Positions 1-64,000 of a DNA stretch of 64,000 nucleotides are shown here, piece after piece. A model generated the notes under the pieces. That model saw only the letters and a list, made by a program, of their open reading frames with translations. It did no database searches and was not told where the DNA came from. Origin of the DNA: Mesorhizobium sp. B1-1-8 (GTDB taxonomy: Bacteria; Pseudomonadota; Alphaproteobacteria; Rhizobiales; Rhizobiaceae); the NCBI RefSeq assembly GCF_006442795.2, contig NZ_CP083956.1:4565501-4629500 (forward strand). The letters are read 5' to 3'. How positions within the stretch are numbered: the stretch's first letter is position 1; each line of letters begins with the position of its first letter. Position numbers and translations under genes: made by a program.

Positions 1-2000
1 GCGCTGTTCGGCCAGATGCCTTCGGCCACCACGACACCGCGCTTGACGCCGCCGAAAAGCCTGGCGTGCAGCACCAGGTCGCCACGCCGGTTGCCGACCT
101 CGACACGGCCGCCATCCTCGATGCCGAGCGCCGCCGCATCATCCGGGTGCAGCAACAGCTCCGGTCTGCCCTCCTTGGCCTTCGACACCGGCGTCTCGGC
201 AAAGGTGGAGTTCAAAAAATTGCGCGCCGGTGAGGTCGTCAGCCGGAACGGATGCTCGTCATCCGCGACCTCGATCAGTTCGACATGGTCGGGGAATTCC
301 GGCAACCGCTCCACCGGTCCGAAAAGGCCCATGCTTTTCGGCGGTCGGTTGGGTGCGGCCTGGCCGGTCCAATTGGCGCGGAAGTGAAACTTCCCATCGG
401 CATGGCCGAAGCCGCTGATGAAATGCGCGGCGTCGAAATCGGGCTGCAGGTCCACCCACTTTTCTTCCCTCAGGCTGTCGAAGCTGCCCAGTCCGCGCTT
501 GCCCAGAATGATGTCGATGTGTTCCTTCTCGGTCAGGCCGAAGCCCGGCCGATCGGCGACGCCGAGCCGCTTGCCGAGTTCCTCAATGACGTAGTGATTG
601 GTGCGCGGCCCTTCCGGCGGCTCGATCAGCTTCGGCCCAAGCGTGATGTGCTGGTTGCCGCCGCCCTTGTAGATGTCGTCATGCTCCAAAAACATCGTTG
701 CCGGCAGCACGACATCGGCAAGTTTTGCGGTATCGGTCATGAACTGCTCGTGCACGCAGGTGAACAGGTCGTCGCGCAGGAATCCCGGCTTCACCAGCCG
801 CTGCTCGGGCGCGACATTTGCCGGATTGGTGTTCTGGATCAGCATCGCCGTCACCGGCGGACCGCCATAGAGTGCGTCCACCGCGCCGGTCAGCACCGGG
901 CCGATGCGCGAATGGTCGAGATAGCGGATGCTCGGATCGCGCATAGCGGTGCCTTCGAGCACGTCCTGGTTGAGCTTGAAGATGCCGGAGTTGGAGTGGA
1001 AGGCGCCGCCGCCCTCATATTGCCAGCAACCGGTAACGGCGGCGATGCATGAGGCGGCATGCATGTTGACCGAGCCGTTGCGCTGGCGGGCAAAGCCGTA
1101 GCCGAGGCGGAAGTAGGTCTTCTTCGTCGTGCCGACCAGATGCGCGAAAGCCTCGATCTCGGCGATGCCGAGCCCGGTGATGGCGGCCGCCCATTCCGGT
1201 GTTTTGCTCCGAAGATGCTCCTCCAGCCCGCGCGGATCGTCGGTGTATGTTTCGAGATAGGCGCGGTCGGCCATGTCGTCCCTGAACAGCACATGCATGA
1301 CCGCGCAGGCGAGCGCGCCGTCGGTGCCGGGCCTCAAGACAAGACCGAGATCGGCCTGCTTCATGGTGGCGTTGTCGTAGATGTCGATAACGACGATCTT
1401 CGCGCCGCGCTCCTTGCGCGCCCGCATCGCATGGGTCATGACATTGACCTGAGTGACCACGGCGTTGGTGCCCCAGATCACCACGCAATCGGATCTCGCC
1501 ATCTCGCGCGGATCTGGACCGCGCAAGGCGCCCGCCCCCATCATCCAGCCGGTCCAGGCGAGATTGGTGCAGATCGAACCGAAGAAGCCGGAGTATTTCT
1601 TGGCGTGCCGCAGGCGGTGGATGCCGTCGCGCTGCACCAGACCCATCGTGCCGGCGTAGTAGTAGGGCCAGACGGTCTGCGAGCCGTATTTCTCCTCGGC
1701 GCGGTCGAACTTTTCCGCGACGAGGTCGAGCGCCGCCTCCCAGCTCGCCTCCTTCCAGGCGCCCTCGCCCTTGGCGCCTCCGCGCACCAGCGGCTTCAGC
1801 AGGCGGTCGGGGTGATGGACCCGGTCGGCATAGCGCGCGACCTTGGCGCAGACGACGCCCGACGTGTAACTGTTCGCCTTGGCGCCGTGGACGCGACCGA
1901 TACGGTTGGCGTCGAGCAACTCGACCTCGAGCGCGCAGGTCGACGGGCAATCATGCGGGCAGGCCGAATGGCCGATGCGGAGCTTGGCATGCTGGTTCAT
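1..2000 (-). CDS. Molybdopterin-dependent oxidoreductase, 5' part (runs off the window)
   Basis: About 666 residues are visible; the stop codon lies outside the window. The N-terminus carries a Cys-x3-Cys-x3-Cys cluster (CPHDCPSTC, residues 14-22) with a fourth Cys about 27 residues later (VCAK), the [4Fe-4S] site of the formate dehydrogenase/nitrate reductase (DMSO reductase) family. Further in are the usual bis-MGD-binding segments (VVIWGTNAV, NTNPANVAPEQ, VVLPATMFLEHDD). The end of the visible part reads as the C-terminal molybdopterin-dinucleotide-binding domain (FRLTTSPARNFLNST). It probably oxidises or reduces a small substrate in the cytoplasm; the substrate cannot be told. ATG at 2000 begins MNQHAKLRIG, just ahead of the cluster. 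No partner subunit is visible. Confidence 0.9.
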   Translation of the reverse strand, partial: MNQHAKLRIGHSACPHDCPSTCALEVELLDANRIGRVHGAKANSYTSGVVCAKVARYADRVHHPDRLLKPLVRGGAKGEGAWKEASWEAALDLVAEKFDRAEEKYGSQTVWPYYYAGTMGLVQRDGIHRLRHAKKYSGFFGSICTNLAWTGWMMGAGALRGPDPREMARSDCVVIWGTNAVVTQVNVMTHAMRARKERGAKIVVIDIYDNATMKQADLGLVLRPGTDGALACAVMHVLFRDDMADRAYLETYTDDPRGLEEHLRSKTPEWAAAITGLGIAEIEAFAHLVGTTKKTYFRLGYGFARQRNGSVNMHAASCIAAVTGCWQYEGGGAFHSNSGIFKLNQDVLEGTAMRDPSIRYLDHSRIGPVLTGAVDALYGGPPVTAMLIQNTNPANVAPEQRLVKPGFLRDDLFTCVHEQFMTDTAKLADVVLPATMFLEHDDIYKGGGNQHITLGPKLIEPPEGPRTNHYVIEELGKRLGVADRPGFGLTEKEHIDIILGKRGLGSFDSLREEKWVDLQPDFDAAHFISGFGHADGKFHFRANWTGQAAPNRPPKSMGLFGPVERLPEFPDHVELIEVADDEHPFRLTTSPARNFLNSTFAETPVSKAKEGRPELLLHPDDAAALGIEDGGRVEVGNRRGDLVLHARLFGGVKRGVVVAEGIWPNS

Positions 2001-2050
2001 GTGGGCGTGTGTAGCGGGTTTTGGGGGCGGCGTGTAGGGCCAGATGTGGC

Positions 2051-2239
2051 TCCCCTTCTCCCCTTGTGGGAGAAGGTGGCCGAGCGAAGCTCGGTCGGAT
2101 GAGGGGTGTTGGAAGGATCGCTGCGGTGAAGATTAAGCGCTTGAAAGCACGTTATTTTTCCGCGCGGCGTTCCTTCGCGCACCCCTCATCCGTCTCGGCG
2201 CTGCGCGCCGATCCACCTTCTCCCACAAGGGGAGAAGGA
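2051..2239. repeat. Intergenic inverted-repeat mosaic element, copy 1
   Basis: Two arms of about 58 bp face each other: ctccccttgtgggagaagg...tcggatgagggg near 2055-2106, and its reverse complement near 2181-2239. They lie between the 5' end of the oxidoreductase and the 3' end of the ABC-F gene. The arms contain shorter internal palindromes. This layout matches the RIME-like palindromic elements of rhizobial intergenic regions and recurs four more times in the window with diverged sequence. Confidence 0.8.
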
Positions 2240-2249
2240 AGAAGCGCGC

Positions 2250-4127
2250 TCACTCCGCAATCCCTTCCTCATACTCCGCCGACATCGTCAGCCACTTGTC
2301 CTCGTTGAGGGCAAGTGTGTGCGCCAGTTGCGAGCGCTCCTTGGCGAGCCGCGTGGCCGTCGAGGGGTCCTTCTCGTAGACGGCCGGATTGGCAAGCTCG
2401 TCCTCGATGGCGTCGATGCGCTTGCGCATGCGGTCCATCAGCGCTTCGGTGGCGCGGATTTCCTTGGCCAGCGGCTCGAGCGCGGCGCGGCGCTGGGCCG
2501 CCTCGCGGCGGCGGTCGGCCTTGGACGTCTTGTCCGCCTCCTTCTGCTCGCGTCGATTGGAAGAAACGCCGGTGACCAGCGTCTTGTAGTCCTCGAGGTC
2601 GCCGTCATAGGGATTGACCGCGCCGTCCTTGACCAGCCACAGCCGGTCGGCCGTCGCTTCGAGCAGATGACGGTCGTGCGAGATCAGGATCACCGCGCCC
2701 GGAAAATCGTTGAGCGCGTGGATCAGCGATTCGCGGCTGTCGATGTCGAGATGGTTGGTCGGCTCGTCGAGGATGAACAGGTTCGGCCCCTCGAAGGCCG
2801 ACAGACCCATCAACAGCCGCGCCTTCTCGCCGCCGGACAGATCCTTGGCGGCGGTGTTCATCTTCTCGGTGGTAAGCCCGAACTGGGCGACGCGGCCGCG
2901 TACCTTCGATTCCGGCGCTTCCGGCATCAGCCGGCGGACATGCTCGTAGGCGTTCTCCTCGGGCCGCAGGTCGTCGAGCTGATGCTGGGCGAAGATCGCC
3001 ACTTTCAGCCCAGGCGCCACCGTCATGGTGCCTGTCTCGGCCTTCAGGCGGCCGGCGAGCAGTTTGGCGAAGGTCGACTTGCCGTTGCCGTTGGCGCCGA
3101 GCAGCGCGATGCGGTCATCGGCATCGATGCGCAAGGTCATCTTCTTCAGGATCGGCTCACCGGGCGAATAACCGACACTGACGTTGTTGAGCGCAACGAT
3201 CGGCGATGCCACCGTCTTCACCGGCTCCGGAAACGAGAATGGCCGCACCGTGTCGTTCACGATCGCCGCGATCGGCTTCATTTTTTCCAGCGCCTTGATG
3301 CGCGACTGCGCCTGCCTGGCCTTGGAGGCCTTGGCGCGGAAGCGCTCGACGAAGGATTCCATATGCTTGCGGGCGGCTTCCTGCTTGATGCGGCCCTTCT
3401 CCTGCAACTCGCGCTGTTCCGTCAGCTGGCGCTCGAACTGATCGTAACCGCCGCGCCAGAAGGTCAGCTTTTTCTGATCGAGATGGACGATCGAGTTGAC
3501 GGCGCGGTTGAGCAGGTCGCGATCGTGCGAGATCAGCAGCACCGTGTGGGGATATTTCGAGACATAGTTCTCCAGCCACAGCGTGCCTTCGAGATCGAGA
3601 TAATTGGTAGGCTCATCGAGCAGCAAAAGGTCCGGCTCGGAAAACAGCACGGCGGCAAGCGCCACGCGCATGCGCCAGCCGCCGGAAAAGGACGAGGCGG
3701 GCCGGCGCTGCGCTGCATCGTCGAAACCGAGGCCGGCAAGGATGGTGGCGGCGCGCGACTCCGCCGAATGCGCATCGATGTCGGCCAGCCGCATATGGAT
3801 CTCGGCGATGCGGTGCGGATCGGCGGCGGTTTTTTCCTCCTCGATCAGCGCCGAACGCTCGACATCGGCCTTGAGCACTATGTCGATCAGCGGCTCCTCG
3901 GTACCCGGCGCTTCCTGCGCCACCTGGCCGATGCGGGTGTTTTTGGGCAGGCTGATCGAGCCGGTCTCGGACGGAAAGTCGCCGGTGATCGCCTTGAACA
4001 AAGTCGTCTTGCCGGTGCCGTTGCGACCGACGAGACCGGCCTTGGTGCCGGCCGGCAAGGTCAGCGAGGCGCGATCAAGAAGCAGGCGCCCCGCCATGCG
4101 CAGCGAAAGGTCGTTGATGATAAGCAT
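2250..4127 (-). CDS. ABC-F family ATP-binding protein (Uup/YheS type)
   Basis: A 625-residue protein with two ABC ATPase domains and no membrane segment. The first domain has Walker A GRNGTGKTT and signature FSGGWRMR. The second has Walker A GANGNGKST, signature LSGGEKARL and Walker B LFILDEPTNHLD. Between them is a charged linker (ERFRAKASKARQAQSRIK), and the C-terminal tail is a predicted coiled coil. This is the ABC-F plan, whose members act on ribosomes (translation factors, antibiotic protection) or, for Uup, on DNA repair intermediates. ATG at 4127 (MLIINDLSLRMAGR) fits the family start; a 12-residue in-frame extension to 4163 is less likely. The gene is convergent with repeat copy 1. 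Confidence 0.93.
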   Translation of the reverse strand: MLIINDLSLRMAGRLLLDRASLTLPAGTKAGLVGRNGTGKTTLFKAITGDFPSETGSISLPKNTRIGQVAQEAPGTEEPLIDIVLKADVERSALIEEEKTAADPHRIAEIHMRLADIDAHSAESRAATILAGLGFDDAAQRRPASSFSGGWRMRVALAAVLFSEPDLLLLDEPTNYLDLEGTLWLENYVSKYPHTVLLISHDRDLLNRAVNSIVHLDQKKLTFWRGGYDQFERQLTEQRELQEKGRIKQEAARKHMESFVERFRAKASKARQAQSRIKALEKMKPIAAIVNDTVRPFSFPEPVKTVASPIVALNNVSVGYSPGEPILKKMTLRIDADDRIALLGANGNGKSTFAKLLAGRLKAETGTMTVAPGLKVAIFAQHQLDDLRPEENAYEHVRRLMPEAPESKVRGRVAQFGLTTEKMNTAAKDLSGGEKARLLMGLSAFEGPNLFILDEPTNHLDIDSRESLIHALNDFPGAVILISHDRHLLEATADRLWLVKDGAVNPYDGDLEDYKTLVTGVSSNRREQKEADKTSKADRRREAAQRRAALEPLAKEIRATEALMDRMRKRIDAIEDELANPAVYEKDPSTATRLAKERSQLAHTLALNEDKWLTMSAEYEEGIAE

Positions 4128-4201
4128 AAGCGGGCTTTTGCACGGGAGATCGGCGCTTCGCAAGAGCCAGAATCGAGGGAACCAGATGGGTCCCGGGGCG
4201 T

Positions 4202-4465
4202 TTGGGGCCGGTGATCCGCTATTTCGCCCTCGCCTTCATCTTCTTCCACGTCGCTACGACAGCCGCGCTGGCTACGCAGGTGGTGCTGTTTGCCGAAACC
4301 GAGCCAAGGGCCATGCCCGCCTTGGCGATCCCGGCGCAAATAGCGGGTCCCGAGCGCAACGACGACAATGTGACGCTATCAGGCGCACGCGGCAACGTCC
4401 GTCGCTACCCAGAGGTTTTGACGCGCTGCGTCGAAGTTCCCTCGACAAATGCTCCGTCACCGTGA
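4202..4465 (+). CDS. Possible small exported hypothetical protein
   Basis: An 87-residue reading frame opening at TTG 4202 or GTG 4211, divergent from the ABC-F gene. The first 25 residues (VIRYFALAFIFFHVATTAALA) look like a signal peptide. The first half has the high GC third positions of local genes; the second half less so. No family was recognised and the ribosome-binding site is weak. From 4466 to 4736 no gene was seen. Confidence 0.35.
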   Translation: MGPVIRYFALAFIFFHVATTAALATQVVLFAETEPRAMPALAIPAQIAGPERNDDNVTLSGARGNVRRYPEVLTRCVEVPSTNAPSP

Positions 4466-4736
4466 ACGTCGCTTGTTCCAGCTTGCCGGCCACCCGTGGC
4501 GATGATCATTCCCTTGGGGAACCTCAGGCCGACAAAGCAAGACAACCGCAAGTTCCTCTTTGGCTTATATTAAGGCCGCCGGCGCCGATATCATCAAAAA
4601 GGCCGTCAAAATCTTTTGTGCCAGGCGTGATGCTTACCGAAATTGATTTTATTTTTGGCGCGATCCTGCAAATTTATGAAGGCGTCGTGAGTCGCGCGTG
4701 AGCGCCAACAATACTTGACTGGGGCAGGAGCTCACG

Positions 4737-4931
4737 ATGGATGGGGCGGCCAATGATCTGCGCATGCTGAGATATGTCGCGCAGATCACGCGCAAGCTGG
4801 CGAAAATGCTTTCGCGCACACGCTACCAGATGCTTGTCTATTTTCTGGAGATGACCGCTGTCGAGGCGGATAGCCTAGCCGCCGGGCAGGGCCGCAGCGG
4901 CGTGGAAGCGCATGACCCGCCCCGCGACTGA
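4737..4931 (+). CDS. Small hypothetical protein, helical and acidic at the C-terminus
   Basis: 64 residues starting MDGAANDLRMLRYVAQITRKL, with a good ribosome-binding site (ggcaggag) about 8 bases upstream. It contains one probable amphipathic helix (LAKMLSRTRYQMLVYFLEMT) and ends in a polar tail. There is no signal peptide or membrane segment. It resembles the many short conserved rhizobial proteins of unknown role; no function can be assigned. Confidence 0.6.
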   Translation: MDGAANDLRMLRYVAQITRKLAKMLSRTRYQMLVYFLEMTAVEADSLAAGQGRSGVEAHDPPRD

Positions 4932-4960
4932 AAGGTGGATGTCCGGCAGACCAAGTGTGT

Positions 4961-5167
4961 TCACGCAATTCCGGACGAAAAACCGCTACGCACCTTCCCG
5001 GAATTGCCATGGACGCGGCGCGTCTTTAATCCGCCGATGATGCCGTCCAAGATGGCGAGGCATCTCATTCGTCGCGCCTCGACGAGCAGCCGATCGTCAT
5101 GCTCGACGACAGCGCGCTCGAAATTGTCGAGCACGTCGAGCGCAGCACGCAGATCGACGGCCGGCAT
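4961..5167 (-). CDS. Possible small hypothetical protein
   Basis: 68 residues from ATG 5167 (MPAVDLRAALDVLDNFERAVV); the frame is open upstream to 5254. The first 40 residues look like a helical, charged protein with GC-rich third codon positions, while the last 25 do not. No domain was recognised. The region 4932-5320 holds nothing else convincing. Confidence 0.33.
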   Translation of the reverse strand: MPAVDLRAALDVLDNFERAVVEHDDRLLVEARRMRCLAILDGIIGGLKTRRVHGNSGKVRSGFSSGIA

Positions 5168-5320
5168 GCTTGCCGAGAACAGGGCGCGTCGCGCCTTGAC
5201 CCCCCTCGCCGGCATCGGCGGAAGACTGGTTGGCCACCCTGCGACGCAATGCATCGAGCGCAGCCAAGCAGTCGGCCGACGGCATGGCGTCGGCCGTTGC
5301 AGGTAGCATGGCCTCAGGCC

Positions 5321-5770
5321 TCAGGCCTTGGCTTTGCGCCTTGCCTTGCCGGAATCCGCAGCCGGCTTGCGGCCGAGGCCGGAAGACTTGGCCAGCGCCG
5401 AACGCGTTGCCGAGTAGCTGGGCGCCACCATCGGATAGTCGGCCGGCAGGCCCCATTTGGCGCGGTATTCGTCCGGCGTCAGGCCATGATCGGTCGAGAG
5501 GTGACGTTTCAGCGACTTGAACTTCTTTCCGTCCTCAAGGCAGACGATGTGATCGGGAAACACCGATCGCTTCGGGTTGACGGCCGGCGCCTGCGCCACC
5601 GCCTCCTTGACAGCGCCCTCGCCGGCCAGCTTGCGCACCGATGCGCTGACGCTGGCGATCAGATCAGGCAGGCCCGAGGCCGGAAGCGGATTGTTGCCTA
5701 CGTAAGCCGAGACAATGTCGGCGGTCAGTTCGATTGCAGTCTTGTCGTCGATATTGGACAATTTTTTCAC
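5321..5770 (-). CDS. Ros/MucR family transcriptional regulator
   Basis: 149 residues. The core motif around residues 76-100 (CLEDGKKFKSLKRHLSTDH) is the Ros/MucR prokaryotic zinc-finger: Cys, then Asp at the position of the second Cys in Ros, then His-x4-His. The flanking GLTPDEYRAKWGLPADYPM is also diagnostic. MucR proteins are H-NS-like, oligomerising repressors that bind AT-rich DNA and control exopolysaccharide, motility and their own promoter in rhizobia and Brucella. The N-terminal half (DKTAIELTADIVSAYVGNN) is the oligomerisation region. The C-terminus is short and basic. The 300 bp upstream is AT-richer than its surroundings, suiting autoregulation. Confidence 0.95.
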   Translation of the reverse strand: MKKLSNIDDKTAIELTADIVSAYVGNNPLPASGLPDLIASVSASVRKLAGEGAVKEAVAQAPAVNPKRSVFPDHIVCLEDGKKFKSLKRHLSTDHGLTPDEYRAKWGLPADYPMVAPSYSATRSALAKSSGLGRKPAADSGKARRKAKA

Positions 5771-6069
5771 CCTCTGCTGGCTTTGAAGTCGCCAGCTCTT
5801 TTGGAAGACTTCTGTCTAGGTATCGATTTGGACCTGTCCCCCAACGGACCGTCCAGAGTCAGTAAATACACGAGACTCAATACCGACGGATGTTTTTCAC
5901 CGCGCGTAGTGGCTGCGCAAGTTAGGAATTCTAATACTTGGAAGCAACCCCATTACAGCATCCGGCGCCTTGTTCGGACGCGCAAATCGGCACCGCAGCA
6001 CTTCTACTTAGGGTTTAATCCTTCCCAAATCGAAGTTTAGCGGCTGAAACCGACAATAACGCCCGGGCT
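5771..6069. other. Gene-free AT-richer stretch upstream of mucR-like gene
   Basis: About 300 bp with no credible gene. It contains AT-rich tracts (ggaattctaatacttgg, cttagggtttaatcc) and presumably the promoter and autoregulatory site of the MucR-type gene. No clear -35/-10 pair was identified. Confidence 0.4.
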
Positions 6070-6330
6070 TCAGCGTTCCGACGGCTGATCATGCCCGATT
6101 CGCCGCCCCCACGGCGAGTCGTCCTTTGCGGCGGAGTCTTGCTGCAGATCGGCCGGGCGTTTGTCGGCCAGGATGTCGAGGACCCGCTTCCAGCGCGCGC
6201 AGCGGCCGAAATCCCTTTGCTCGATAGCCTTCTCGGCCTTCATGGCGGCATAGAGCGGCGCCTCGGCGCCGAATTCCTTCACCAGCCAATGCGCCTCCTG
6301 TCTGGCGCGGCGTTCGTCCTCGTCAAGCAT
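6070..6330 (-). CDS. Small conserved hypothetical protein (86 aa)
   Basis: 86 residues starting MLDEDERRARQEAHWLVKEFG, soluble and charged, with EAPLYAAMKAEKAIEQRDF and ARWKRVLDIL helices. ATG 6330 lies 5 bases downstream of the DMT transporter stop, so the two are probably co-transcribed. No domain name is recognised; similar short proteins are common in rhizobia. Confidence 0.7.
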   Translation of the reverse strand: MLDEDERRARQEAHWLVKEFGAEAPLYAAMKAEKAIEQRDFGRCARWKRVLDILADKRPADLQQDSAAKDDSPWGRRIGHDQPSER

Positions 6331-6335
6331 GGTCC

Positions 6336-7307
6336 TCAGGCCTCCGAACGTTCGATGCCGACCGCAATGCAGCTGCCGATAACGAGGACGGCGCCGGCAA
6401 TGGCCGTCATCGACAGGCTCTCGCCCGACAGCGCCAGCAAAAGCGTTGAGGCGATCGGCGTCAGATAGGCGACGACCGCGAGCCTGCCGCCCTGGTCGAG
6501 CTTCAACGCCCGCGACCAGAAATAGTAACCGAGCCCCATCGGCCCGGCGCCGAGATAAAGGCCGAGCAGAAGGTCCGTGCCGGCCGGGACGGAGGCGCCG
6601 ACATACAGGCTCCAGGCAAAGGTAAGCGCAACGCCGATCAGCGCCGAAGGCAGCAACAGGCGGTCCGGCGACACGGCAAGGCGGCCGACGGCGATCGAAT
6701 AGAGAGCCATGCACATCGCGGAGCCGAAAGCGGCGGCATAGCCGGCAAGGCTACCCCCGGACCAGGCGTGCGCCCGCCCGCCCGAAATCACCAGCGCCAC
6801 GCCGACGAAGCCGAGCGCGGCGGCAAGCCCCAAAAGCAGTGGCCGTCGCGGCCGCCCGAGCACGATGACCGCGGCGGCGACCATCAGCGGCCAGGTATAG
6901 GCGACGAGATTAGCCTCGATGACCGGCACCGAGGCGAAGGCCAGATATTGCAGCACCATGGTGCCGACCAGGCCGATAAAGCCGACGGCGAACGGCCCCA
7001 GCGTCGCGGCAAGGCCTGCCGGCCACGGCAACGCGGTCGGGGCGGCGCCGCCGGCCAGCCGGATCAACGCGAAAACCAGGGCGGCGCCGCAGAACTGCAG
7101 GAACTGCACCTGCGACACCGGATGATTTGCAAGCAGCGTCTTGCCGACCAGGGCGTTGGTCGCCCACAACGCCACCGCGCCCAAGGCGAAGGCCAGCGGC
7201 GCCGCCGACGCGGTGCCGGATGGGGCTTCCGGTCTTTCTGCCATAACCGGCGCGAGGCTCAGCGCGGACGGTGGCTGGCGCCCGGCGGGGTCATGGCTCA
7301 CTACCAC
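6336..7307 (-). CDS. DMT/EamA-family inner-membrane transporter
   Basis: 323 residues with about ten hydrophobic segments in two repeats, the drug/metabolite transporter (EamA, formerly DUF6) plan. Typical segments are LWATNALVGKTLLANHPVS in the first repeat and GPMGLGYYFWSRALKLDQGG in the second. These proteins usually export amino acids or other small metabolites. ATG 7307 overlaps the end of the upstream 2-oxoglutarate oxygenase gene by 7 bases, so the two are translationally coupled. The likely role is export or uptake of the oxygenase's substrate or product (inference). An internal Met (MAERPEAPSG) is an alternative start. Confidence 0.88.
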   Translation of the reverse strand: MVVSHDPAGRQPPSALSLAPVMAERPEAPSGTASAAPLAFALGAVALWATNALVGKTLLANHPVSQVQFLQFCGAALVFALIRLAGGAAPTALPWPAGLAATLGPFAVGFIGLVGTMVLQYLAFASVPVIEANLVAYTWPLMVAAAVIVLGRPRRPLLLGLAAALGFVGVALVISGGRAHAWSGGSLAGYAAAFGSAMCMALYSIAVGRLAVSPDRLLLPSALIGVALTFAWSLYVGASVPAGTDLLLGLYLGAGPMGLGYYFWSRALKLDQGGRLAVVAYLTPIASTLLLALSGESLSMTAIAGAVLVIGSCIAVGIERSEA

Positions 7308-8134
7308 GACTCCCTTGCTCCGCCCGAGACAGGCTCCGCCGCGGGCTGCGGCATCGGGTGCTCCTGCTCGTGGCGGCGATACGCGGGCAACTGGTTCGTC
7401 CAGACGTCTTCGGCCAGTTCGTCCACCCAGGCGCGATCCTGGTCGTTGTCGGCGGCGAGGTAGAACATACGGTTGTCGTCGACATAAGGCTTGGTCGCCG
7501 AGCGCTGGTTGAGCACCAGGGTGACGCGCGAGCCGAGCTGGATGGGGGCGGTGCGATGGAGCACGCCGATGAACTGGCCGAGCGTGGCATAGTTCATCTT
7601 GTGGTCGATGCGCATGACCTTGTTGCGCGGCAAATCACGGCCGGATTCGAGAATGGAGCGGCCGGTCTCAGAATCGTCGCAATAGATCTCAAGATGGCCG
7701 CCGATCAGAGGGTCGCTGATCGACAGCGGGATGAGTTCGGTCACCGGAACGCCATCGCAGTGCCATTCGACGGCGCCGTCCTTGGGGTTCATGAAGGTAA
7801 CGGTCGAGCCGACGATCGACAGCGGATAGGGTTCAAGCTTGGTGCCCATCATGTCGGAAAGCCGCTCCAGGCGCAGCTTGTCGTGCAGCAGCTCCTTGAT
7901 TTCGGGAATGAAACGGTCGGCGCCGGTGATGAAGGTAAGATCAAGATGCTTGTGCACGGCATGGCTGGCCTTGAGCTTGAGCGCGGCCTCCTCGATGGCG
8001 GCAAGCAGCGCCGGATCGTAGCCGTGACGATACTGGGCGACGCCGAAGCTCGACACTTTCCAAGCCGTGTCGTGACCAATGATGGCCTCCCGGTTCATTG
8101 CACAGCGCAGTTCGGGAATTGTATGGGCGTTCAT
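7301..8134 (-). CDS. Fe(II)/2-oxoglutarate-dependent oxygenase, probable amino-acid hydroxylase type
   Basis: 277 residues from ATG 8134, chosen for the ggagaag ribosome-binding site 4-10 bases upstream. The facial triad is visible: His-x-Asp in EWHCDGVPV, then a distal His in FIGVLHRTAPIQ, followed by the 2-oxoglutarate-binding Arg in LGSRVTLVL. The presence of Asp (not Gly/Ala) in HxD argues for hydroxylation rather than halogenation. The fold and size recall the free-amino-acid hydroxylase/halogenase family around BesD, but the substrate is unknown. The gene overlaps a DMT exporter and is divergent from a LysR regulator, forming a typical small metabolic module. Confidence 0.75.
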   Translation of the reverse strand: MNAHTIPELRCAMNREAIIGHDTAWKVSSFGVAQYRHGYDPALLAAIEEAALKLKASHAVHKHLDLTFITGADRFIPEIKELLHDKLRLERLSDMMGTKLEPYPLSIVGSTVTFMNPKDGAVEWHCDGVPVTELIPLSISDPLIGGHLEIYCDDSETGRSILESGRDLPRNKVMRIDHKMNYATLGQFIGVLHRTAPIQLGSRVTLVLNQRSATKPYVDDNRMFYLAADNDQDRAWVDELAEDVWTNQLPAYRRHEQEHPMPQPAAEPVSGGARESW

Positions 8135-8246
8135 TCTACTTCTCCGAGATGGGGGCAACACTTGGTAAACAGTCGATTAATTAGCTACCCCTTGTAAATT
8201 TAGGAATGCTGGTGCTAGCGTAAGGTCAGCTTAAGGTCGAAACCCG
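8135..8246. promoter_or_regulatory. Divergent LysR/oxygenase promoter region
   Basis: 112 bp between the two divergent starts. It is AT-rich at 8170-8205 (cagtcgattaattagctac) and carries a direct repeat aaggtc at 8222 and 8233. It should hold the LysR-type operator and both promoters, but no unambiguous T-N11-A box could be fixed by eye. Confidence 0.35.
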
Positions 8247-9215
8247 GTGCGTCTGCTCAGTCAGGTCAACCTGAACTCGCTCAAAATTGTCGAGAGTGCC
8301 GCCCGGCACCGTAATTTCACGCGCGCCGGCGAAGAGCAGTTCATCACCGCTTCCGCCGTCAGCCAGCGGGTGAAGAGCCTGGAGGACCAGCTGCGCTTCA
8401 AAATCTTCCAGCGCGGCGGCAATGCGGTGTCGCTGACGCCGGAGGGCGAGACCTATGTGGCCCGGGTGCGCGAGGCGCTGGAGCGCATCGTGGCGGCGAG
8501 CATGGAGGCCACCGGCCAGTCGCAGGCGCATGTCTTGAAGATCTGCGTGCTGCCGACATTCGCGGCGCGCTGGCTGTTTCCGCGTCTGTCGGTCTTCCAG
8601 CAGCGTTATCCCGACATCGAGATGCGGGTGTCGACCTCCTATGCCACGCATGAATTGTCGGCTTGCGAATACGATCTCGAGATCCGTTATGGCGACGGCA
8701 ATTTCCCCGGCCTCAGTTCGGAGCTTCTGTTCAAGGAAGATCTGACGCCGGTGTGCAGCCGCAAGCTGTTCCACGAAGTGCTGGGCGACACGCCGCTGTC
8801 CAGGGTGACGCCGGAGGATCTGAGGCATTTCACCCTGCTCCACTCCGACACCTGCACCCAGAACTGGCAGTCGTGGCTGGGCTTTGCCGGCGCCAGCTTC
8901 GTGCTCGGCGAGACGAAAAGCATCTATTTCGATTCCTGCATGATGTCCTACGAAGCGGCCAATTCAGGCATGGGCTTCGCGGTGGCCAACCGTGCCTATA
9001 TGGCAAGCGACATCCGCGCCGAGCGGCTGGTGGCGCCGTTCGCCGTCCACCACCCCAACACCGCCGGCTGGTATTTCGTACACCCGATCAAGACGCTCGG
9101 CGCGCGCAAGGTGGAGCTGTTCAAGCAGTGGATCCTGACCGAGGCGGCGTTGACCCAGCGCCAGCTGGATCTGGAGATCGCCGGCATGCCGGTAAAGCGC
9201 TCGGCGATGGCCTGA
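8247..9215 (+). CDS. LysR-family transcriptional regulator (GcvA-like)
   Basis: 322 residues from GTG 8247. The N-terminal winged helix (LNSLKIVESAARHRNFTRAG...ASAVSQRVKSLEDQL, residues 9-50) is canonical LysR. Residues about 95-300 form the periplasmic-binding-protein-like effector domain, with CVLPTFAARWLFPRL and YDLEIRYGDGNFPGL as in the GcvA/AmpR branch. It is divergent from the oxygenase/exporter operon and probably regulates it and itself. Confidence 0.92.
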   Translation: MRLLSQVNLNSLKIVESAARHRNFTRAGEEQFITASAVSQRVKSLEDQLRFKIFQRGGNAVSLTPEGETYVARVREALERIVAASMEATGQSQAHVLKICVLPTFAARWLFPRLSVFQQRYPDIEMRVSTSYATHELSACEYDLEIRYGDGNFPGLSSELLFKEDLTPVCSRKLFHEVLGDTPLSRVTPEDLRHFTLLHSDTCTQNWQSWLGFAGASFVLGETKSIYFDSCMMSYEAANSGMGFAVANRAYMASDIRAERLVAPFAVHHPNTAGWYFVHPIKTLGARKVELFKQWILTEAALTQRQLDLEIAGMPVKRSAMA

Positions 9216-9439
9216 GGCCACGTTCGATAGGATGCACTGCCTGGATTTTGGTCAGCGCCGTAGGCCGCAAAGCGAAAACGGGAGCGCTTGCAAGAAGCTT
9301 TTTCGTCTTGCTTGAGATGCGCAGGTCCAACGGACAACAGGACTTAACATGGGTTAACAGGCGATCGCCGAACCTTGCAGAATTTCCGGTTTTTTCTGGT
9401 GGATTTCGTGCGGTTGTTCAAAACGCCGTCATGACGCAA

Positions 9440-9536
9440 CGGCAAGACTCGGTTATGGTCCTTTGTGCGGCGGGCCTGAGTACCCGCTTGGCCGGCGCTC
9501 CAGCTTCCTCCCAAGCAGCGCCGGCCTTCTTCTTTC
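9440..9536 (+). ncRNA. Candidate small RNA with anti-Shine-Dalgarno loop
   Basis: Downstream of the LysR gene is a structured stretch: a small hairpin (gcggg-cctgagta-cccgc, 9470-9487) followed by a strong intrinsic terminator. The terminator loop reads agcttcctcccaagc, which exposes ttcctccc, complementary to Shine-Dalgarno sequences. Exposed CCUCC loops are a hallmark of several alphaproteobacterial trans-acting RNAs such as the alpha-r14/NfeR1 and AbcR types. No promoter could be assigned, so the 5' end is arbitrary; it may instead be only the LysR terminator. Confidence 0.4.
9490..9536 (+). terminator. Rho-independent terminator
   Basis: A perfect 10-bp stem, ggccggcgct (9490-9499) and agcgccggcc (9517-9526), with a 17-base loop, followed by ttcttctttc. 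Confidence 0.8.
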
Positions 9537-9612
9537 AAAGGCCAGCGCGGCTTGGAAGCTTGTACTGAGCAACCCTGATCTCGGCTAGCCCGGGGGGTTC
9601 CAGCCGAAAGCG

Positions 9613-9795
9613 TTACTGCTTCGGCGGCGTTCCGGGCTGATCGCCGCCCGTCGTCGATTTCGGCACCGGGTTCTTGTCGACCTGCGGGTTCTGGTCAACG
9701 GTGCCGCCCGGCGCCTTGGTTGGCGGCACGCTGTTGTCGCAGGCAGCGAGCGTGAGCCCTGCCGCAACGGCCAGCAGCATCGGAAGCTTCATCAT
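9613..9795 (-). CDS. Small lipoprotein
   Basis: 60 residues from ATG 9795 with ribosome-binding site gaggagg. The signal peptide MMKLPMLLAVAAGLTLAAC ends in a clear lipobox (LAAC, Cys19). The mature part is a proline-, lysine- and asparagine-rich flexible tail (KAPGGTVDQNPQVDKNPVP) without a fold. It should be a lipid-anchored periplasmic or outer-membrane peptide of unknown role. Confidence 0.75.
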   Translation of the reverse strand: MMKLPMLLAVAAGLTLAACDNSVPPTKAPGGTVDQNPQVDKNPVPKSTTGGDQPGTPPKQ

Positions 9796-9948
9796 GACGA
9801 CCTCCTCTCGTTCGCCCCTTTCATCGAGGGCAAACGAAGCGCGGCCCGGTTTGGTTGCGTGCGCGGCCGGCTGAAGGGGCACCTGCATGCCGGTCCCGGG
9901 AACAAACCCGGCCCCTCGCCGGTTTGACCGGCAAAGAGGAGCTTTGCC

Positions 9949-10116
9949 ATGTTCCGTCTGCTGCTTGTCGGCCTGTTCGCCTACACCGCGTACCGCGTCG
10001 CCATGAGGATCTACGAGGAGATTCCCGGCGACGTCAGGCCGCTGGCCATGCCTGGAGATGAACGGCGGTCGCTGCGCCGCCAGTCGGCGGCGATGGGAGT
10101 GGAGCCGAAGCGGTAG
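9949..10116 (+). CDS. Small membrane-anchored hypothetical protein
   Basis: 55 residues starting MFRLLLVGLFAYTAYRVAMR, one N-terminal hydrophobic helix followed by a basic cytoplasmic tail (DERRSLRRQ). A strong ribosome-binding site (agaggag) lies 8 bases upstream. No family name is known; short single-helix proteins of this type are frequent in rhizobia. Confidence 0.65.
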   Translation: MFRLLLVGLFAYTAYRVAMRIYEEIPGDVRPLAMPGDERRSLRRQSAAMGVEPKR

Positions 10117-10126
10117 CAGACGCAGG

Positions 10127-10315
10127 TTTTCTCGCCCCCACGAAGGTCGTACGAAGGTGGGGAGAGGTGGCTCGGCGAAGCCGAGACGGAGAGGGGGATT
10201 GGCGCACACATTCAAGGAATTTAGCCTGAAAACAGCCATTTCCAGCCACTGGCGCCAGCCCCTCTCCGGCCGTTTCACGGCCACCTCTCCCCCGCTTTGC
10301 GGGGCGAGAAAAGGC
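10127..10315. repeat. Intergenic inverted-repeat mosaic element, copy 2
   Basis: Inverted arms at 10127-10199 (ctcgcccccacgaaggtcg...cggagaggggg) and 10258-10315 (cccctctccgg...cggggcgagaaaa). It sits between the 55-residue protein and the helicase, with shorter palindromes inside each arm (ctcggcgaagccgag). Confidence 0.75.
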
Positions 10316-10361
10316 GTTGCGAAACCGTTGCGAACAAAGCGGAAACGATGCTTGATGGGCA

Positions 10362-12449
10362 ATGAACCTCGCTGCCCGTGATTCGTCCTTCGAAGCATCC
10401 GCTCCCGCCTATCTCGCCAGGCTGAATGACGAGCAGCGGCTGGCGGTCATGCATGGCGACGGCAAGGTGGCAGCGCCCTTGCTGGTCATCGCCGGCGCCG
10501 GTTCGGGCAAGACCAGCACTCTGGCGCATCGCGTGGCGCATCTCATCGTCAAGGGCGCCGATCCGCGCCGCATCCTTTTGATGACCTTCTCGCGCCGTGC
10601 CGCCGCCGAGATGGCCAAGCGCGTCGAGCGCATCGCCGGCGAGGTGCTGGGGCGCGACGCGGCCATCATCGCCGACGCGCTCGCCTGGGCCGGCACCTTT
10701 CACGGTATCGGCGCCAGGCTTTTGCGCGACTATGCCGAGCAGATCGGTCTCGACCCCGCCTTCACCATCTACGACCGCGAGGATTCCGCCGACCTGATGA
10801 ACCTTGCCCGGCACGAGCTGGGTTTTTCCAAGACCGAAAGCCGTTTTCCCACCAAGGGCACCTGCCTGCAGATCTATTCGCGCGCGGTCAACGCGCAGGC
10901 GCCGCTGGGCGAAGTGCTGGGCGCGGCCTTTCCCTGGTGCGCGGCATGGGCGGAACAGCTGAAGGAGCTGTTCGCCCGTTATGTCGAGGCCAAGCAGGCG
11001 CAGAACGTGCTCGATTACGACGACCTGCTGCTCTACTGGGCGCAGATGGCGGCCGAGCCGGAGATCGCCGCGCATCTCGGCTCGCGCTTCGACCATGTGC
11101 TCGTCGACGAATACCAGGACACCAACCGGCTGCAGGCCTCGATCCTTTTGGCGCTGAAGCCGGATGGCGCCGGGCTGACAGTGGTTGGCGACGACGCGCA
11201 GTCGATCTATTCGTTCCGCGCCGCGGAAGTGCGCAACATCCTCGATTTCCCGAAACAGTTCGCAAGGCCAGCCGAAATCATCATGCTGGAGCGCAACTAC
11301 CGCTCGACCGAGACGATCCTTGCCGCCGCCAATGCGGTGATAGGCGAGGCTTCGGAGCGCTTCACCAAGAACCTGTGGACCGAGCGCCGGTCCTCGCACA
11401 AGCCGCAGCTGGTCAGCGTGCGCGACGAGGCCGAGCAGGCCAACTATGTCTGCGACCAGATCCTGGCCGAGCGCGAGGCCGGCACGGCGCTGAAGGCGCA
11501 GGCGGTGCTGTTCCGCGCCTCGCACCACAGCGGGCCGCTGGAGGTGGAGCTAACGCGCCGCAACATTCCCTTCGTCAAGTTCGGCGGGCTGAAATTCCTC
11601 GACGCCGCCCATGTCAAGGACATGCTGGCGATGCTGCGCTTTGCCGAGAACCCGCGCGACCGTGTCGCCGGTTTTCGCGTGCTGCAGCTGATGCCGGGCA
11701 TCGGCCCTTCCGCCGCCTCGCAGATCGTCGAGGCGATGGCGACTTCGCTTGATGAGGCGATGGGCCTTGCCCGCTACCGGCCGCCGCAGCGCGCCGCGCA
11801 AGACTGGCCGGTTTTCCTCGATCTCTATGCCGACCTGCGCGTCGCCGCCAAGTGGCCGGCCGATCTTGAACGGATCAGGCTCTGGTACGAGCCGCATCTG
11901 GAACGCATGCATGAGGACGCGATCACACGGCGAGCCGACCTTTTGCAGCTCGAGCAGATCGCGTCCGGCTATCCGTCGCGCGAGCGTTTCCTGACCGAGC
12001 TGACGCTCGATCCGCCGGATGCCACCAGCGACCAGGCCGGCCCGCCGCATCGCGACGAGGATTACCTGATCCTGTCGACCATCCATTCGGCCAAGGGCCA
12101 GGAGTGGAAGAACGTGCTTGTGCTCAACAGCGTCGACGGCTGCATCCCGGCCGATCTCGGCGTCGGCACCAAGGAAGACATCGAGGAGGAGCGCCGGCTG
12201 CTCTATGTGGCTATGACGCGGGCCAGGGACAGCTTGCACCTGGTGGTGCCGCAGCGCTTTTACCCACACAATCAGGCGGCGCGCGGAGACCGCCATGTCT
12301 ATGCCTCGCGCACCCGCTTCATCCCGGCCTCGATGCTTTCCGTCTTCGAGCAGACGTCGTGGGCGAGCGCGCGGATGAAAGACGATCCGGGCGCCCAGCC
12401 GCAGGTCAAGGTCGATCTCGGCGCCCGCATGCGCGGCATGTGGAAGTAG
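10362..12449 (+). CDS. UvrD/PcrA/Rep-like superfamily 1A DNA helicase
   Basis: 695 residues. Motif I is AGAGSGKTSTLAHR (about residues 45-58), motif Ia LLMTFSRRAAAEM, motif II VDEYQDTN, motif III VGDDAQSIYSFRAA, motif IV LERNYRST, motif V STIHSAKGQEWKNV and motif VI EERRLLYVAMTRARD. These define an ATP-dependent 3'-5' helicase of the UvrD group used in repair or replication restart. At 695 residues it is close to the usual family length. Its internal sequence differs from housekeeping UvrD, so it may be a paralogue; the exact role is open. No nuclease domain is present. Confidence 0.93.
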   Translation: MNLAARDSSFEASAPAYLARLNDEQRLAVMHGDGKVAAPLLVIAGAGSGKTSTLAHRVAHLIVKGADPRRILLMTFSRRAAAEMAKRVERIAGEVLGRDAAIIADALAWAGTFHGIGARLLRDYAEQIGLDPAFTIYDREDSADLMNLARHELGFSKTESRFPTKGTCLQIYSRAVNAQAPLGEVLGAAFPWCAAWAEQLKELFARYVEAKQAQNVLDYDDLLLYWAQMAAEPEIAAHLGSRFDHVLVDEYQDTNRLQASILLALKPDGAGLTVVGDDAQSIYSFRAAEVRNILDFPKQFARPAEIIMLERNYRSTETILAAANAVIGEASERFTKNLWTERRSSHKPQLVSVRDEAEQANYVCDQILAEREAGTALKAQAVLFRASHHSGPLEVELTRRNIPFVKFGGLKFLDAAHVKDMLAMLRFAENPRDRVAGFRVLQLMPGIGPSAASQIVEAMATSLDEAMGLARYRPPQRAAQDWPVFLDLYADLRVAAKWPADLERIRLWYEPHLERMHEDAITRRADLLQLEQIASGYPSRERFLTELTLDPPDATSDQAGPPHRDEDYLILSTIHSAKGQEWKNVLVLNSVDGCIPADLGVGTKEDIEEERRLLYVAMTRARDSLHLVVPQRFYPHNQAARGDRHVYASRTRFIPASMLSVFEQTSWASARMKDDPGAQPQVKVDLGARMRGMWK

Positions 12450-12499
12450 CAACCGAACGCGGTGGCCAGGCGTTGCTTCTGCGGCAATGGAGCACGACG

Positions 12500-12808
12500 A
12501 TGGACCCGACGGCGGCAGTGGTGGCGATGATCCTGCTCTCCTGCAATCCGGACATGCAGTCCTGCCATCCGGCGGAAACGGCGCTTTATGCCGGTATGGC
12601 CGAATGCTCGGCGGCGCTGCCGGCCCGGCTCGCCGCCACCGGCATGATCGGCAGATGTCAAGCTTTGAGCAACAGCGCTGCCATTGGATCCGGCGATCAC
12701 CAAGCACCTGCCCGGGAAACGGCGATGGTGCGTGTCATAAGCGGAGTCGGCGCCGATGTTGTTTCCGTCGATTATCTGGTGCCGCGCGCCGGAACGCCAA
12801 AGGATTAG
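12500..12808 (+). CDS. Hypothetical protein with N-terminal hydrophobic segment
   Basis: 102 residues from ATG 12500 (MDPTAAVVAMILLSCNPDMQ). A hydrophobic stretch at residues 4-14 is followed by a Cys-rich segment (Cys at about 15, 22, 36 and 53), suggesting an exported, disulphide-bonded small protein. The C-terminus (DVVSVDYLVPRA) looks like a beta strand. No recognised family. Confidence 0.55.
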   Translation: MDPTAAVVAMILLSCNPDMQSCHPAETALYAGMAECSAALPARLAATGMIGRCQALSNSAAIGSGDHQAPARETAMVRVISGVGADVVSVDYLVPRAGTPKD

Positions 12809-12826
12809 AGGGTGTCTCTTGCGAAA

Positions 12827-12909
12827 ACATGCAGCGGTCTCGAAATAAAGACATGCTTAAAATCAAGGACCCAAAACATGTCGGTTGTACCTTTTACGTG
12901 AGAAGCTTA
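12827..12909 (-). repeat. Degenerate copy of a ~100-bp rhizobial intergenic repeat
   Basis: The segment gcagcggtctcgaaataaag followed by acatgcttaaaatcaagg is a diverged copy of the element at 44181-44270 (gcagcggtttcgggacaaag, acatgcttaagatcaaagg), and is in reverse orientation to the better-preserved copy at 49056-49165. From 12910 to 13116 no gene was seen. Confidence 0.6.
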
Positions 12910-13116
12910 GGACGCTTCATTCGCTGGCACTTCAGGTTTCCTGCAATTGCGAATTCTTCCCGATGGAACTTTCCTGCGGCCCAGGGCTTTCCCCACCAGA
13001 CCATTTTCGTAAGCAAACCCTAATACGAGGAGGACATTGGTCTGCAGGTCCGACGACTGATGGGAGGTCGGGCTGCTGCTCAAGCACGGCGGCCCGGTCC
13101 GCTCAGGGAGGCAGAA

Positions 13117-13290
13117 ATGCGTTTCACACTCATGAGCCGTCGGCAAAGGCTGGGTGAGTTGGCCGGACGGATTTTCGTCAACGTGCTGGCGGTGGTCATT
13201 GCCGGCGTCGCCATCCTGTTTCTTCTGCTCTCCGCCCATTATCAGGGCTCGCCCTCCGCCGCCGAGACGACGATCACTGCGGTGCAGTAG
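13117..13290 (+). CDS. Small single-helix membrane protein
   Basis: 57 residues from ATG 13117 with ribosome-binding site gggaggc. A basic N-terminus (MSRRQRLGELAGR) precedes one strong transmembrane helix (IFVNVLAVVIAGVAILFLLL) and a short polar tail. Orientation is probably N-in. No function is known. The 210 bp that follow (13291-13502) show no gene. Confidence 0.6.
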   Translation: MRFTLMSRRQRLGELAGRIFVNVLAVVIAGVAILFLLLSAHYQGSPSAAETTITAVQ

Positions 13291-13502
13291 TGCGTTGGAC
13301 GCTGCGTTTCGATCAATCGAAAAACTGTCCACGGCAAGCTTTCCCCAACACGCTTTTGGCGTTGCAGGTTGGCGACCGGCATGGCCGACTTGGCACCCGT
13401 GGCTCCGGGAAAAGTTGATGCCCGTGGGAACCTCGCGTCACAAGCCGCGTTGTCTGGCGTTCCAGCATCGGAACCCCGCCCCATCAATCCGAGAGGCCAT
13501 AG

Positions 13503-13829
13503 ATGTACGACAGGATGTTCTTCACCCCGGTCGCGATCAGTGTCGGCGCCGGCCACAAGCGCATGATTGCATCGTTGTTCGACATGCATGACCTGCTGAC
13601 CGATTTCCCGCCGTCGCGCCGGCGGTTGAGCTACGGTGCCGCGGTGAAGGCCTGCGAGGCTGCGCGCGCCGGCGAAATCTCGCCGGAAGCGGCGCGTGAT
13701 GCGCTGATCACCTTCGCAGTGACTGCCGGCATGCTGTGGCCCGTGGACCAACCTGTCGTCTCGGTCAAGCCCGTCGCAAGGAAGTCCGACAAAGTGCCCG
13801 CCGGAGAAGAATCTCCGCCCAACCCGTAG
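13503..13829 (+). CDS. DUF982 domain protein
   Basis: 108 residues. The pattern FTPVAISVGAGHKRMIASL ... DLLTDFPPSRRRLSYGAAVKA ... GEISPEAARDALITFAVTAG matches DUF982, a small soluble domain nearly restricted to Rhizobiales and usually present in many copies per genome. The function of the family is unknown. The C-terminal 25 residues are a variable polar tail. Confidence 0.85.
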   Translation: MYDRMFFTPVAISVGAGHKRMIASLFDMHDLLTDFPPSRRRLSYGAAVKACEAARAGEISPEAARDALITFAVTAGMLWPVDQPVVSVKPVARKSDKVPAGEESPPNP

Positions 13830-13862
13830 TCGTCGCTGATCCAGGCCTGCCGTAGGGAGCGG

Positions 13863-14651
13863 TCAGTGAACCGTACCGGCGTCGCCCGCATGAACGCCGC
13901 GCGGGCCGGTGCTTTCGAAGCTCACCTGGTCGCGGCCGTTCGACTTCGCCTTGTAAAGATGCCGGTCAGCGACCTGGAACATATCGGCATAGGTGGTCGG
14001 GCCATCGAAGGCGACACCGCCGATGCTGACGGAAAGCGGGCAAGGCCGCTCGCCGGGACAAAACTCCACCTCGCGAATGCGCCGCCTGATACCTTCGGCG
14101 ACCAGCCAGGACTGCGAGGCGTCGGCGCCGGGAAGAAAGACCGCGAACTCCTCGCCGCCGATGCGCCCGACAATGTCGGCGCCGCGCAGCTGCGCCTTGA
14201 TCGACCCGGCGATCAGCTTCAGCGCCTGGTCACCGCAATCATGGCCGAAACGGTCATTGATGGTCTTGAAATGGTCGGCGTCGACAATCAGCAGTGCCCC
14301 GGCGTGAACCACGGACTGACGGCGAGCCTGCTCGAGATAGGCTTCGACCAGCATCGAGAAGGCGCCGCGATTGAAGACCGCTGTCAGGCTGTCGGTCGCC
14401 GCGACGATGCTGAGCTCCTTCTGGGCGATCGCCAGCTGGCGCATCTTCCACATCAGGAAGAACAGGAACGATCCGCCAAGCACAAGCGGCAGGAACAGAT
14501 CGGTAAGTTGCGCCCACAGCAGCGCGTCGGGCGACAGCGACGGGAAATTGAAGGAATCGACGAAGAAGGCGCAGGCAATGAAGAAGGCCGTGCCGGCGAT
14601 GGTGACCACCGCGACCCTGCCCCGGCTCGTCGGGGACAAATCGATGCGCAT
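13863..14651 (-). CDS. Membrane-bound diguanylate cyclase (GGDEF)
   Basis: 262 residues. Two transmembrane helices (about residues 13-30 and 45-68) precede a GGDEF domain with the active-site motif RIGGEEF and upstream RGAD, an intact RxxD inhibitory site five residues before the motif. The metal/substrate segment LLIVDADHFKTINDRFGHDCGD is complete, so cyclic-di-GMP synthesis with product inhibition is expected. There is no obvious sensor domain beyond the membrane hairpin. A second cyclase of the same plan lies 150 bp upstream on the same strand. Confidence 0.93.
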   Translation of the reverse strand: MRIDLSPTSRGRVAVVTIAGTAFFIACAFFVDSFNFPSLSPDALLWAQLTDLFLPLVLGGSFLFFLMWKMRQLAIAQKELSIVAATDSLTAVFNRGAFSMLVEAYLEQARRQSVVHAGALLIVDADHFKTINDRFGHDCGDQALKLIAGSIKAQLRGADIVGRIGGEEFAVFLPGADASQSWLVAEGIRRRIREVEFCPGERPCPLSVSIGGVAFDGPTTYADMFQVADRHLYKAKSNGRDQVSFESTGPRGVHAGDAGTVH

Positions 14652-14804
14652 GCCATTTGCTCCCGCTGCGATTGGGCTCCTACTGCGACCGGGCTCATTG
14701 TGAAGCGTGAGCGCAAACGAAGTGCTAAGACTGTGCCTGCAATTCGAATGTGGTTAACCGCCCCGAAAGGCTAAACCCCTCGGCGCTTATTCCGCTGAAA
14801 CGTG

Positions 14805-15602
14805 TCAGACCCGGCGTCGGCTCGCAATATCTCGCAAGCTGGCCATCTCAAATTCAAACGAAACGCGGTTCCGTCCACGCTGTTTCGCTTCAAGAACGCA
14901 CCGCCCAGCAGCGCGAAGAACATCTTCGGCATCCGCATTGCGAGCGATCTCCGCACCCCCGATGCTGACGGTCACCGTCAAGTCGTCTTGCTGCCCTTTG
15001 ATCCAGGGAATCCCTTCGATGTGACGGCGGATGTTCTCCGCGACGATCATTGCCTGCTCCTTGCGCACACCTCGCAGCAAGACCCCAAACTCTTCCCCAC
15101 CGAGGCGACCGATTGAGTCGCCAGGACGCGTCATATAGACAAGCGCCTTTGCGATCCGAACCAAAGCCTCGTCGCCTTTGGAGTGCCCGTGTTTGTCGTT
15201 GACTAAGGAGAAGTGATCCGGATCGATGAGAAGAAGCGTGTCCCATTCCCCCTCGTCGCGCTTTCTTTCCATCCTTGCGATGAACTCACCGCGACTAAGA
15301 AGCCCCGTCATCTGGTCGTGACTGGTTACGAAGGTAAGCCTGTCGTGTGCGTCCTTCAGGGCCGCATATGACTTCTCAAGCTTGTCGCATGTGTCCTGGA
15401 TCGTTTCCGACTGGGCAAAGATATAGGCGCCGACAGGCATTCCGATCAGAATGGGAATGAAGGTGCACTCTACCCAGCTGAGCCAGTCGATCGGCATCTG
15501 CAAGGCCAGTCTCGCCGTAAACGACAGGCCGAAGGTGGCGACGATTGCGATTATCGTCACAGCTATCGATTTGCCCAAAATGCGCCGGCTACGGGAAGTC
15601 AT
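14805..15602 (-). CDS. Membrane-bound diguanylate cyclase (GGDEF), second copy
   Basis: 265 residues with two N-terminal transmembrane helices (about 10-32 and 42-62), a short coiled coil (TCDKLEKSYAALKDAHDRL) and a GGDEF domain. The active site is RLGGEEF, with RPGD as the RxxD inhibitory site. The metal-binding segment reads LLIDPDHFSLVNDKHGH. GC content and third-position GC are lower than in its neighbour, so the two are diverged paralogues or were acquired separately rather than a recent duplication. It should make cyclic-di-GMP, affecting polysaccharide and motility. Confidence 0.93.
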   Translation of the reverse strand: MTSRSRRILGKSIAVTIIAIVATFGLSFTARLALQMPIDWLSWVECTFIPILIGMPVGAYIFAQSETIQDTCDKLEKSYAALKDAHDRLTFVTSHDQMTGLLSRGEFIARMERKRDEGEWDTLLLIDPDHFSLVNDKHGHSKGDEALVRIAKALVYMTRPGDSIGRLGGEEFGVLLRGVRKEQAMIVAENIRRHIEGIPWIKGQQDDLTVTVSIGGAEIARNADAEDVLRAAGRCVLEAKQRGRNRVSFEFEMASLRDIASRRRV

Positions 15603-15814
15603 ATTGCTCTTTACGATATTGACGCTGAATGCGGCGTTACCAACTCAACTAACATTGCTCTGATTCTGAAGCGCGGGCACGACACAAACACTGCCCGCGG
15701 CATTTCAAGCGACGTGGCCTACAATTTCTGGGCGGTAGGCTGTCGATCCGCAGGCCCTGGTCTGGCACCAGCGCCACCACTGGGCGAAGTCGCCGTGCCT
15801 GACCATCACAAGTG

Positions 15815-16327
15815 TCAGGCGTAGGCGCGGCCTTCTTCCGAACGCTGGAACAGAACCAGGTCGAGCGGCACGGAGGGTCGGCCGAGCACGGTCAAGATCA
15901 TGTGCGCCTGGCCGCGATGGTGGGTCTGATGGTTGAACATGTGGCTGAGCGCCGGCGCCAGCCGCTGCGAGACGGTGCGCATGTCGGACAGTGTCATATA
16001 GGAGAAACGACCGGCGAGCGCCTTGTCGCTCATGCCGCTCAGCCAATCGACGATCCTTCGGTCCTCGGCTTCGCGCGCCAGCCGGAGGCTGGGCAGGCCG
16101 CGATGCAGGATCGCATCGAGGCTCGACGGCGCGTCGCCCTCGCCGGTGAAGCGCTTCATCCAAATGCGGTCGGCGGCCAGCAGGTGGTTCAGCGTTCCCA
16201 TCATCGAGCCGAAGAAGGCGCCGGCGTTCCTGCCGAATTCGCTTTCGTCGAGCGTGGCGGCGGCATCGTAGATGCGTCCATTGGCCCATTGATTATAGGC
16301 CGCAAACATCATGAAATGCTGTCTCAT
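15815..16327 (-). CDS. DinB-fold family protein
   Basis: 170 residues from ATG 16327 (MRQHFMMFAAYNQWANGRIY). It shows the DinB/YfiT four-helix-bundle plan: AYNQWAN at the N-terminus, a first metal-ligand His in LNHLLAADRIWMKRF (near residue 48), and the pair in LSHMFNHQTHHRGQAHMIL (near 130-140). These proteins are divalent-metal-dependent and often act as thiol (bacillithiol, mycothiol, glutathione) transferases or isomerases; here the substrate is unknown. It is divergent from a GST-like gene, which is suggestive of thiol chemistry. Confidence 0.85.
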   Translation of the reverse strand: MRQHFMMFAAYNQWANGRIYDAAATLDESEFGRNAGAFFGSMMGTLNHLLAADRIWMKRFTGEGDAPSSLDAILHRGLPSLRLAREAEDRRIVDWLSGMSDKALAGRFSYMTLSDMRTVSQRLAPALSHMFNHQTHHRGQAHMILTVLGRPSVPLDLVLFQRSEEGRAYA

Positions 16328-16444
16328 CTTTCCACCCGGCTCGCGTCGATTCCCGGCCTTACCTAGAGCAAAGGAGGTTCTGATGGAAACGGAATGGCTG
16401 CATCGCAACATCCTTTTGCGCCAACCGCAGGAACGGACCCGCCA

Positions 16445-17137
16445 ATGACCATTCTGCTCTACGACCTCGTCGGCCACGATAGCCAGCGCCCGTTCAGCCC
16501 GCATTGCTGGAAGATAAAGATGGCGCTGGCCCACAAGGGGCTTGCCGCCACCAAGGTGCCGACACGCTTCCTGGAAGTGCCCAAGGTGGAAGGCGGCGTG
16601 TCGAAGACGGTGCCGGTGATCCGCGACGGCGAGCGCGTGGTGGCCGATTCCTTCGCCATCGCCCTCTATCTCGACGAAGCCTATCCGGAACGGCCGACGC
16701 TGTTTGGCGGCGAAGGCGGCAAGGCGATGGCGCGCTTCATCGAGCGCTGGTCGCAGTTCACCATCCACCCTTATGTCGCCACGGTGGCGCTCACCGATCT
16801 CAACGCCATGCAGGACGAGGCGAACGCCGCCTATTTCCGCGAGGACCGCGAGCAGCGCTACGGCAAGCGGCTGGAAGACGTGGTGGCGGGCCGCGACGCC
16901 GGGCTCGAAGGCTTCCGCGCCTCGCTGCAGCCGCTGCGCTCGATGCTTACCTATCAGCCCTTCATCGGCGGCGCCGCCCCGCTTTTTGCCGATTACATCG
17001 TCTTCGGCGCGCTGCAATGGGCGCGCGTCGCCTCGCCTTACCGGCTGCTCGACGACGGCGACAGCGTCGCCCAGTGGTTCGAGCGCTGCCTCGACCTGCA
17101 TGGCGGGATCGCAAGGGAAGTTTCAGCGGCCGCCTGA
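16445..17137 (+). CDS. Glutathione S-transferase family protein (beta-etherase-like)
   Basis: 230 residues from ATG 16445. The N-terminal thioredoxin-fold domain has YDLVGHDSQRPFSPHCWKIK and SKTVPVIRDGERVVADSFAI, with the glutathione-binding VPVI...DS pattern. The C-terminal all-helical domain follows. The opening resembles the LigE/LigP beta-etherase branch of GSTs, though the substrate cannot be inferred. A further start 51 bases upstream exists but lacks family support. Confidence 0.88.
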   Translation: MTILLYDLVGHDSQRPFSPHCWKIKMALAHKGLAATKVPTRFLEVPKVEGGVSKTVPVIRDGERVVADSFAIALYLDEAYPERPTLFGGEGGKAMARFIERWSQFTIHPYVATVALTDLNAMQDEANAAYFREDREQRYGKRLEDVVAGRDAGLEGFRASLQPLRSMLTYQPFIGGAAPLFADYIVFGALQWARVASPYRLLDDGDSVAQWFERCLDLHGGIAREVSAAA

Positions 17138-17175
17138 CGGCAACCGATCATCCCAGGCTGCAAGCGGTGGATCGT

Positions 17176-17472
17176 ATGCTGCGATACGAGATGCAGGATG
17201 AGATCTGGGTCTATCCGGGCAAGGGCGGCTGGCATTTTGTGACGCTGCCGGCCGAGTTCTCGGCGCGCATCAAGGCGGCGATGGCCGGAATGGCACGGCC
17301 CTGGGGCTCGCTTGGCGTGACGGTCGTCATCGGCCGGACCAGATGGCGGACCTCGCTGTTTCCCGACAAGGCATCCAGCAGCCTGTTTTTGCCGATCAAG
17401 GCCTCGGTGCGGCAGCGTGAGGGCCTGAAAGTAGGCGACGTGCCGACGCTGACCATCGAGATCGAGTTGTAG
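17176..17472 (+). CDS. DUF1905 domain protein
   Basis: 98 residues starting MLRYEMQDEIWVYPGKGGWHF. The pattern of aromatic-rich strands (GGWHFVTLPAEFSARIK, PWGSLGVTVVIGRTRWRTSLFP, YLPIK-like LFLPIKASVR and a final GDVPTLTIEIEL) is that of DUF1905, a small beta-barrel domain of unknown role found alone or fused to YdeI-like domains. It lies 38 bp after the GST and may be co-transcribed. Confidence 0.82.
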   Translation: MLRYEMQDEIWVYPGKGGWHFVTLPAEFSARIKAAMAGMARPWGSLGVTVVIGRTRWRTSLFPDKASSSLFLPIKASVRQREGLKVGDVPTLTIEIEL

Positions 17473-17477
17473 GACAC

Positions 17478-17684
17478 CTATTTCGGTCTGTTCTTGTCCA
17501 CCAACCTGACGCAAATCGGGTCGCCCTGCTCCATGCGCGCGCATTGCCATTCCGGCCCGAAGCCGAAATTCTGCTCCAGCTTGGGCACGAATAGCAGGGC
17601 CAGAATGACGGCGCCCAGAAGGACGGCAACGAAGACGATGCCATGGATGTCGCCGCGCCTGAGATTGAGATGAGGCCAGTTCAT
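17478..17684 (-). CDS. Small single-pass membrane protein
   Basis: 68 residues. One transmembrane helix ([20 protein letters not shown]) is followed by a C-terminal segment with two Cys ([19 protein letters not shown]) that probably lies in the periplasm and forms a disulphide. It is convergent with the DUF1905 gene, with 5 bases between stops. Function unknown. Confidence 0.7.
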
Positions 17685-17863
17685 CGCCTCCGGCTCCGCT
17701 GCCGCAGCGCTCCGGGACTTCGCGCCTCGGGCCTGTGTGCAGCCGTCTAATTATCCCGCAAACATCGGGCTTTGGCCAGACGCCGCCTCCCCTTGGCAAG
17801 GCGGCAGACGGCTTGTATAGAGCCCGCCACTCCAATTTCCATTCCGACAACAAGGACGACCCA

Positions 17864-18286
17864 ATGGCGATCGAACGCACCTTCTCCATGATCAAGCCGG
17901 ACGCGACCAGGCGCAACCTTACGGGCGCCATCACCAAGATGCTGGAAGACGCCGGCCTGCGCATCATCGCATCACGCCGCGTGTGGATGAGCCGCCGCGA
18001 GGCGGAAGGCTTCTATGCCGTGCACAAGGAGCGTCCGTTCTTCGGCGAGCTGGTGGAGTCGATGTCGTCGGGTCCGACTATCGTGCAGGTGCTGGAAGGC
18101 GAGAACGCCATCGCCAGGAACCGCGAGGTGATGGGCGCCACCAATCCTGCCAATGCAGCCGAAGGCACGATCCGCAAGGTGCATGCGCTGTCGATCGGCG
18201 AGAATTCCGTGCACGGCTCGGATGCAGCCGAGACCGCCGCGCAGGAAATCAAATACTGGTTCTCCGACACCGAAATCGTCGGCTGA
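17864..18286 (+). CDS. ndk: Nucleoside diphosphate kinase
   Basis: 140 residues, the exact family length. The start [18 protein letters not shown], the nucleotide-binding KPDA, and the active-site NSVHGSDA (His is the phosphorylated residue) are all present. It transfers the gamma-phosphate among (d)NTPs in the cytoplasm. ATG 17864 begins the canonical N-terminus. An intrinsic terminator follows. Confidence 0.98.
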
Positions 18287-18313
18287 GCCTACAAAAGTTT
18301 CGCTCACGACATG

Positions 18314-18348
18314 AAGGCGGCCTGGTTGCGCCGGAGCCGCCTTTTTTA
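18314..18348 (+). terminator. Rho-independent terminator of ndk
   Basis: Stem aaggcggc / gccgcctt with a 14-base loop, followed by a run of six T. Confidence 0.85.
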
Positions 18349-18451
18349 ACCTGGGTGAATGCCAAGCCAGCCGAAGCACCTATGGTTGTGCTCCCGGCGA
18401 CAGATGGCCCGCAAGCGTCTGTCGCGCTTCCGCCCAACCAGGGAGGACGCG

Positions 18452-18661
18452 ATGATCAGTCCCCGTGTTTCCAAGAGCGGCATTGCCTATCCGGGCGATC
18501 TCGTCCTTTTGAAACGCATCTACGATGAGATCTGCGAAGAGCGCGGCATTGTCGAAGGCAGCCCCGAAGCGTCGGAGCTGGCGATAGAAGCCATGAAGGT
18601 TTTCGGCGCCGGCATTTTCGACGAGCACACGATCAGGCAACGCCTGCGCCTTTGGCGATAG
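18452..18661 (+). CDS. Small conserved hypothetical protein (69 aa)
   Basis: 69 residues from ATG 18452 with ribosome-binding site gggagg. The sequence (ISPRVSKSGIAYPGDLVLLK, then RIYDEICEERGI and EASELAIEAMKVFGAG) is soluble and helical. It matches the style of short rhizobial proteins with an E-x-A-x-x-A-x-x-I motif often seen with DUF982 neighbours. No function known. Confidence 0.7.
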   Translation: MISPRVSKSGIAYPGDLVLLKRIYDEICEERGIVEGSPEASELAIEAMKVFGAGIFDEHTIRQRLRLWR

Positions 18662-18690
18662 GCGAATAGAGGAACCAGGGCGGCTCGGAC

Positions 18691-19029
18691 CTATTCCCCA
18701 TCGCCGTATCGGATCACCTCGACCTTTTCCCTGGTAATCAGGCAGCTCTTCGTCAGCGCCTTGATTTCAGGGATCAGCGCGTCGATCTTTTCCGGCGCGT
18801 CGACGATCTCGACGACGATCGGCAGGTCCTGCGAAAGGCGCAGGATCTTGGCGGTGTGGAGCACGCTCGAACGGCCGAAACCGAGCGGCCCTCTGAGCAC
18901 GGTGGCGCCGGCCATACCGGTCTCGCGCGCCTTGATGACGATTGCCTCATGCAGCGGCTTGCCATCGGCTGCCCTGTCGTCCTCGCCGAAGAAGATCCGC
19001 AGCAGCACGCATTGCGTGGGAAGTTCCAT
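18691..19029 (-). CDS. DUF190 protein of the fluoride operon
   Basis: 112 residues starting MELPTQCVLLRIFFGEDDRA. The body (GKPLHEAIVIKARETGMAGA, TVLRGPLGFGRSS, LPIVVEIVDAPEKIDAL) is DUF190, a PII-like ferredoxin-fold domain repeatedly found next to crcB. It is the last gene of a fluoride-riboswitch operon. The family may modulate the channel or sense a ligand, but its biochemical role is not settled. Confidence 0.9.
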   Translation of the reverse strand: MELPTQCVLLRIFFGEDDRAADGKPLHEAIVIKARETGMAGATVLRGPLGFGRSSVLHTAKILRLSQDLPIVVEIVDAPEKIDALIPEIKALTKSCLITREKVEVIRYGDGE

Positions 19030-19045
19030 GTGTCTTCCTCCCTGA

Positions 19046-19471
19046 TTATCTGTTGGTCGGCAAGCTGTTGATCCTCGCCGCCAGGACGTAGCCCAGCCAG
19101 GCTGCCGCCAGCGACAGCGCGACCACGCTGACAAGATAGGTTGCCGCCAGCCCGACGTCGCCCTCGAACAGCAGGATGAAGGTGTCGAGGCTCATGGCCG
19201 AAAAGGTGGTGAGACCGCCGCAGAAGCCGCCGGTGACGAACTGGCGGCCGGCCGGGCCGACCATCAGGCGGCCGTCGGGCCGGGTCAGCGTGGCAACGGC
19301 CATGATGGCGAAGGAGCCGACGATGTTGACGAAGGCGGTTGCAAGAAGCGCGCTCAAGCCCAGCAGCGAGACGATGAAATAGCCGGACAGGAAGCGGGCC
19401 AGCGAGCCGATCGCCGCGCCGCAGCCGACCGCCAGATAGAGCCGCAAGGCCTGTCCGTCATGGGCTGCCAT
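19046..19471 (-). CDS. crcB: CrcB/Fluc fluoride channel subunit 2
   Basis: 141 residues from ATG 19471 with four transmembrane helices. The channel motif [20 protein letters not shown] and the Asn in [11 protein letters not shown] are conserved. Fluc channels are dual-topology dimers that expel fluoride from the cytoplasm. It follows its paralogue by 4 bp, so the functional channel may be a heterodimer. Confidence 0.94.
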
Positions 19472-19475
19472 GATC

Positions 19476-19868
19476 TCACCCCCCCACCCGGACAACGGCC
19501 CAGAAGCCGAGCGCAACGGCAAGCATGCAGAGCGCCGATGATGCGACGATGTTGAAGGCGGCCAGCCGCCGCTCGCCGTCGAGCGCGAGGTTCAGCGTCT
19601 GCAGGCAGAAGGAGGAGACCGTGGTGTAGCCACCGAACAGGCCGACGACGATCAGGTCGCGGACCGGATCGCTGGCAAGGATGCCGCCATGCGCACGCGC
19701 GGCGCCGGCGAAGGCGCCGATCACCAAGGCGCCGGAGACGTTGACCACCAGCGTGCCCCACGGAAAGGTTTCGCCGACGCTGCGGCCGACGAGGCCGGAC
19801 AGGAAAAAGCGGGAAATGCCGCCGAAGAACCCGCCAATCAGGACCAGGGCGCAAGCCGCAAAGGTCAT
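19476..19868 (-). CDS. crcB: CrcB/Fluc fluoride channel subunit 1
   Basis: 130 residues from ATG 19868 ([20 protein letters not shown]), preceded by aaagg. The motif [20 protein letters not shown] and the pore Asn in [12 protein letters not shown] are visible. It is the first gene behind the fluoride riboswitch and forms a pair with the next crcB, the heterodimer-type arrangement. Confidence 0.93.
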
Positions 19869-19969
19869 CGCTTCATTGCCTTTCCACAAGCGATCCCGTG
19901 CGGGAATCGCGTCGACAAAGCAGGCATGATCCGTGCGGAGAAAAATAGCCCCTGCCGCGCCGGAGACGC

Positions 19970-20024
19970 CTTGCAGGAGTCATTAGCCCGTCATGGGCGG
20001 TTTCGGGGGAACCCCATCCCCATC
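19970..20024 (-). promoter_or_regulatory. Fluoride riboswitch (crcB motif RNA)
   Basis: On the minus strand, about 100-150 bases before crcB, the sequence runs ggggatggggttcccccg, aaaccgcccatgacgggc, taatgactcctgca. This matches the fluoride aptamer: the GGNGAUGG...CCCGCC-type P1 pairing region, the second hairpin (gccc-atga-cgggc) and the invariant AUGACUCCU-like 3' strand that pairs back to the first loop. Together with two crcB genes downstream the identification is strong. It should turn the operon on when fluoride is bound. Confidence 0.93.
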
Positions 20025-20127
20025 TTTTCGCGGACGAAACTAGGAGCTTGCGGCGATCCGGTCAATCGGGCGCAGCTCAAGGGGTCGGCGGCGGGTCGCA
20101 AGGTCGGCACGCCGCATATCGAGAAAG

Positions 20128-20149
20128 GCCCGCCGCCCCTCGCGGCGGG
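20128..20149 (-). terminator. Probable terminator of the 88-aa exported protein
   Basis: On the minus strand, stem cccgccgc / gcggcggg with a short loop is followed by cctttctc, a weak T tract. Confidence 0.5.
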
Positions 20150-20155
20150 TCGAAG

Positions 20156-20422
20156 TCACTTCGCCTGGCGCTCTTTCACATTCGCATGATCGTTCGCCGC
20201 CGCCGTGTCGGTGGCCGGCGTCTTTGTCTCCTCGCCGGTGAACGGACTGCCCTGTCCAGGCGCGAGGTCGCCGCTATGACCGGCCTTGTTGGTCTGGAAG
20301 GGCTGGCTGTCAGGGCTGAGGCCATGCTGCATAGCATTGAACAGATGATCGTCCGCCCTGGCAAAGCCTGCGAACGCAATCAGCGATACGCCTGTGGCGA
20401 GGATGAGCGCGTGCTTTTTCAT
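20156..20422 (-). CDS. Small exported hypothetical protein
   Basis: 88 residues from ATG 20422 with ribosome-binding site aaggag. A signal peptide (MKKHALILATGVSLIAFAGF, cleavage near ARA-DD) is followed by a polar, low-complexity mature region (HGLSPDSQPFQTNKAGHSGD, ETKTPATDTAAANDHANVK). It is probably an unstructured periplasmic protein. No family recognised. Confidence 0.7.
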   Translation of the reverse strand: MKKHALILATGVSLIAFAGFARADDHLFNAMQHGLSPDSQPFQTNKAGHSGDLAPGQGSPFTGEETKTPATDTAAANDHANVKERQAK

Positions 20423-20569
20423 CTCTGGACTCCTTTGAGTTGCCAGATCGAGCCGCATTCGGTCTGGCGGTTTCGGTGAAGGGATACCCTCGAGCTATCC
20501 CGTTGCCTTACCCGCCGTTCTGAAAAGGAAACGCATCGCACGACCGGATTATTCCCGACAATCGTGCAT

Positions 20570-20683
20570 TCAGCGGATCAGCGGCGTGCCCCAGAGATCG
20601 CCGGGCAGCGTCTTCAATTCCTGAAAGCGCTTCGACCTGACGCCGGCACCGCCGCCACCGCAGGCCTGATCCTTCCAGACTAT
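20570..20683 (-). other. Open in-frame tail behind the META-domain gene
   Basis: Directly after the stop codon of the next gene the same frame stays open for 37 codons to a stop at 20570, with strongly GC-rich third positions (IVWKDQACGGGG..., ...LKTLPGDLWGTPLIR). There is no start codon inside. It may be the remains of a longer C-terminus cut off by a nonsense mutation, or chance. Confidence 0.3.
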
Positions 20684-21451
20684 TCAACTGGCGGCGTTGA
20701 AACGCAGGATGTCGCGCCCGTCCTTGTCGGCGATGGTGAGCTTGCCGGCGTCGATCTTGTAGGACGCCGCCTTGGTCAGCGCGTCGAACAGCGCCTTCTC
20801 CTCAGCCATCACCCCGGGTGCGCAGGCCATGCGGGTCGAACCGATATCGCTGATGGCGACCATCGAACCGTCGACCTTGGCGGTGGCGAAATAAGTGTTG
20901 CAGGGACCCTTGCCGCCGGCCTTGCCGGCCTCGCTGATGCGGAAGGTCGCCTGCGGCTCGGCGATGACGCCGATGCCGTCGATATATTCGATCAGCCAGC
21001 TCTGATTGTAGAGCGATGCGGCCTCCGGTTCGGTCGCCGGCGCCGCCATTTTCATGACGATGCTCTGCGGCTTGCCGACGAGCGGATCGACCTCATGCCT
21101 GGCGTCGGTGATGAACAGCAGCCTGCCGTCGACGGTGATGCGGGCCTGCAGCGCATAGGTCCTGGCCGGCCGGATCGCCTTCGGATCGAAGCCGATCTCG
21201 AAGCGGATCGGGACCTGGCCGGCCGCCATGAGCTTGCGCTGGCCGATCACCATTGCCGGCGCATCGGACTGCGACACGTCGGCGAGCTCGACCGAGAGCA
21301 CCGCATGCGGCGGCAGCGCGATACGCTCGCGATAGGTCACCTCGCCGGCAATCGTCTGTTCGGCGGCACCGGAAAGTTCCGGCACGGCGAGCACGCCGAC
21401 CACCAGCGGCACCAGCCCGAAGATGAAGAATTCGGCGATCCTGTCCAGCAT
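20684..21451 (-). CDS. Exported YbaY-like plus META/HslJ domain protein
   Basis: 255 residues. After an N-terminal signal/anchor (FIFGLVPLVVGVLAVPELS) come two domains. Residues about 33-135 (GEVTYRERIALPPHAVLSVEL, FEIGFDPKAIRP) match the YbaY/YscW-type beta domain; residues about 145-250 (SWLIEYIDGIGVI, GPCNTYFATAKVDGSMVAI, STRMACAPGVMAEE) match the META/HslJ heat-shock lipoprotein domain. It is probably a periplasmic envelope-stress protein. The same frame stays open past its stop (see 20570-20683). Confidence 0.85.
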   Translation of the reverse strand: MLDRIAEFFIFGLVPLVVGVLAVPELSGAAEQTIAGEVTYRERIALPPHAVLSVELADVSQSDAPAMVIGQRKLMAAGQVPIRFEIGFDPKAIRPARTYALQARITVDGRLLFITDARHEVDPLVGKPQSIVMKMAAPATEPEAASLYNQSWLIEYIDGIGVIAEPQATFRISEAGKAGGKGPCNTYFATAKVDGSMVAISDIGSTRMACAPGVMAEEKALFDALTKAASYKIDAGKLTIADKDGRDILRFNAAS

Positions 21452-21526
21452 GACCCTGCTCCGCCAAGCAAATCAAACCGATTGCAAGGTCTGGAAGGAT
21501 TGCGGTCGTTCAATGGCAAACCGGAT

Positions 21527-22015
21527 TTATTTGCCCGGTGTCTTCCAGCGGTCGGCCGCCTGGTCGTCGGCTTCCTTGGCCTCGACCCAGCCGCCTTCGG
21601 AACCGTCGGCGCGGTGCTCCTTCTTCCAGAAGGGCGCGCGTGATTTCAAATAATCCATCAGGAAATTCGCCGCCTCGAAGGCCGCCTGCCGGTGCGCCGA
21701 GGCCGCCACAACCAGCACGATGTTGTCGCCCGGGGCTATTTTTCCGTGGCGGTGGATGACGGTCAGCCCCTGCAGCGGCCAGCGGGCAACCGCCTCGGCG
21801 GCGATGCGGCCGATCTCGGCCTCGGCCATGCCGGGATAGTGCTCGAGCTCGAGCGCCGCAAGCTTGCCCTGCTCGTCGCGGCAAAGGCCTGAGAAGGTGA
21901 CCACGGCCCCGATGTCGGCGCGGCCTTTGGTCAGGCCGTCGATCTCGGCGGCGACGTCGAAATCCTCGCGCTGGATGCGGATGGCAGGCACCACGGCACC
22001 GGGCATGTCAGCCAC
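21527..22015 (-). CDS. moaE: Molybdopterin synthase catalytic (large) subunit
   Basis: 162 residues. Conserved MoaE features are GAVVTFSGLCRDE, LELEHYPGMAEAEI, the Lys/His-rich HRHGKIAPGDNIVLV, and the C-terminal RAPFWKKEH. With MoaD it converts cyclic pyranopterin monophosphate into molybdopterin. GTG 22015 overlaps the moaD stop; ATG 22006, one base after that stop, is an equally good start. The oxidoreductase at the window's edge would use the cofactor. Confidence 0.95.
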   Translation of the reverse strand: MADMPGAVVPAIRIQREDFDVAAEIDGLTKGRADIGAVVTFSGLCRDEQGKLAALELEHYPGMAEAEIGRIAAEAVARWPLQGLTVIHRHGKIAPGDNIVLVVAASAHRQAAFEAANFLMDYLKSRAPFWKKEHRADGSEGGWVEAKEADDQAADRWKTPGK

Positions 22016-22265
22016 CGGTCATCGGCGGGAACAGCGCGATCTCGCGCGCGCCGGCTATTCTTTCGCGATGGCCGACATGTTCCTGGTTGATGGCGACCCG
22101 AATGACGTCCGGATATTGCAGCGCGTTTTCATACTCCTCACCGCGCGACTTCAGCCAGCGCAGCAAGTCGGCCACGGTCTCGATGCCGGCGGGCAGCTCG
22201 ACATCCTCCTCCGGCTTGCCGATCCGCTCACGCACCCAGGCGAAATAGATGAGCTTGGTCGACAT
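22008..22265 (-). CDS. moaD: Molybdopterin synthase sulfur carrier (small) subunit
   Basis: 85 residues from ATG 22265 (MSTKLIYFAWVRERIG). It has the ubiquitin-like fold signature and ends in Gly-Gly (PPMTGG), the thiocarboxylate site. It overlaps moaE and follows pgsA by a single base, an order conserved in rhizobia. Confidence 0.94.
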   Translation of the reverse strand: MSTKLIYFAWVRERIGKPEEDVELPAGIETVADLLRWLKSRGEEYENALQYPDVIRVAINQEHVGHRERIAGAREIALFPPMTGG

Positions 22266-22266
22266 C

Positions 22267-22863
22267 TCACTCGTCCATGATGTGCTTGAGGCCGGCACGG
22301 AAATAATCGTAGCCGGTGTAAAGGGTGACCAGCGCCGCGACCCACAACAGCACCAGGCCGGTCTGCGTAGTCAGCGGGAAGATCTTGTCGCCGGCGGGAC
22401 CGGCGAGCAGGAAAGCGATGGCGATCATCTGGATGGTGGTCTTCCACTTGGCGAGCTGGGTGACCGGCACCGAAACCTTCAAGGCCGCCAGATATTCGCG
22501 CAGGCCCGAAACCAGGATCTCGCGGCACAGAATGATGATGGCCGCCCACAGCGACCAGCCAGCGATACCGGCATGGCGGTCGGTGTCGGCGGCAAGCAAG
22601 AGCAGGCAAGTGGCGACCAGCAGCTTGTCGGCGATCGGGTCGAGCATCTTGCCGATGTTGGAGGTCTGCTGCCAGGCGCGCGCCAGATAGCCGTCGAAAT
22701 AATCGGTGATGGAGGCGAGCAGAAAAATGATCAGCGCCGACCAGCGGGCGAAGTCGGAAGACTTCAGATGGCCTTCGAGGAAGAAGCACAGCACCACCAG
22801 CGGCACCGCGACAATGCGGGCGTAGGTGAGGATGTTCGGCAGGTTGAACGCGCGCTGGACCAT
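22267..22863 (-). CDS. pgsA: CDP-diacylglycerol-glycerol-3-phosphate 3-phosphatidyltransferase
   Basis: 198 residues from ATG 22863 (MVQRAFNLPNILTYARI); a TTG 45 bases upstream is possible. It has about six membrane helices and the CDP-alcohol phosphotransferase motif, seen as DYFDGYLARA, GKMLDPIADK. It makes phosphatidylglycerol phosphate, the precursor of phosphatidylglycerol and cardiolipin, in the inner membrane. Confidence 0.95.
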   Translation of the reverse strand: MVQRAFNLPNILTYARIVAVPLVVLCFFLEGHLKSSDFARWSALIIFLLASITDYFDGYLARAWQQTSNIGKMLDPIADKLLVATCLLLLAADTDRHAGIAGWSLWAAIIILCREILVSGLREYLAALKVSVPVTQLAKWKTTIQMIAIAFLLAGPAGDKIFPLTTQTGLVLLWVAALVTLYTGYDYFRAGLKHIMDE

Positions 22864-23015
22864 TCGTCTCGGGAACTCTCTTAGCTGCGTACTCAAATCA
22901 GAAGCCAATGTGGGGGGTCAACAGGCGAGATTCGATTGGCCAGCGAAATCGCTTGAGAGGGATGCCTCGCGCCGGCATCTCGCAGCGATGCTACACCACC
23001 CTTCACGTGCCCCGG

Positions 23016-25115
23016 TCAACTCTCGTGAAAGTGATTGTAGACGAGCTTCGCCACGTGCTCGGAAATGCCGTCGACCTTGACCAGGTCCTCGACCGCGGCG
23101 CGGCTGACCGCCTTGGCGGTGCCGAATGCGAGCAGCAGCGCGCGCTTGCGGCCCGGCCCTATGCCGGCGATCTCGTCGAGCGGGCTCTTGACCATCTCCT
23201 TCTTGCGCCGCGCCCGGTGCGAGCCGATGGCGAAGCGGTGCACCTCGTCGCGCAGGCGCTGGACGAAATAAAGCACGGGATCGCGCACCGGCAGGGTGAA
23301 GGAGTCCCTGCCCTTGACGAAGAAGCGCTCGCGCCCGGCGTCGCGGTCCTGGCCCTTGGCGATGCCAATCGCCACGACGCGGTCCTCGATGCCGAGATCG
23401 GCGAGGATCTGGCGCACCGCCGTCATCTGGCCCTGGCCGCCGTCGATCAGGATGACGTCGGGCCAGGCCGGGAAGCTGCCGTTTCCCCCGATCAGGTCCT
23501 CGGACGCGTGGTCTTCGGCTTCCGCGCCCGCCCCGCCCGAAGGTTGGGCGTCACCATGCTCGCGCAGCAGGCGCGAAAAACGCCGCTCCATCACCTCGCG
23601 CATCATGCCGAAATCGTCGCCAGGCGTGATCTCGGTCGAGCGGATGTTGAATTTCCGGTACTGGTTCTTCACGAAGCCTTCCGGCCCGGCGACGACCATT
23701 GCGCCGACCGCATTGGTGCCCATGATGTGCGAGTTGTCGTAGACCTCGATGCGCACCGGCGGCTTTGCCAGGCCGAAGGTCTCGGCGAAACCTTGCAGCA
23801 GCCGCGCCTGCGTCGAGGTTTCGGCGAGCCGGCGGCCGAGCGCCTCGCGCGCATTCTGCAGCGCATTGTCGGTCAAATCCTTCTTCTCGCCACGCTGCGG
23901 CACCGAGATCGCTATCCTGCGCCCGGCGCGGGTGGAGAGCGCCTCGGCGAGCAGCTCCTGTTCCTGCACGGCTTGGGAAAGGAGGAGTGTCCGCGCGGGC
24001 AGCTTGTCGTCGTAGAACTGCGCCAGGAATGAGCCCAGCACTTCCGCTCCCTCCAGCGCCGGGTCGGCCTTGGGGAAATAGGCGCGGTTGCCCCAGTTCT
24101 GGCCGGTGCGGAAGAAGAACACCTGGATGCAGACCTGGCCGCCTTCCTGATGGATGGCGAAGACGTCGGCCTCCTCCACCGTCTGCGGATTGATGCCCTG
24201 ATGCGCCTGGACATGAGAGAGCGCCGCCAGGCGATCGCGATAAATGGCGGCGCGTTCGAAGTCGAGCTCTGCCGAGGCTTGCTGCATGGCGGCAGAAATC
24301 TCGGTCTTCACTTTCTGGCTGCGGCCGGAGAGAAACTCCTTCGCCTCGGCGACGAGCTCGGCATAGTCCTGATGCGAGATCTCGCCGGTGCAAGGGCCGG
24401 CGCAACGCTTGATCTGGTAAAGCAGGCAGGGCCGGGTGCGGTTCTCGTAGAAGGAGTCCGTGCAGCTCCGCAGCAGGAAGGCGCGCTGCAGGGAATTGAT
24501 GGTGCGCCCCACCGCGCCGGCCGAGGCGAAGGGCCCGAAATAGTCGCCCTTGCGCGAGCGCGCGCCGCGATGCTTGTAGATGCCGGGCGAGACGTGGTCG
24601 CCGGTCAAGAGGATATAAGGGAACGACTTGTCGTCCCGCATCAGCACGTTGAAACGGGGTCGCAGCCGCTTGATGAGGTTGGCCTCGAGCAGCAGCGCCT
24701 CGATTTCGGTGCGGGTGACGACGAACTCCATCGTCGCCGTCTCGCGCACCATGCGGCCGATGCGGGCGGTGTGGAAGCGCCCTTGCGCATAATTGGTGAC
24801 GCGCTTCTTCAGGCTGCGCGCCTTGCCGACATAGAGCACGTCGCCGGCGGCGTTCATCATCCGGTAGACGCCGGGCTGATTGGGCAGCCGCTTGACCAAG
24901 GTCTGGATCACCTCGGCGCCGACCATGCCGTCGGCGTCGCCGGCATGCGGCGTCCAGTCGATCGCGGTGAAGGCGACATCGGGGCCGACCGGGACGGCTT
25001 CGGGCTCGACGATCTCCTCGGCCGCCTCGTCCTCAATGTCGACATCGGGGTCGATATCGGGCGGCAGGTCGTCGGCGGCGCCGTTGCGTCGGTTTTTTTG
25101 GGCTGCGGGACTCAT
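23016..25115 (-). CDS. uvrC: UvrABC excinuclease subunit C
   Basis: 699 residues from ATG 25115, which overlaps the upstream SDR stop by four bases (ATGA). Domains in order: a variable acidic N-terminal extension of about 65 residues, GIY-YIG nuclease ([21 protein letters not shown]), Cys-rich region ([15 protein letters not shown]), UVR motif ([15 protein letters not shown]), RNase-H-like endonuclease half ([22 protein letters not shown]) and C-terminal helix-hairpin-helix pair ([23 protein letters not shown]). It makes the dual incisions of nucleotide excision repair. Confidence 0.97.
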
Positions 25116-25876
25116 TCCACCATGCCTGTCACATCGGGCGTCTGCCATGCAAGATGCTGGCCGCCGTCGAGCGCGATCATCTGGCCGGTGACGGAGCGCG
25201 CCTGCCAGAGATAGCGGATGGTAGCGCCGAATTCCGGCAATTGCGGGCCGCGCTTCAGGATCAGACCTTCGACCTGCTTGCCGAAGTCATCGTCGTCCTG
25301 GTGCTTGTTCTTCAGCGTCGGGCCGGGACCGATGGCGTTGACGCGAATGCGAGGTCCGAGCGCCTGCGCCAGCATCTGGGTCTGCGTCCACAGCGCCGAC
25401 TTCGACAGCGCATAGGAAAAATAGCGCGGCGTCGGCCGCCAGACGCGCTGGTCGACGATGTTGACGATCAGCCCCTCCTCGCCTTCCGGCAAGGCGCGGG
25501 CGAAGTTCTGCGCCAGCAGCGCCGGCGCCTTGACGTGGATGGCGAAGTGGCGGTCCCAGGCCTGCCAGTCGAAATCCTCGACACGGTCGTCGACGAACAG
25601 CGAGGCGTTGTTGACAAGCAGCGTAACCGGCCCGAGCGCCGCCTCCGATCGGCCGACGAGATCGCCGACCGCGTCCATGTCGGTGAGGTCGGCAGCGACC
25701 ACCGCGGCGCGGCCGCCCGCGTCCTTGATACGCCTGGCCAGTGCCTCGGCCTCGTCGGCCGAGCGGTTGGCGTGGATGGCGACAGCGAAGCCGTGCGCTG
25801 CCAAATCCTCGACGATCGCCTTGCCGATCCGTTTTGCCCCACCCGTCACCAGCGCCACGGCGGTGGCCTTCTTCAT
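25112..25876 (-). CDS. Short-chain dehydrogenase/reductase (pteridine-reductase-like)
   Basis: 254 residues. Rossmann motif TGGAKRIG (residues 11-18), NNAS (about 90), and catalytic Tyr/Lys in YALSK (about 155-160). The Arg in the cofactor loop recalls the FolM/PTR1 pteridine-reductase branch, but this is not decisive. It overlaps uvrC by four bases, so the two are co-transcribed. Confidence 0.88.
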
Positions 25877-26286
25877 CTGTCAATCCCTTAATCGGCGCCA
25901 CGATTCCGGCAGCCGGCACAATATGGCGGGCTGAGCGGTTAAAAGCCATTTCCACCTGGGGCAGGAATGTGGCGAAGCGGCCCATGGCCTAATTATCCGG
26001 CCCGGATTCGGGCGCGGCATAGCGTAATATATGGCGCCGAACCCCTTGAACCAAGCCATGTGCAGCGCAACATGATTAGCCTGCTGACATTCGCTGTTGC
26101 GAAGATGCAACGTCAAGGTTCGGCCTTATTCGTGCCGGGGAATGACCCAAGTTCAGGTTCGCTTCAGCCGCATTTCAGCACGACATTTGGAACCGTTAGA
26201 CGTCAGGCCCGTTTATCCCCCCGGACGGGCCGGGGCGTTTCTGAACGTAAAAGCCTAGTGTCTTGTGGCTTAAGGAGTAGACAACA
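25877..26286. other. 410-bp intergenic region and leader of the outer-membrane protein gene
   Basis: No gene seen. The right half should carry the promoter and leader of the strongly expressed outer-membrane protein gene that follows; a pyrimidine/purine-rich palindrome (cccgtttatccccccgg, acgggccgggg) occurs at 26209-26236 and a Shine-Dalgarno (aaggag) at 26272. Promoter hexamers could not be fixed. Confidence 0.4.
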
Positions 26287-26943
26287 ATGCAAGCCAATCT
26301 CAAGTTTGCGCGGCCGCTGGCGGTTGCGTTCGGGCTCTTCGCCCTCGGCGGTACCGCCTATGCCGCGGACGTGGTCCAGGAAGAGCCGCCGGCCCCCGCC
26401 CCGGTCGCCGAACTCCCCGTCGCGTCCTGGGCCGGCCCCTACGTCGGTCTAAGCGCCGGTTACGGCTTCAGCGGCCATGCTAAGGCCAAAGATATCGGCG
26501 AGGACGCCAAGACTAAGGGCTTCGTCGGCGGCGTCTTCGGCGGCTATCAGTGGCAGCAGGACAACTTCGTCTACGGTGCTGAAGCCGATCTTGGCTACAA
26601 CGGCACCAAGGGTTCAAGCGCCACCGTTACGGCCAAGTCGGGCCTCGAAGGCTCGCTGCGTGCGCGTCTCGGTTATGCCGTGACCCCGGAAATCCTGCTC
26701 TACGGTACCGGCGGTGTGGCCGCCAAGAACCAGAAGATCACCGACGATCTCACCGGCGCCAGCGAAAGCAGGGCGATGGTGGGTTGGACGGCCGGTGTCG
26801 GCTCCGACATCAAGATCACCGACAACGTGTTCGGCCGCGTCGAGTACCGCTATACCGACTACGGCAGCAAGAACTTCGCCGATGTCGGCAAGGTCAAGTC
26901 TTCCGACAACCGCGTCACTTTCGGCGTCGGTATGAAGTTCTAG
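26287..26943 (+). CDS. Omp25/RopB-type outer-membrane beta-barrel protein
   Basis: 218 residues. A signal peptide ends near AYA-AD, then a proline-rich linker (QEEPPAPAPVAELP) leads to an eight-stranded barrel with the repeated pattern GPYVGLSAGYGFSG, FGGYQWQQDNFVYGAEADLG, LRARLGYAVTPEILLYGTGG, and a C-terminal Phe (VGMKF), the BAM recognition residue. Such proteins are abundant structural porin-like proteins of rhizobia and Brucella. A terminator follows directly. Confidence 0.93.
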   Translation: MQANLKFARPLAVAFGLFALGGTAYAADVVQEEPPAPAPVAELPVASWAGPYVGLSAGYGFSGHAKAKDIGEDAKTKGFVGGVFGGYQWQQDNFVYGAEADLGYNGTKGSSATVTAKSGLEGSLRARLGYAVTPEILLYGTGGVAAKNQKITDDLTGASESRAMVGWTAGVGSDIKITDNVFGRVEYRYTDYGSKNFADVGKVKSSDNRVTFGVGMKF

Positions 26944-26963
26944 TCGTCAAAGCCACGACACGG

Positions 26964-26994
26964 AAAAGCCGGGCCTCGCGCCCGGCTTTTTTTG
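26964..26994 (+). terminator. Rho-independent terminator of the outer-membrane protein gene
   Basis: Stem aagccgggc / gcccggctt with loop ctcgc and a run of seven T. Confidence 0.92.
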
Positions 26995-27013
26995 TTGACC
27001 CTGGAAGAAGATG

Positions 27014-27430
27014 TCAGCCGCCGGACTGATCCGCCGGTTTTTGCTGAAAGCCGTCATGGGCCGGGATCGATGAAAGCCGGTCCAGCCATTTCACGCGTGA
27101 GCGCATGAGGACCTGCGCATCGGGCTGGTAGTCATCCGGATCGGTCATGGTGGCGACATGAACATGGATCTCGTGAGGCCATCTATCGGAGCGGAAATAG
27201 AGCCTCGTGCCGCAGGACGGGCAGAAACCGCGAAAGGTGTTCGGGCTGCTTTCATAGTGCCTGATGTCGCCGGTCCAGCTCAGATGCTCCGGCTTCATTC
27301 CCACGAATGCCGTGAGGGGGGAGGACGTCGCGCGCTGGCAGTCGGCGCAGTGACAGACCAGGCTGCGCGTGACATCGCCCGAATAGGTCCAGGTCACAGC
27401 CCCGCACATGCAATGTCCATGGAGCGCCAT
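27014..27430 (-). CDS. GFA-family zinc-binding protein
   Basis: 138 residues. The Cys pattern CMCGAVTW, CHCADCQR, FCPSCGTRLY is that of the glutathione-dependent formaldehyde-activating (GFA/CENP-V) family, which binds two zinc ions. Most members are of unknown substrate. Short polar C-terminal tail. Convergent with the outer-membrane protein terminator. Confidence 0.93.
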   Translation of the reverse strand: MALHGHCMCGAVTWTYSGDVTRSLVCHCADCQRATSSPLTAFVGMKPEHLSWTGDIRHYESSPNTFRGFCPSCGTRLYFRSDRWPHEIHVHVATMTDPDDYQPDAQVLMRSRVKWLDRLSSIPAHDGFQQKPADQSGG

Positions 27431-27514
27431 TGCTTCCTCCCCGACCGTGCATTTCTCAAAGCCAGATCAACAAATACTGACACGTCACGGTCCAGAAGGT
27501 GGTGAGCCAGCGAC

Positions 27515-27895
27515 CTACACGCGCTTCTTTGCGACCTTGGCGGGTTTGACCTTCGGCGGCAGTGTTTCGACGAAGGCCAGGGCACGGTCGAGCCAGCCGG
27601 CGAGATCGGCTTCGCTCGCAGTGCCCTCCGGCGCGACATGGATATAGCCTTCCATCGAGCGCCCGCCCATTTCCATCGGGCTGGCATGGGGACGGGCTGC
27701 GGCTGCCGCATGTCCTTCCTTGCCGACACGCACCAGCAGGCCTCGCTTCGAGGTGCCGATCAGCATGTTGCCGTCGATCATGAAGCAGGTGCCCCCGAAC
27801 ATTTTCTGCTCGGTGAAGGCGCGCCGGCCAAGGGCGACGCGCAGGCGCTCGACCATGGGGTCGACGGCGCTGGTTTTGGTGACTGACTCCGCCAT
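27515..27895 (-). CDS. TfoX N-terminal domain protein
   Basis: 126 residues from ATG 27895. The body (RLRVALGRRAFTEQKMFGGT, CFMIDGNMLIGTSKRGLLVR, MEGYIHVAPEG) matches the TfoX N-terminal domain (competence-regulator-like) found alone in many alphaproteobacteria, where no link to competence is shown. It ends in a Lys-rich tail (KVKPAKVAKKRV). Confidence 0.88.
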   Translation of the reverse strand: MAESVTKTSAVDPMVERLRVALGRRAFTEQKMFGGTCFMIDGNMLIGTSKRGLLVRVGKEGHAAAAARPHASPMEMGGRSMEGYIHVAPEGTASEADLAGWLDRALAFVETLPPKVKPAKVAKKRV

Positions 27896-27954
27896 GCTCA
27901 GCCCTCCGCGATTTGCGGAGACAGGCAAGCATGGAAGCGGGTGGCTGTTCAAGC

Positions 27955-28108
27955 TGCTAATCTCCCCCCTCGAGGGGGAGATGTCGCCGAAGGCGACAGA
28001 GGGGGTCACCTCGCGTGGAGCGCCAACCTCCATCTGCACAAGCAAGCCGAGCCCAGTCGGACCGACCCCCTCTGGCCTGCCGGCCATCTCCCCCTCAAGG
28101 GGGGAGAA
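27955..28108. repeat. Intergenic inverted-repeat mosaic element, copy 3
   Basis: Inverted arms ctcccccctcgagggggaga ... cagagggggtc (27960-28007) and gaccccctctgg ... tctccccctcaaggggggag (28063-28107). Each arm carries its own palindrome (ccctcgaggg, tcgccgaaggcga). Confidence 0.8.
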
Positions 28109-28117
28109 TGGCAGCTC

Positions 28118-28714
28118 TCACCCTGGCACACATCCCTTCAGCTCCGGGAACTTCTCGTCGAAGCGCGCGGCCCAGCGGGTAAGACGGCCGCGGCCCTTCT
28201 CCCATTGGCCGCCAAAGCGCAGCGCGAGATAGCCAATGCAGGCGCGCAGCGCCATGTGGCCGGCGGTGATTTTCTTCGGCAGTTTTGGCGGGTTGGCGTT
28301 GAGGAGGTCGAGAGCGCCTGTGATCTTCGTCCACTGACGGTCGAGCCAGGGCTGGTAGACAAAAGCCTCGGGGCGCGTGCGCCGCTCGTAGACCATCGAC
28401 AGGGCGCAGTCGCAGATGCCGTCGGCCAGCGCCTCCAGCACTTCGGCCTCGAGGCGCTTGTCGGGGTTGCGTGGAAACAGCGCGTTCTTCGACGCCCGGT
28501 TGAGGTGCTGGGTGATGGCGCGGCTGTCGTGGACCGAGCGGCCATCCTCCAGCACCAGCGCCGGGATCTTGCCCAGCGGATTGGCCGAGATCAGCTCGGC
28601 CGGCCTGTCTTCGGTCCTGACCGGCACGAGATCGACGGCAATGCCGGCATAGATGGCCGCCATGCGGACCTTCGAACTATAGGGCGACGTGGAGGCGTAG
28701 AGCAATTTCGGCAT
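28118..28714 (-). CDS. Glutathione S-transferase family protein
   Basis: 198 residues from ATG 28714 (MPKLLYASTSPYSSKVRMAA). The N-terminal thioredoxin-like domain has the catalytic-position Ser (SPYSSKVR), the cis-Pro loop GKIPALVLEDG and glutamine/serine loop VHDSRAI. A helical C-terminal domain follows. Substrate unknown. Confidence 0.92.
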   Translation of the reverse strand: MPKLLYASTSPYSSKVRMAAIYAGIAVDLVPVRTEDRPAELISANPLGKIPALVLEDGRSVHDSRAITQHLNRASKNALFPRNPDKRLEAEVLEALADGICDCALSMVYERRTRPEAFVYQPWLDRQWTKITGALDLLNANPPKLPKKITAGHMALRACIGYLALRFGGQWEKGRGRLTRWAARFDEKFPELKGCVPG

Positions 28715-28837
28715 GATCGGGTCCCGGTTGCGGTCGCGCACTGTTGACCGATCGTGGTGTGCAGGGCAACGGCCAACAGGGCAAAAACCGGACGGCCAAT
28801 CCTGACCGCAAAGCTGACCGTCGGAGCCGGACAGCAA

Positions 28838-28882
28838 AAAGCTCCCGGAAGTTTGCCGGACGGCAAGTCCCGGGAGCTTTGA
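28838..28882 (-). terminator. Strong intrinsic terminator of the H1-like gene
   Basis: On the minus strand aaagctcccgg / ccgggagcttt forms an 11-bp stem with an inner ttgccg/cggcaa stem, followed by ttttt. It is placed about 110 bp after the histone-H1-like stop and also reads as a weaker terminator on the other strand. Confidence 0.8.
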
Positions 28883-28990
28883 GGGGGAGCGTCAGCTCCG
28901 GCTTCGCTCGCTGTCGCGCCGAACCGGCGAGAGGGGCGCCTCGACAGCGCCCGCCCTCACCTGTCGTCGTCCGCGAGCGAAGCTACGCGA

Positions 28991-29344
28991 TTACTTCTTG
29001 GCGGCCGGCTTCTTTGCCGGCGCCGCCTTCTTCACGGCTGCCGTCGACTTGGCGGCGGCGGCCTTCATCGGCGCCTTTGCCGCGGCCTTCGCAGCAGGCT
29101 TGGCGGCCGGCTTCTTGGCGGCGGGCTTTGCCGCTGCCTTGGCGGCGGGCTTGGCGACCGCCTTCGCAACCGGCTTGGCAGCCGGCTTCTTGGCGGCAGG
29201 CTTTGCCGCTGCCTTGGCCGGAGCCTTGGCGGCCGCAGCCTTCGGTGCTGCCTTCTTCACTGCTGCAGGTTTGGCGGCAGCTTTCGGTGCCGCCTTCTTT
29301 GCCGGCGCTTTCGCCGCCGGCGCCTTGGTTGTTGTCTTTGCCAT
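28991..29344 (-). CDS. Histone-H1-like Ala/Lys/Pro-rich DNA-binding protein
   Basis: 117 residues from ATG 29344. After MAKTTTKAPA the protein is almost wholly Ala, Lys and Pro in degenerate AAKPAAKKPA-type repeats, like the C-terminal tail of eukaryotic H1 and the AlgP/HctA-like proteins of bacteria. It has no folded domain. Such proteins bind DNA or polyphosphate non-specifically and compact the nucleoid. The repeat units at DNA level (gcggccaagcc-like) are nearly identical, so length variation between strains is expected. A strong terminator follows. Confidence 0.88.
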   Translation of the reverse strand: MAKTTTKAPAAKAPAKKAAPKAAAKPAAVKKAAPKAAAAKAPAKAAAKPAAKKPAAKPVAKAVAKPAAKAAAKPAAKKPAAKPAAKAAAKAPMKAAAAKSTAAVKKAAPAKKPAAKK

Positions 29345-29746
29345 GCGATGCCCCTTGCGTTTTGCCGACAGTCGTGAGTGACCCGGCGTGCTCATGCATA
29401 TCTGACTCGCGCTTGCCTAGCCAGCGAAGCAACACAATGATTTTCAGTTATTGAATTTTGGTTACGAGAAGCGCGCGAACAAGCGCATCGATGCAAAAAT
29501 CGACTGCGAATCTTTGCGTTGTCGCAGCGAAATTCTGCGGCGCAGAATTCTTGATGCTCTCTATCGCCGGATCATCCATCGCGCGCCGGATGTCAAATGT
29601 GAGCACATCGTTCATAATCAGCAGAGGGCGCCCGCTCCGCTGCTTCATCTTGTCCAGGCGCAACATCCACAGATGAAAGCCAAGCAAAACCCAACGCCTG
29701 CGGCGGCAAAGCTTCTTTGCCGAAAGTGAGCTAACTACTCGTATTT
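29345..29746. other. AT-richer gene-free region upstream of the H1-like gene
   Basis: About 400 bp of lower GC than the surroundings without a convincing gene. It includes a perfect 9-bp-arm palindrome (aattctgcg-g-cgcagaatt, about 29531-29550) that could be an operator. A 102-codon frame on the minus strand lacks codon bias. Confidence 0.45.
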
Positions 29747-29925
29747 TCAGCGCCATGCGTCAAGGGGCTCGCGCCTCATCTGGAGACGGCGCGACGGCTC
29801 GGCCCGATGCAGATGGACGGCGTAGCTATCCCAGGGCGGCGAGATCCCGGCCTGCGCCAGCATGCGGCCGACCTCGCCGCGATGATAGCTGCCGTGCAGG
29901 ACGACTCCGGACGGAAAGCCCGGTT
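29747..29925 (-). pseudogene. C-terminal fragment of a DinB-family gene
   Basis: The minus-strand frame ending at 29747 encodes SGVVLHGSYHRGEVGRMLAQ followed by AGISPPWDSYAVHL, the C-terminal helix of DinB proteins with the metal-binding H-G-x-Y-H-R-G motif. The preceding three quarters of the gene are missing: upstream is the TetR gene on the other strand and no N-terminal DinB sequence. It is a remnant of a TetR/DinB gene pair. Confidence 0.6.
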
Positions 29926-29998
29926 TGCTCTGGCCTGGAATTGCTCTGGCGAAAAATGTGAGTATGCTGTTTATATTTTCACCGGGGGCTTGGCCGCC

Positions 29999-30622
29999 AT
30001 GTCTACTCGCATCGCGAAATCCGCTCCACGCATGCGCAAGCAGCCGCGCCAGGCGCGCTCGCTCGCCACCGTGGAAGCGATAATTGAAGCAGGTGCTCGC
30101 ATTCTGAGCGAGCTCGGCTGGGCCGGCTTCACCACCAACAAGGTGGCCGAGGCCGCCGGCGTCAGCATCGGTTCGCTCTATCAATATTTTCCAGACAAGC
30201 TCGCTCTGGTCGAGGCTATCCGGCGCCGGCACTTCGATCATGTGCTGTCGGTCATCCGCGAAGCGGCGGCCGACGAGAAGCCGCTGCGGCAATTCGCGCG
30301 CGAGCTCGTGCGCGGCATGATCGCAGCGCACAGCATCCATCCGACGCTGCATCAGGTGCTGCTCGACGAAGCGCCCGGCGACCGTGGCACGCGCGCCGCG
30401 CACGCCTCATTCCAGGCCCGCTATCTCGAACAATACGCGGCGGCCGTGGCGCAGTATCGCAAACGCCGCAAGGACAATGAGACCGTGGCGCGGGTGCTGT
30501 CCTCGGCGGTCGAGGGCGTGATCCACAATGCGGCGCGCCGCAACATGCTCGCCGCGCCCGAATTGCAGAAGCAGCTCATCGAGCTGATCTCGGCCTATCT
30601 ATCCGGCGCCAAGGTGGCGTGA
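29999..30622 (+). CDS. TetR-family transcriptional regulator
   Basis: 207 residues from ATG 29999. The N-terminal helix-turn-helix (ATVEAIIEAGARILSELGWA, FTTNKVAEAAGVSIGSLYQYF, about residues 22-65) is canonical TetR; the C-terminal ligand domain includes FARELVRGMIAAHSIHP, as in the TetR_C_33-like group. Just upstream a partial dyad, gtgagtat ... atattttcac (29958-29982), could be its operator. Confidence 0.92.
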   Translation: MSTRIAKSAPRMRKQPRQARSLATVEAIIEAGARILSELGWAGFTTNKVAEAAGVSIGSLYQYFPDKLALVEAIRRRHFDHVLSVIREAAADEKPLRQFARELVRGMIAAHSIHPTLHQVLLDEAPGDRGTRAAHASFQARYLEQYAAAVAQYRKRRKDNETVARVLSSAVEGVIHNAARRNMLAAPELQKQLIELISAYLSGAKVA

Positions 30623-30675
30623 GGCGTCCTGAATGCAGGGGATGTCGGAGATTGGCTGAAAGCCAACGGGATATC

Positions 30676-30850
30676 TGATCTCCCCTTGCGGAGGAAATGT
30701 CCGGCAGGACAGAAGGATCGCCAGCGTTCGGATGATTGCTGAAGGCGCACTATCGCCTCGGTTGAAGCCATGCCCAACTCGACAGGCCGGCGGGGACAGC
30801 GCCCCCCCTGTGCCTGCCGGGCATCTCCCCTGCAGGAGAGATCAGCAGCT
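30676..30850. repeat. Intergenic inverted-repeat mosaic element, copy 4
   Basis: Arms tgatctccccttgcggagga ... tgtccggcaggacagaagga (30676-30717) and gacagcgccccccctgtgcc ... gcaggagagatcagcagc (30795-30850). It is the same subfamily as copy 5 at 52549-52723, but more degenerate. Confidence 0.7.
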
Positions 30851-30873
30851 TCGCAGCAGCGTCTCTAACCGCC

Positions 30874-31326
30874 CTACCGCAGCACGCGGCAGCGGCCGTT
30901 ATAGACCATCCAGCGGTCGAAGCCCGCGACGCAGAATTCGACATTGTCGCCGATCGAGGCAAAGCCCTGGCCTTCCTCGATCAGGTAGAAGATCGAGCGG
31001 TCGCGACCATCCGATAGGCTGACGGTGGCCCGGCAATAATGTCGGCCGATCGGCCACTCGTCGCTCGCCAGCTGATAGCGATGCTGGCGGATGTTGCGGA
31101 AATCGGTGATCGCGACATCCGGCAGGTGCGGCACGTGATGGACCTGATAGGAGAAGCGGTCGGTGATCTTGTTCAGCACCCAAGCCTCGCCGCAGACGCT
31201 GCCGTCGTTTTCGGTGTAGACGGCAAGATCGGCGGCATGCGCCGCCTGGGTGAAGCCAAGCGAGGTGCCAAACGGCGTGCAAAGCGAAATCAGCGCAGCA
31301 AGAGCGGAATGGGCGAAGCGAGTCAT
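30874..31326 (-). CDS. Exported hypothetical protein with paired cysteines
   Basis: 150 residues. A signal peptide (MTRFAHSALAALISLCTPFG... to AHA-AD) is followed by a beta-rich mature domain with four Cys (SVCGEAWVL, RHYCRATVSL, NVEFCVAGF, NGRCRVLR) that probably form two disulphides in the periplasm. The style matches conserved rhizobial secreted proteins of unknown role. Confidence 0.75.
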   Translation of the reverse strand: MTRFAHSALAALISLCTPFGTSLGFTQAAHAADLAVYTENDGSVCGEAWVLNKITDRFSYQVHHVPHLPDVAITDFRNIRQHRYQLASDEWPIGRHYCRATVSLSDGRDRSIFYLIEEGQGFASIGDNVEFCVAGFDRWMVYNGRCRVLR

Positions 31327-31436
31327 GACAGCCTCTCAAGGTCGGTTACGCACACTCTGCGGATTCGCTTGGCGGCGGTCAAGCGGTTGCGAAAACAATG
31401 GTTTCCAGAAAACATCGTTCCAGAATGACCGGCTAA

Positions 31437-31799
31437 CTAGCTCGCTCCGGCAAGCAACAGCCCGCCAACGACCGCGAAGTTGATCAGAAAGGCATTGCGG
31501 AGCACCTGCCGCTCCGGTTCCTCGGAGGCCCAAAAACGCAGCAGCATCAGGTTCGTCGCCAGCGTGAAGACGACCAGCGCGCCGGCGGCGAAAGCCATTG
31601 CGATGCCAAGGGCAAGCATTGCGCCGGCAATAATTTCGATCGCCGAGCCGGCGGCGAGCACGAGGCGCGGAGCCGGGAACTTCCGGCTCGCCAGATAGTC
31701 GCACATCGCCTTGAACCTCACAAAGTGCTCGATGCCGGCGAAGACGAAGACCCCGCCGATGAGGAGAGCGCCAAACGCCTGAGCGGTTTGAATAAACAT
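31437..31799 (-). CDS. DoxX family membrane protein
   Basis: 120 residues with four transmembrane helices. ALLIGGVFVFAGIEHFVRF and ASRKFPAPRLVLAAGSAIEI are DoxX signatures. The family includes quinone-linked thiosulphate dehydrogenase subunits and many proteins of unknown role. ATG 31799 has ribosome-binding site ggaggtc. Confidence 0.9.
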   Translation of the reverse strand: MFIQTAQAFGALLIGGVFVFAGIEHFVRFKAMCDYLASRKFPAPRLVLAAGSAIEIIAGAMLALGIAMAFAAGALVVFTLATNLMLLRFWASEEPERQVLRNAFLINFAVVGGLLLAGAS

Positions 31800-31832
31800 G
31801 ATGACCTCCTTTCGACGGCGTGCGGTCAGGAT

Positions 31833-32270
31833 CTAGTCTTGCGGGATGAAGTCGGGCGGGATGAAGTCGGGGTTGTAGACGACCTCCCAGAGATGATCGT
31901 CGGGATCCTGGAAATAGCCGGCATAGCCGCCCCAGAAGGTCTTTTGCCCCGGCTTGACCACGCGCGCCCCGGCCTTGACGGCCTCCGCCATTACGGCGTC
32001 GACCTCGGCTTCGCTCGCCACATTGTGGCCGATGGTGAGTTCGGTCGAGCTGCGGCCGCTCTGCGGCACGGTGGCGTCGTGGGCGATGCTCGAGCGTTCG
32101 AAGATCGCGAACTTCAACCCGCCGGCGAGCTCGAAAAAGGCTACGGCGCCGTGCTCGAACTCGCGGCCGATGATGCCTTCGGTCGGCAGACCAAGGCCGT
32201 CACGGTAGAATTTCAACGAAGCTTCCAGATTGTCGACGCCGAGCGTTATGACGGTGATGCGAGCTTTCAT
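31833..32270 (-). CDS. VOC (glyoxalase-like) family protein
   Basis: 145 residues from ATG 32270 with ribosome-binding site ggagtgag. It has the two beta-alpha-beta-beta-beta modules of the VOC fold: ITLGVDNLEASLKFYRDGLG and GGYAGYFQDPDDHLWEVVYN, the latter with the metal-ligand Glu. The C-terminus is a tandem repeat (PDFIPPDFIPQD) created by a 15-bp duplication. Substrate unknown. Divergent from an AraC-type regulator. Confidence 0.9.
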   Translation of the reverse strand: MKARITVITLGVDNLEASLKFYRDGLGLPTEGIIGREFEHGAVAFFELAGGLKFAIFERSSIAHDATVPQSGRSSTELTIGHNVASEAEVDAVMAEAVKAGARVVKPGQKTFWGGYAGYFQDPDDHLWEVVYNPDFIPPDFIPQD

Positions 32271-32456
32271 TTCTCTCACTCCTTTCTATATTCGTGACCA
32301 CGTCCGGGATCGGATGCGGTCTTGAAAAGGCGCAGGACACGCCAGCACACTGCGTCTGTTCTGCCACAGCGGAAGCGGCCGGCATTGAAGATTTCGGCCA
32401 AAATGGCCGCCGCGCGACCCGGCAGGGACAATCCGCTGGACCAGATCGGAGAAGAA

Positions 32457-33230
32457 ATGGAAGCGGTCCTGGCGCAGACCACCGGCTTCTTCAGGGAAAG
32501 GCCCGTGGCCGCAGGGCTTTCCAGCGCATTTTCCGCCGTCTGGATCCACCGCATGGAGGAGCACGACGCTCCGCCCGTCGTCATCACGCCGGATGCGACC
32601 ATCGACCTGCAATGGATCGACGGAAAATTCCGGATCGCCGGGCCGGACAAGGAACCGCAGATCGAGACGCCGCCGGCCGGTGCGGTGATCGTCGGCTTCC
32701 GCTTCCGGCCGGGAGCAGCCGCCGGTTGGCTTGGCGTGCCGGCCGCAGAGATCGTCGGCGGGCGGTTGAACCTGCGCGAGCTCTGGGGCACGCGGGCCCG
32801 GGAGCTGTCGGACCGCATTAAGGCCGCACCTGACCCCGCCGGCATGGTGCGGCAGCTGGAAAATGTTATCGGTTCGCATACAGAAGGGCGCGATGCGCTC
32901 GATCCGCTGATGAGCAAGGCCTTCAAGGTCATCGACGAAGGCCTGGAGCCGGAAATGCCGCTGGTTCCCTTCCTAATCAGCCGGCTCAACATGAGAGAGC
33001 GGACGCTGAGGCGGCGTTTCGAGGATGCTTTCGGCTATGGCCCGAAGACGCTCGACCGCATCCTGCGCTTCCACCGTTTCCGGCGCCTGCGCGAGAAAGC
33101 AGGCGACGCTTCGACCGCCCTGCTGGCGATCGAGGCCGGCTATGCCGACCAGGCGCATCTGATCCGCGAAACTCGCCGGCTGACGGGCGTCACGCCGTCA
33201 TCGCTGCAGGGCGCCGTAGCGCGGGCGTAG
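32457..33230 (+). CDS. AraC-family transcriptional regulator
   Basis: 257 residues from ATG 32457, which has the strongest ribosome-binding site (ggagaaga); upstream in-frame ATGs at 32403 and 32322 would lengthen it. The N-terminal DUF6597-like domain (SAVWIHRMEEHDAPPVVITP, DATIDLQWIDGKF) precedes the double helix-turn-helix (RLNMRERTLRRRFEDAFGYG, EAGYADQAHLIRETRRLTG). Divergent from the VOC gene, its probable target. Confidence 0.88.
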   Translation: MEAVLAQTTGFFRERPVAAGLSSAFSAVWIHRMEEHDAPPVVITPDATIDLQWIDGKFRIAGPDKEPQIETPPAGAVIVGFRFRPGAAAGWLGVPAAEIVGGRLNLRELWGTRARELSDRIKAAPDPAGMVRQLENVIGSHTEGRDALDPLMSKAFKVIDEGLEPEMPLVPFLISRLNMRERTLRRRFEDAFGYGPKTLDRILRFHRFRRLREKAGDASTALLAIEAGYADQAHLIRETRRLTGVTPSSLQGAVARA

Positions 33231-33243
33231 AGGCGAAGACCCC

Positions 33244-34092
33244 CTACTCGCCAGCCAGCCATTCGATCGTTAAGCGCGAGGGCTGCTCGACGGCAAGCAC
33301 CCTGTGCAAGGCCGGGAGCAGCAGCTGCAATTCGCCCTTCAACGTGAAGGGCGGATTGACGATCACAAGGCCGCTGCCGTCGAGGCTGGGCTCATTCGAG
33401 GCCGGCCGGACCTCGAAGCCGATGTCGAGCAGCTTTGGGATGCCGGCCTGCTTCAGCGCGGTGCGAAAGGCGGCGACCGCCTTGCGGTCCTTGATCGGGT
33501 ACCAGAGCGCGTAGATGCCGCCCGGCCAGCGCCGGTGCGCTTTCCGCAGGCCTTCGACGAGACGGGAAAACTCGCCCTCTTCTTCGAAGGGCGGGTCGAT
33601 AAGGACCAGGCCACGCTTCTCCTTCGGCGGCAGATGCGCGCCGAGCGCCAGCCAGCCGTCGAGTTCGATCACCCTCACCTGGAAATCGCCTTCAAAGACT
33701 GTTCTCAGCCGCGCGGCGTCTTGCGGATGCAATTCGATCGCGGTCAGCCGGTCCTGCTTGCGCAACAGGTGGCGGACAATCAGCGGCGAGCCGGGATAGC
33801 GGCGCAGACGGCCATCGGGATTTTCGGCGCGCACCGCTTCCAGATAGGGTGCAAGCAGGGCTGCCGTCCGAGGCTCGAGCGTGGCCTCGAACAGCCGGCC
33901 GATGCCGCCCTGCCATTCGCCGGTCTTGCCGGCCTCGACCGAGGCGAGATCGTAGCGGCCGATACCGGCATGGGTGTCGATGACGCGGAAAGCCTTGTCT
34001 TTCTGCTTGAGGTACTCGACCAGCCGGCTGAGTACGGCATGCTTGACGACATCGGCGAAATTGCCGGCGTGAAAGGCATGGCGATAATTCAT
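33244..34092 (-). CDS. rlmJ: 23S rRNA (adenine2030-N6)-methyltransferase
   Basis: 282 residues. The start MNYRHAFHAGNFADVVKHAV is diagnostic, as are DTHAGIGRYDL (SAM binding) and the catalytic VLIDPPFEEEGEF (DPPF). It methylates A2030 of 23S rRNA. Full family length. Confidence 0.96.
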   Translation of the reverse strand: MNYRHAFHAGNFADVVKHAVLSRLVEYLKQKDKAFRVIDTHAGIGRYDLASVEAGKTGEWQGGIGRLFEATLEPRTAALLAPYLEAVRAENPDGRLRRYPGSPLIVRHLLRKQDRLTAIELHPQDAARLRTVFEGDFQVRVIELDGWLALGAHLPPKEKRGLVLIDPPFEEEGEFSRLVEGLRKAHRRWPGGIYALWYPIKDRKAVAAFRTALKQAGIPKLLDIGFEVRPASNEPSLDGSGLVIVNPPFTLKGELQLLLPALHRVLAVEQPSRLTIEWLAGE

Positions 34093-34099
34093 GTCGCCC

Positions 34100-34723
34100 T
34101 CACCTCAGCGAACCGCCACGGCCCCAGCGCGGCGGCGGTGGCTGCGAGTTGGGATTTTGCGGCCGGCCGCCGCCGCGGCCAAAGACGAGCGAAAGCACAA
34201 GGCCGAGCAGGCCGACGCCCATCAGCACGTAGCCCGTCGGCTTTGCCCGCTTATCGATCGAGCCGGTGCCGGCGCGCAAGATCAGGTCGACCGCGCGCAT
34301 GTCGATGCCGTCAGCGTCGCCCGGGCCGACGTTAAAGACATAGGCGCCGGGGGCGACGCGCTCGATCACGCCGGCCTCATCGCGAAAGATCTTGTCGGGC
34401 AGTTGCGGGCTCACCTGGCGCGGATTGTCGGTGTGGTTGAAGGACAGAGTAGAGGCGAGCACCGTGCGGCCGCCGCTGGCGGCGGTCAGCGTCAGCACGG
34501 TGCGCTGCTGCGAGGCGACGCGCTCGGCCCTCGCGGTGAGGTCAACCAGCACCCTCAGCGGCGCGTCGCTTACGGAAAGTTGCACCGTCGCCGGCCGGAA
34601 GCGGCCGCCTTCATAGACCCTGTAGATGCCGATCGCATGGCCGGAGAAATTGCTCATCGCCCAAGGGTAGAAGACGCCGACGGCGGCGCCGGCGATGAGG
34701 ACAAGAACCGAGAGAAAGCGCAT
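34100..34723 (-). CDS. Membrane protein with large periplasmic beta domain
   Basis: 207 residues. An N-terminal helix (MRFLSVLVLIAGAAVGVFYP), a periplasmic region of about 130 residues rich in beta strands (ATVQLSVSDAPLRVLVDLTA, VIERVAPGAYVFNVGPGDAD) and a C-terminal helix (GYVLMGVGLLGLVLSLVFG) followed by a Pro/Gly/Arg tail. No family name recalled; conserved in rhizobia. It lies 7 bp before rlmJ on the same strand. Confidence 0.75.
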   Translation of the reverse strand: MRFLSVLVLIAGAAVGVFYPWAMSNFSGHAIGIYRVYEGGRFRPATVQLSVSDAPLRVLVDLTARAERVASQQRTVLTLTAASGGRTVLASTLSFNHTDNPRQVSPQLPDKIFRDEAGVIERVAPGAYVFNVGPGDADGIDMRAVDLILRAGTGSIDKRAKPTGYVLMGVGLLGLVLSLVFGRGGGRPQNPNSQPPPPRWGRGGSLR

Positions 34724-34735
34724 CGAAAGTCCTGG

Positions 34736-35434
34736 CTATTTCTTCGTCCGACCGCGATCGCCGCTTCCTAGCGCGGTTCCGCTTCCGGCAGCTTCGCGGA
34801 CGCGCTCCATCTCGTCCAGAAACATCTCCAGGCCAAGCTCGAAAGTCTTGTCGAAACCTGCTTTACCGAAATAGGCGCCGGCTGCCACGACATTGGGATA
34901 GTCGCGCGCCAAATCCTCGTCGTTGACCGTGGTGACCGCCGAAGGCCCCTTGGCGTAGCCAGCGGTTTCATCGAGGATCGCACCCATCAGATAGTAGCCG
35001 GCGGCGCGGAAAAGACGGGCGCTGAGCTCGGGTCCGAAACCGCCGTCCTCGAATAGGCCAATGATGGCGTTCAGCTTGGCGAGGCAGGGTGGCGAGTTCA
35101 TGCGGTAGACCACTATGAACGGCGCGAATGCCGGATGCTCGGTCGCGACGCGGCGGAATTCCTGCATGCCGATGCGGGCCCGCTCGCGCCAGGGCAGGCT
35201 GTTGTCGGGGATCACAAGCCCACTCATCTGGCGGTCGACCAGCGCCTCGTAGAGATGCGCCTGCGAGGGGAAGTGGTGGTAAATGCTCATCGCTTCGCAG
35301 CCGAGCGCCGCGGCGAGCTTGCGCATCGAAAAGCCGGACAGCCCTTCCCGTTCGATCACCTCGAAGGCGGCGTCCTCGATCATCTCGCGGGACAGCCGGC
35401 CGCGTGCTCGCTTTTTTTTGATCGGTGAGTCCAT
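34736..35434 (-). CDS. TetR-family transcriptional regulator (TetR_C)
   Basis: 232 residues from ATG 35434 (MDSPIKKKRARGRLSREMI). Helix-turn-helix GLSGFSMRKLAAALGCEAMS followed by IYHHFPSQ. The C-terminal domain is of the class found with tetracycline-type repressors. It is divergent from the exported AhpD-like gene; two near-identical operators lie between them, so it probably represses that gene and itself. Confidence 0.92.
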   Translation of the reverse strand: MDSPIKKKRARGRLSREMIEDAAFEVIEREGLSGFSMRKLAAALGCEAMSIYHHFPSQAHLYEALVDRQMSGLVIPDNSLPWRERARIGMQEFRRVATEHPAFAPFIVVYRMNSPPCLAKLNAIIGLFEDGGFGPELSARLFRAAGYYLMGAILDETAGYAKGPSAVTTVNDEDLARDYPNVVAAGAYFGKAGFDKTFELGLEMFLDEMERVREAAGSGTALGSGDRGRTKK

Positions 35435-35442
35435 GGCTCCGC

Positions 35443-35493
35443 TTGACAACTTACACTGTAAGGCTCAATTTGCGCACACCTTACATCGTAAGG
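35443..35493 (+). promoter_or_regulatory. Promoter with two TetR-type operators
   Basis: ttgaca at 35443-35448 is a consensus -35. It is followed by two palindromes of the same sequence, cttac-act-gtaag (35450-35462) and cttac-atc-gtaag (35480-35492). Their centres are 30 bp apart, about three helical turns. The first lies in the -35/-10 spacer and the second beyond the -10, an ideal layout for repression by the divergent TetR protein. Confidence 0.85.
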
Positions 35494-35518
35494 CTAACAA
35501 AGACCAGAGGAGAAAATC

Positions 35519-35980
35519 ATGTCCGTCTCTCGCATCGTGCGTTCGTGCCTTCGTTCCGCTTCGCTGCTCGCCGCTGCCGGCATGCTCACAGCTTTATTGT
35601 CGGCCCCTGCCAATGCCGACGACTATGACGCCGCCATCAAGGACATCCAGTCGACCATGGGCGGTGTGCCCAGCTTCCTGACCAAGTTCCCGAAAGCCGG
35701 TCTGCCCGGCGCGTGGGCCGAGGTCAAGGCCATCGAGCTCAGCGATAAGACGGCGCTGCCGCCGAAGGTCAAGTCGCTGATCTCGCTGGCGGTCGCAGCG
35801 CAGATCCCGTGCAGCTATTGCATCTGGTCGGACACGCAGGATGCCAAGCGCGCCGGCGCCACCGACGAGGAGATCCAGGAGGCTGTCGCGGTGTCCGCAT
35901 TGACCCGCCACTGGAGCACCATCTTCAACGGCATGCAGGTCGACTTCGAGACTTTCAAGAAGGAGATGGGCGCACAATAG
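35519..35980 (+). CDS. Exported AhpD/carboxymuconolactone-decarboxylase-like protein
   Basis: 153 residues from ATG 35519 with ribosome-binding site gaggag. An N-terminal signal peptide (LLAAAGMLTALLSAPANA-DD) is followed by a single AhpD-like domain with the redox motif IPCSYCIWSDTQDAKRAGATD. The CxxC matches alkylhydroperoxidase AhpD, but the residue usually His four positions later is replaced. Most family members are cytoplasmic, so export is unusual. Likely peroxidase or thiol chemistry in the periplasm (inference). Under TetR control. Confidence 0.85.
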   Translation: MSVSRIVRSCLRSASLLAAAGMLTALLSAPANADDYDAAIKDIQSTMGGVPSFLTKFPKAGLPGAWAEVKAIELSDKTALPPKVKSLISLAVAAQIPCSYCIWSDTQDAKRAGATDEEIQEAVAVSALTRHWSTIFNGMQVDFETFKKEMGAQ

Positions 35981-36004
35981 CTGCGAGTGGCAGACCACCT
36001 ACGA

Positions 36005-36043
36005 AAAAAGCGCGGCCCGCAAAATTTACGGGCCGTGCTTTTT
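36005..36043 (+). terminator. Rho-independent terminator of the AhpD-like gene
   Basis: Stem aaagcgcggcccg / cgggccgtgcttt with loop caaaattta and a following T tract. Confidence 0.88.
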
Positions 36044-36278
36044 CCGTGAAGCTGACGCTGCCGGCGGTTCTCCGTCTCTTTACGCAACCGCCGGGTGCGA
36101 GCCGGTCGGGTCGATGCCGCTCCCCCAGCAGGCGGGATGCCGCAGACGCAACCCGCTGAAATCTCCTCACGGCCAAACAGCTATCGCTAAATTGATCAAG
36201 TTTGCCATAATGCCTTGGGCGGGTGGACGATCAACGATTTGGAATGCAGGGCAGCTCGCGCGCCCGAAGGGACTTTTG

Positions 36279-36635
36279 ATGTTCAAGTTTCGCGGGAAAG
36301 ACCAGCCCGGTTTACCCAATAGAAAGTCCGACGCCTCAAGTCAATTTTTGTACAGGCCTTTACTCCTCGGAACTATCGTAGCACTTTCTGGCTGCCAGTA
36401 CTTCAATTTCGGTCAAACTACTTTGTTCAACACATCGCAAAGCGGCAACGCCGCCTTGCTCAACCCGAAACCAGGTGGATTTGTCCAGCCGAGAACCGCG
36501 CCCCACCCGGCCACGAGCACAAGTCCCAACCCCTATCTCGGAAACGCTGCCCATATTTGCAGCGCGAGCGGCTTCGGACAGCAATCGCATTGTTTCCTGA
36601 GGGCTTCCGGGCCGCTCTGGGTTCATAATATCTAA
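36279..36635 (+). CDS. Lipoprotein of the ICSxSGFGQQSxC family
   Basis: 118 residues from ATG 36279. A basic start (MFKFRGKDQPGLPNRK) and a hydrophobic segment lead to a lipobox (VALSGC, Cys39). The mature part is low-complexity (PRTAPHPATSTSPNPYLG) and ends with HICSASGFGQQSHCFLRA. The same C-terminal motif closes the protein at 44360-44752, which identifies a shared family and confirms this strand. The two Cys of the motif could form a disulphide. GC content is below the local mean. Confidence 0.65.
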   Translation: MFKFRGKDQPGLPNRKSDASSQFLYRPLLLGTIVALSGCQYFNFGQTTLFNTSQSGNAALLNPKPGGFVQPRTAPHPATSTSPNPYLGNAAHICSASGFGQQSHCFLRASGPLWVHNI

Positions 36636-36848
36636 GATTTCGTTCAATATTGAAATATATTTCTCTGCCACGGGCCGTGAACCAAGCTTTTTTGAAAATG
36701 ACTGCTCGATGACATCTTGGGGTCTGGCGAGCTCTTTCGCTGTCCAGCTTTGCGCTGGTGCGGAGGCCGCCAATTTCAACTGTCTCGGCCCTGTCAATAC
36801 GAGTCGACGTTCTCATCGCGCAATGCCCCGACCAATCCCCGATCATGA

Positions 36849-36898
36849 TTAACCACATGCGAATGCACAGGGTTAACAAAACGCTAATTTAGTTGACT
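36849..36898 (+). promoter_or_regulatory. CtrA-box promoter A (upstream of the UDP-glucuronate decarboxylase gene)
   Basis: ttaacc (36849-36854), exactly 16 bases, ggttaa (36871-36876), then a CtrA-type box ttaa-N7-ctaa (36873-36887) and ttgact (36893-36898) as -35. The same layout is seen at 47001-47050 and 47172-47222. The region 36636-37178 contains no gene. Confidence 0.75.
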
Positions 36899-37078
36899 AC
36901 GCCGTCCACAGGTATATTTCTATATGCGTTGGGTGTGCAATTTGGGCGAGCAGTCCGCGGTGGTGGCAGCTATACTCGTGGATCGCGACTTAGGGGCGAA
37001 GGGGCGCTGAGCGGCAGCAAATAAGCCGTACGGCGGGAGCTCCGCGAACTCATAAAATTACAGCGCACATCAGTATAG

Positions 37079-37114
37079 GCGATTCCGCGCATGCGGAGGA
37101 ATCGCTGTTTTTTT
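37079..37114 (+). terminator. Intrinsic terminator inside the leader of the polysaccharide operon
   Basis: gcgattccgc-gcat-gcgg-a-ggaatcgc is a nearly perfect hairpin followed by seven T. It lies 180 bp after promoter A and 65 bp before the next start codon, so it can end a short leader RNA or act as an attenuator. Confidence 0.88.
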
Positions 37115-37178
37115 GGCCTGGTCTGGCAAAGCAATTGCCAGGCCCGGGAGCGGTAGCGTACGTGCGTAAGAGGTTGCC

Positions 37179-38252
37179 ATGAGCAGAGTCGTCAAGGTTC
37201 TGAAGCTGGACGCGGGCCAAGGTCGAAGAGGTATCGATCGCGGCCGCGCCCTGGTCGCTGGCGGAGCGGGATTTCTGGGCTCTCATTTGTGCGAGAGGCT
37301 GCTGCTCGACGGCTATGAGGTCATCGCGCTGGACAATTTTCATACCGGCAGACGATATAATCTTGCCGGCATTGCACGCGACGCCGCCTTCACCTGCACC
37401 AGGCACGACATCGTCGACGCGCTGCCTGCGGATTTCGCCGTCGACGAAATCTACAACCTCGCCTGCCCTGCTTCTCCGCCCCACTACCAGGCAAATCCGA
37501 TCCACACATTCAAGACAAGCGTGCTGGGCTCGATCAACCTTCTGGAACTTGCGCGGCGCCATAACGCCAAGATCTTCCAGGCCTCGACCTCGGAGGTCTA
37601 TGGCGATCCGCTGGTGCATCCGCAGCCCGAAGGCTATTTCGGCAACGTCAACACGCACGGCCCGCGCTCCTGCTATGACGAGGGCAAACGCTCGGCGGAG
37701 ACGTTGTTTTTCGATTATTCGAGAACATACGGAATCGACGTGCGCGTCGCCCGCATCTTCAACACCTATGGCCCGCGCATGCGACCTGACGACGGCCGCG
37801 TGGTGTCCAACTTCATCGTCCAGGCGCTGAGCGGCGAGGACATCACCATCTACGGCAGCGGCATGCAGACGCGCTCCTTCTGCTTTGTCGACGATCTGAT
37901 CGAAGGCTTTATGCGCCTGATGAATGCTCCGGCAGCGCCGAGGCATCCGGTCAATCTCGGCAACCCCGTCGAGTTCACCATCGTGGAGCTGGCCAGGCTG
38001 GTCGTCGACTACACGAATTCCCGCTCGCGTATCGTGCACCGGCCGCTGCCGGTCGACGACCCCAGGCAACGCAGGCCCGACATTTCCTACGCTAGGCAGC
38101 ATCTGGGCTGGGAGCCGAAGGTCGCCTTGAGCGAGGGGCTCGCCCACACCGCGGCCTATTTCGAGGCATTGCTGGGCAGCCGCCAGTCCGGCGCATCGCA
38201 GAGCGGCCGGGCCCTCAGCAGTCGGTCCGTCAAAGAGGCAGCGGCGTCATGA
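37179..38252 (+). CDS. UDP-glucuronate decarboxylase-like extended SDR (UDP-xylose synthase type)
   Basis: 357 residues. NAD-binding [10 protein letters not shown] (about residues 27-36), conserved [20 protein letters not shown], catalytic Tyr/Lys in YDEGKR, and [10 protein letters not shown] are the signature of UDP-glucuronate decarboxylases, which make UDP-xylose in the cytoplasm. The N-terminal 25 residues and the Ser/Ala-rich C-terminus are variable. Its stop overlaps the galE start by four bases (ATGA), so the pair is coupled. Confidence 0.9.
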
Positions 38253-39374
38253 CCCGCCGCCCCGTTCTGGTAACGGGTGGCGCCGGTTTCATCGGCAGCC
38301 ACACTTGCAAGCTGCTCGCAGCGGCAGGCTGCCTGCCGGTGGTCTACGGATAATTTGAGCCGCGGCAACGAGAAGGCGGTGTGCTGGGGTCCGCTGGTCG
38401 TCGGCGACATCCGCGACCGCGACGCGCTGCAGCGGGCCATCGACACACATCGGCCGCGGGCGGTCGTCCACTTCGCCGCGCTTGCCTATGTCGGCGAGTC
38501 GGTCAGCGAGCCGGCGGACTATTATTCGACCAATGTCGGGGGCACGATCGCGGTGCTCGACACCGCGCGCGCGAACGGCATCGACAAGATCATCTTTTCC
38601 TCCAGCTGCGCCAGCTATGGCGTGCCCGAGGCGCTGCCGGTGCGCGAGACCGCGTCGCAGAACCCGATCAGCCCCTACGGCCGCAGCAAGCTGATGGGCG
38701 AGCAGATCATCCGCGATTACGCCTCGGCCTATGGAATGAAATACGCCATCCTGCGCTACTTCAACGCCTGCGGCGCCGATCCCGAGGGCGAGCTCGGCGA
38801 ATGGCACACGCCTGAAACCCATATCATCCCGCGGGTGCTGATGGCGGCGTCTGGCATGATCGATGCAATCGAGGTCTTCGGCACCGACTATGAGACCCCC
38901 GATGGTACCTGTGTGCGCGACTATATCCATGTCAGCGATCTCGCTCGCGCGCATCTGAAGGCGCTGATGCATCTGGAGGCCGGCGGCGAAAGCCTTGCGG
39001 TCAATCTCGGCACCGGCCGCGGCATTTCAATCAAGGAAATTCTCGAGGCGGTCGGACGGATCACGTCGCGGCCTGTCCCGGTCGTGTACAAAGCGCGCCG
39101 CCCCGGCGATCCGGCCGGGCTTTACGCCGATCCAGGCATGGCGCGCGAGCAACTGGGGTTCGTGGCCGAGCTTTCCGGCATCGACAGCATTGTCAGGACG
39201 GCCGCGCTCTTCTTCGGTCTCGGTCCTATCTCGAAACCGAAGAAGCCTCGGGCGCCCGCCGCAGTTTCGCGTGCAAAGCACGCGCAACGCGGCGTGGATG
39301 CCAACAAGCCGACAAGGCTGGCCGTCGTCCCTGTGAGTAATGTGTCGGGGCGCGGGCTCGCCGAGTTGGGTTGA
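38249..39374 (+). pseudogene. galE: UDP-glucose 4-epimerase gene with a single-base frameshift
   Basis: ATG 38249 opens [20 protein letters not shown] and reads normally to VVYG, then stops at TAA 38351. Removing one G near 38348 (tacggataat to tacgataat) restores YDNLSRGNEKAVCWGPLVVG and the full GalE protein to 39374: SSSCASYGVPEA, catalytic YGRSKLMGE, RYFNACGADPEGELGE, NLGTGRG. As read, only a 34-residue N-terminus and a headless C-terminal frame remain. The C-terminus is about 45 residues longer than usual. Either a recent inactivation or a sequencing error. Confidence 0.9.
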
Positions 39375-39429
39375 GGGCTTTCTCAGCGGGCTTCTTTTAT
39401 TCGGACGGAAACCTGCTTCTCCGCCATGC

Positions 39430-40020
39430 TCAACTCTTGTTGTCGATCAGTTTGCGGATCTCGTCGAACCGGGCTCCCTTGGTGTTGCCCGCCTCGAACT
39501 TCCGATGTTCGTCGGCGGCGGCGTCCGTGGCGTGCTTGAAATCGTACCAGTCGCCGTCCGGATCCTTGCGCTGCTCGATGGTGCCGTTCTCGACGCGATG
39601 GCTGTAGCAGGTGCGCCGCGGCTTTGTGGTGTAGGCCTTCGACCGCCAGGCGAGCTCCATGCACATCTTGCCCGTTTCGGTCACCAGCCAGTGACCTTCC
39701 GCAACGGCGGGCGCGTCCTGTCCTGCCGTCCATGCCTGCAGGCGCCTATCCAGTCCGAAATAGGCCGCTCCATTTACCCAGTTCCAGGTTCGGTCGGCGT
39801 AGAGAAGCTGCAATTCGAAAGCCGTCGGCGCGGTTTCGGGTTTGGCCGCGGCTTCGACAGGCGCGCCGCTCTTGGCGGCGGCCGCATCGGCAGTGCCCGT
39901 ACACGCAAGCTGGGCGCACGCCATGAGCAGCGGCACAAGCCAGCCGCGCGCGGCAAGCAGGCCGGGGCCCCTGCCCGTATGTGCCGATGCGCTTACAGAA
40001 GTCCCGATAACCGATCGCAT
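39430..40020 (-). CDS. Exported DUF995 protein 1
   Basis: 196 residues with an N-terminal signal region (WLVPLLMACAQLACTGTADA, possibly a lipobox at LAC). The mature domain carries the DUF995 pattern ELQLLYADRTWNWVNGAAYF, HWLVTETGKMCMELAWRSKA, TCYSHRVENGTIEQRKDPDG, DWYDFKH. A paralogue lies at 48550-49053. DUF995 proteins are secreted rhizobial proteins, often near polysaccharide loci; their role is unknown. Confidence 0.85.
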   Translation of the reverse strand: MRSVIGTSVSASAHTGRGPGLLAARGWLVPLLMACAQLACTGTADAAAAKSGAPVEAAAKPETAPTAFELQLLYADRTWNWVNGAAYFGLDRRLQAWTAGQDAPAVAEGHWLVTETGKMCMELAWRSKAYTTKPRRTCYSHRVENGTIEQRKDPDGDWYDFKHATDAAADEHRKFEAGNTKGARFDEIRKLIDNKS

Positions 40021-40158
40021 GTCAAAGTCCCCCTCTCGAGCCCGAGTTGGTCGGGTCGAGGAATACCGGTCTGGAAGATGTTTCTTCGGGCTTTTCGCGA
40101 TCCGTCACGATGCCCGAGCTTTGTGAGCCCGACGGCGGCGGGGTCGGCGCCCTTGAAT

Positions 40159-40188
40159 TATTAACAGCCGCGTGAGGCGCGCTGTCAA
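40159..40188 (-). promoter_or_regulatory. Probable sigma-70 promoter of DUF995 gene 1
   Basis: On the minus strand ttgaca (40188-40183), an 18-base spacer, then ttaata (40164-40159), about 140 bp before the start codon. A CtrA half-site-like ttaaccat on the plus strand at 40225 faces the GT39 gene. Confidence 0.5.
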
Positions 40189-40329
40189 CCATGTCCAACC
40201 CGAAGTGACGTTGCAAGGCCTTATTTAACCATGGGTATTTATAACCTTGTGATGCTTTGATTGTCTTTGGTGAGCGCTCGAGTAACAGGGAGCAGCGCCG
40301 AAGTAGCTTCTATGGGAGGAGCGGCTACA

Positions 40330-41943
40330 ATGGCGGACGGCACGGAAACAGTGGATATCCAGGGCATCACCCTGGCTGCCCGTCAGGCGGCGGTCGGCCC
40401 GCGCGTCAGCATCAACAGCTTGATCCTGCTGGCGATCCTTCTGGTGGCGGCGATCGCCCGCCTTTACAACATCACCCAGCCGCTTGTCGATGCCTTCAGC
40501 TGGCGCGAGACAAGCACGGCCATGATGGCCGACAACTTCCAGCAGCGCAGCTGGAACATCTTCTTCCCGGAGGTGAGCTGGACCGGCCCCGGACCGAGCT
40601 ATCAGGGCCGGGAGTTCCAGATCGTCAGCTATCTCACCGCGATCCTGTACCAGCTGTTCGGCTGGCACGACTGGTTCGGACGGATGATCGCGGCGCTGTT
40701 CGGGCTGGTTACGGTATTTTCGCTCCACAGGCTAACCGCGCTCTGCTGGGACGAGGCGCATGCGCACGCTGCGGCGCTTGCCTATGCGCTGATGCCGGGC
40801 CCGGTGATGATCGACAGCTCCTTCCTGCCCGACCCTTCGATGCTGGCGCTGGTGACGCTCGGCGTATGGCTGTTCGCGAAATACTGGGCCGGCGGCAAGG
40901 CCTGGCTGCTGCCGTTGGCGACGACCAGCTTCACCCTCGGCGCGCTGGCTAAGCCGCCGGGGCTCGCCGCCGGCGCCGTCATCTTCTACCTGATGGTCCG
41001 CTGGGTCCTCGACAAACGCTACAGGCAGGCGACACGGGTTTTCGTAAGCGGGCTTCTCAGCCTCGTCGTCATCGCCGGCTATTTCAGCTGGGCGATCTAT
41101 CTTGGCCGCAGCTACCCGCCGTTCCACGTCGCCGGCAGCGGCTACATCTGGGATTCTGGCTTCTGGGCGTTCCTCAGGGACAAATTCTACTTCAGGTCAG
41201 TCTGGAGCACATCGATCTGGTGGTTCTACGGCTATCCGTTCATGGCGCTGATCGCCCTCGGTTTCTGGATGCCGCCGAGCGCGGGCCAATCGGATAAGCG
41301 GTCGCTTTCGGCCGTTCCCTATGTGTGGCTGGCGGCAGCAGCGATCGTCTATGTCGCGGCGGCGCGCGAGATCACCAGCAATCCGTGGAATTATCACATC
41401 TTCCATGTGCCGTTCGCAATGTTCTGCGGCCGCGGCGCGATGGTGCTGGCGACGCTCGGCACCGGAAATGTTCTGTCCCCCGCGGTGGTGCTGCGCTCGA
41501 TCTTTATCGCGGCGCTGGCACTGGCGCTTTCAACCTTTCCGCTGCTCGGGACAATGAAGGCGCCGATAGCCAGCAACGGCAAGCTGCTCGGCGAGGAGAT
41601 GGCGCGATTGGCCAAGCCAGGCGACCTGGTCGTTGCCGTGGCTTCGGATGCGGGAGACCCCGTCGCCATCTACTACAGCAGGCTGCGCGGCTGGGTATTT
41701 CCACCGGGAGGCGGCGACTACAACTGGACAAATTTCGTCGAGGACGACGCCACTGCGGTCGCGCAGCTCGAACAGTTGCGCGCTCAAGGCGCCGATTTGT
41801 TCGGCATAGCCAAGAATGCGCAGGATGATAACAACCAGCGTTTCCTGGAGCATCACCGGGGCGTCGTCGACTACCTCGACAGGACCGCAACCAAGCTTGT
41901 GGATTCGGACAAGCTGCTGGTTTATAGGATCACCCGCCCGTGA
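40330..41943 (+). CDS. Glycosyltransferase family 39-like membrane protein (ArnT/PMT superfamily)
   Basis: 537 residues from ATG 40330, chosen for the gggaggag ribosome-binding site. About eleven transmembrane helices follow a short N-terminus. The first periplasmic loop carries the acidic DAFSWRETSTAMMADNF, with the Asp/Glu pattern of the GT39/GT83 catalytic site, and SFLPDPSML. Such enzymes move a sugar from a polyprenyl-phosphate donor to lipid A, protein or polysaccharide on the periplasmic face. The C-terminal 110 residues are soluble. The GT2 and LPG-synthase-like genes that follow supply a plausible donor pathway. Confidence 0.85.
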   Translation: MADGTETVDIQGITLAARQAAVGPRVSINSLILLAILLVAAIARLYNITQPLVDAFSWRETSTAMMADNFQQRSWNIFFPEVSWTGPGPSYQGREFQIVSYLTAILYQLFGWHDWFGRMIAALFGLVTVFSLHRLTALCWDEAHAHAAALAYALMPGPVMIDSSFLPDPSMLALVTLGVWLFAKYWAGGKAWLLPLATTSFTLGALAKPPGLAAGAVIFYLMVRWVLDKRYRQATRVFVSGLLSLVVIAGYFSWAIYLGRSYPPFHVAGSGYIWDSGFWAFLRDKFYFRSVWSTSIWWFYGYPFMALIALGFWMPPSAGQSDKRSLSAVPYVWLAAAAIVYVAAAREITSNPWNYHIFHVPFAMFCGRGAMVLATLGTGNVLSPAVVLRSIFIAALALALSTFPLLGTMKAPIASNGKLLGEEMARLAKPGDLVVAVASDAGDPVAIYYSRLRGWVFPPGGGDYNWTNFVEDDATAVAQLEQLRAQGADLFGIAKNAQDDNNQRFLEHHRGVVDYLDRTATKLVDSDKLLVYRITRP

Positions 41944-42106
41944 GCCCGTCGTGCCGGCCGGAAATCCGGGCCGGATATCGTCCGGCGTTTTGCGTGTAGG
42001 CTGGGCGGCGGGCCGCGGCGGAGCGATCCGTATATGATGGCCGCGGATCTTCGGAACCACTGACCGGGCCGCGAGGACGCGGCGGCGGACACCAGCGGAG
42101 AATTGA

Positions 42107-43024
42107 TTGAAGCGAGCGGTATCGATAATCGTCACCCTGGCGCTGCTGGCATGGCTGGTCAGCGACTCGCGCTGGAAGATGGTCGGCGATGCCTTCGCCA
42201 GCATCACGCCCGGCGCCTTCGCGGCGGTGACGCTTTCGCTGTTCGTCACTTATGTGCTGCGCGCGCTGCGCGTGTGCGATGAATTCCGCGACGAGGTGAA
42301 CGGCCGCTTCGGCGCCTGCCTGCGCGTTATCCTGATCCATAATGCCATGATCAATGTGGTGCCGTTCCGCGGCGGCGAAACCGCCTTTCCGCTGCTGCTG
42401 CGACAGGTATTCGGCATTTCGATCATGCGCGCCGGCGCCTCGCTGTTGTGGTTCAGGCTGCAGGATGCCTTCGTCGTCGGCGTGCTCGCCTGCCTGGTCT
42501 GGCCCGGCCTCCACCTGGCGCTCAGGACCGCCGGCATCGCGGTGCTGATCGCCGCTGCCTGGTACCTGCCGCGCTGGGCGCGCACACCGCATGACTGGAC
42601 CGGGCGCGGCAAGATCGTGTCGAAACTCGGCAAGCTGCGCGACATCTTCACCGAGGCCACGGGACGCTCCCGTTACGGTTGGTGGTGGACGGCGGCCAAT
42701 TGGGCGCTGAAGCTTGCCGTGCAGGGATGGCTGCTCGCCATGTTGCTCGGCACATCCTTCCAGACCGCCTTTCCCGGCGCCGTCGGCGCCGAGGCCGCGG
42801 CTATCCTGCCGGTGCAGGGCGTCGCCGGCTTCGGCACTTACGAGGCGGGTGCCGCGGCGGCATTGCTCTATTCCGGCGTCGCCATGAAGGACGGCCTGCA
42901 GGCGGCATTGGCGCTGCATCTTTTCATCTTCTGCTCGGCGGTCGCCACCGGCGCGGTCGCCTGGCTGTTTCCCTCAAAATCGACGCTACCGGAAAGCCCG
43001 GTCCCAGGGCCCGCAAGGAAATGA
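42107..43024 (+). CDS. LPG-synthase-TM/UPF0104-like membrane protein
   Basis: 305 residues from TTG 42107 (ribosome-binding site cggag). About seven to eight transmembrane helices, with VPFRGGETAFPLLLRQVFG and ILPVQGVAGFGTYEAGAAAA typical of the flippase-like LPG_synthase_TM (YbhN/AglD) family. The family is often encoded next to polyprenyl-phosphate GT2 enzymes and may carry or flip the lipid-linked sugar. The stop overlaps the GT2 start by four bases. Confidence 0.85.
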   Translation: MKRAVSIIVTLALLAWLVSDSRWKMVGDAFASITPGAFAAVTLSLFVTYVLRALRVCDEFRDEVNGRFGACLRVILIHNAMINVVPFRGGETAFPLLLRQVFGISIMRAGASLLWFRLQDAFVVGVLACLVWPGLHLALRTAGIAVLIAAAWYLPRWARTPHDWTGRGKIVSKLGKLRDIFTEATGRSRYGWWWTAANWALKLAVQGWLLAMLLGTSFQTAFPGAVGAEAAAILPVQGVAGFGTYEAGAAAALLYSGVAMKDGLQAALALHLFIFCSAVATGAVAWLFPSKSTLPESPVPGPARK

Positions 43025-44106
43025 CTTCCATGAACGCGCTTCCCACACCCGCCCCGGGATTGCCCGAAGGTGTCGTCATGCCCGAGCACAAGCTCTCCAT
43101 CGTCATTCCGATGTATGACGAGGCCGATAATGTCGAGCCGCTGCTCGTGCGCATCCATCAGGCGATGGAAGGCTACAGCCAGCCCTGGGAGGTGGTGCTG
43201 GTGGACGACGGCAGCACCGACGCGACGCCGGCCGAAATCCGGCGGCTTGCCGCTCAGTACGGCTCGCACGTGCATGCGGTCGAGCTGGTGCGCAACTACA
43301 AGCAGACCGCCGCCATGCAGGCGGGGCTTGACGCCGCACGCGGCGACGTCATCGCCACGCTCGACGGCGACCTGCAGAACGACCCGTTCGACATACCGCG
43401 CATGGTCTACCGGCTGCTGACCGAGGATCTCGACCTCGTCGCCGGCTGGCGCAAGAACCGCCAAGAAGGTTTTTGGTTGCGCCGGCTGCCCTCGCGGATC
43501 GCCAATTCGCTGATTGCGCGCGTCACCGGGGTGCGGCTCAAGGACTATGGCTGCAGCCTGAAGGTGTTCCGCGGCAGCGTTATCCGCAGCGTCAGGCTCT
43601 ATGGCGAAATGCACCGCTTCATCCCGGCCTGGCTGGCCACCGTGACGACGCCGCGCCGCATCGCCCAGGAAGTGGTGACACACCACGCCCGCATCCACGG
43701 CCGGTCCAAATACGGCATCTCGCGCACCTTCCGCGTGGTGCTCGACCTCGTCTTCATGTTCTTCTTCATGCGCTATCGCACCAGGCCCGGCCATTTCTTC
43801 GGCGGCATCGGCATCGTGCTCGGCGCGCTGGGCTCGCTGATCCTGGCCTATCTGTTTGCGCTCAAGGTTTTCCTGGGACAGGACATTGGCACCCGGCCGA
43901 TGCTGTTCACCGGCTTCTTCCTGGTCATTGCCGGATTACAGGCGGTGACGTCGGGCGTGCTCGCCGAAATGCTGTCGCGCGTCTATTTCGAAGCGAACGG
44001 GGCGCTCCCCTATGTCGCACGGCCGCAGGCCGCGCATGGCGAAGCAGACGGCTGGCGCCGGCCGAGCCTGCCGGCAGGCAGCGAGCCGAAGCCGCGCCGG
44101 ACATGA
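43021..44106 (+). CDS. Polyprenyl-phosphate glycosyltransferase, GT2 (DPM1/ArnC/GtrB-like)
   Basis: 361 residues from ATG 43021. The GT-A domain has LSIVIPMYDEADNVEPLL, VDDGSTDATP, the metal motif TLDGDLQNDP, and KNRQEGFWLRRLPSR. Two C-terminal transmembrane helices (HFFGGIGIVLGALGSLILAY, LFTGFFLVIAGLQAV) anchor it. This is the plan of enzymes that charge undecaprenyl phosphate with one sugar from a nucleotide donor, for use by a GT39 enzyme. Overlap (ATGA) with the preceding gene. Confidence 0.92.
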   Translation: MTSMNALPTPAPGLPEGVVMPEHKLSIVIPMYDEADNVEPLLVRIHQAMEGYSQPWEVVLVDDGSTDATPAEIRRLAAQYGSHVHAVELVRNYKQTAAMQAGLDAARGDVIATLDGDLQNDPFDIPRMVYRLLTEDLDLVAGWRKNRQEGFWLRRLPSRIANSLIARVTGVRLKDYGCSLKVFRGSVIRSVRLYGEMHRFIPAWLATVTTPRRIAQEVVTHHARIHGRSKYGISRTFRVVLDLVFMFFFMRYRTRPGHFFGGIGIVLGALGSLILAYLFALKVFLGQDIGTRPMLFTGFFLVIAGLQAVTSGVLAEMLSRVYFEANGALPYVARPQAAHGEADGWRRPSLPAGSEPKPRRT

Positions 44107-44180
44107 TCCCGTCAGCCCCGCCCTCAGCCGCCCCGTTTGCCGATCGAGGAGGACTGGCGAAGTTTCGTCGGCTAAATCAA

Positions 44181-44270
44181 AGTGTGCAGCGGTTTCGGGA
44201 CAAAGACATGCTTAAGATCAAAGGCTTAAAGCACATCGCGCGAATCCTTTTTTCACGCGACGTGCTTTAG
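44181..44270 (-). repeat. Degenerate copy of the ~100-bp rhizobial intergenic repeat
   Basis: gtgtgcagcggtttcgggac, aaagacatgcttaagatcaa, then the palindrome aaagcacatcgcgcg ... cgcgacgtgcttt. It is the reverse complement of the copy at 49056-49165, with about 80 bp of recognisable similarity. Confidence 0.75.
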
Positions 44271-44359
44271 TATCGGCAGGAATGGCGACCGGAGGCAAGA
44301 GGGTAGCGCGCGGGTCGCGCGGCATCCTCAAGCCTCCGGCTCGTGCCCCCTTACGGACG

Positions 44360-44752
44360 TCAATATCGCGAACGGCAACTCGACTGCTGACCGAAGCCGC
44401 TCGGACTGCAGATCCAGGGCGATCGGCCGAGCAGCGGGCCGGCATCGCCGAGGCTGTAGGAGACCTTGAGCAGTGCCGGCGCGCCGACCCTGTGCGGCCG
44501 GACAAAGGCAGCATAGGCCAATTCGGTGGTGCGGGTCACGCCGACCATCCGCGTCAGCGGCTTGCGATAGAAGGTCTGCTTCCTTTTGACATAGTGGACC
44601 GTCTTGCCGACCTTATGGACCGCTGGCTTGCCATGAGCCGAGCCTGCCTCGGCTGCGACAGCGCTCTGACAGCTTCCGGCCACGGAAATCAATGCGATGG
44701 CCGCAGCAGTATAGATGCCAGGCTTTCTCAAGTCACCAACAATATTCGTCAT
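44360..44752 (-). CDS. Exported protein of the ICSxSGFGQQSxC family
   Basis: 130 residues from ATG 44752 with ribosome-binding site ggggag. A signal peptide (GIYTAAAIALISVAGSCQSA, cleavage near AVA-AE) precedes a basic region (KVGKTVHYVKRKQTFYRKPL), a central segment (RPHRVGAPALLKVSYSLGDA) and the terminal motif PWICSPSGFGQQSSCRSRY. The motif matches the lipoprotein at 36279. Function unknown; the locus suggests a surface or envelope role. Confidence 0.75.
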   Translation of the reverse strand: MTNIVGDLRKPGIYTAAAIALISVAGSCQSAVAAEAGSAHGKPAVHKVGKTVHYVKRKQTFYRKPLTRMVGVTRTTELAYAAFVRPHRVGAPALLKVSYSLGDAGPLLGRSPWICSPSGFGQQSSCRSRY

Positions 44753-45049
44753 CACTGCTCCCCTGTCGTCGACTAAAGGCAAGACCCGCAGCGACATTCT
44801 TCATGCCGGTTGCTTTTTTGTGCCTTGAAAGCAGCCCATTGCCGCTCACACCGTGTCAAAATATTAGAGGAAACTTGTTAAAATTCGTGCAAACAGGGTG
44901 GTTTGCGTGACCTTTCGATGCTTCGCCGGGTTTGATTAAAATGCAACGGTTTTTCGCCGGGCCATCGCCGTGCCGACCGCCCCGCGAGGCGCGGCATCGC
45001 AAAGAGGTCTGCGCTTGCCCGCTGCCCGACACTGGATGAAGGAGGCCAG
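44753..45049. other. Intergenic, AT-richer, no gene seen
   Basis: Between two minus-strand genes. It should hold the promoter of the exported protein; ctaatattttgaca (minus, about 44868-44855) is a possible -35 region. Confidence 0.35.
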
Positions 45050-46918
45050 CTAGCGGGTCGTGTCCCAGCCAAGGTCAAAGCGGACCTTATAATCGCCGAT
45101 CTGGCCCTGCCCGGCGCCAGAAACCGGATAGGTCGCCCGCACGATCCTCAGATGGCTCAAGCCTTGCTGCAGTCCATAAATGCCCTGCGGTCCGCGATTG
45201 TAAAAAGCGGCAACCGGAGCCGACAGCGCCAGCACCGCGAGCGAGCCATGCAGGAGAAATTTCGCGACATCGGCGCGCGGCGGGATCCTGTTTTCGGTGA
45301 TGTGTCTGGCGATGATGACGGCCGCGAGCAAACCGTAGAACAGAGCGTTGACGGCGGCGAACCAGTAGAAACCCGCCGCGTTGGCAGGATATTCGACCAG
45401 AAAGACCGGCAAGGATGCGCCAACAGCAAGCGCCACATAGGGGAAAATGACGCGAGTCGGCAGGAGCGCCTTTGGGCCGCTGCCTTTCGGGGTGACGCGA
45501 AAATCGATGAACGACCCGGTCAGGTGGTCGCGGACTGCAGATAGAGTTCCTGCCAGAACCCAAGGCCAGCGGGCCACGAAAGCGGCCAGCGTTCCTTCCC
45601 AGCTAAGCGCCTTGGCCGTCAGTGGACGCGACAGGCCGAATGCCTTCAGCAACATCACCAGCACGATCAGCGAAAGCGAATTCGGCATGTAGTGGACGAG
45701 GAAGTCCACATACGCCACGTTGGCAAACGTCTCCCCAGACACAAGCGCGTATGTCGGCATGATGTACATCAGCAGCGAAAATCCAGCCAGCAGCGGATAC
45801 CACAGCTGCCGGAACAGGAACTGGAATCTCGACTGCGCGCTCATCCTGGGAAGGTATTTTGGGGAATATCGGAGCAGGATCGTCACGAGGCTTCGCGACC
45901 ACTGGAATTCCTGGGTGACAAAGTCAGCGAAAGTCTGAGGTCCGTCGCCGTGTGCGATGGCGTCGATGGCATGCACGCCGCGCCATCCGGCGGCAATAAA
46001 CAGCATCGTCGTCGAATGGTCCTCGGCAAGTTCCGGGCCGAGACCACCCGCCTGCCTGAGCGCTCTCGTTCGCACCGCATAGTGCGAGCCGATGCAAAGC
46101 GGCATTCCGTTGCTCGTGTAACAGGACTGGAGGGGGCCGTGAAGCATTCCTTCGGGAAACAGCCGGCCACGCGCGGCCCAGCTCTCATGGGCATTCTTGT
46201 CGCAAATGCTGGGCGCCGAAACATAGCCGACCGTGGGGTCGGCGAAAGGATAGAGGATTTCCCTCAAATAGCTCGGCGTAGGCACGTGATCGGCGTCCAG
46301 CTGGGCGACGAAGTCGTAGCGTTCATAGCCGTAGTGATCATAGAAGAAGGCCAGGTTGCCTTCCTTGCAGCGGGTGCGTCGCGGCCAGGCCTTGCGATGA
46401 TAGTCCTCCCGCCCGCGCCGCGTCGAAATCAGCACGCCATGCGCATCACACCAGGCGGCTGTCTCCTCGGACGGATCCTCGTCAGCGAGCCAGGTGTCGT
46501 GCGGATAATCCTGCGCCAGCATCGCCTCAAGCGTGCGCTGGACTATGGCGAAGGGTTCGGACGGCGCCTTGGTGACCACCATCGCGACTCTCGATCCTAT
46601 CGGGATCGTGTGCAGCTTGGACGGTTTCTTTGACGTATGCACACCCGGGAAAAAATAGAGCGGCATCAGCGTCAGCCAGGCAAAAGTCAGCGTCGCCAAG
46701 ACGTATGGAACAACGTGCTCAATGTGATCGGGCTCAAGCCACCACAACCAGAAGAAGCCCAGCGTCCAGAGCCAGAATGCAAGCGCCACTACCCAGATGC
46801 GCCGCTGAACGGGAGACAGGACCGGGACCAGGAAAGGTGCCCCGGCAGGTAGCAGCTGCGCCCCACGCGCAGACCGTGCTTTACCGCCGGCGACGCCGGC
46901 ATCCACCGAAATACTCAT
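45050..46918 (-). CDS. Cellulose-synthase-like processive glycosyltransferase, GT2
   Basis: 622 residues from ATG 46918 (MSISVDAGVAGGK); a GTG at 46969 is possible. Two N-terminal membrane helices, a cytoplasmic GT-A domain with WLADEDPSEE, AQLDADHVPTPSYL (DxD), GPELAEDHST (general base) and VTQEFQWSRS (the QxxRW-type motif, here QEFQW), then five or six more helices. This is the BcsA/hyaluronan-synthase plan: it polymerises and extrudes a glucan-like chain. No PilZ domain is present. Its promoter has a CtrA box (47001-47050). Confidence 0.92.
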   Translation of the reverse strand: MSISVDAGVAGGKARSARGAQLLPAGAPFLVPVLSPVQRRIWVVALAFWLWTLGFFWLWWLEPDHIEHVVPYVLATLTFAWLTLMPLYFFPGVHTSKKPSKLHTIPIGSRVAMVVTKAPSEPFAIVQRTLEAMLAQDYPHDTWLADEDPSEETAAWCDAHGVLISTRRGREDYHRKAWPRRTRCKEGNLAFFYDHYGYERYDFVAQLDADHVPTPSYLREILYPFADPTVGYVSAPSICDKNAHESWAARGRLFPEGMLHGPLQSCYTSNGMPLCIGSHYAVRTRALRQAGGLGPELAEDHSTTMLFIAAGWRGVHAIDAIAHGDGPQTFADFVTQEFQWSRSLVTILLRYSPKYLPRMSAQSRFQFLFRQLWYPLLAGFSLLMYIMPTYALVSGETFANVAYVDFLVHYMPNSLSLIVLVMLLKAFGLSRPLTAKALSWEGTLAAFVARWPWVLAGTLSAVRDHLTGSFIDFRVTPKGSGPKALLPTRVIFPYVALAVGASLPVFLVEYPANAAGFYWFAAVNALFYGLLAAVIIARHITENRIPPRADVAKFLLHGSLAVLALSAPVAAFYNRGPQGIYGLQQGLSHLRIVRATYPVSGAGQGQIGDYKVRFDLGWDTTR

Positions 46919-47000
46919 ACTGCCCGCCGCCCTCGCACGCCTCGGCCCATCTTGGCCGAAGGCGTTCACCCGGCTACAGAATCAGCTTGCGCTAATGCGG

Positions 47001-47050
47001 AGTCAACAGGATTAAGCTTGCGTTAACCAAGCTTCTTGAGAACTGGTTAA
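47001..47050 (-). promoter_or_regulatory. CtrA-box promoter C (cellulose-synthase-like gene)
   Basis: On the minus strand: ttaacc (47050-47045), 16 bases, ggttaa (47028-47023), CtrA box ttaa-N7-ttaa (perfect, 47026-47012), then ttgact (47006-47001) whose GACTC is a GANTC (CcrM) site. It lies about 80 bp upstream of the start codon. Confidence 0.8.
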
Positions 47051-47171
47051 CCCAACCGTTGAGCAGACTGCCTCAGGCCTGCTCCCACCTCCGGGTCAAC
47101 AGTTGCCGACATGTGCAGATGCACTGGCAAGCGGGGTCGCCGCCGGCTGCCGCGGACGACAAACTCGGGCG

Positions 47172-47222
47172 TTAACCACGTTAGTGACAACAGGGTTAAA
47201 CAACCGTTAATTGCGCTTGACT
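47172..47222 (+). promoter_or_regulatory. CtrA-box promoter B (GH26-like gene)
   Basis: ttaacc (47172-47177), 16 bases, ggttaa (47194-47199), CtrA box ttaa-N7-ttaa (perfect, 47196-47210), then ttgact (47217-47222) with a GANTC site (GACTC), and cttaga 17 bases on as a possible -10. It is divergent from promoter C, 120 bp away. Confidence 0.8.
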
Positions 47223-47501
47223 CCCGGCCTCGACAGGCTCTTAGATCAGGCAGGGATAATATCGTAACGTTGACGCGAATTTGCGAGTATCGCGGCGACC
47301 TTCTCCCGGGATCCAAGTAAAGGCGACCCCGAGAGATCACTTTGGTGGGCGGCCTTGCGCAAGGCGCGCGCTGACCCAGTCGCTCAGAATTCCCGCAGTT
47401 CACGTCGGCGGACCGATTGTTTGGGTCTGCGCGCCGATTCCCATCGGCACGCAGTGGCGAGCTTCAATGTCTGGCGCGCATTGAAGGCATGGGAGGCGGA
47501 T
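47223..47501. other. Long leader of the GH26-like gene
   Basis: 280 bp without a gene between promoter B and the start codon. A hairpin ctgcg-c-gccgat / atcggc-a-cgcag occurs at 47427-47454. The start codon has ribosome-binding site gggaggc. Confidence 0.4.
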
Positions 47502-48413
47502 ATGAAATACGCAGCAGCATTTGCGTCGGCGCTCATGGTCGGCGGGAGCCTGGTGTTGCCGGCATCGGCCGGATCCCCGGCGGAAACGGATCCAATACAG
47601 ACCAGCACAGCCGCGTCGGCATTCGGCTCCTACGACCCCTATGGCGATTTCAGCAACGACAAGTCGGCCAGCATCGAGGAACTGTTCCTGCCCTGGGAAG
47701 ACGTCGATCTATCGACGCTGCCGCTGGCCGACGCCTACGCACAGCAGCGTGGCCGTTCGCTGCTGATCACCATCGAGCCGTGGACATGGTCGAAGGACTG
47801 GCGCATCACGCCGGCCGAGCTGCGCGACGGCATTTTGAGCGGCAGATATGACGCCAACATGCAGGCGATCTGCAGCCTGGTCGGGCAGATGAAGAGCCCG
47901 GTGACCATCCGCTGGGCGCAGGAAATGGAAGACAAGAGCGGCCGTTTCACCTGGGCCAACTGGGCGCCGAAGGACTGGATCGCCGCCTACAAGCGCGAGG
48001 TCGATGTCTGCCGCAAGGCGGCTCCCGCGGCCAAATACATGTGGTCGCCGAAGGGCGACGAGGGTCTGGAGAAATACTATCCCGGAGACGACCATGTCGA
48101 CGTAATCGGCCTGTCGGTATTCGGTCTGCAGAAGAAAGACAATGACGAAGTCCATCGTGACCGGACCTTCGCCGAGACGCTGAAGCCCGGCTACGACCGT
48201 GTCACGAAATTCAACAAACCGATTGTCGTGGCTGAGCTCGGCTATGTCGGAAAGCAGGAATATGTCTCGACGTGGGAGGCCGATTCACGCAAGTCCTATG
48301 CGGAGTTTCCGGCCCTGACCTCGGTCGTCTACTTCAACCAGAAGGAAGTGTGGCCGTGGCTGGGTGGTTATGGGCTGCCCGACTGGCGGGTGACCCAGCA
48401 CGTCCTGCCATAA
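47502..48413 (+). CDS. Exported GH26-like glycoside hydrolase
   Basis: 303 residues with a signal peptide (MKYAAAFASALMVGGSLVLP, cleavage near ASA-GS). The (beta/alpha)8 features of clan GH-A family 26 are visible: LLITIEPWTWSKDW, general acid Glu in TIRWAQEMEDKSGRF, MWSPKGDEG, and nucleophile Glu in PIVVAELGYVG. GH26 enzymes are mostly beta-mannanases, but bacterial members next to cellulose-synthase-like genes trim or release the polymer made there. The divergent, co-regulated synthase supports such a pair. Confidence 0.85.
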   Translation: MKYAAAFASALMVGGSLVLPASAGSPAETDPIQTSTAASAFGSYDPYGDFSNDKSASIEELFLPWEDVDLSTLPLADAYAQQRGRSLLITIEPWTWSKDWRITPAELRDGILSGRYDANMQAICSLVGQMKSPVTIRWAQEMEDKSGRFTWANWAPKDWIAAYKREVDVCRKAAPAAKYMWSPKGDEGLEKYYPGDDHVDVIGLSVFGLQKKDNDEVHRDRTFAETLKPGYDRVTKFNKPIVVAELGYVGKQEYVSTWEADSRKSYAEFPALTSVVYFNQKEVWPWLGGYGLPDWRVTQHVLP

Positions 48414-48549
48414 GGCACGAGGGGCATGCCCGCTCCGGCGTAAACCGGTAACGGGGCTTCAGCTTCGAATTTGGGAAACGACAACCGCTAAAGCCCGGCT
48501 TTGGCGGCGGGTGCAAGACGTGGCGTAAATCGGTCTGCGGAGTAAAATC

Positions 48550-49053
48550 GTGAAACGGGTACTGGGGAATTTTATCGGAGCGGCACTTGCCTGCTGCGTT
48601 TTTGCTATCGGCCTGGAGGCTCCTGCGGCAGCCAAGGGCGTCAGCAAGATCAATGACCAGGTGCAGAAGGCTGCCGTGGTGCCGGACGAGGGCATCTACC
48701 AGCTCTATCAGAACCATTCATGGCTTTGGGGCAAGAACGGCGCCGCCTTCTTTGCCGTCAAGCAGCGTCAGTTCGACGCCTGGACGTCTGATAAGGGCAA
48801 GCGCGGCTATGGCGACGGCATCTGGTTCATCCCCGGCGGCGGCAAGCTCTGCTACCGCGCGACATGGCACGGCGCATGGGGCGCCAAGGCGTCGATGACA
48901 TGCTTCGAGCATCGTGAGGCCGGCAAGATCATCTACCAGCGCAAATTGCCGGACGGGAAATGGTACGCGTTCAGGGACCGGCACGGCAAATCGCAGCTGC
49001 GCTATGGCGACTATGTCAGCGGCAAGATAAAGCGAATCAAGGCGAAGCTATAG
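48550..49053 (+). CDS. Exported DUF995 protein 2
   Basis: 167 residues from GTG 48550. A signal peptide (MKRVLGNFIGAALACCVFAI, cleavage near AAA-KG) precedes one DUF995 domain: IYQLYQNHSWLWGKNGAAFF, IWFIPGGGKLCYRATWHGAW, TCFEHREAGKIIYQRKLPDG, KWYAFRD. It ends in a basic tail (GKIKRIKAKL). Paralogue of the protein at 39430. It follows the GH26-like gene by 136 bp. Confidence 0.86.
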   Translation: MKRVLGNFIGAALACCVFAIGLEAPAAAKGVSKINDQVQKAAVVPDEGIYQLYQNHSWLWGKNGAAFFAVKQRQFDAWTSDKGKRGYGDGIWFIPGGGKLCYRATWHGAWGAKASMTCFEHREAGKIIYQRKLPDGKWYAFRDRHGKSQLRYGDYVSGKIKRIKAKL

Positions 49054-49055
49054 TC

Positions 49056-49165
49056 CACCTAAAGCGCGTCGCGCCGAAACGGATTCATGCGACGCGCTTT
49101 AGGTCTTTGTTTTTTATGCATGTCGTTGTCCCAAAACCGAGATCACTTTTGGGCGACATGCATTA
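49056..49165 (+). repeat. ~100-bp rhizobial intergenic repeat, best-preserved copy
   Basis: Two perfect hairpins in a row: aaagcgcgtcg ... cgacgcgcttt (49060-49101) and tgcatgtcg ... cgacatgca (49116-49163). This sequence is familiar as a common repeat in Mesorhizobium intergenic regions. It can also serve as terminator for the DUF995 gene. Confidence 0.85.
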
Positions 49166-49211
49166 AGCGATCCGGCGTGCCAGCCGGTCCGGGCTACCTC
49201 GCCGGAAGGTC

Positions 49212-50042
49212 TCATGTCGCGGCGCTCCAGGCGCCGGGCGACAGGCCTTTGATCGCCTTGAACACCCTGGTGAGATGGCTCTGGTCGGCGAAACCTGTGG
49301 CCGCGGCGATCTCGGCCAGCGGCATGGCGGACCGGATCAGCGTTGAGGCGGCGCGAATACGTCGATCGCGCAGATATTGGCCGGGGGTCATGCCGGCGGC
49401 GCGGTTGAAATCGCGGATGACCTGAAAGCGGCTCACGCCGGCTGCGGCCGCCAGACGGGCGAGGTCGAAGCCGGCCGAAAGATCGGCCGCGATCAACTCG
49501 CCATAGAGACGAAAACGCCGCGCTGTTTCGCTGCCGTCGGCGGCGCGATCGCGGCACTTGCGGTCGCCGAAACGGCTGACCAATTCGCGCAGCACCACCA
49601 GCATAGACGTTTCCTGTTCGAGGACTTGGCCGCCCAAGCGGTGCGCCCTGACGAAGGCTCGCGCCAAGTCCGGCGCATGCACGATGCCCTCGCCGAACAT
49701 CGGCAGCCCGGGCAATTGCAAATCCTCGGCGATTTCGGCCATCAGGTCGCTATCCGGATAGCAGGTGCGATAGGCCCAGCCGGCGGGGACGCCCTTTTCG
49801 CCGTCATGCGGCTCTTCCGGATTGACGATGATGATCGAGCCGGCCGGCGCGAGATGGCTGCGGCGGCCGATACGCAGCTTCTCGACGCCTGCCACCACGA
49901 CGCCGAAGACCCAAGTCGGGTGGGTGTGCAGCGCATAGGCGTGATCGCGGTAACGGGCGGCGAGCATTTCGAGACCGCCGAGGCCTTCATGCCGCGTCAG
50001 CTTTGCTGCTTCGCGTTCCCTTTGCTCGCCGGCATCGCTCAT
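49212..50042 (-). CDS. AraC-family transcriptional regulator with cupin N-terminus
   Basis: 276 residues from ATG 50042 (MSDAGEQREREAAKL). The N-terminal cupin-like sensor (HAYALHTHPTWVFGVVVAG, SIIIVNPEEPHDGEK) precedes a double helix-turn-helix (LAAAAGVSRFQVIRDFNRAA, TGFADQSHLTRVFKAIKGLS). This is the amino-acid/metabolite-sensing AraC type. Divergent from the M20 amidohydrolase, its likely target. Confidence 0.92.
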   Translation of the reverse strand: MSDAGEQREREAAKLTRHEGLGGLEMLAARYRDHAYALHTHPTWVFGVVVAGVEKLRIGRRSHLAPAGSIIIVNPEEPHDGEKGVPAGWAYRTCYPDSDLMAEIAEDLQLPGLPMFGEGIVHAPDLARAFVRAHRLGGQVLEQETSMLVVLRELVSRFGDRKCRDRAADGSETARRFRLYGELIAADLSAGFDLARLAAAAGVSRFQVIRDFNRAAGMTPGQYLRDRRIRAASTLIRSAMPLAEIAAATGFADQSHLTRVFKAIKGLSPGAWSAAT

Positions 50043-50141
50043 GCCCGCCAGCCTTCTCGAAACCGCCCTGCCCGTCAATCCTGTTCAAGACGGGAGCCGA
50101 AGGCGCCGGCTATCTGACGGCATCGAGAACGGAGACAGGCA

Positions 50142-51317
50142 ATGCGGGAAAACGACAAGGTGGAAGCGATCATCGCCGAGGCGATCGGCTGGCGGCGGCA
50201 TATCCACGCCAATCCGGAACTCGGCTTCGCCGAGCATGAAACAGCGGCTTTCGTTGCCGCGAAGCTGAAAGAATTCGGCCTTGCCGTCCACACCGATGTC
50301 AGCGCGACGGCGGTGGTGGCGACGCTGACGAAGGGCAGCGGCAGCAAAGCGATCGCCCTGCGCGCCGAGCTCGACGCACTGCCGATCAAGGAGGCAACGG
50401 GCGTCGACTATGCCTCGCGCAAGGATGGCGTCATGCATGCCTGCGGCCATGACGGCCACGCGGCAGTGCTGCTCGGCGCGGCCAAGCTGCTTGCCGGGAG
50501 CGAGAGTTTCAACGGCACAGTGGTGTTTGTCTTCCAGCCGGCCGAGGAGGTGCTGGGCGGCGGCCGAAAACTGATCGAGGATGGGCTGATCGAGCGCTTC
50601 CCCGTGGACCAGGTGTTTGCGCTCCACAATTGGCCGGGTTTGCCGGAAGGCCATATCGGGGTCAAGCCCGGGCCGCAGATGGCCGCTGTCGACGATTTCG
50701 AGATCATCTTTCGCGGCAGCGGCTGCCATGCGGCGATGCCGCATCTGGGCGACGATCCGCTGCTTGCCGCAGCAAGCTTCGTCACCGCAATCCAGCGGCT
50801 GGTCAGCCGCAGCGTCGATCCGCTGTCGCCCGGCGTGTTGTCGGTGACAGAAATCCACGGCGGCCGCTTCAACAATTTCGTGCCTGGCGAGGTGAAGGTC
50901 GAAGGCACCTGCCGCTTCTACGAACGCGCGCTTTCGGATCATTGCGCGGCCGAGATCGAACGCGTGGCCGAGGCTTGCGCATTGATGCATGGCGGTCGCG
51001 CCGAGCTGACTTACAAACGCGGCTATCCGCCGGTGGTGAACCCGGCGCAGGGCGCCGCGCTCGCAGCGCTGGCCGGCGCGGACACGGTTGGCGCAGAGCG
51101 TGTCTTGACCGAGTTCCAGCCGAGTATGGGCTGCGAGGATTTTGCCTTCCTGCTGCAGGGAGTCGGCGACGGCGCTTATGTCTGGATCGGCGCCGGCGAT
51201 GTCGGCCCCGGCGCCGGGCTGCATGGCGACCGCTTCGTCTTCAACGACGCCATCGTGCCGATCGGCATCCGCTTCTTCGTCAACACCGTCCAGCGCGCGC
51301 TGCCGGTCGGCGGGTAG
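50142..51317 (+). CDS. M20D-family amidohydrolase (hippurate/IAA-amino-acid hydrolase type)
   Basis: 391 residues. IHANPELGFAEHETAAF, ALRAELDALPI, the metal ligands in MHACGHDGHAAVLLGAA, and FQPAEEVLGGGRKLIEDGL are typical of the peptidase M20D amidohydrolases, which cleave N-acyl amino acids in the cytoplasm. The dimerisation domain (CHAAMPHLGDDPL) is complete. Substrate unknown; hydrolysis of N-acyl amino acids would be interesting beside the acyltransferase operon downstream. Confidence 0.93.
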   Translation: MRENDKVEAIIAEAIGWRRHIHANPELGFAEHETAAFVAAKLKEFGLAVHTDVSATAVVATLTKGSGSKAIALRAELDALPIKEATGVDYASRKDGVMHACGHDGHAAVLLGAAKLLAGSESFNGTVVFVFQPAEEVLGGGRKLIEDGLIERFPVDQVFALHNWPGLPEGHIGVKPGPQMAAVDDFEIIFRGSGCHAAMPHLGDDPLLAAASFVTAIQRLVSRSVDPLSPGVLSVTEIHGGRFNNFVPGEVKVEGTCRFYERALSDHCAAEIERVAEACALMHGGRAELTYKRGYPPVVNPAQGAALAALAGADTVGAERVLTEFQPSMGCEDFAFLLQGVGDGAYVWIGAGDVGPGAGLHGDRFVFNDAIVPIGIRFFVNTVQRALPVGG

Positions 51318-51381
51318 CGGCGTTGCCAAGCCCGGCGATTTCGCGCAACGGTTCGCACGGCTGAAACGATCGCGAGACCTG

Positions 51382-52542
51382 ATGCCGGGGGCTGACAATA
51401 CCGTGCTCATCACCGGAGCGCGCGCGCCGGTGGCGCTGCATCTGGCGAGGCTGCTCGATGGCGCAGGCCGTCGCGTGATCCTGGCCGACACGCCGGCCCG
51501 GCCCATCGCCGCCGCGAGCAAGGCCTGCGCGCGCTACTATCGGCTGCCGCCGCCGCGCTTCGAGCCGCAAGCCTATGCCGAAGCGATCGAGGCGCTGCTG
51601 CCCGAAGAGCAGATCGGCCTCGTCATCCCGACCTGCGAGGAGGTTTTCCACCTCGCGCTTACCTGGCGCGGCCGCGCCATGCCGGCTCGACTGTTCGCGC
51701 CCGGCATCGAGCTTCTGGCGGAAGTGCACAACAAGCATGCTTTCATGCGGCTGGCCGAGCGTATCGGCCTCGCGGTGCCAGAAACGACGCTGCTGCAATC
51801 ACAGGCCGATCTGGAGGCCGTGCGGAATCGCTCGCACGAGCTGGTGTTCAAACCCGTGTGGTCGCGCTTCGCCAGCCATGTGCTCTTACGCCCCTCGCCC
51901 GGCGAACTCGATGCCATCAATGCCTCGCCCGCCGCGCCTTGGGTGGCGCAGCGCTTTGTCGAAGGCGAGGAGATCAGCGCCTATGCGGTGGCGCGCGATG
52001 GCAGGCTCAAAGCACTGGCGCTTTATCGTTCGCTCTACCGCGCCGGCAAGGGCGCCGGCATTTACTTCGAACGGATGGAAGATGCAGCAGCGCGGAAGCT
52101 GGTCGAGCACATCGTCGCCGGCACAGTATGGACCGGGCAGATTTCGTTCGACCTGATGCGCGAGGCGGACGGCCGTGTGCTGCCGCTGGAATGCAACCCG
52201 CGCGCCGTCAGCGGCCTGCATTTCTTCCGCGATCCGGCACGCTTCGCGGAGGCGGTGCTGGGCGACGGTCCGGAAGTCCCGCCCGATGTCACCGCGCCGC
52301 AAACGGTGCGACTCGCCATGTGGATCTACGGATTGCGAGCGGCCTTGCGCTCGGGTGATCTCGGCAGATTCCGAAAGGCGATGCGCGAGGGGCGCGAATT
52401 GCTCGACTGGCCCGGCGATCCAGCGCCCATGAAGGCGCAATGGCCGGCGCTGGTCGAGATCGCGCGCACGGCCTTGCGCCAGCGTATCAGCCTGCAGGCG
52501 GCGTCGACGCGCGATATCGAGTGGAATGGGCCGGACGAGTAA
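51382..52542 (+). CDS. ATP-grasp domain enzyme
   Basis: 386 residues from ATG 51382 (MPGADNTVLITGARAPVALH). An N-terminal pre-ATP-grasp Rossmann-like domain (ILADTPARPIAAASKACARY, IGLVIPTCEEVFHLAL) precedes the ATP-grasp fold: ELVFKPVWSRFASHV, APWVAQRFVEGEEISAYAVA, and metal-binding LPLECNPRAVSGLHFF. Such enzymes join a carboxylate to an amine, thiol or another carboxylate using ATP. It converges on the KAS III operon and may belong to that pathway (inference). Confidence 0.88.
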   Translation: MPGADNTVLITGARAPVALHLARLLDGAGRRVILADTPARPIAAASKACARYYRLPPPRFEPQAYAEAIEALLPEEQIGLVIPTCEEVFHLALTWRGRAMPARLFAPGIELLAEVHNKHAFMRLAERIGLAVPETTLLQSQADLEAVRNRSHELVFKPVWSRFASHVLLRPSPGELDAINASPAAPWVAQRFVEGEEISAYAVARDGRLKALALYRSLYRAGKGAGIYFERMEDAAARKLVEHIVAGTVWTGQISFDLMREADGRVLPLECNPRAVSGLHFFRDPARFAEAVLGDGPEVPPDVTAPQTVRLAMWIYGLRAALRSGDLGRFRKAMREGRELLDWPGDPAPMKAQWPALVEIARTALRQRISLQAASTRDIEWNGPDE

Positions 52543-52548
52543 CGCTGG

Positions 52549-52723
52549 CGGGACAGCGCCCCTCTCTGTCCTGCCGGACATCTCCCCCACTTGGGGGAGA
52601 TCAGCAGCTTCGGCGCCTCGCCCATTCTGCCACGTCGGTAATTGGCGAAATCGGCGATGGCAGCCAATCTCCCCACCTGTGGGGGAGATGTCCGGCAGGA
52701 CAGAGAGGGGCGCGAAGGAACGC
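52549..52723. repeat. Intergenic inverted-repeat mosaic element, copy 5
   Basis: Near-perfect inverted arms gcgcccctctctgtcctgcc ... ttgggggagatcagcagc (52556-52609) and aatctccccacctgtggggg ... tgtccggcaggacagagagg (52666-52718). It is the same subfamily as copy 4. It may serve as a two-way terminator between the convergent genes. Confidence 0.85.
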
Positions 52724-52763
52724 GACGCCGCCGTCGTCATCAACTCTGAGGACTGATCAAACG

Positions 52764-53062
52764 CTACCCGCAGCCGCTACTGACCCGCGGCTTCACATAA
52801 AGCTGTAGGCCTAAAGCCTTGACTACAGCCAGCAGCGTGCTGAGAGGTGGATCGCTCTCGCTCAACGCCTTGTAAAGCGCCTCCGGCGTCATTCCGGCTT
52901 CTTTTGCAACGGCATTCAAGCCGATGGAGCGCGCCACACTGCTGAGAGTGTGAGTGATAATCTTGGGCTCGCCATCCTCAAATGCGGCTCGACAAAGGCT
53001 AAGCGTTCTTCAGGGGTCTTGAGATGATCAAGGATATCGAAACGCGCGGTCTCAAGAGGCAT
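52764..53062 (-). pseudogene. HigA-like addiction-module antidote gene with a one-base deletion
   Basis: ATG 53062 (ribosome-binding site aaggag) opens MPLETARFDILDHLKTPEER and LAFVE, then the frame breaks. Adding one base near 52987 (gtcgag-ccgcattt to gtcgaggccgcattt) gives AAFEDGEPKIITHTLSSVAR, SIGLNAVAKEAGMTPEALYK, ALSESDPPLSTLLAVVKALG, the conserved plan of HigA/'putative addiction module antidote' proteins with a Cro/C1 helix-turn-helix, ending at 52764. The length of 299 bp (one short of 300) fits a single deletion. No toxin gene lies beside it. Confidence 0.8.
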
Positions 53063-53092
53063 CGCTCCATCTCCTTGAATTAGAGCTTATAC

Positions 53093-54085
53093 CTAAAGCT
53101 CGATCTGGTGCACCCTCGCCTCACTCGCGGCAGCCGGCAGCTTGCCATCCATGATGGCGGCGATGTCGCGGCGCAGGAAATCCAGCGGGCCGATCACCGG
53201 CAGGGTTTGCGGCGCGAAGCGGGCGTTGTCGCTTGCCGATTTCAGCACACGGCGATCTTGCTGAAGGGCGATGTTGAACAAAGGCCTGAAGGCCAGCGCC
53301 TTGAGCTCGCCAAGCCAGCCCTGCCGCCGTCCGATCAGCCAGCCGACACCCTCGACGGTGCGCTCGTCCGCTTGGCGCAGATGAAAGGTGGTGGCGAGCA
53401 CCAGCCCATCCTTGCCCCAATATTCCAGCTCGGCGATGCCGGGGTGGCGGAAGCGGCCGATGGTCCTGGCACGTTCGCCCTCCAGTAGCCGGCTGATCAG
53501 CCCCTGCTGACGGTCCTCGCCGGTATAGCAGGCTTCGACCCAGCCCTCGCCGCCGGTGACATCCACCCGAACCAGACGGCGCCTGGAGCTCAGCCCGCGA
53601 AGCAGACCCTTGTGGGTGAAGTGGGTGTGGGTGGCGTCGAGAATGTTTTCGGCGGCATCGATCACCGTCGACTGGGTCGAGCTGCGCACCCGCCGCACAA
53701 TGACGTCCTTGCCCTCCATGCAATGTAGGTAAGGTTCGCCCGCCGGCGCGCCGGTCGAGACGAAGATGATACCGTCGCGCTCGATCGCACTGTAACGTCG
53801 AACCCGGAAATGCGGCATCTCGCCGACATGGCCGGGAATGGTCGTGCAGCGGCCTTCGCCGTCATAGCGCCAGCCGTGATAGGGGCATTCGATCTCGCCG
53901 CCGACCACCTTGCCGGTCGACAATTCGACCAGCCGGTGCGGGCAGCGATCGAACAACGCGGCAATGCCATTGGCCGAACGGAACAGCACCAGCGGCGCGC
54001 CATCGAAGAGGATGCGCCTCGGCTTGCCTTTGACGTCGGCCGACAGCGCTACCGCCTGCCAATAGTCCTTCTTCCGATCGCTCAC
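53093..54085 (-). CDS. Rieske non-haem iron oxygenase
   Basis: 330 residues from GTG 54085 (overlap GTGA with the preceding gene). The Rieske [2Fe-2S] site is RCPHRLVEL (Cys48, His50) and ECPYHGWRY (Cys67, His70). The mononuclear iron ligands are in [13 protein letters not shown] (Asp150, His153, His158 in D-x2-H-x4-H). It lacks the long C-terminal half of ring-hydroxylating alpha subunits and resembles single-component demethylases/hydroxylases of the vanillate-demethylase type. Last gene of the operon; probably oxidises the pathway intermediate. Confidence 0.9.
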
Positions 54086-55212
54086 AGCTCGAACCTCCTG
54101 AGCAGAGGGATGCCGACCAGCGCCAATATTTTCTCCATGACGCGGACGGCCAGGCGTTTGCGCCACGAAAGATGACCGGCGTAGACGGCGTTGTATTCGA
54201 TCGCCGCGACAGCGCCGCGCAGACGCTTGAAGCCGGCGGCGCCAGCGCTCATGTTGAAGAACAGGCCCTGTGCTATGGCATGGTCCTGCGCCATCGCCAT
54301 CACCATGCGGTAAAGCCCTTCGCCGACCGGCAGGCCGGTGTCGTAGCCGACGATCGGCTGGGTAAGCGTGCCGCCGTTCTCGAACTGGCCGGTGACGGCG
54401 ACCAGCGCACCGTCCGCCCGGCGCAAGCCCGCCAGGCTGAGGATGCCGCGCCGGTGCATCTCGGCGATGTAGCGGGCGGTGTAATGCGGATTGAGCGGTG
54501 TGTACTTTTCCAGATAGAGCATGCCGTAGAGCTCTTCGGCGCGCGCATAGTCGGCCTCGGTGAAATCCGTGTTGCCGACCCGCTCGAACGGCGTGGTGGC
54601 GAGCCGTTTGCGGTCGCGCTTCATGTCGCGCGTCATCGCGCCACGATTGGCGAAGACATAGATCTGGCGCGCCGCCAGCATGCGGAAGCCGTCGGCCTTC
54701 AGCGCCGCGATGGTCGCAGGATCGGCGATCTCGTTCAGCGAGCGGATAATGATCGCGCGGTCGGGAAAACGCGCGACCAAAGCGGCACGCAGCTTTGCAA
54801 TAGTCGGGCGGGCGAGCACCGGATTGGTCGAATAAAGCCAGTTGTTGACCTGCACCTGATGGTCGAGGCCGCTCATCCTGACCAGCGGCGCGCAGGCGCC
54901 GATCAGCGCCCGGACTGCCCACCGCAGTATGGGATGCCAAGCGAAGTTGCGCGTTTCGTCGATGGCGTAGTCGAGATAGGCGCTGGATGGGCAGCAGATG
55001 TAGCAGTTCGGCGCCTCGCGCGCGTCGTTGAGGGTGAGCGGAAAGGTGCGGCCGCCGATCTCGAAAGTCTCGACCTTCACCGTCAGATTGGAGATGAGAT
55101 CCTGCGCCGGTATCTCATTGAAAAGGCTGACGAACGCCTCAACCATGGCCGGGTCATTCTCGACTTGGCCGGCCTTCTGGAACGGCTCGTCGAAGGTGGC
55201 GGCCCGGTTCAC
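54082..55212 (-). CDS. GNAT/FemAB-like acyltransferase
   Basis: 376 residues from GTG 55212, which overlaps the previous stop (GTGA) and has a ggag site; ATG 55233 is an alternative. An N-terminal domain of about 180 residues ([20 protein letters not shown]) has no clear relative; the C-terminal half shows the GNAT-like pattern: [60 protein letters not shown]. It probably transfers an acyl group to an amine. The acceptor is unknown. Confidence 0.75.
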
Positions 55213-56465
55213 GTCATCCGCTCCAGCCGGCATTCGACGCGACGCAGCTTGCGGCCGGTCTCCAGCGGCAGCCGGGCGCGGACGAGATCGACCACCGCTT
55301 TTGCCTGCCGTGCCGCCAGCAGCGCGCGCACCGCCTGGTGGGCGGCGGTTGCCGCTTCGTCCGCAAGCTCCGGAACAAGCCTGAGCTCGATGGCCGCGGG
55401 CGCGATCTGGACGAGGCGGAAATCGTCGATGCGGCGGTCGGCCTTGAGCACGGCATTACGCAGCACGTCGGGCGTGACCAGGACAGGACCGCTAACCGAG
55501 GAAAAGCAGAAAACGTCGTCCATGCGGCCGACGATCTCGTCGACACAGCGCAGCGGCGAGCCGCAGCGGCAAGGCGCTTGCGACAGCCGCAGCAGATCGT
55601 TCATCCGGTAACGCGCCATGATTTGTGTGTTTCGCCGAAAAGCAGTGACAAGCGGCGTCACCAGGCCGTCGCCCGCCGGCTCGAACTCAAAGCAAATCGA
55701 GTCTTCGGCAAGATGCAGGCCGCCGTGGCGGCAGGTCACCGCGAACAGCCCTTCGGTCGCCATGTAGATCTGGTCGAGCGGCAGCCGGAAGAAGCTCTCG
55801 ATGATCGGACGGTCGACCGGGTCGAGCGTTTCGGCGGCCGAGAAGACGCGCCGCGGCGCCAACCGGAAGCCGGCGCTTGCGAAATGCCTGAGCATCTTCG
55901 GCGGCGCGATTATCACCGTCGGGTTGAACGCCTCCAACGCCCCGCGCCAGCTTTCCGGTCCGAGCGTTAGGTCGAAGAAAGCGAGCTTGATAGACCTCGA
56001 TTTGCGGGCGCTGTCGTAGAGGCCGGTGTTCTGCGGCAGGATGACGGCGACGCGCAGGCCGCGCCACAGGAGATCGGGCGCAGCCTTGGCAAGGATCGTG
56101 CCCAGCCAGCGATATTTTTCCGCTTCCGAGATGACGAACAGGCCGCGATTGCCCGAGGTGCCGGTGCTGGCGCCGACGGTGAGCGCGCCGATACGGCCGT
56201 CGCCAGCCAGCGCGGCCCAGGCCGACGCGGCGGTCACATCGGCGATGTTGAAATCCGCGAAGCGAGCCATCAGCAACGCCTTGTCGGTGACCGGCAGCTT
56301 GGCGAGGCTGCGCGGCGCCTTGCCGTAGAATGGCGCGCGCGGCAGGTCGCGGTCGAGGAAGCGGCGCAAGGCGGCCGCCTGCCAGCGCTCGAAATTCGCG
56401 CGGCTCTTGCGCGAGACCCAGCGCGTCAGGGCAAAGGAACGAACCGCTTCCGCCAGGTCATTCAT
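55209..56465 (-). CDS. PaaK/F390-synthetase-like adenylate-forming enzyme
   Basis: 418 residues. The adenylation loop reads [13 protein letters not shown] (about residues 98-110), and a Cys-rich turn [20 protein letters not shown] with GRMDD is the PaaK-type zinc/hinge region. This is the phenylacetate-CoA ligase/F390-synthetase group, which activates a carboxylic acid as acyl-AMP and passes it to CoA or another acceptor. It overlaps both neighbours by four bases. Confidence 0.88.
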
Positions 56466-57295
56466 CCGGCCTCCCGCTCGCTTGTCTTGAGGTCATATGC
56501 CGTCGGCTTCGGATCATGGCAGAGCATCACCTCGCCGCCGGCGGCGAGAAAGCCGCGCAGCATGGCGCTGGTCGGCTCGATCGCCGCAGCATCTTCGGCG
56601 ATCAGCGTCGCCGGGAAGCCGGGCGTGCGGTCGCGGGTCAAGGCAGCCAGCAGCCACTGGACGTCGACAGCGTAGAGCAGCGGCCGCTCGAGGCCGGCAA
56701 AGAACAGGCCGAACTGCCCGTCGGCATGGCCCGGCAGATCGACTGCGATCGCGCTGCCGTCACCGAAGAGATCGGCACCGCCGGGCACACTGCCGCGCGC
56801 CTCGATCCGCCGCTTGGCGGACGGGCGGTCGAGCCGAGCCTCGAAATCGGCAGGGAAGAGTTCGGTGAAGACGCCATGGCGGATGTTCTGCCGGGGCGTT
56901 CTCGCCTTGACCCGGGCCCAGGCGGCCTCGCTTGCCACGAAGCGGGCGTTGCGGAACAGCGACAGGCCGGACATGTGGTCGGCATGGAAATGCGTGACGA
57001 TGACGGTGCGGACGTCGTCGGGCGAAAGGCCGAAGCGCTTCAGCACCGGCAGCACCTGCTCGGCGGCGTTGAGCTCGGGCCTGAGCAGCGCGCCGTAGAG
57101 GCGCAGCATCCGGCTGCGCCCCTCACCGGTGAGCGCTTCGGGGGTGTAGCCGGTGTCGACCAGCACCGGCCCGGCAAGAGGATGAAAGAACAGCCCGTAA
57201 CGGACGCGCAGCCTGACACTTCGCCAGCTGCCGCCACGCAGGATGAGCCATTCCGCGGCGGTAACCCAGGCGCTGTTGGCGAAGACGATTTTCAC
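56462..57295 (-). CDS. Metallo-beta-lactamase-fold hydrolase
   Basis: 277 residues from GTG 57295 (MKIVFANSAWVTAAEWLILR). The metal site is VTHFHADHMSGL (HxHxDH, residues 102-107), with PVLVDTGYTPEAL before and VDLPGHADGQFGLFF after it. In this setting it may be a thioesterase or lactonase. Four-base overlaps with both neighbours. Confidence 0.9.
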   Translation of the reverse strand: MKIVFANSAWVTAAEWLILRGGSWRSVRLRVRYGLFFHPLAGPVLVDTGYTPEALTGEGRSRMLRLYGALLRPELNAAEQVLPVLKRFGLSPDDVRTVIVTHFHADHMSGLSLFRNARFVASEAAWARVKARTPRQNIRHGVFTELFPADFEARLDRPSAKRRIEARGSVPGGADLFGDGSAIAVDLPGHADGQFGLFFAGLERPLLYAVDVQWLLAALTRDRTPGFPATLIAEDAAAIEPTSAMLRGFLAAGGEVMLCHDPKPTAYDLKTSEREAG

Positions 57296-58275
57296 GCCGA
57301 TCCCCCACCTGCGAAAGTTCGATCAAGCCCTTGTTCGAAAGAGATTTTCGGCTCCCAGCCAAGCATGCGCCGCGCCTTGGAAAGATCGAGGCTCTGGGCA
57401 TAGGCGAAGAGGCCGAGGCCGTAGCGTGTCGCCGGCGGCTCGGGACGGCCAGGCAAGCGCAATGCCACCACCTCCATCAGGCCTGCCGCCAGCATCGTGG
57501 GCCCAAGCGGCAGCGGCCGCCAGCGCGCCTTGAGCCCGGCGCTGGCGCAGGCCTCGTCGGCGATGCGGCGCACCGGCAGCACCTCGCCGCCGGAGATGTT
57601 GAAGACCTCGCCTTCGGTTTCTTTGGGCGCAGCGAGTGCTGTCATGATCGCGTCGACAACATCGTCGACATGGGTGAGATCGATCGAGGCCCGACCACCC
57701 CGAAACAGCGGCAGCGGCCGGGTCTTCGCCGCTTTGATCAGGCGCGGCAGCAAGGCGCGATCGCCGACGCCGTAGATGCCGCGCGGCCTTAGCACCACCG
57801 GATGGATGGCGGGCGCGGCGAGCGCGATCCGCTCCGCTTCCCGCTTGGTGCCCGCATAATGGTTGACCGGATCGGGCAAAGCGGCGTCCTCGGTGAGGCC
57901 GAGCTGATCGCGAAAGGCAAAGCTCACCGACGGGCTCGAAATGTGCACGAAGCGGCTGATGCCTTGCCGCGTGGCGAAGTCGACAAGATTTTGCGTCGCC
58001 GTCACATTGGCAGCCACAAAATCCGACAATCGACCGAACGGTGACGACAGCGCCGCGCAGTGGATGATCCGGTCGACTTTGCCGAGGCGAGCATCGAGCG
58101 CAACACTCAGCGGCTGCGACAGGTCGTGGCGGATGACGGCATGGCCTGCGGCCGCGAGCGCATCGCAGCGTTCGGCATCGCGGCCGAGGCCGAGAGCCGG
58201 AATGCCCATGGCCGCCAGCCGCGCCAGCACGTGGGAGCCCAAAAAACCGCTGGCGCCGGTGACGAGCACGACCAT
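57292..58275 (-). CDS. NAD(P)-dependent epimerase/dehydratase (extended SDR, OleD/3beta-HSD-like)
   Basis: 327 residues. TGASGFLGSHVLARLAAMG (Rossmann), HCAALSSPFG, HISSPSVSF and catalytic YAGTKREAE are present. It lies directly behind a KAS III gene, the same neighbourhood as OleD behind OleA in olefin/beta-lactone pathways, so reduction of a beta-keto product is plausible. ATG 58275 is two bases after the KAS III stop. Confidence 0.88.
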   Translation of the reverse strand: MVVLVTGASGFLGSHVLARLAAMGIPALGLGRDAERCDALAAAGHAVIRHDLSQPLSVALDARLGKVDRIIHCAALSSPFGRLSDFVAANVTATQNLVDFATRQGISRFVHISSPSVSFAFRDQLGLTEDAALPDPVNHYAGTKREAERIALAAPAIHPVVLRPRGIYGVGDRALLPRLIKAAKTRPLPLFRGGRASIDLTHVDDVVDAIMTALAAPKETEGEVFNISGGEVLPVRRIADEACASAGLKARWRPLPLGPTMLAAGLMEVVALRLPGRPEPPATRYGLGLFAYAQSLDLSKARRMLGWEPKISFEQGLDRTFAGGGSA

Positions 58276-58277
58276 CG

Positions 58278-59270
58278 TCAGGTTTCCAGCGCCATGCCGC
58301 CGAAGGAGACGCCGGCCGAAGTGCCGAGGAAGAGCAGTTTCATGCCAGGCGCCGCCCGGCCGTCACGGCGCGCGATATCGAGCGCGAAGGGAATGGAGGC
58401 GGCGATCTGGTTGCCGAAGCGGGCCGAAATATCGACGAGCTTCTCGGGCGCGAAACCGGTCTGGCGCGCCATATGGGCAAGCGCGAAGGGGCTTGCCTGG
58501 TGCGGCACGACGAGATCGACGTCGTCGCGTCGCCAGCCGGCGCGCTCAAGCAAGGCTGAAACGAAGCCGTTGAAATGACGCGAGGTGACGCGGAACAGTT
58601 CCTTGCCGTCCATGTGGAACAGGCTGTGGCGGGCAAATTCTTCGGGCTCCGTGTGGAAATCGAAACGCGTGCCGCCGGAACCGATGCCGCAGGCCTCCCA
58701 GGCCGACGGATAGGTTCGCATCAGGCTGGCAGCCATCTTGCCCTCGCTGGGTTCTGCCTTGCGCAGCACGGCCGCCGCCGCGCCATCACCGAAAAGTGCG
58801 GCAACCTCCGGCGCGTCGCGCCACGGCAGCGCGCGCGAGGCGATCTCCGCGGAGAAGACCAACGCGGTTTCGCATTGCTCCGCCTCGATCATGCGGCCGG
58901 CGGTCTCGAAGGCGGTGAGGAAGCCGAGGCAGGTGCTGTTGACGTCGAAAGCGGCTGCCGAACCATCGGCAAGGCCGAGGCGCTGCATGACGAGCGGCGC
59001 CGTCGCCGGCAGCGGCTGGTAGGGCACGCCGCAGCCGCCGACGATCAGGTCGACTGCCTTGGCCTCGATCCCCGCATCGTCAAGCGCCAGCCGCGCCGCG
59101 GCAGAAGCGAGGTCGATCTGCGATTCGCCCGCGCAGACATAGCGTTCGACGACCCCCGACGCGGTCTCGAGCACGCCCTGGGCGAGGCTGAGCCTCCCTT
59201 CCAGCGCGCGCGTGGTCACGCACCCTGCCGGCACCGCCCTGCCGGTTCCGACGATCCTGATCCGCATCAC
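58278..59270 (-). CDS. 3-oxoacyl-ACP synthase III (KAS III/FabH-like)
   Basis: 330 residues. Active-site Cys114 in DVNSTCLGFLTAFE, His257 in VVPHQASPF, and Asn287 in ARFGNQIAASIP complete the thiolase-fold triad. The start MMRIRIVGTGRAVPAG is typical. It is not a housekeeping FabH (the C-terminus and Cys loop differ) but a secondary-metabolism type that condenses an acyl-CoA or acyl-ACP with a second substrate. First gene of the six-gene operon; ggggggag precedes the start. Confidence 0.92.
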   Translation of the reverse strand: MMRIRIVGTGRAVPAGCVTTRALEGRLSLAQGVLETASGVVERYVCAGESQIDLASAAARLALDDAGIEAKAVDLIVGGCGVPYQPLPATAPLVMQRLGLADGSAAAFDVNSTCLGFLTAFETAGRMIEAEQCETALVFSAEIASRALPWRDAPEVAALFGDGAAAAVLRKAEPSEGKMAASLMRTYPSAWEACGIGSGGTRFDFHTEPEEFARHSLFHMDGKELFRVTSRHFNGFVSALLERAGWRRDDVDLVVPHQASPFALAHMARQTGFAPEKLVDISARFGNQIAASIPFALDIARRDGRAAPGMKLLFLGTSAGVSFGGMALET

Positions 59271-59367
59271 TCCCCCCGACGCGTGAGTCCGCTCCTACTC
59301 TAAACCAAAAATCGTCGATATTCGCAAAGCTCGAGCCGAGGCAGTCGCCCGGCCCCTAGGCTTGAGA

Positions 59368-60159
59368 TTACCGGAAAAACCGCATCACCGCGTCCATGAA
59401 TTCCACCGGGCGCTCGACGTTGAGCAGGTGGACGCCGGAAAGCAGCACAAGCTCGGCGCCGGGGATCGCCGCCGCGATCGCTTCGCTGTGGCTGGCCAGC
59501 GTCACCTTGTCGTCAACACCGCCGATGACCAGCGTCGGCGCGGTAATCAGCGAAATTGGGCGGCGCAGGTCGGCGTCGCGCACCGCGGCGAAGCATCCCG
59601 CGAGCCCCTGCGGCGACATCGCCAGGATCGCGGCGTGGAATTCCTCGACCGTATTGTTCGGCCCGGTCAGCATCGAGGCCGGGAACCAGTTGCGCATGAA
59701 CATGTCCGCCGTCGCCGACAGGTCGCTCGCCGCAAGCACATTGCGGATCTGCTCGTCGAAATAGGACGCTGGTCCAAGATGCGGCGAAGTATTGGACAGG
59801 ACCAACCGCTCGATGCGCTCCGGCGCATGGATGCCCAGCCACTGGCCGACGAAGCCGCCCAGCGAGAGCCCCAGGAAATGCACGCGCGCGATCCCGAGGA
59901 AATCGAGCAGTTCGAGCACGTCGCGGCCCAACCGGTCGAGCGAATAGGCTCCGGCCGGCGCATCGGAACCGCCATGGCCGCGCAGGTCGTAACGCAGCAC
60001 CCGGAAGGATTTGGCCAATTCCGGAACCTGCCCGTCCCACATGTGCAGCGTCGTTGCGATGGAATTGGAAAGCACAAGCACCGGCCGGTTTTCCGGGCCA
60101 TCCAGCCTGTATGCAATGCGGGCGCTGTCGCCCGCCGTGAATTGAAGCGTTTCGGCCAT
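59368..60159 (-). CDS. Alpha/beta hydrolase, 3-oxoadipate enol-lactonase-like
   Basis: 263 residues from ATG 60159 with ribosome-binding site gagg. Oxyanion region VLSNSIATTLHMWDGQVPEL, RYDLRGHGGSDAP, nucleophile elbow FLGLSLGGFVGQW (Ser), and catalytic His in GVHLLNVERP. The pattern is PcaD-like. No other pca gene is present. It lies 97 bp upstream of the KAS III operon on the same strand and is divergent from a LysR gene. Confidence 0.9.
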   Translation of the reverse strand: MAETLQFTAGDSARIAYRLDGPENRPVLVLSNSIATTLHMWDGQVPELAKSFRVLRYDLRGHGGSDAPAGAYSLDRLGRDVLELLDFLGIARVHFLGLSLGGFVGQWLGIHAPERIERLVLSNTSPHLGPASYFDEQIRNVLAASDLSATADMFMRNWFPASMLTGPNNTVEEFHAAILAMSPQGLAGCFAAVRDADLRRPISLITAPTLVIGGVDDKVTLASHSEAIAAAIPGAELVLLSGVHLLNVERPVEFMDAVMRFFR

Positions 60160-60277
60160 TTTGATCCTCATGTTTGTTTGGCGGGAAGCGCCGTCCCGCG
60201 TCAGTGAGGAAGGCTAGGTCTGGTTACTATCGAAGAAAATTACTATGGTTAGACAATCTCTGTAGGAGATTTCGACA
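60160..60277. promoter_or_regulatory. Divergent hydrolase/LysR promoter region
   Basis: 118 bp. ggttactatcgaag and attactatggttag (60219-60253) form a direct repeat of ttactat spaced 20 bp, a candidate LysR site. Confidence 0.45.
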
Positions 60278-61174
60278 TTGCATGATCTGAAACTCCACGA
60301 CCTGAGGTGTTTCGATGCCGTCGTGAGCGAGGGCAGCTTCCAGGCTGCGGCCCTTGCCCTGAACCGGACGCATCCATCGGTCTTTGCCGCCGTCGCGCGG
60401 CTCGAAGAACAACTTGGCCTCGCCTTGCTGGACCGCAGCGGATACCGCGTAAGCCTGACTGAGGAAGGCCGCCTGTTTCACAAGCGGGCGCGACTGGCAC
60501 TGCATGAGCTAGGGCATCTGCAAGCGTATGCGGGCCAATTGGCAAGCGGCGAGGAAACCATCCTGCGCGTCGTCATGGGCGATGTCTGTCCGAGACCCAG
60601 AATCCTCGGCCTGCTCAGCCGCTTCTTCGCGGAGCGGACCCGGACCCGCCTGCGTCTGGAATATGAGGCGATCAGCGGGCCGCTCGAGCGGTTGATGGAC
60701 GCCGAAGCTGATCTCATCTTCCACCGCGCCAATCCTTCCGATCCGCGTCTCGAGCGGGTCGATCTTTGCCAGGTTAACTTCGTGCCGGTGGTGGCACCGG
60801 GCTTCCTGCCCTTCGAAAGGGAGCATGACATCACCCCGGAAGCGATGCGGCCCTTCACCCAGTGCGTGATCCGCGACACTGCGCGGCGATCGTCGCCCGA
60901 GAATTTCTTCGTCATCGACGGCGCCCATTCCTGTTCGGTGCCGGACCACATGATGAAGAAGGAGCTGATCCTGCACGGGCTGGCCTGGGGCCATCTGCCC
61001 CAGTGGCTGATCGAGGATGAGCTCGGCGATGGGCGGCTGGTCTCCATTTCCGGCAGGCATATTCCCGGCCGTACCGAGACCGTTGCAGCCTTGCGCCGGC
61101 GCGACCAGCCGCATGGGCCGGTGTCCGACGCGTTATGGCTCTATCTTCAGGCGCATGGGCGCGACACGCCCTGA
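60278..61174 (+). CDS. LysR-family transcriptional regulator
   Basis: 298 residues from TTG 60278 (ribosome-binding site taggag). Winged helix LHDLRCFDAVVSEGSFQAAA, THPSVFAAVARLEEQLGLAL. The effector domain follows (VVMGDVCPRPRILGLLSRFF). It is divergent from the PcaD-like hydrolase and likely controls it, and possibly the KAS III operon beyond. Confidence 0.92.
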   Translation: MHDLKLHDLRCFDAVVSEGSFQAAALALNRTHPSVFAAVARLEEQLGLALLDRSGYRVSLTEEGRLFHKRARLALHELGHLQAYAGQLASGEETILRVVMGDVCPRPRILGLLSRFFAERTRTRLRLEYEAISGPLERLMDAEADLIFHRANPSDPRLERVDLCQVNFVPVVAPGFLPFEREHDITPEAMRPFTQCVIRDTARRSSPENFFVIDGAHSCSVPDHMMKKELILHGLAWGHLPQWLIEDELGDGRLVSISGRHIPGRTETVAALRRRDQPHGPVSDALWLYLQAHGRDTP

Positions 61175-61190
61175 TGGATCGAGCACCGAT

Positions 61191-61640
61191 CTACGCCTTG
61201 CGCTCCCAGCGCCGGTCCGGGGTCTGCTGCCAGTAGGTCACGGCGTGGCCGGCTTCCTTCAGCGTTTTCCAATGCGTCCTCGCGCCTTCGAGCTGCGCTG
61301 CATCATGGCCGTCGAACAGGAAGACGGCGCGTTCGTACCCCGAAAGCTCCGGCGGAACGGCGCCATCGACCAGAAAGCGAATCTGCGCGGCGTTCGGGTT
61401 GCCCTCGCCTGTGGTAAGCAGGATCGGCTGCTCGGCCGGATAGGCCTCGCGGTCGGTGGCATGCGCAAGGAAAGAATCATCGCGAAAAATCCACAGATGC
61501 TGGTCGAGCGCGTCGCGCCGCTCCTCGGTGCCGGTCTGCACCACGGCGCGCCAGCCGCGCTCGACGCTGCGCTCGAGCAGGCCCGGCAGCGCCTCTTCGA
61601 GCGTCGATTCGGTCAGGTGGTAGAACAGGATGTCGGCCAT
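61191..61640 (-). CDS. holC: DNA polymerase III chi subunit
   Basis: 149 residues. MADILFYHLTESTLEEALPG, LLERSVERGWRAVVQTGTEE and the C-terminal THWKTLKEAGHAVTYWQQ are HolC features. Chi links the clamp loader to single-strand-binding protein. It follows pepA by 28 bp, the usual alphaproteobacterial order. Confidence 0.95.
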   Translation of the reverse strand: MADILFYHLTESTLEEALPGLLERSVERGWRAVVQTGTEERRDALDQHLWIFRDDSFLAHATDREAYPAEQPILLTTGEGNPNAAQIRFLVDGAVPPELSGYERAVFLFDGHDAAQLEGARTHWKTLKEAGHAVTYWQQTPDRRWERKA

Positions 61641-61668
61641 CGCTCCGGTCTATGCGGTTCGAGGATTT

Positions 61669-63210
<1,542 letters not shown>

Positions 63211-63568
63211 CAGGTCCTGCTTTCGGGGATGGCCGTAAGGTGCCGGCGGTGGGCTTTCAAGCGTGCGCGACATTTGGTCGTTTTCAGCCATTTGGCAAGA
63301 CTTTGGCCGAAATCGCTGTCTATAACCGCGCTGCAACCACCGAAGGATTCGTCGCGGCATCGCATAAGCTTCCTGCCGCAACTTGCTGTTAACCATCAAT
63401 GTTTTGCATTTCTTATCCATTGGCGCCGACACTCCGCCGCGCCGGGGCACGTGGCGTGGGGCGACAAACCGGATCGGGCCGCCAATGCACCCAGTTGTGC
63501 GGGCGTCGCCGGATGACTACTTTGTCGGCGGGCATGATGCCGTTCGGCAAAATCGAGAAAAGCCTTCA
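63211..63568. promoter_or_regulatory. pepA/lptF divergent intergenic region
   Basis: 358 bp with no credible gene. gttaaccatca at 63387-63397 contains ttaaccat, a CtrA half-site, suggesting cell-cycle input to lptF. No -35/-10 pair was fixed. Confidence 0.4.
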
Positions 63569-64000
63569 TGAAGGTCGTTGAACGCTACATCATGCGTCGA
63601 ACCACGACGATGTTCCTGGCGGCCCTGGTGTGGACGCTGGCGATCGTGTGGACGACGCAGGTGCTGGCCAAGATTGACCTGGTTACCGACAGCGGCCAGT
63701 CGGCGCTGACCTTCTTCGAAGTCGCGGCCCTGATCATCCCCTCGATCGTACCGATCGTCGTACCGTTCGCGCTGGTGGTGGCGGTGGCGCAGACGCTGAG
63801 CACCATGAACACGGATTCGGAACTGGCTGTGATCAATGCCGCCGGCGCCTCGCGCTGGACGATCGCGCGGCCGATCCTCCTGCTGGCGCTGGCGGCAAGC
63901 GTGTTTTCCTTCGCCGTCGACAATGGCATCGACCCCTATGCCAGGCAGAAAAACCGCCAGCTGGTGGCGGCCTCGCGCGCCGATCTGTTATCTTTGATCA
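63569..64000 (+). CDS. lptF: LPS export ABC transporter permease LptF, 5' part (runs off the window)
   Basis: The first 144 residues: MKVVERYIMRRTTTMFLAAL, then VAALIIPSIVPIVVPFALVV and NTDSELAVINAAGASRWTIA, typical of the LptF/LptG (YjgP/YjgQ) permeases, with the coupling-helix motif GAS. LptF moves lipopolysaccharide from the inner membrane to the Lpt bridge. Placed divergent from pepA, as in many Gram-negatives. Confidence 0.95.

What the first reader, a model, noticed from the sequence alone, without database searches (positions are those of the whole stretch)
53093..59270. Six-gene coupled operon: KAS III, SDR, MBL hydrolase, PaaK-type ligase, GNAT-like acyltransferase, Rieske oxygenase
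Four of the five gene junctions overlap by four bases (GTGA/ATGA) and one is two bases apart, so all six act as one unit. The set has a carbon-carbon condensing enzyme, a reductase, a carboxylate-activating enzyme, an acyltransferase, a hydrolase and an oxygenase: a full small pathway without a PKS/NRPS. The KAS III-SDR order recalls OleA-OleD, but the rest differs from known olefin or beta-lactone loci. The acyltransferase has an N-terminal domain of unknown kind (Cys-rich CYICCPSS). The product could be an N-acylated, oxygenated lipid signal (inference).
Basis: partly seen in the sequence, partly recalled or inferred. Interest (0 to 1): 0.78.

Follow-up and report, generated by a model that had tools for sequence, protein, structure and literature searches.

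The report
Putative lipid pathway with swapped enzymes
A small set of linked genes in Mesorhizobium, shared by scattered bacteria including many E. coli, looks like an uncharacterised pathway that builds one common fatty molecule and decorates it with different polar groups in different species.

Summary
The six-gene unit is real: coordinates, four 4-base overlaps and one 2-base gap are confirmed. A convergent ATP-grasp ligase (51382-52542) is a seventh member. The unit is not strain-specific: its quartet (KAS III, SDR, metallo-hydrolase, F390-synthetase-related ligase) was compared in 80 loci, mostly Alphaproteobacteria, also Beta-, Gammaproteobacteria and Bacilli.

The gene beside the quartet changes. 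74 of the 80 carry exactly one of five enzyme types: ATP-grasp (49), divergent BtaA-like DUF3419 protein (8), PAP2 with fatty-acid hydroxylase (7), glycosyltransferase (6), sulfotransferase (4); none carries two. The tree needs at least 13 switches. I infer that the quartet makes a common hydroxylated, lipid-like scaffold and the swapped enzymes add the polar group.

In the window the 'GNAT' has a two-domain fold closest to aminoacyl-tRNA-dependent transferases, suggesting an amino-acid headgroup. The KAS lacks the OleA/PpyS glutamate and is nearest to MxnB/CorB, so this is not an Ole pathway. Ten paper searches showed no description of the cluster. The product is unknown.

The parts
58278..59270 (-). 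KAS III-type condensing enzyme, MxnB/CorB-like (330 aa)
   Evidence: Pfam ACP_syn_III; nearest solved structures 4v2p (MxnB, name recalled) and CorB; Cys114, His257, Asn287 in 81 of 81 rows; Ile/Leu at the OleA/PpyS Glu position in 81 of 81
57292..58275 (-). Extended SDR reductase (327 aa); best NCBIfam match OleD, below cut-off
   Evidence: NF042422 172.5 bits against cut-off 580; Tyr140 and Lys144 in 81 of 81 rows
56462..57295 (-). Metallo-beta-lactamase-fold hydrolase (277 aa), remotely AHL-lactonase-like
   Evidence: Pfam Lactamase_B; AttM model 53.5 bits against cut-off 390; His102, His104, Asp106, His107, His190, Asp211, His260 in 81 of 81 rows
55209..56465 (-). F390-synthetase-related, PaaK-type adenylate-forming enzyme (418 aa)
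   Evidence: TIGR02304 256.7 bits over cut-off 251.9; no Pfam match; S100, G102, S104, G105, E238, G239, D290 and K406 invariant in 61 sequences
54082..55212 (-). Two-domain GNAT-fold transferase (376 aa), FemX/MprF-like fold
53093..54085 (-). Rieske non-haem iron oxygenase (330 aa)
   Evidence: Pfam Rieske; CPH...CPYH at 48-70 and D150, H153, H158
51382..52542 (+). Convergent ATP-grasp ligase (386 aa), seventh member
   Evidence: PRK06849 325.8 bits, below cut-off 406; homologue with the quartet in 49 of 80 loci; AF2 mean pLDDT 95, fold of GAR synthetase, PurK and L-amino acid ligases

Best explanation
The quartet KAS-SDR-MBL-LIG is a portable pathway that builds a common fatty-acyl-derived, hydroxyl-bearing scaffold, and the neighbouring exchangeable enzyme attaches a polar head. 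Proposed steps, all inferred from family chemistry: the KAS loads an acyl chain on Cys114 and condenses it with a second acyl unit by MxnB/CorB- or FabH-like chemistry; the SDR reduces the resulting ketone; the ligase adenylates a carboxylate; the MBL enzyme hydrolyses a lactone or thioester. In Mesorhizobium the Rieske enzyme adds oxygen, and the FemX/MprF-fold GNAT and the ATP-grasp ligase install an amino-acid or related headgroup, giving an aminoacyl lipid. Shown: gene coupling, conservation, partner switching, intact catalytic motifs, predicted folds. Not shown: any substrate, any product, or that the product is a membrane lipid.
For: 80 loci with the whole quartet were kept for counting out of 111 examined (31 near-copies, truncated or incomplete ones dropped, so completeness is by selection); in all 80 KAS, SDR and MBL lie on one strand. 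74 of 80 carry exactly one of ATPG, BTAA, SULF, GT, PAP2; none carries two at blastp E up to 1e-8. At least 13 changes of this label on the quartet tree; BTAA alone needs 7. Many partners directly abut or overlap a unit gene. Of 18 genomes whose quartet has another partner, 15 show no ATPG homologue, while 3 of 3 positive controls do. In 16 genomes searched for DUF3419, all 9 divergent copies (125-162 bits) lie at quartet loci and all 7 canonical-scoring copies (349-383 bits) elsewhere. DUF3419 strongly matches BtaA, the betaine-lipid enzyme (PMC6642084, passages). The E. coli-type partners are PAP2_3, FA_hydroxylase (remotely like ornithine-lipid hydroxylase OlsE, 66.6 bits against cut-off 475) and FA_desaturase. 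GNAT fold.
Confidence: 0.55

Rival explanations
1. The quartet makes a secreted small molecule (signal or antibiotic), and the swapped enzymes are ordinary natural-product tailoring enzymes.
For: The KAS is nearest to MxnB and CorB, which build alpha-pyrone antibiotics (PMC4578411 parts 1-2 of 3; PMC5724707 passages); the MBL enzyme is remotely AHL-lactonase-like; scattered distribution, e.g. 11 of 199 same-family genomes; GT remotely like rifamycin and macrolide glycosyltransferases.
Against: BtaA-like, PAP2_3, fatty-acid hydroxylase and desaturase partners are lipid-type enzymes. No resistance gene or dedicated exporter stood out in the neighbour clusters, but that list is coarse: an ABC-ATPase cluster occurs in 20 of 75 loci and was not tested for linkage, and small carrier proteins fall near its size limit.
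Confidence: 0.27
2. An OleABCD-type head-to-head pathway to long-chain olefins or beta-lactones with substituted parts.
For: The SDR's best NCBIfam match is OleD (172.5 bits); the set is a condensing enzyme, a reductase, an adenylating enzyme and a hydrolase.
Against: KAS lacks the OleA/PpyS glutamate in 81 of 81 rows and scores 63-72 bits to the OleA-type chains against 168 to MxnB (which chains are OleA is recalled); SDR far below the OleD cut-off 580; ligase is TIGR02304-type and the hydrolase is MBL-fold, not an OleB-type alpha/beta hydrolase (OleB's fold is recalled); an olefin would offer no site to headgroup enzymes.
Confidence: 0.06
3. A sterol or hopanoid modifying cluster (Rieske SdmA-like with SDR SdmB-like).
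For: Weak N-terminal match of the Rieske protein to SdmA (77.8 bits against 600) and of the SDR to SdmB (31.9 against 600).
Against: Both far below cut-off; the SdmA match covers residues 6-115 of 330; the Rieske gene accompanies the quartet in only 39 of 80 loci.
Confidence: 0.03
4. A catabolic operon for an aromatic or lactone compound, given the pcaD-like gene upstream and the PaaK-type ligase.
For: pcaD-like gene 97 bases upstream on the same strand, just under the TIGR02427 cut-off.
Against: The pcaD-like gene was found at five Mesorhizobium-type loci and, at 29% identity, one other, while the quartet stays; it gives no reason for BtaA-like, PAP2 or sulfotransferase partners.
Confidence: 0.05

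Closest known systems
OleABCD olefin / beta-lactone pathway
   Same: Condensing enzyme, SDR reductase, adenylate-forming enzyme and hydrolase in one unit
   Different: KAS without the Glu base and nearest to MxnB/CorB; TIGR02304-type ligase instead of OleC; MBL-fold instead of OleB; exchangeable headgroup-type enzymes beside it
MxnB / CorB chain-joining ketosynthases (myxopyronin, corallopyronin)
   Same: Closest solved structures of the KAS (313 and 303 bits by profile); Cys-His-Asn triad; a non-acidic residue at the OleA-Glu position
   Different: No PKS in the unit; reductase, ligase and hydrolase follow; pyrone formation not indicated
BtaA/BtaB betaine-lipid synthesis
   Same: DUF3419 (BtaA-family) partner in 8 of 80 loci
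   Different: Quartet-linked copies score 125-162 bits against 349-383 for canonical-scoring copies; acceptor presumably not diacylglycerol; absent from the window's operon
FemABX / MprF aminoacyl-tRNA-dependent transferases
   Different: 7-16% sequence identity; no membrane domain of MprF; donor and acceptor unknown
TIGR02304 F390-synthetase-related proteins
   Same: Ligase above the family cut-off
   Different: I know of no assigned reaction for this family; coenzyme F390 chemistry is only in the name

Membership tests
OleABCD pathway | OleA-type KAS with the cross-dimer glutamate base (E117 OleA, E105 PpyS) | tested here: not met
   Column matching MxnB V94 is Ile 54 / Leu 27 of 81 rows; the match of that column to MxnB V94 was read by eye from the alignments; residue roles from PMC4578411
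OleABCD pathway | OleD-type reductase | tested here: not met
   NF042422 172.5 bits against cut-off 580; best family but under the threshold
OleABCD pathway | OleB alpha/beta hydrolase and OleC ligase in the unit | tested here: not met
   Hydrolase is Lactamase_B; ligase is TIGR02304 with no Pfam match; OleB's fold is recalled
MxnB/CorB ketosynthases | Sequence nearest to MxnB/CorB among solved structures, CHN triad, no Glu base | tested here: met
MxnB/CorB ketosynthases | Joins two acyl chains | not testable with these tools
   Needs enzyme assay
TIGR02304 F390-synthetase-related | Score over curated cut-off | tested here: met
   256.7 against 251.9 bits
Aminoacyl-tRNA-dependent transferases (FemABX/MprF) | Two-domain GNAT fold over most of the length | tested here: met
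Aminoacyl-tRNA-dependent transferases (FemABX/MprF) | Uses aminoacyl-tRNA | not testable with these tools
   Needs assay
Betaine-lipid (BtaAB) pathway | BtaA in the operon | tested here: not met
   None in the window unit; the one DUF3419 copy of the genome is about 2 Mb away
Rieske oxygenases | CxH...CxxH [2Fe-2S] motif | tested here: met
   Residues 48-70; Pfam Rieske
Rieske oxygenases | 2-His-1-carboxylate iron site | tested here: inconclusive
   H153 and H158 in at least 95% of 40 rows; the carboxylate ligand was not assigned

The most novel reading that the evidence does not exclude
The quartet defines a previously undescribed class of bacterial polar lipid whose backbone is made by a KAS III-type condensation rather than from glycerol phosphate or by serine palmitoyltransferase, and which is completed by interchangeable headgroup enzymes (amino acid, homoserine-type, sulfate, sugar, phosphate), in organisms from rhizobia to Bacilli and E. 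coli.
Probability: 0.4. Interest if true: 0.9.

Novelty: new variant of a known kind. Interest (0 to 1): 0.72.

Why it matters
If right, a lipid class has been missed in well-studied bacteria: the E. coli form (quartet, PAP2, hydroxylase, desaturase) is present at 80% coverage or more in 671 of 5,426 complete E. coli genomes. The alternation of headgroup enzymes on one backbone would offer a natural test of what headgroups do, and would give a function to a protein family (TIGR02304) that carries only a misleading name.

Tried and rejected
Pho-box scan upstream of KAS: 7 of 14 positions in the 100 bases before the window's gene, and no other locus above its shuffles. The pcaD-like, M20 and LysR neighbours were tested as members and rejected. 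Sequence searches for solved relatives of GNAT and ATPG gave nothing useful, so folds were used. The weak SdmA/SdmB matches were not pursued. Odd gene orders at L063, L070 and L080 are over-long ORF starts, not rearrangements. Literature; searches returned no paper, and no listed title or abstract start described this cluster; the library holds only openly licensed papers, so a description elsewhere is possible.
Full report
Observation. The six minus-strand genes at 53093-59270 are exactly as listed: four 4-base overlaps and one 2-base gap. Families: KAS III; extended SDR (best NCBIfam match OleD, under its cut-off); MBL-fold hydrolase; TIGR02304 'F390 synthetase-related' ligase, over its cut-off; PF13480 GNAT; Rieske oxygenase. 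The genome is a Mesorhizobium by its nearest named relatives.

Surroundings. A convergent ATP-grasp gene (51382-52542, plus strand) belongs to the unit: it stays beside or inside it in Shinella, Rhizobium, roseobacters, sphingomonads, Paraburkholderia and Bacilli. The pcaD-like, M20 and LysR neighbours were found at 6, 6 and 7 of the 111 loci.

Distribution. The ligase family at stringent E-values is sporadic: 2 of 385 same-class genomes, 11 of 199 same-family genomes, 7 of 398 same-phylum genomes, each count including the window's own genome, and 2 of 369 genomes of the class of G1040, G1040 included. By the GNAT, 3 of the 8 genomes of the genus shown carry the unit, counting its own. The E. 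coli form covers at least 80% of the query in 671 of 5,426 complete genomes; in the two records I viewed it lies between narI and purU.

Modularity. Of 111 loci examined I kept 80 with a full quartet for counts. Dropped: 19 near-identical Mesorhizobium loci plus L024, L025 and L113; L029 and L088 (one genome, contig edge); L036 (duplicate of L104); L067, L100, L110 and L112 (truncated); L125 and L126 (L126, from Fusobacterium, does hold all four quartet genes without a recognised partner; L125 lacks a KAS match but has the other three and an ATPG match). L008, a Pseudomonas plasmid with the ligase alone, was never in the table. In the 80, the partner is ATPG 49, BTAA 8, PAP2 7, GT 6, SULF 4, none 6, and never two (no second type at blastp E up to 1e-8). 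Rieske occurs with ATPG (35 of 49) and BTAA (4 of 8); GNAT with ATPG (44 of 49) and BTAA (2 of 8); the fatty-acid hydroxylase only with PAP2 (7 of 7, desaturase in 5 of 7). The order varies but KAS, SDR and MBL share a strand in 80 of 80. On a quartet tree of 81 rows the partner label needs at least 13 changes leaving 'none' out, 19 with it. That is a quick LG+G4 tree with SH-aLRT support only, and 33 rows were flagged for unusual composition. Many partners abut or overlap a gene of the unit; exceptions are listed under evidence against.

Checks on selection. The non-ATPG references were found by looking at loci without ATPG, so exclusivity alone is not independent. Two further tests were run. 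First, ATPG is not found in 15 of 18 genomes with another partner; the exceptions are a 244-bit match on a contig stretch without quartet genes in an Acidobacteria MAG, and two weak matches of 58 and 64 bits in Maricaulis; 3 of 3 positive controls hit. Several of the 18 are MAGs, so absence is not certain. Second, DUF3419 in 16 genomes (8 with a BTAA partner, 8 with ATPG): 7 copies at 349-383 bits away from quartets and 9 at 125-162 bits, all at quartet loci by hand comparison of coordinates; Allorhizobium has one of each, and two ATPG genomes have none. The BtaA-like partner thus looks like a separate, dedicated subfamily.

Mechanism. Catalytic residues are conserved in the families checked. 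The KAS is nearest to MxnB and CorB, lacks the OleA/PpyS glutamate and shares this lack with MxnB/CorB (PMC4578411, parts 1-2 of 3; PMC5724707, passages). So either a two-chain condensation with an activated nucleophile or a FabH-like malonyl condensation is possible; PMC4578411 places MxnB and CorB within the FabH clade. The GNAT model (mean pLDDT 91) matches aminoacyl-tRNA-dependent peptide synthases, FemX and MprF best, so its N-terminus is the first half of a two-domain GNAT fold; other tandem GNATs are not far behind. ATPG has the fold of GAR synthetase, PurK and L-amino acid ligases, which does not fix its substrate. The fatty-acid hydroxylase of E. coli is remotely like ornithine-lipid hydroxylase OlsE; PAP2_3 includes phospho-headgroup transferases of sphingolipids (recalled). 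Together these point to a hydroxylated lipid scaffold with exchangeable heads; in the window, probably an aminoacyl head. This chain of reasoning is inference.

Literature. Searches showed no description of the cluster (titles and abstract starts seen; searches returned none). PMC9823363 lists a Pseudomonas syringae pv. actinidiae transposon mutant in a 'coenzyme F390 synthetase' gene in a results table (passage); PMC5501837 names such a protein in phenol degradation (passages). Neither identifies this pathway, and I did not test whether either protein belongs to this family.

Noticed in passing
L006:7164-14045, L129:1501-8382: E. coli form of the quartet with PAP2, fatty-acid hydroxylase and desaturase, between narI and purU in the two records viewed; 671 of 5426 complete genomes by at least 80% coverage.
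   Followed up: partly
G000:C1:2627023-2628150: The window's genome also has a canonical-scoring BtaA (DUF3419, 378 bits) about 2 Mb from the unit.
   Followed up: no
L066: A contig filed as Flavobacteriaceae MAG nests among roseobacter sequences in the quartet tree; probably misbinned or transferred.
   Followed up: no
L008:7896-9194: Pseudomonas megaplasmid pMPPla107 carries an F390-synthetase-related ligase without the rest of the quartet nearby.
   Followed up: no
L126: Fusobacterium vincentii record holds SDR, MBL, LIG and KAS homologues close together without a recognised partner enzyme.
   Followed up: no
window:59368-60171 and 60278-61174: pcaD-like hydrolase and LysR genes upstream are neighbours at only a few of the loci.
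   Followed up: yes
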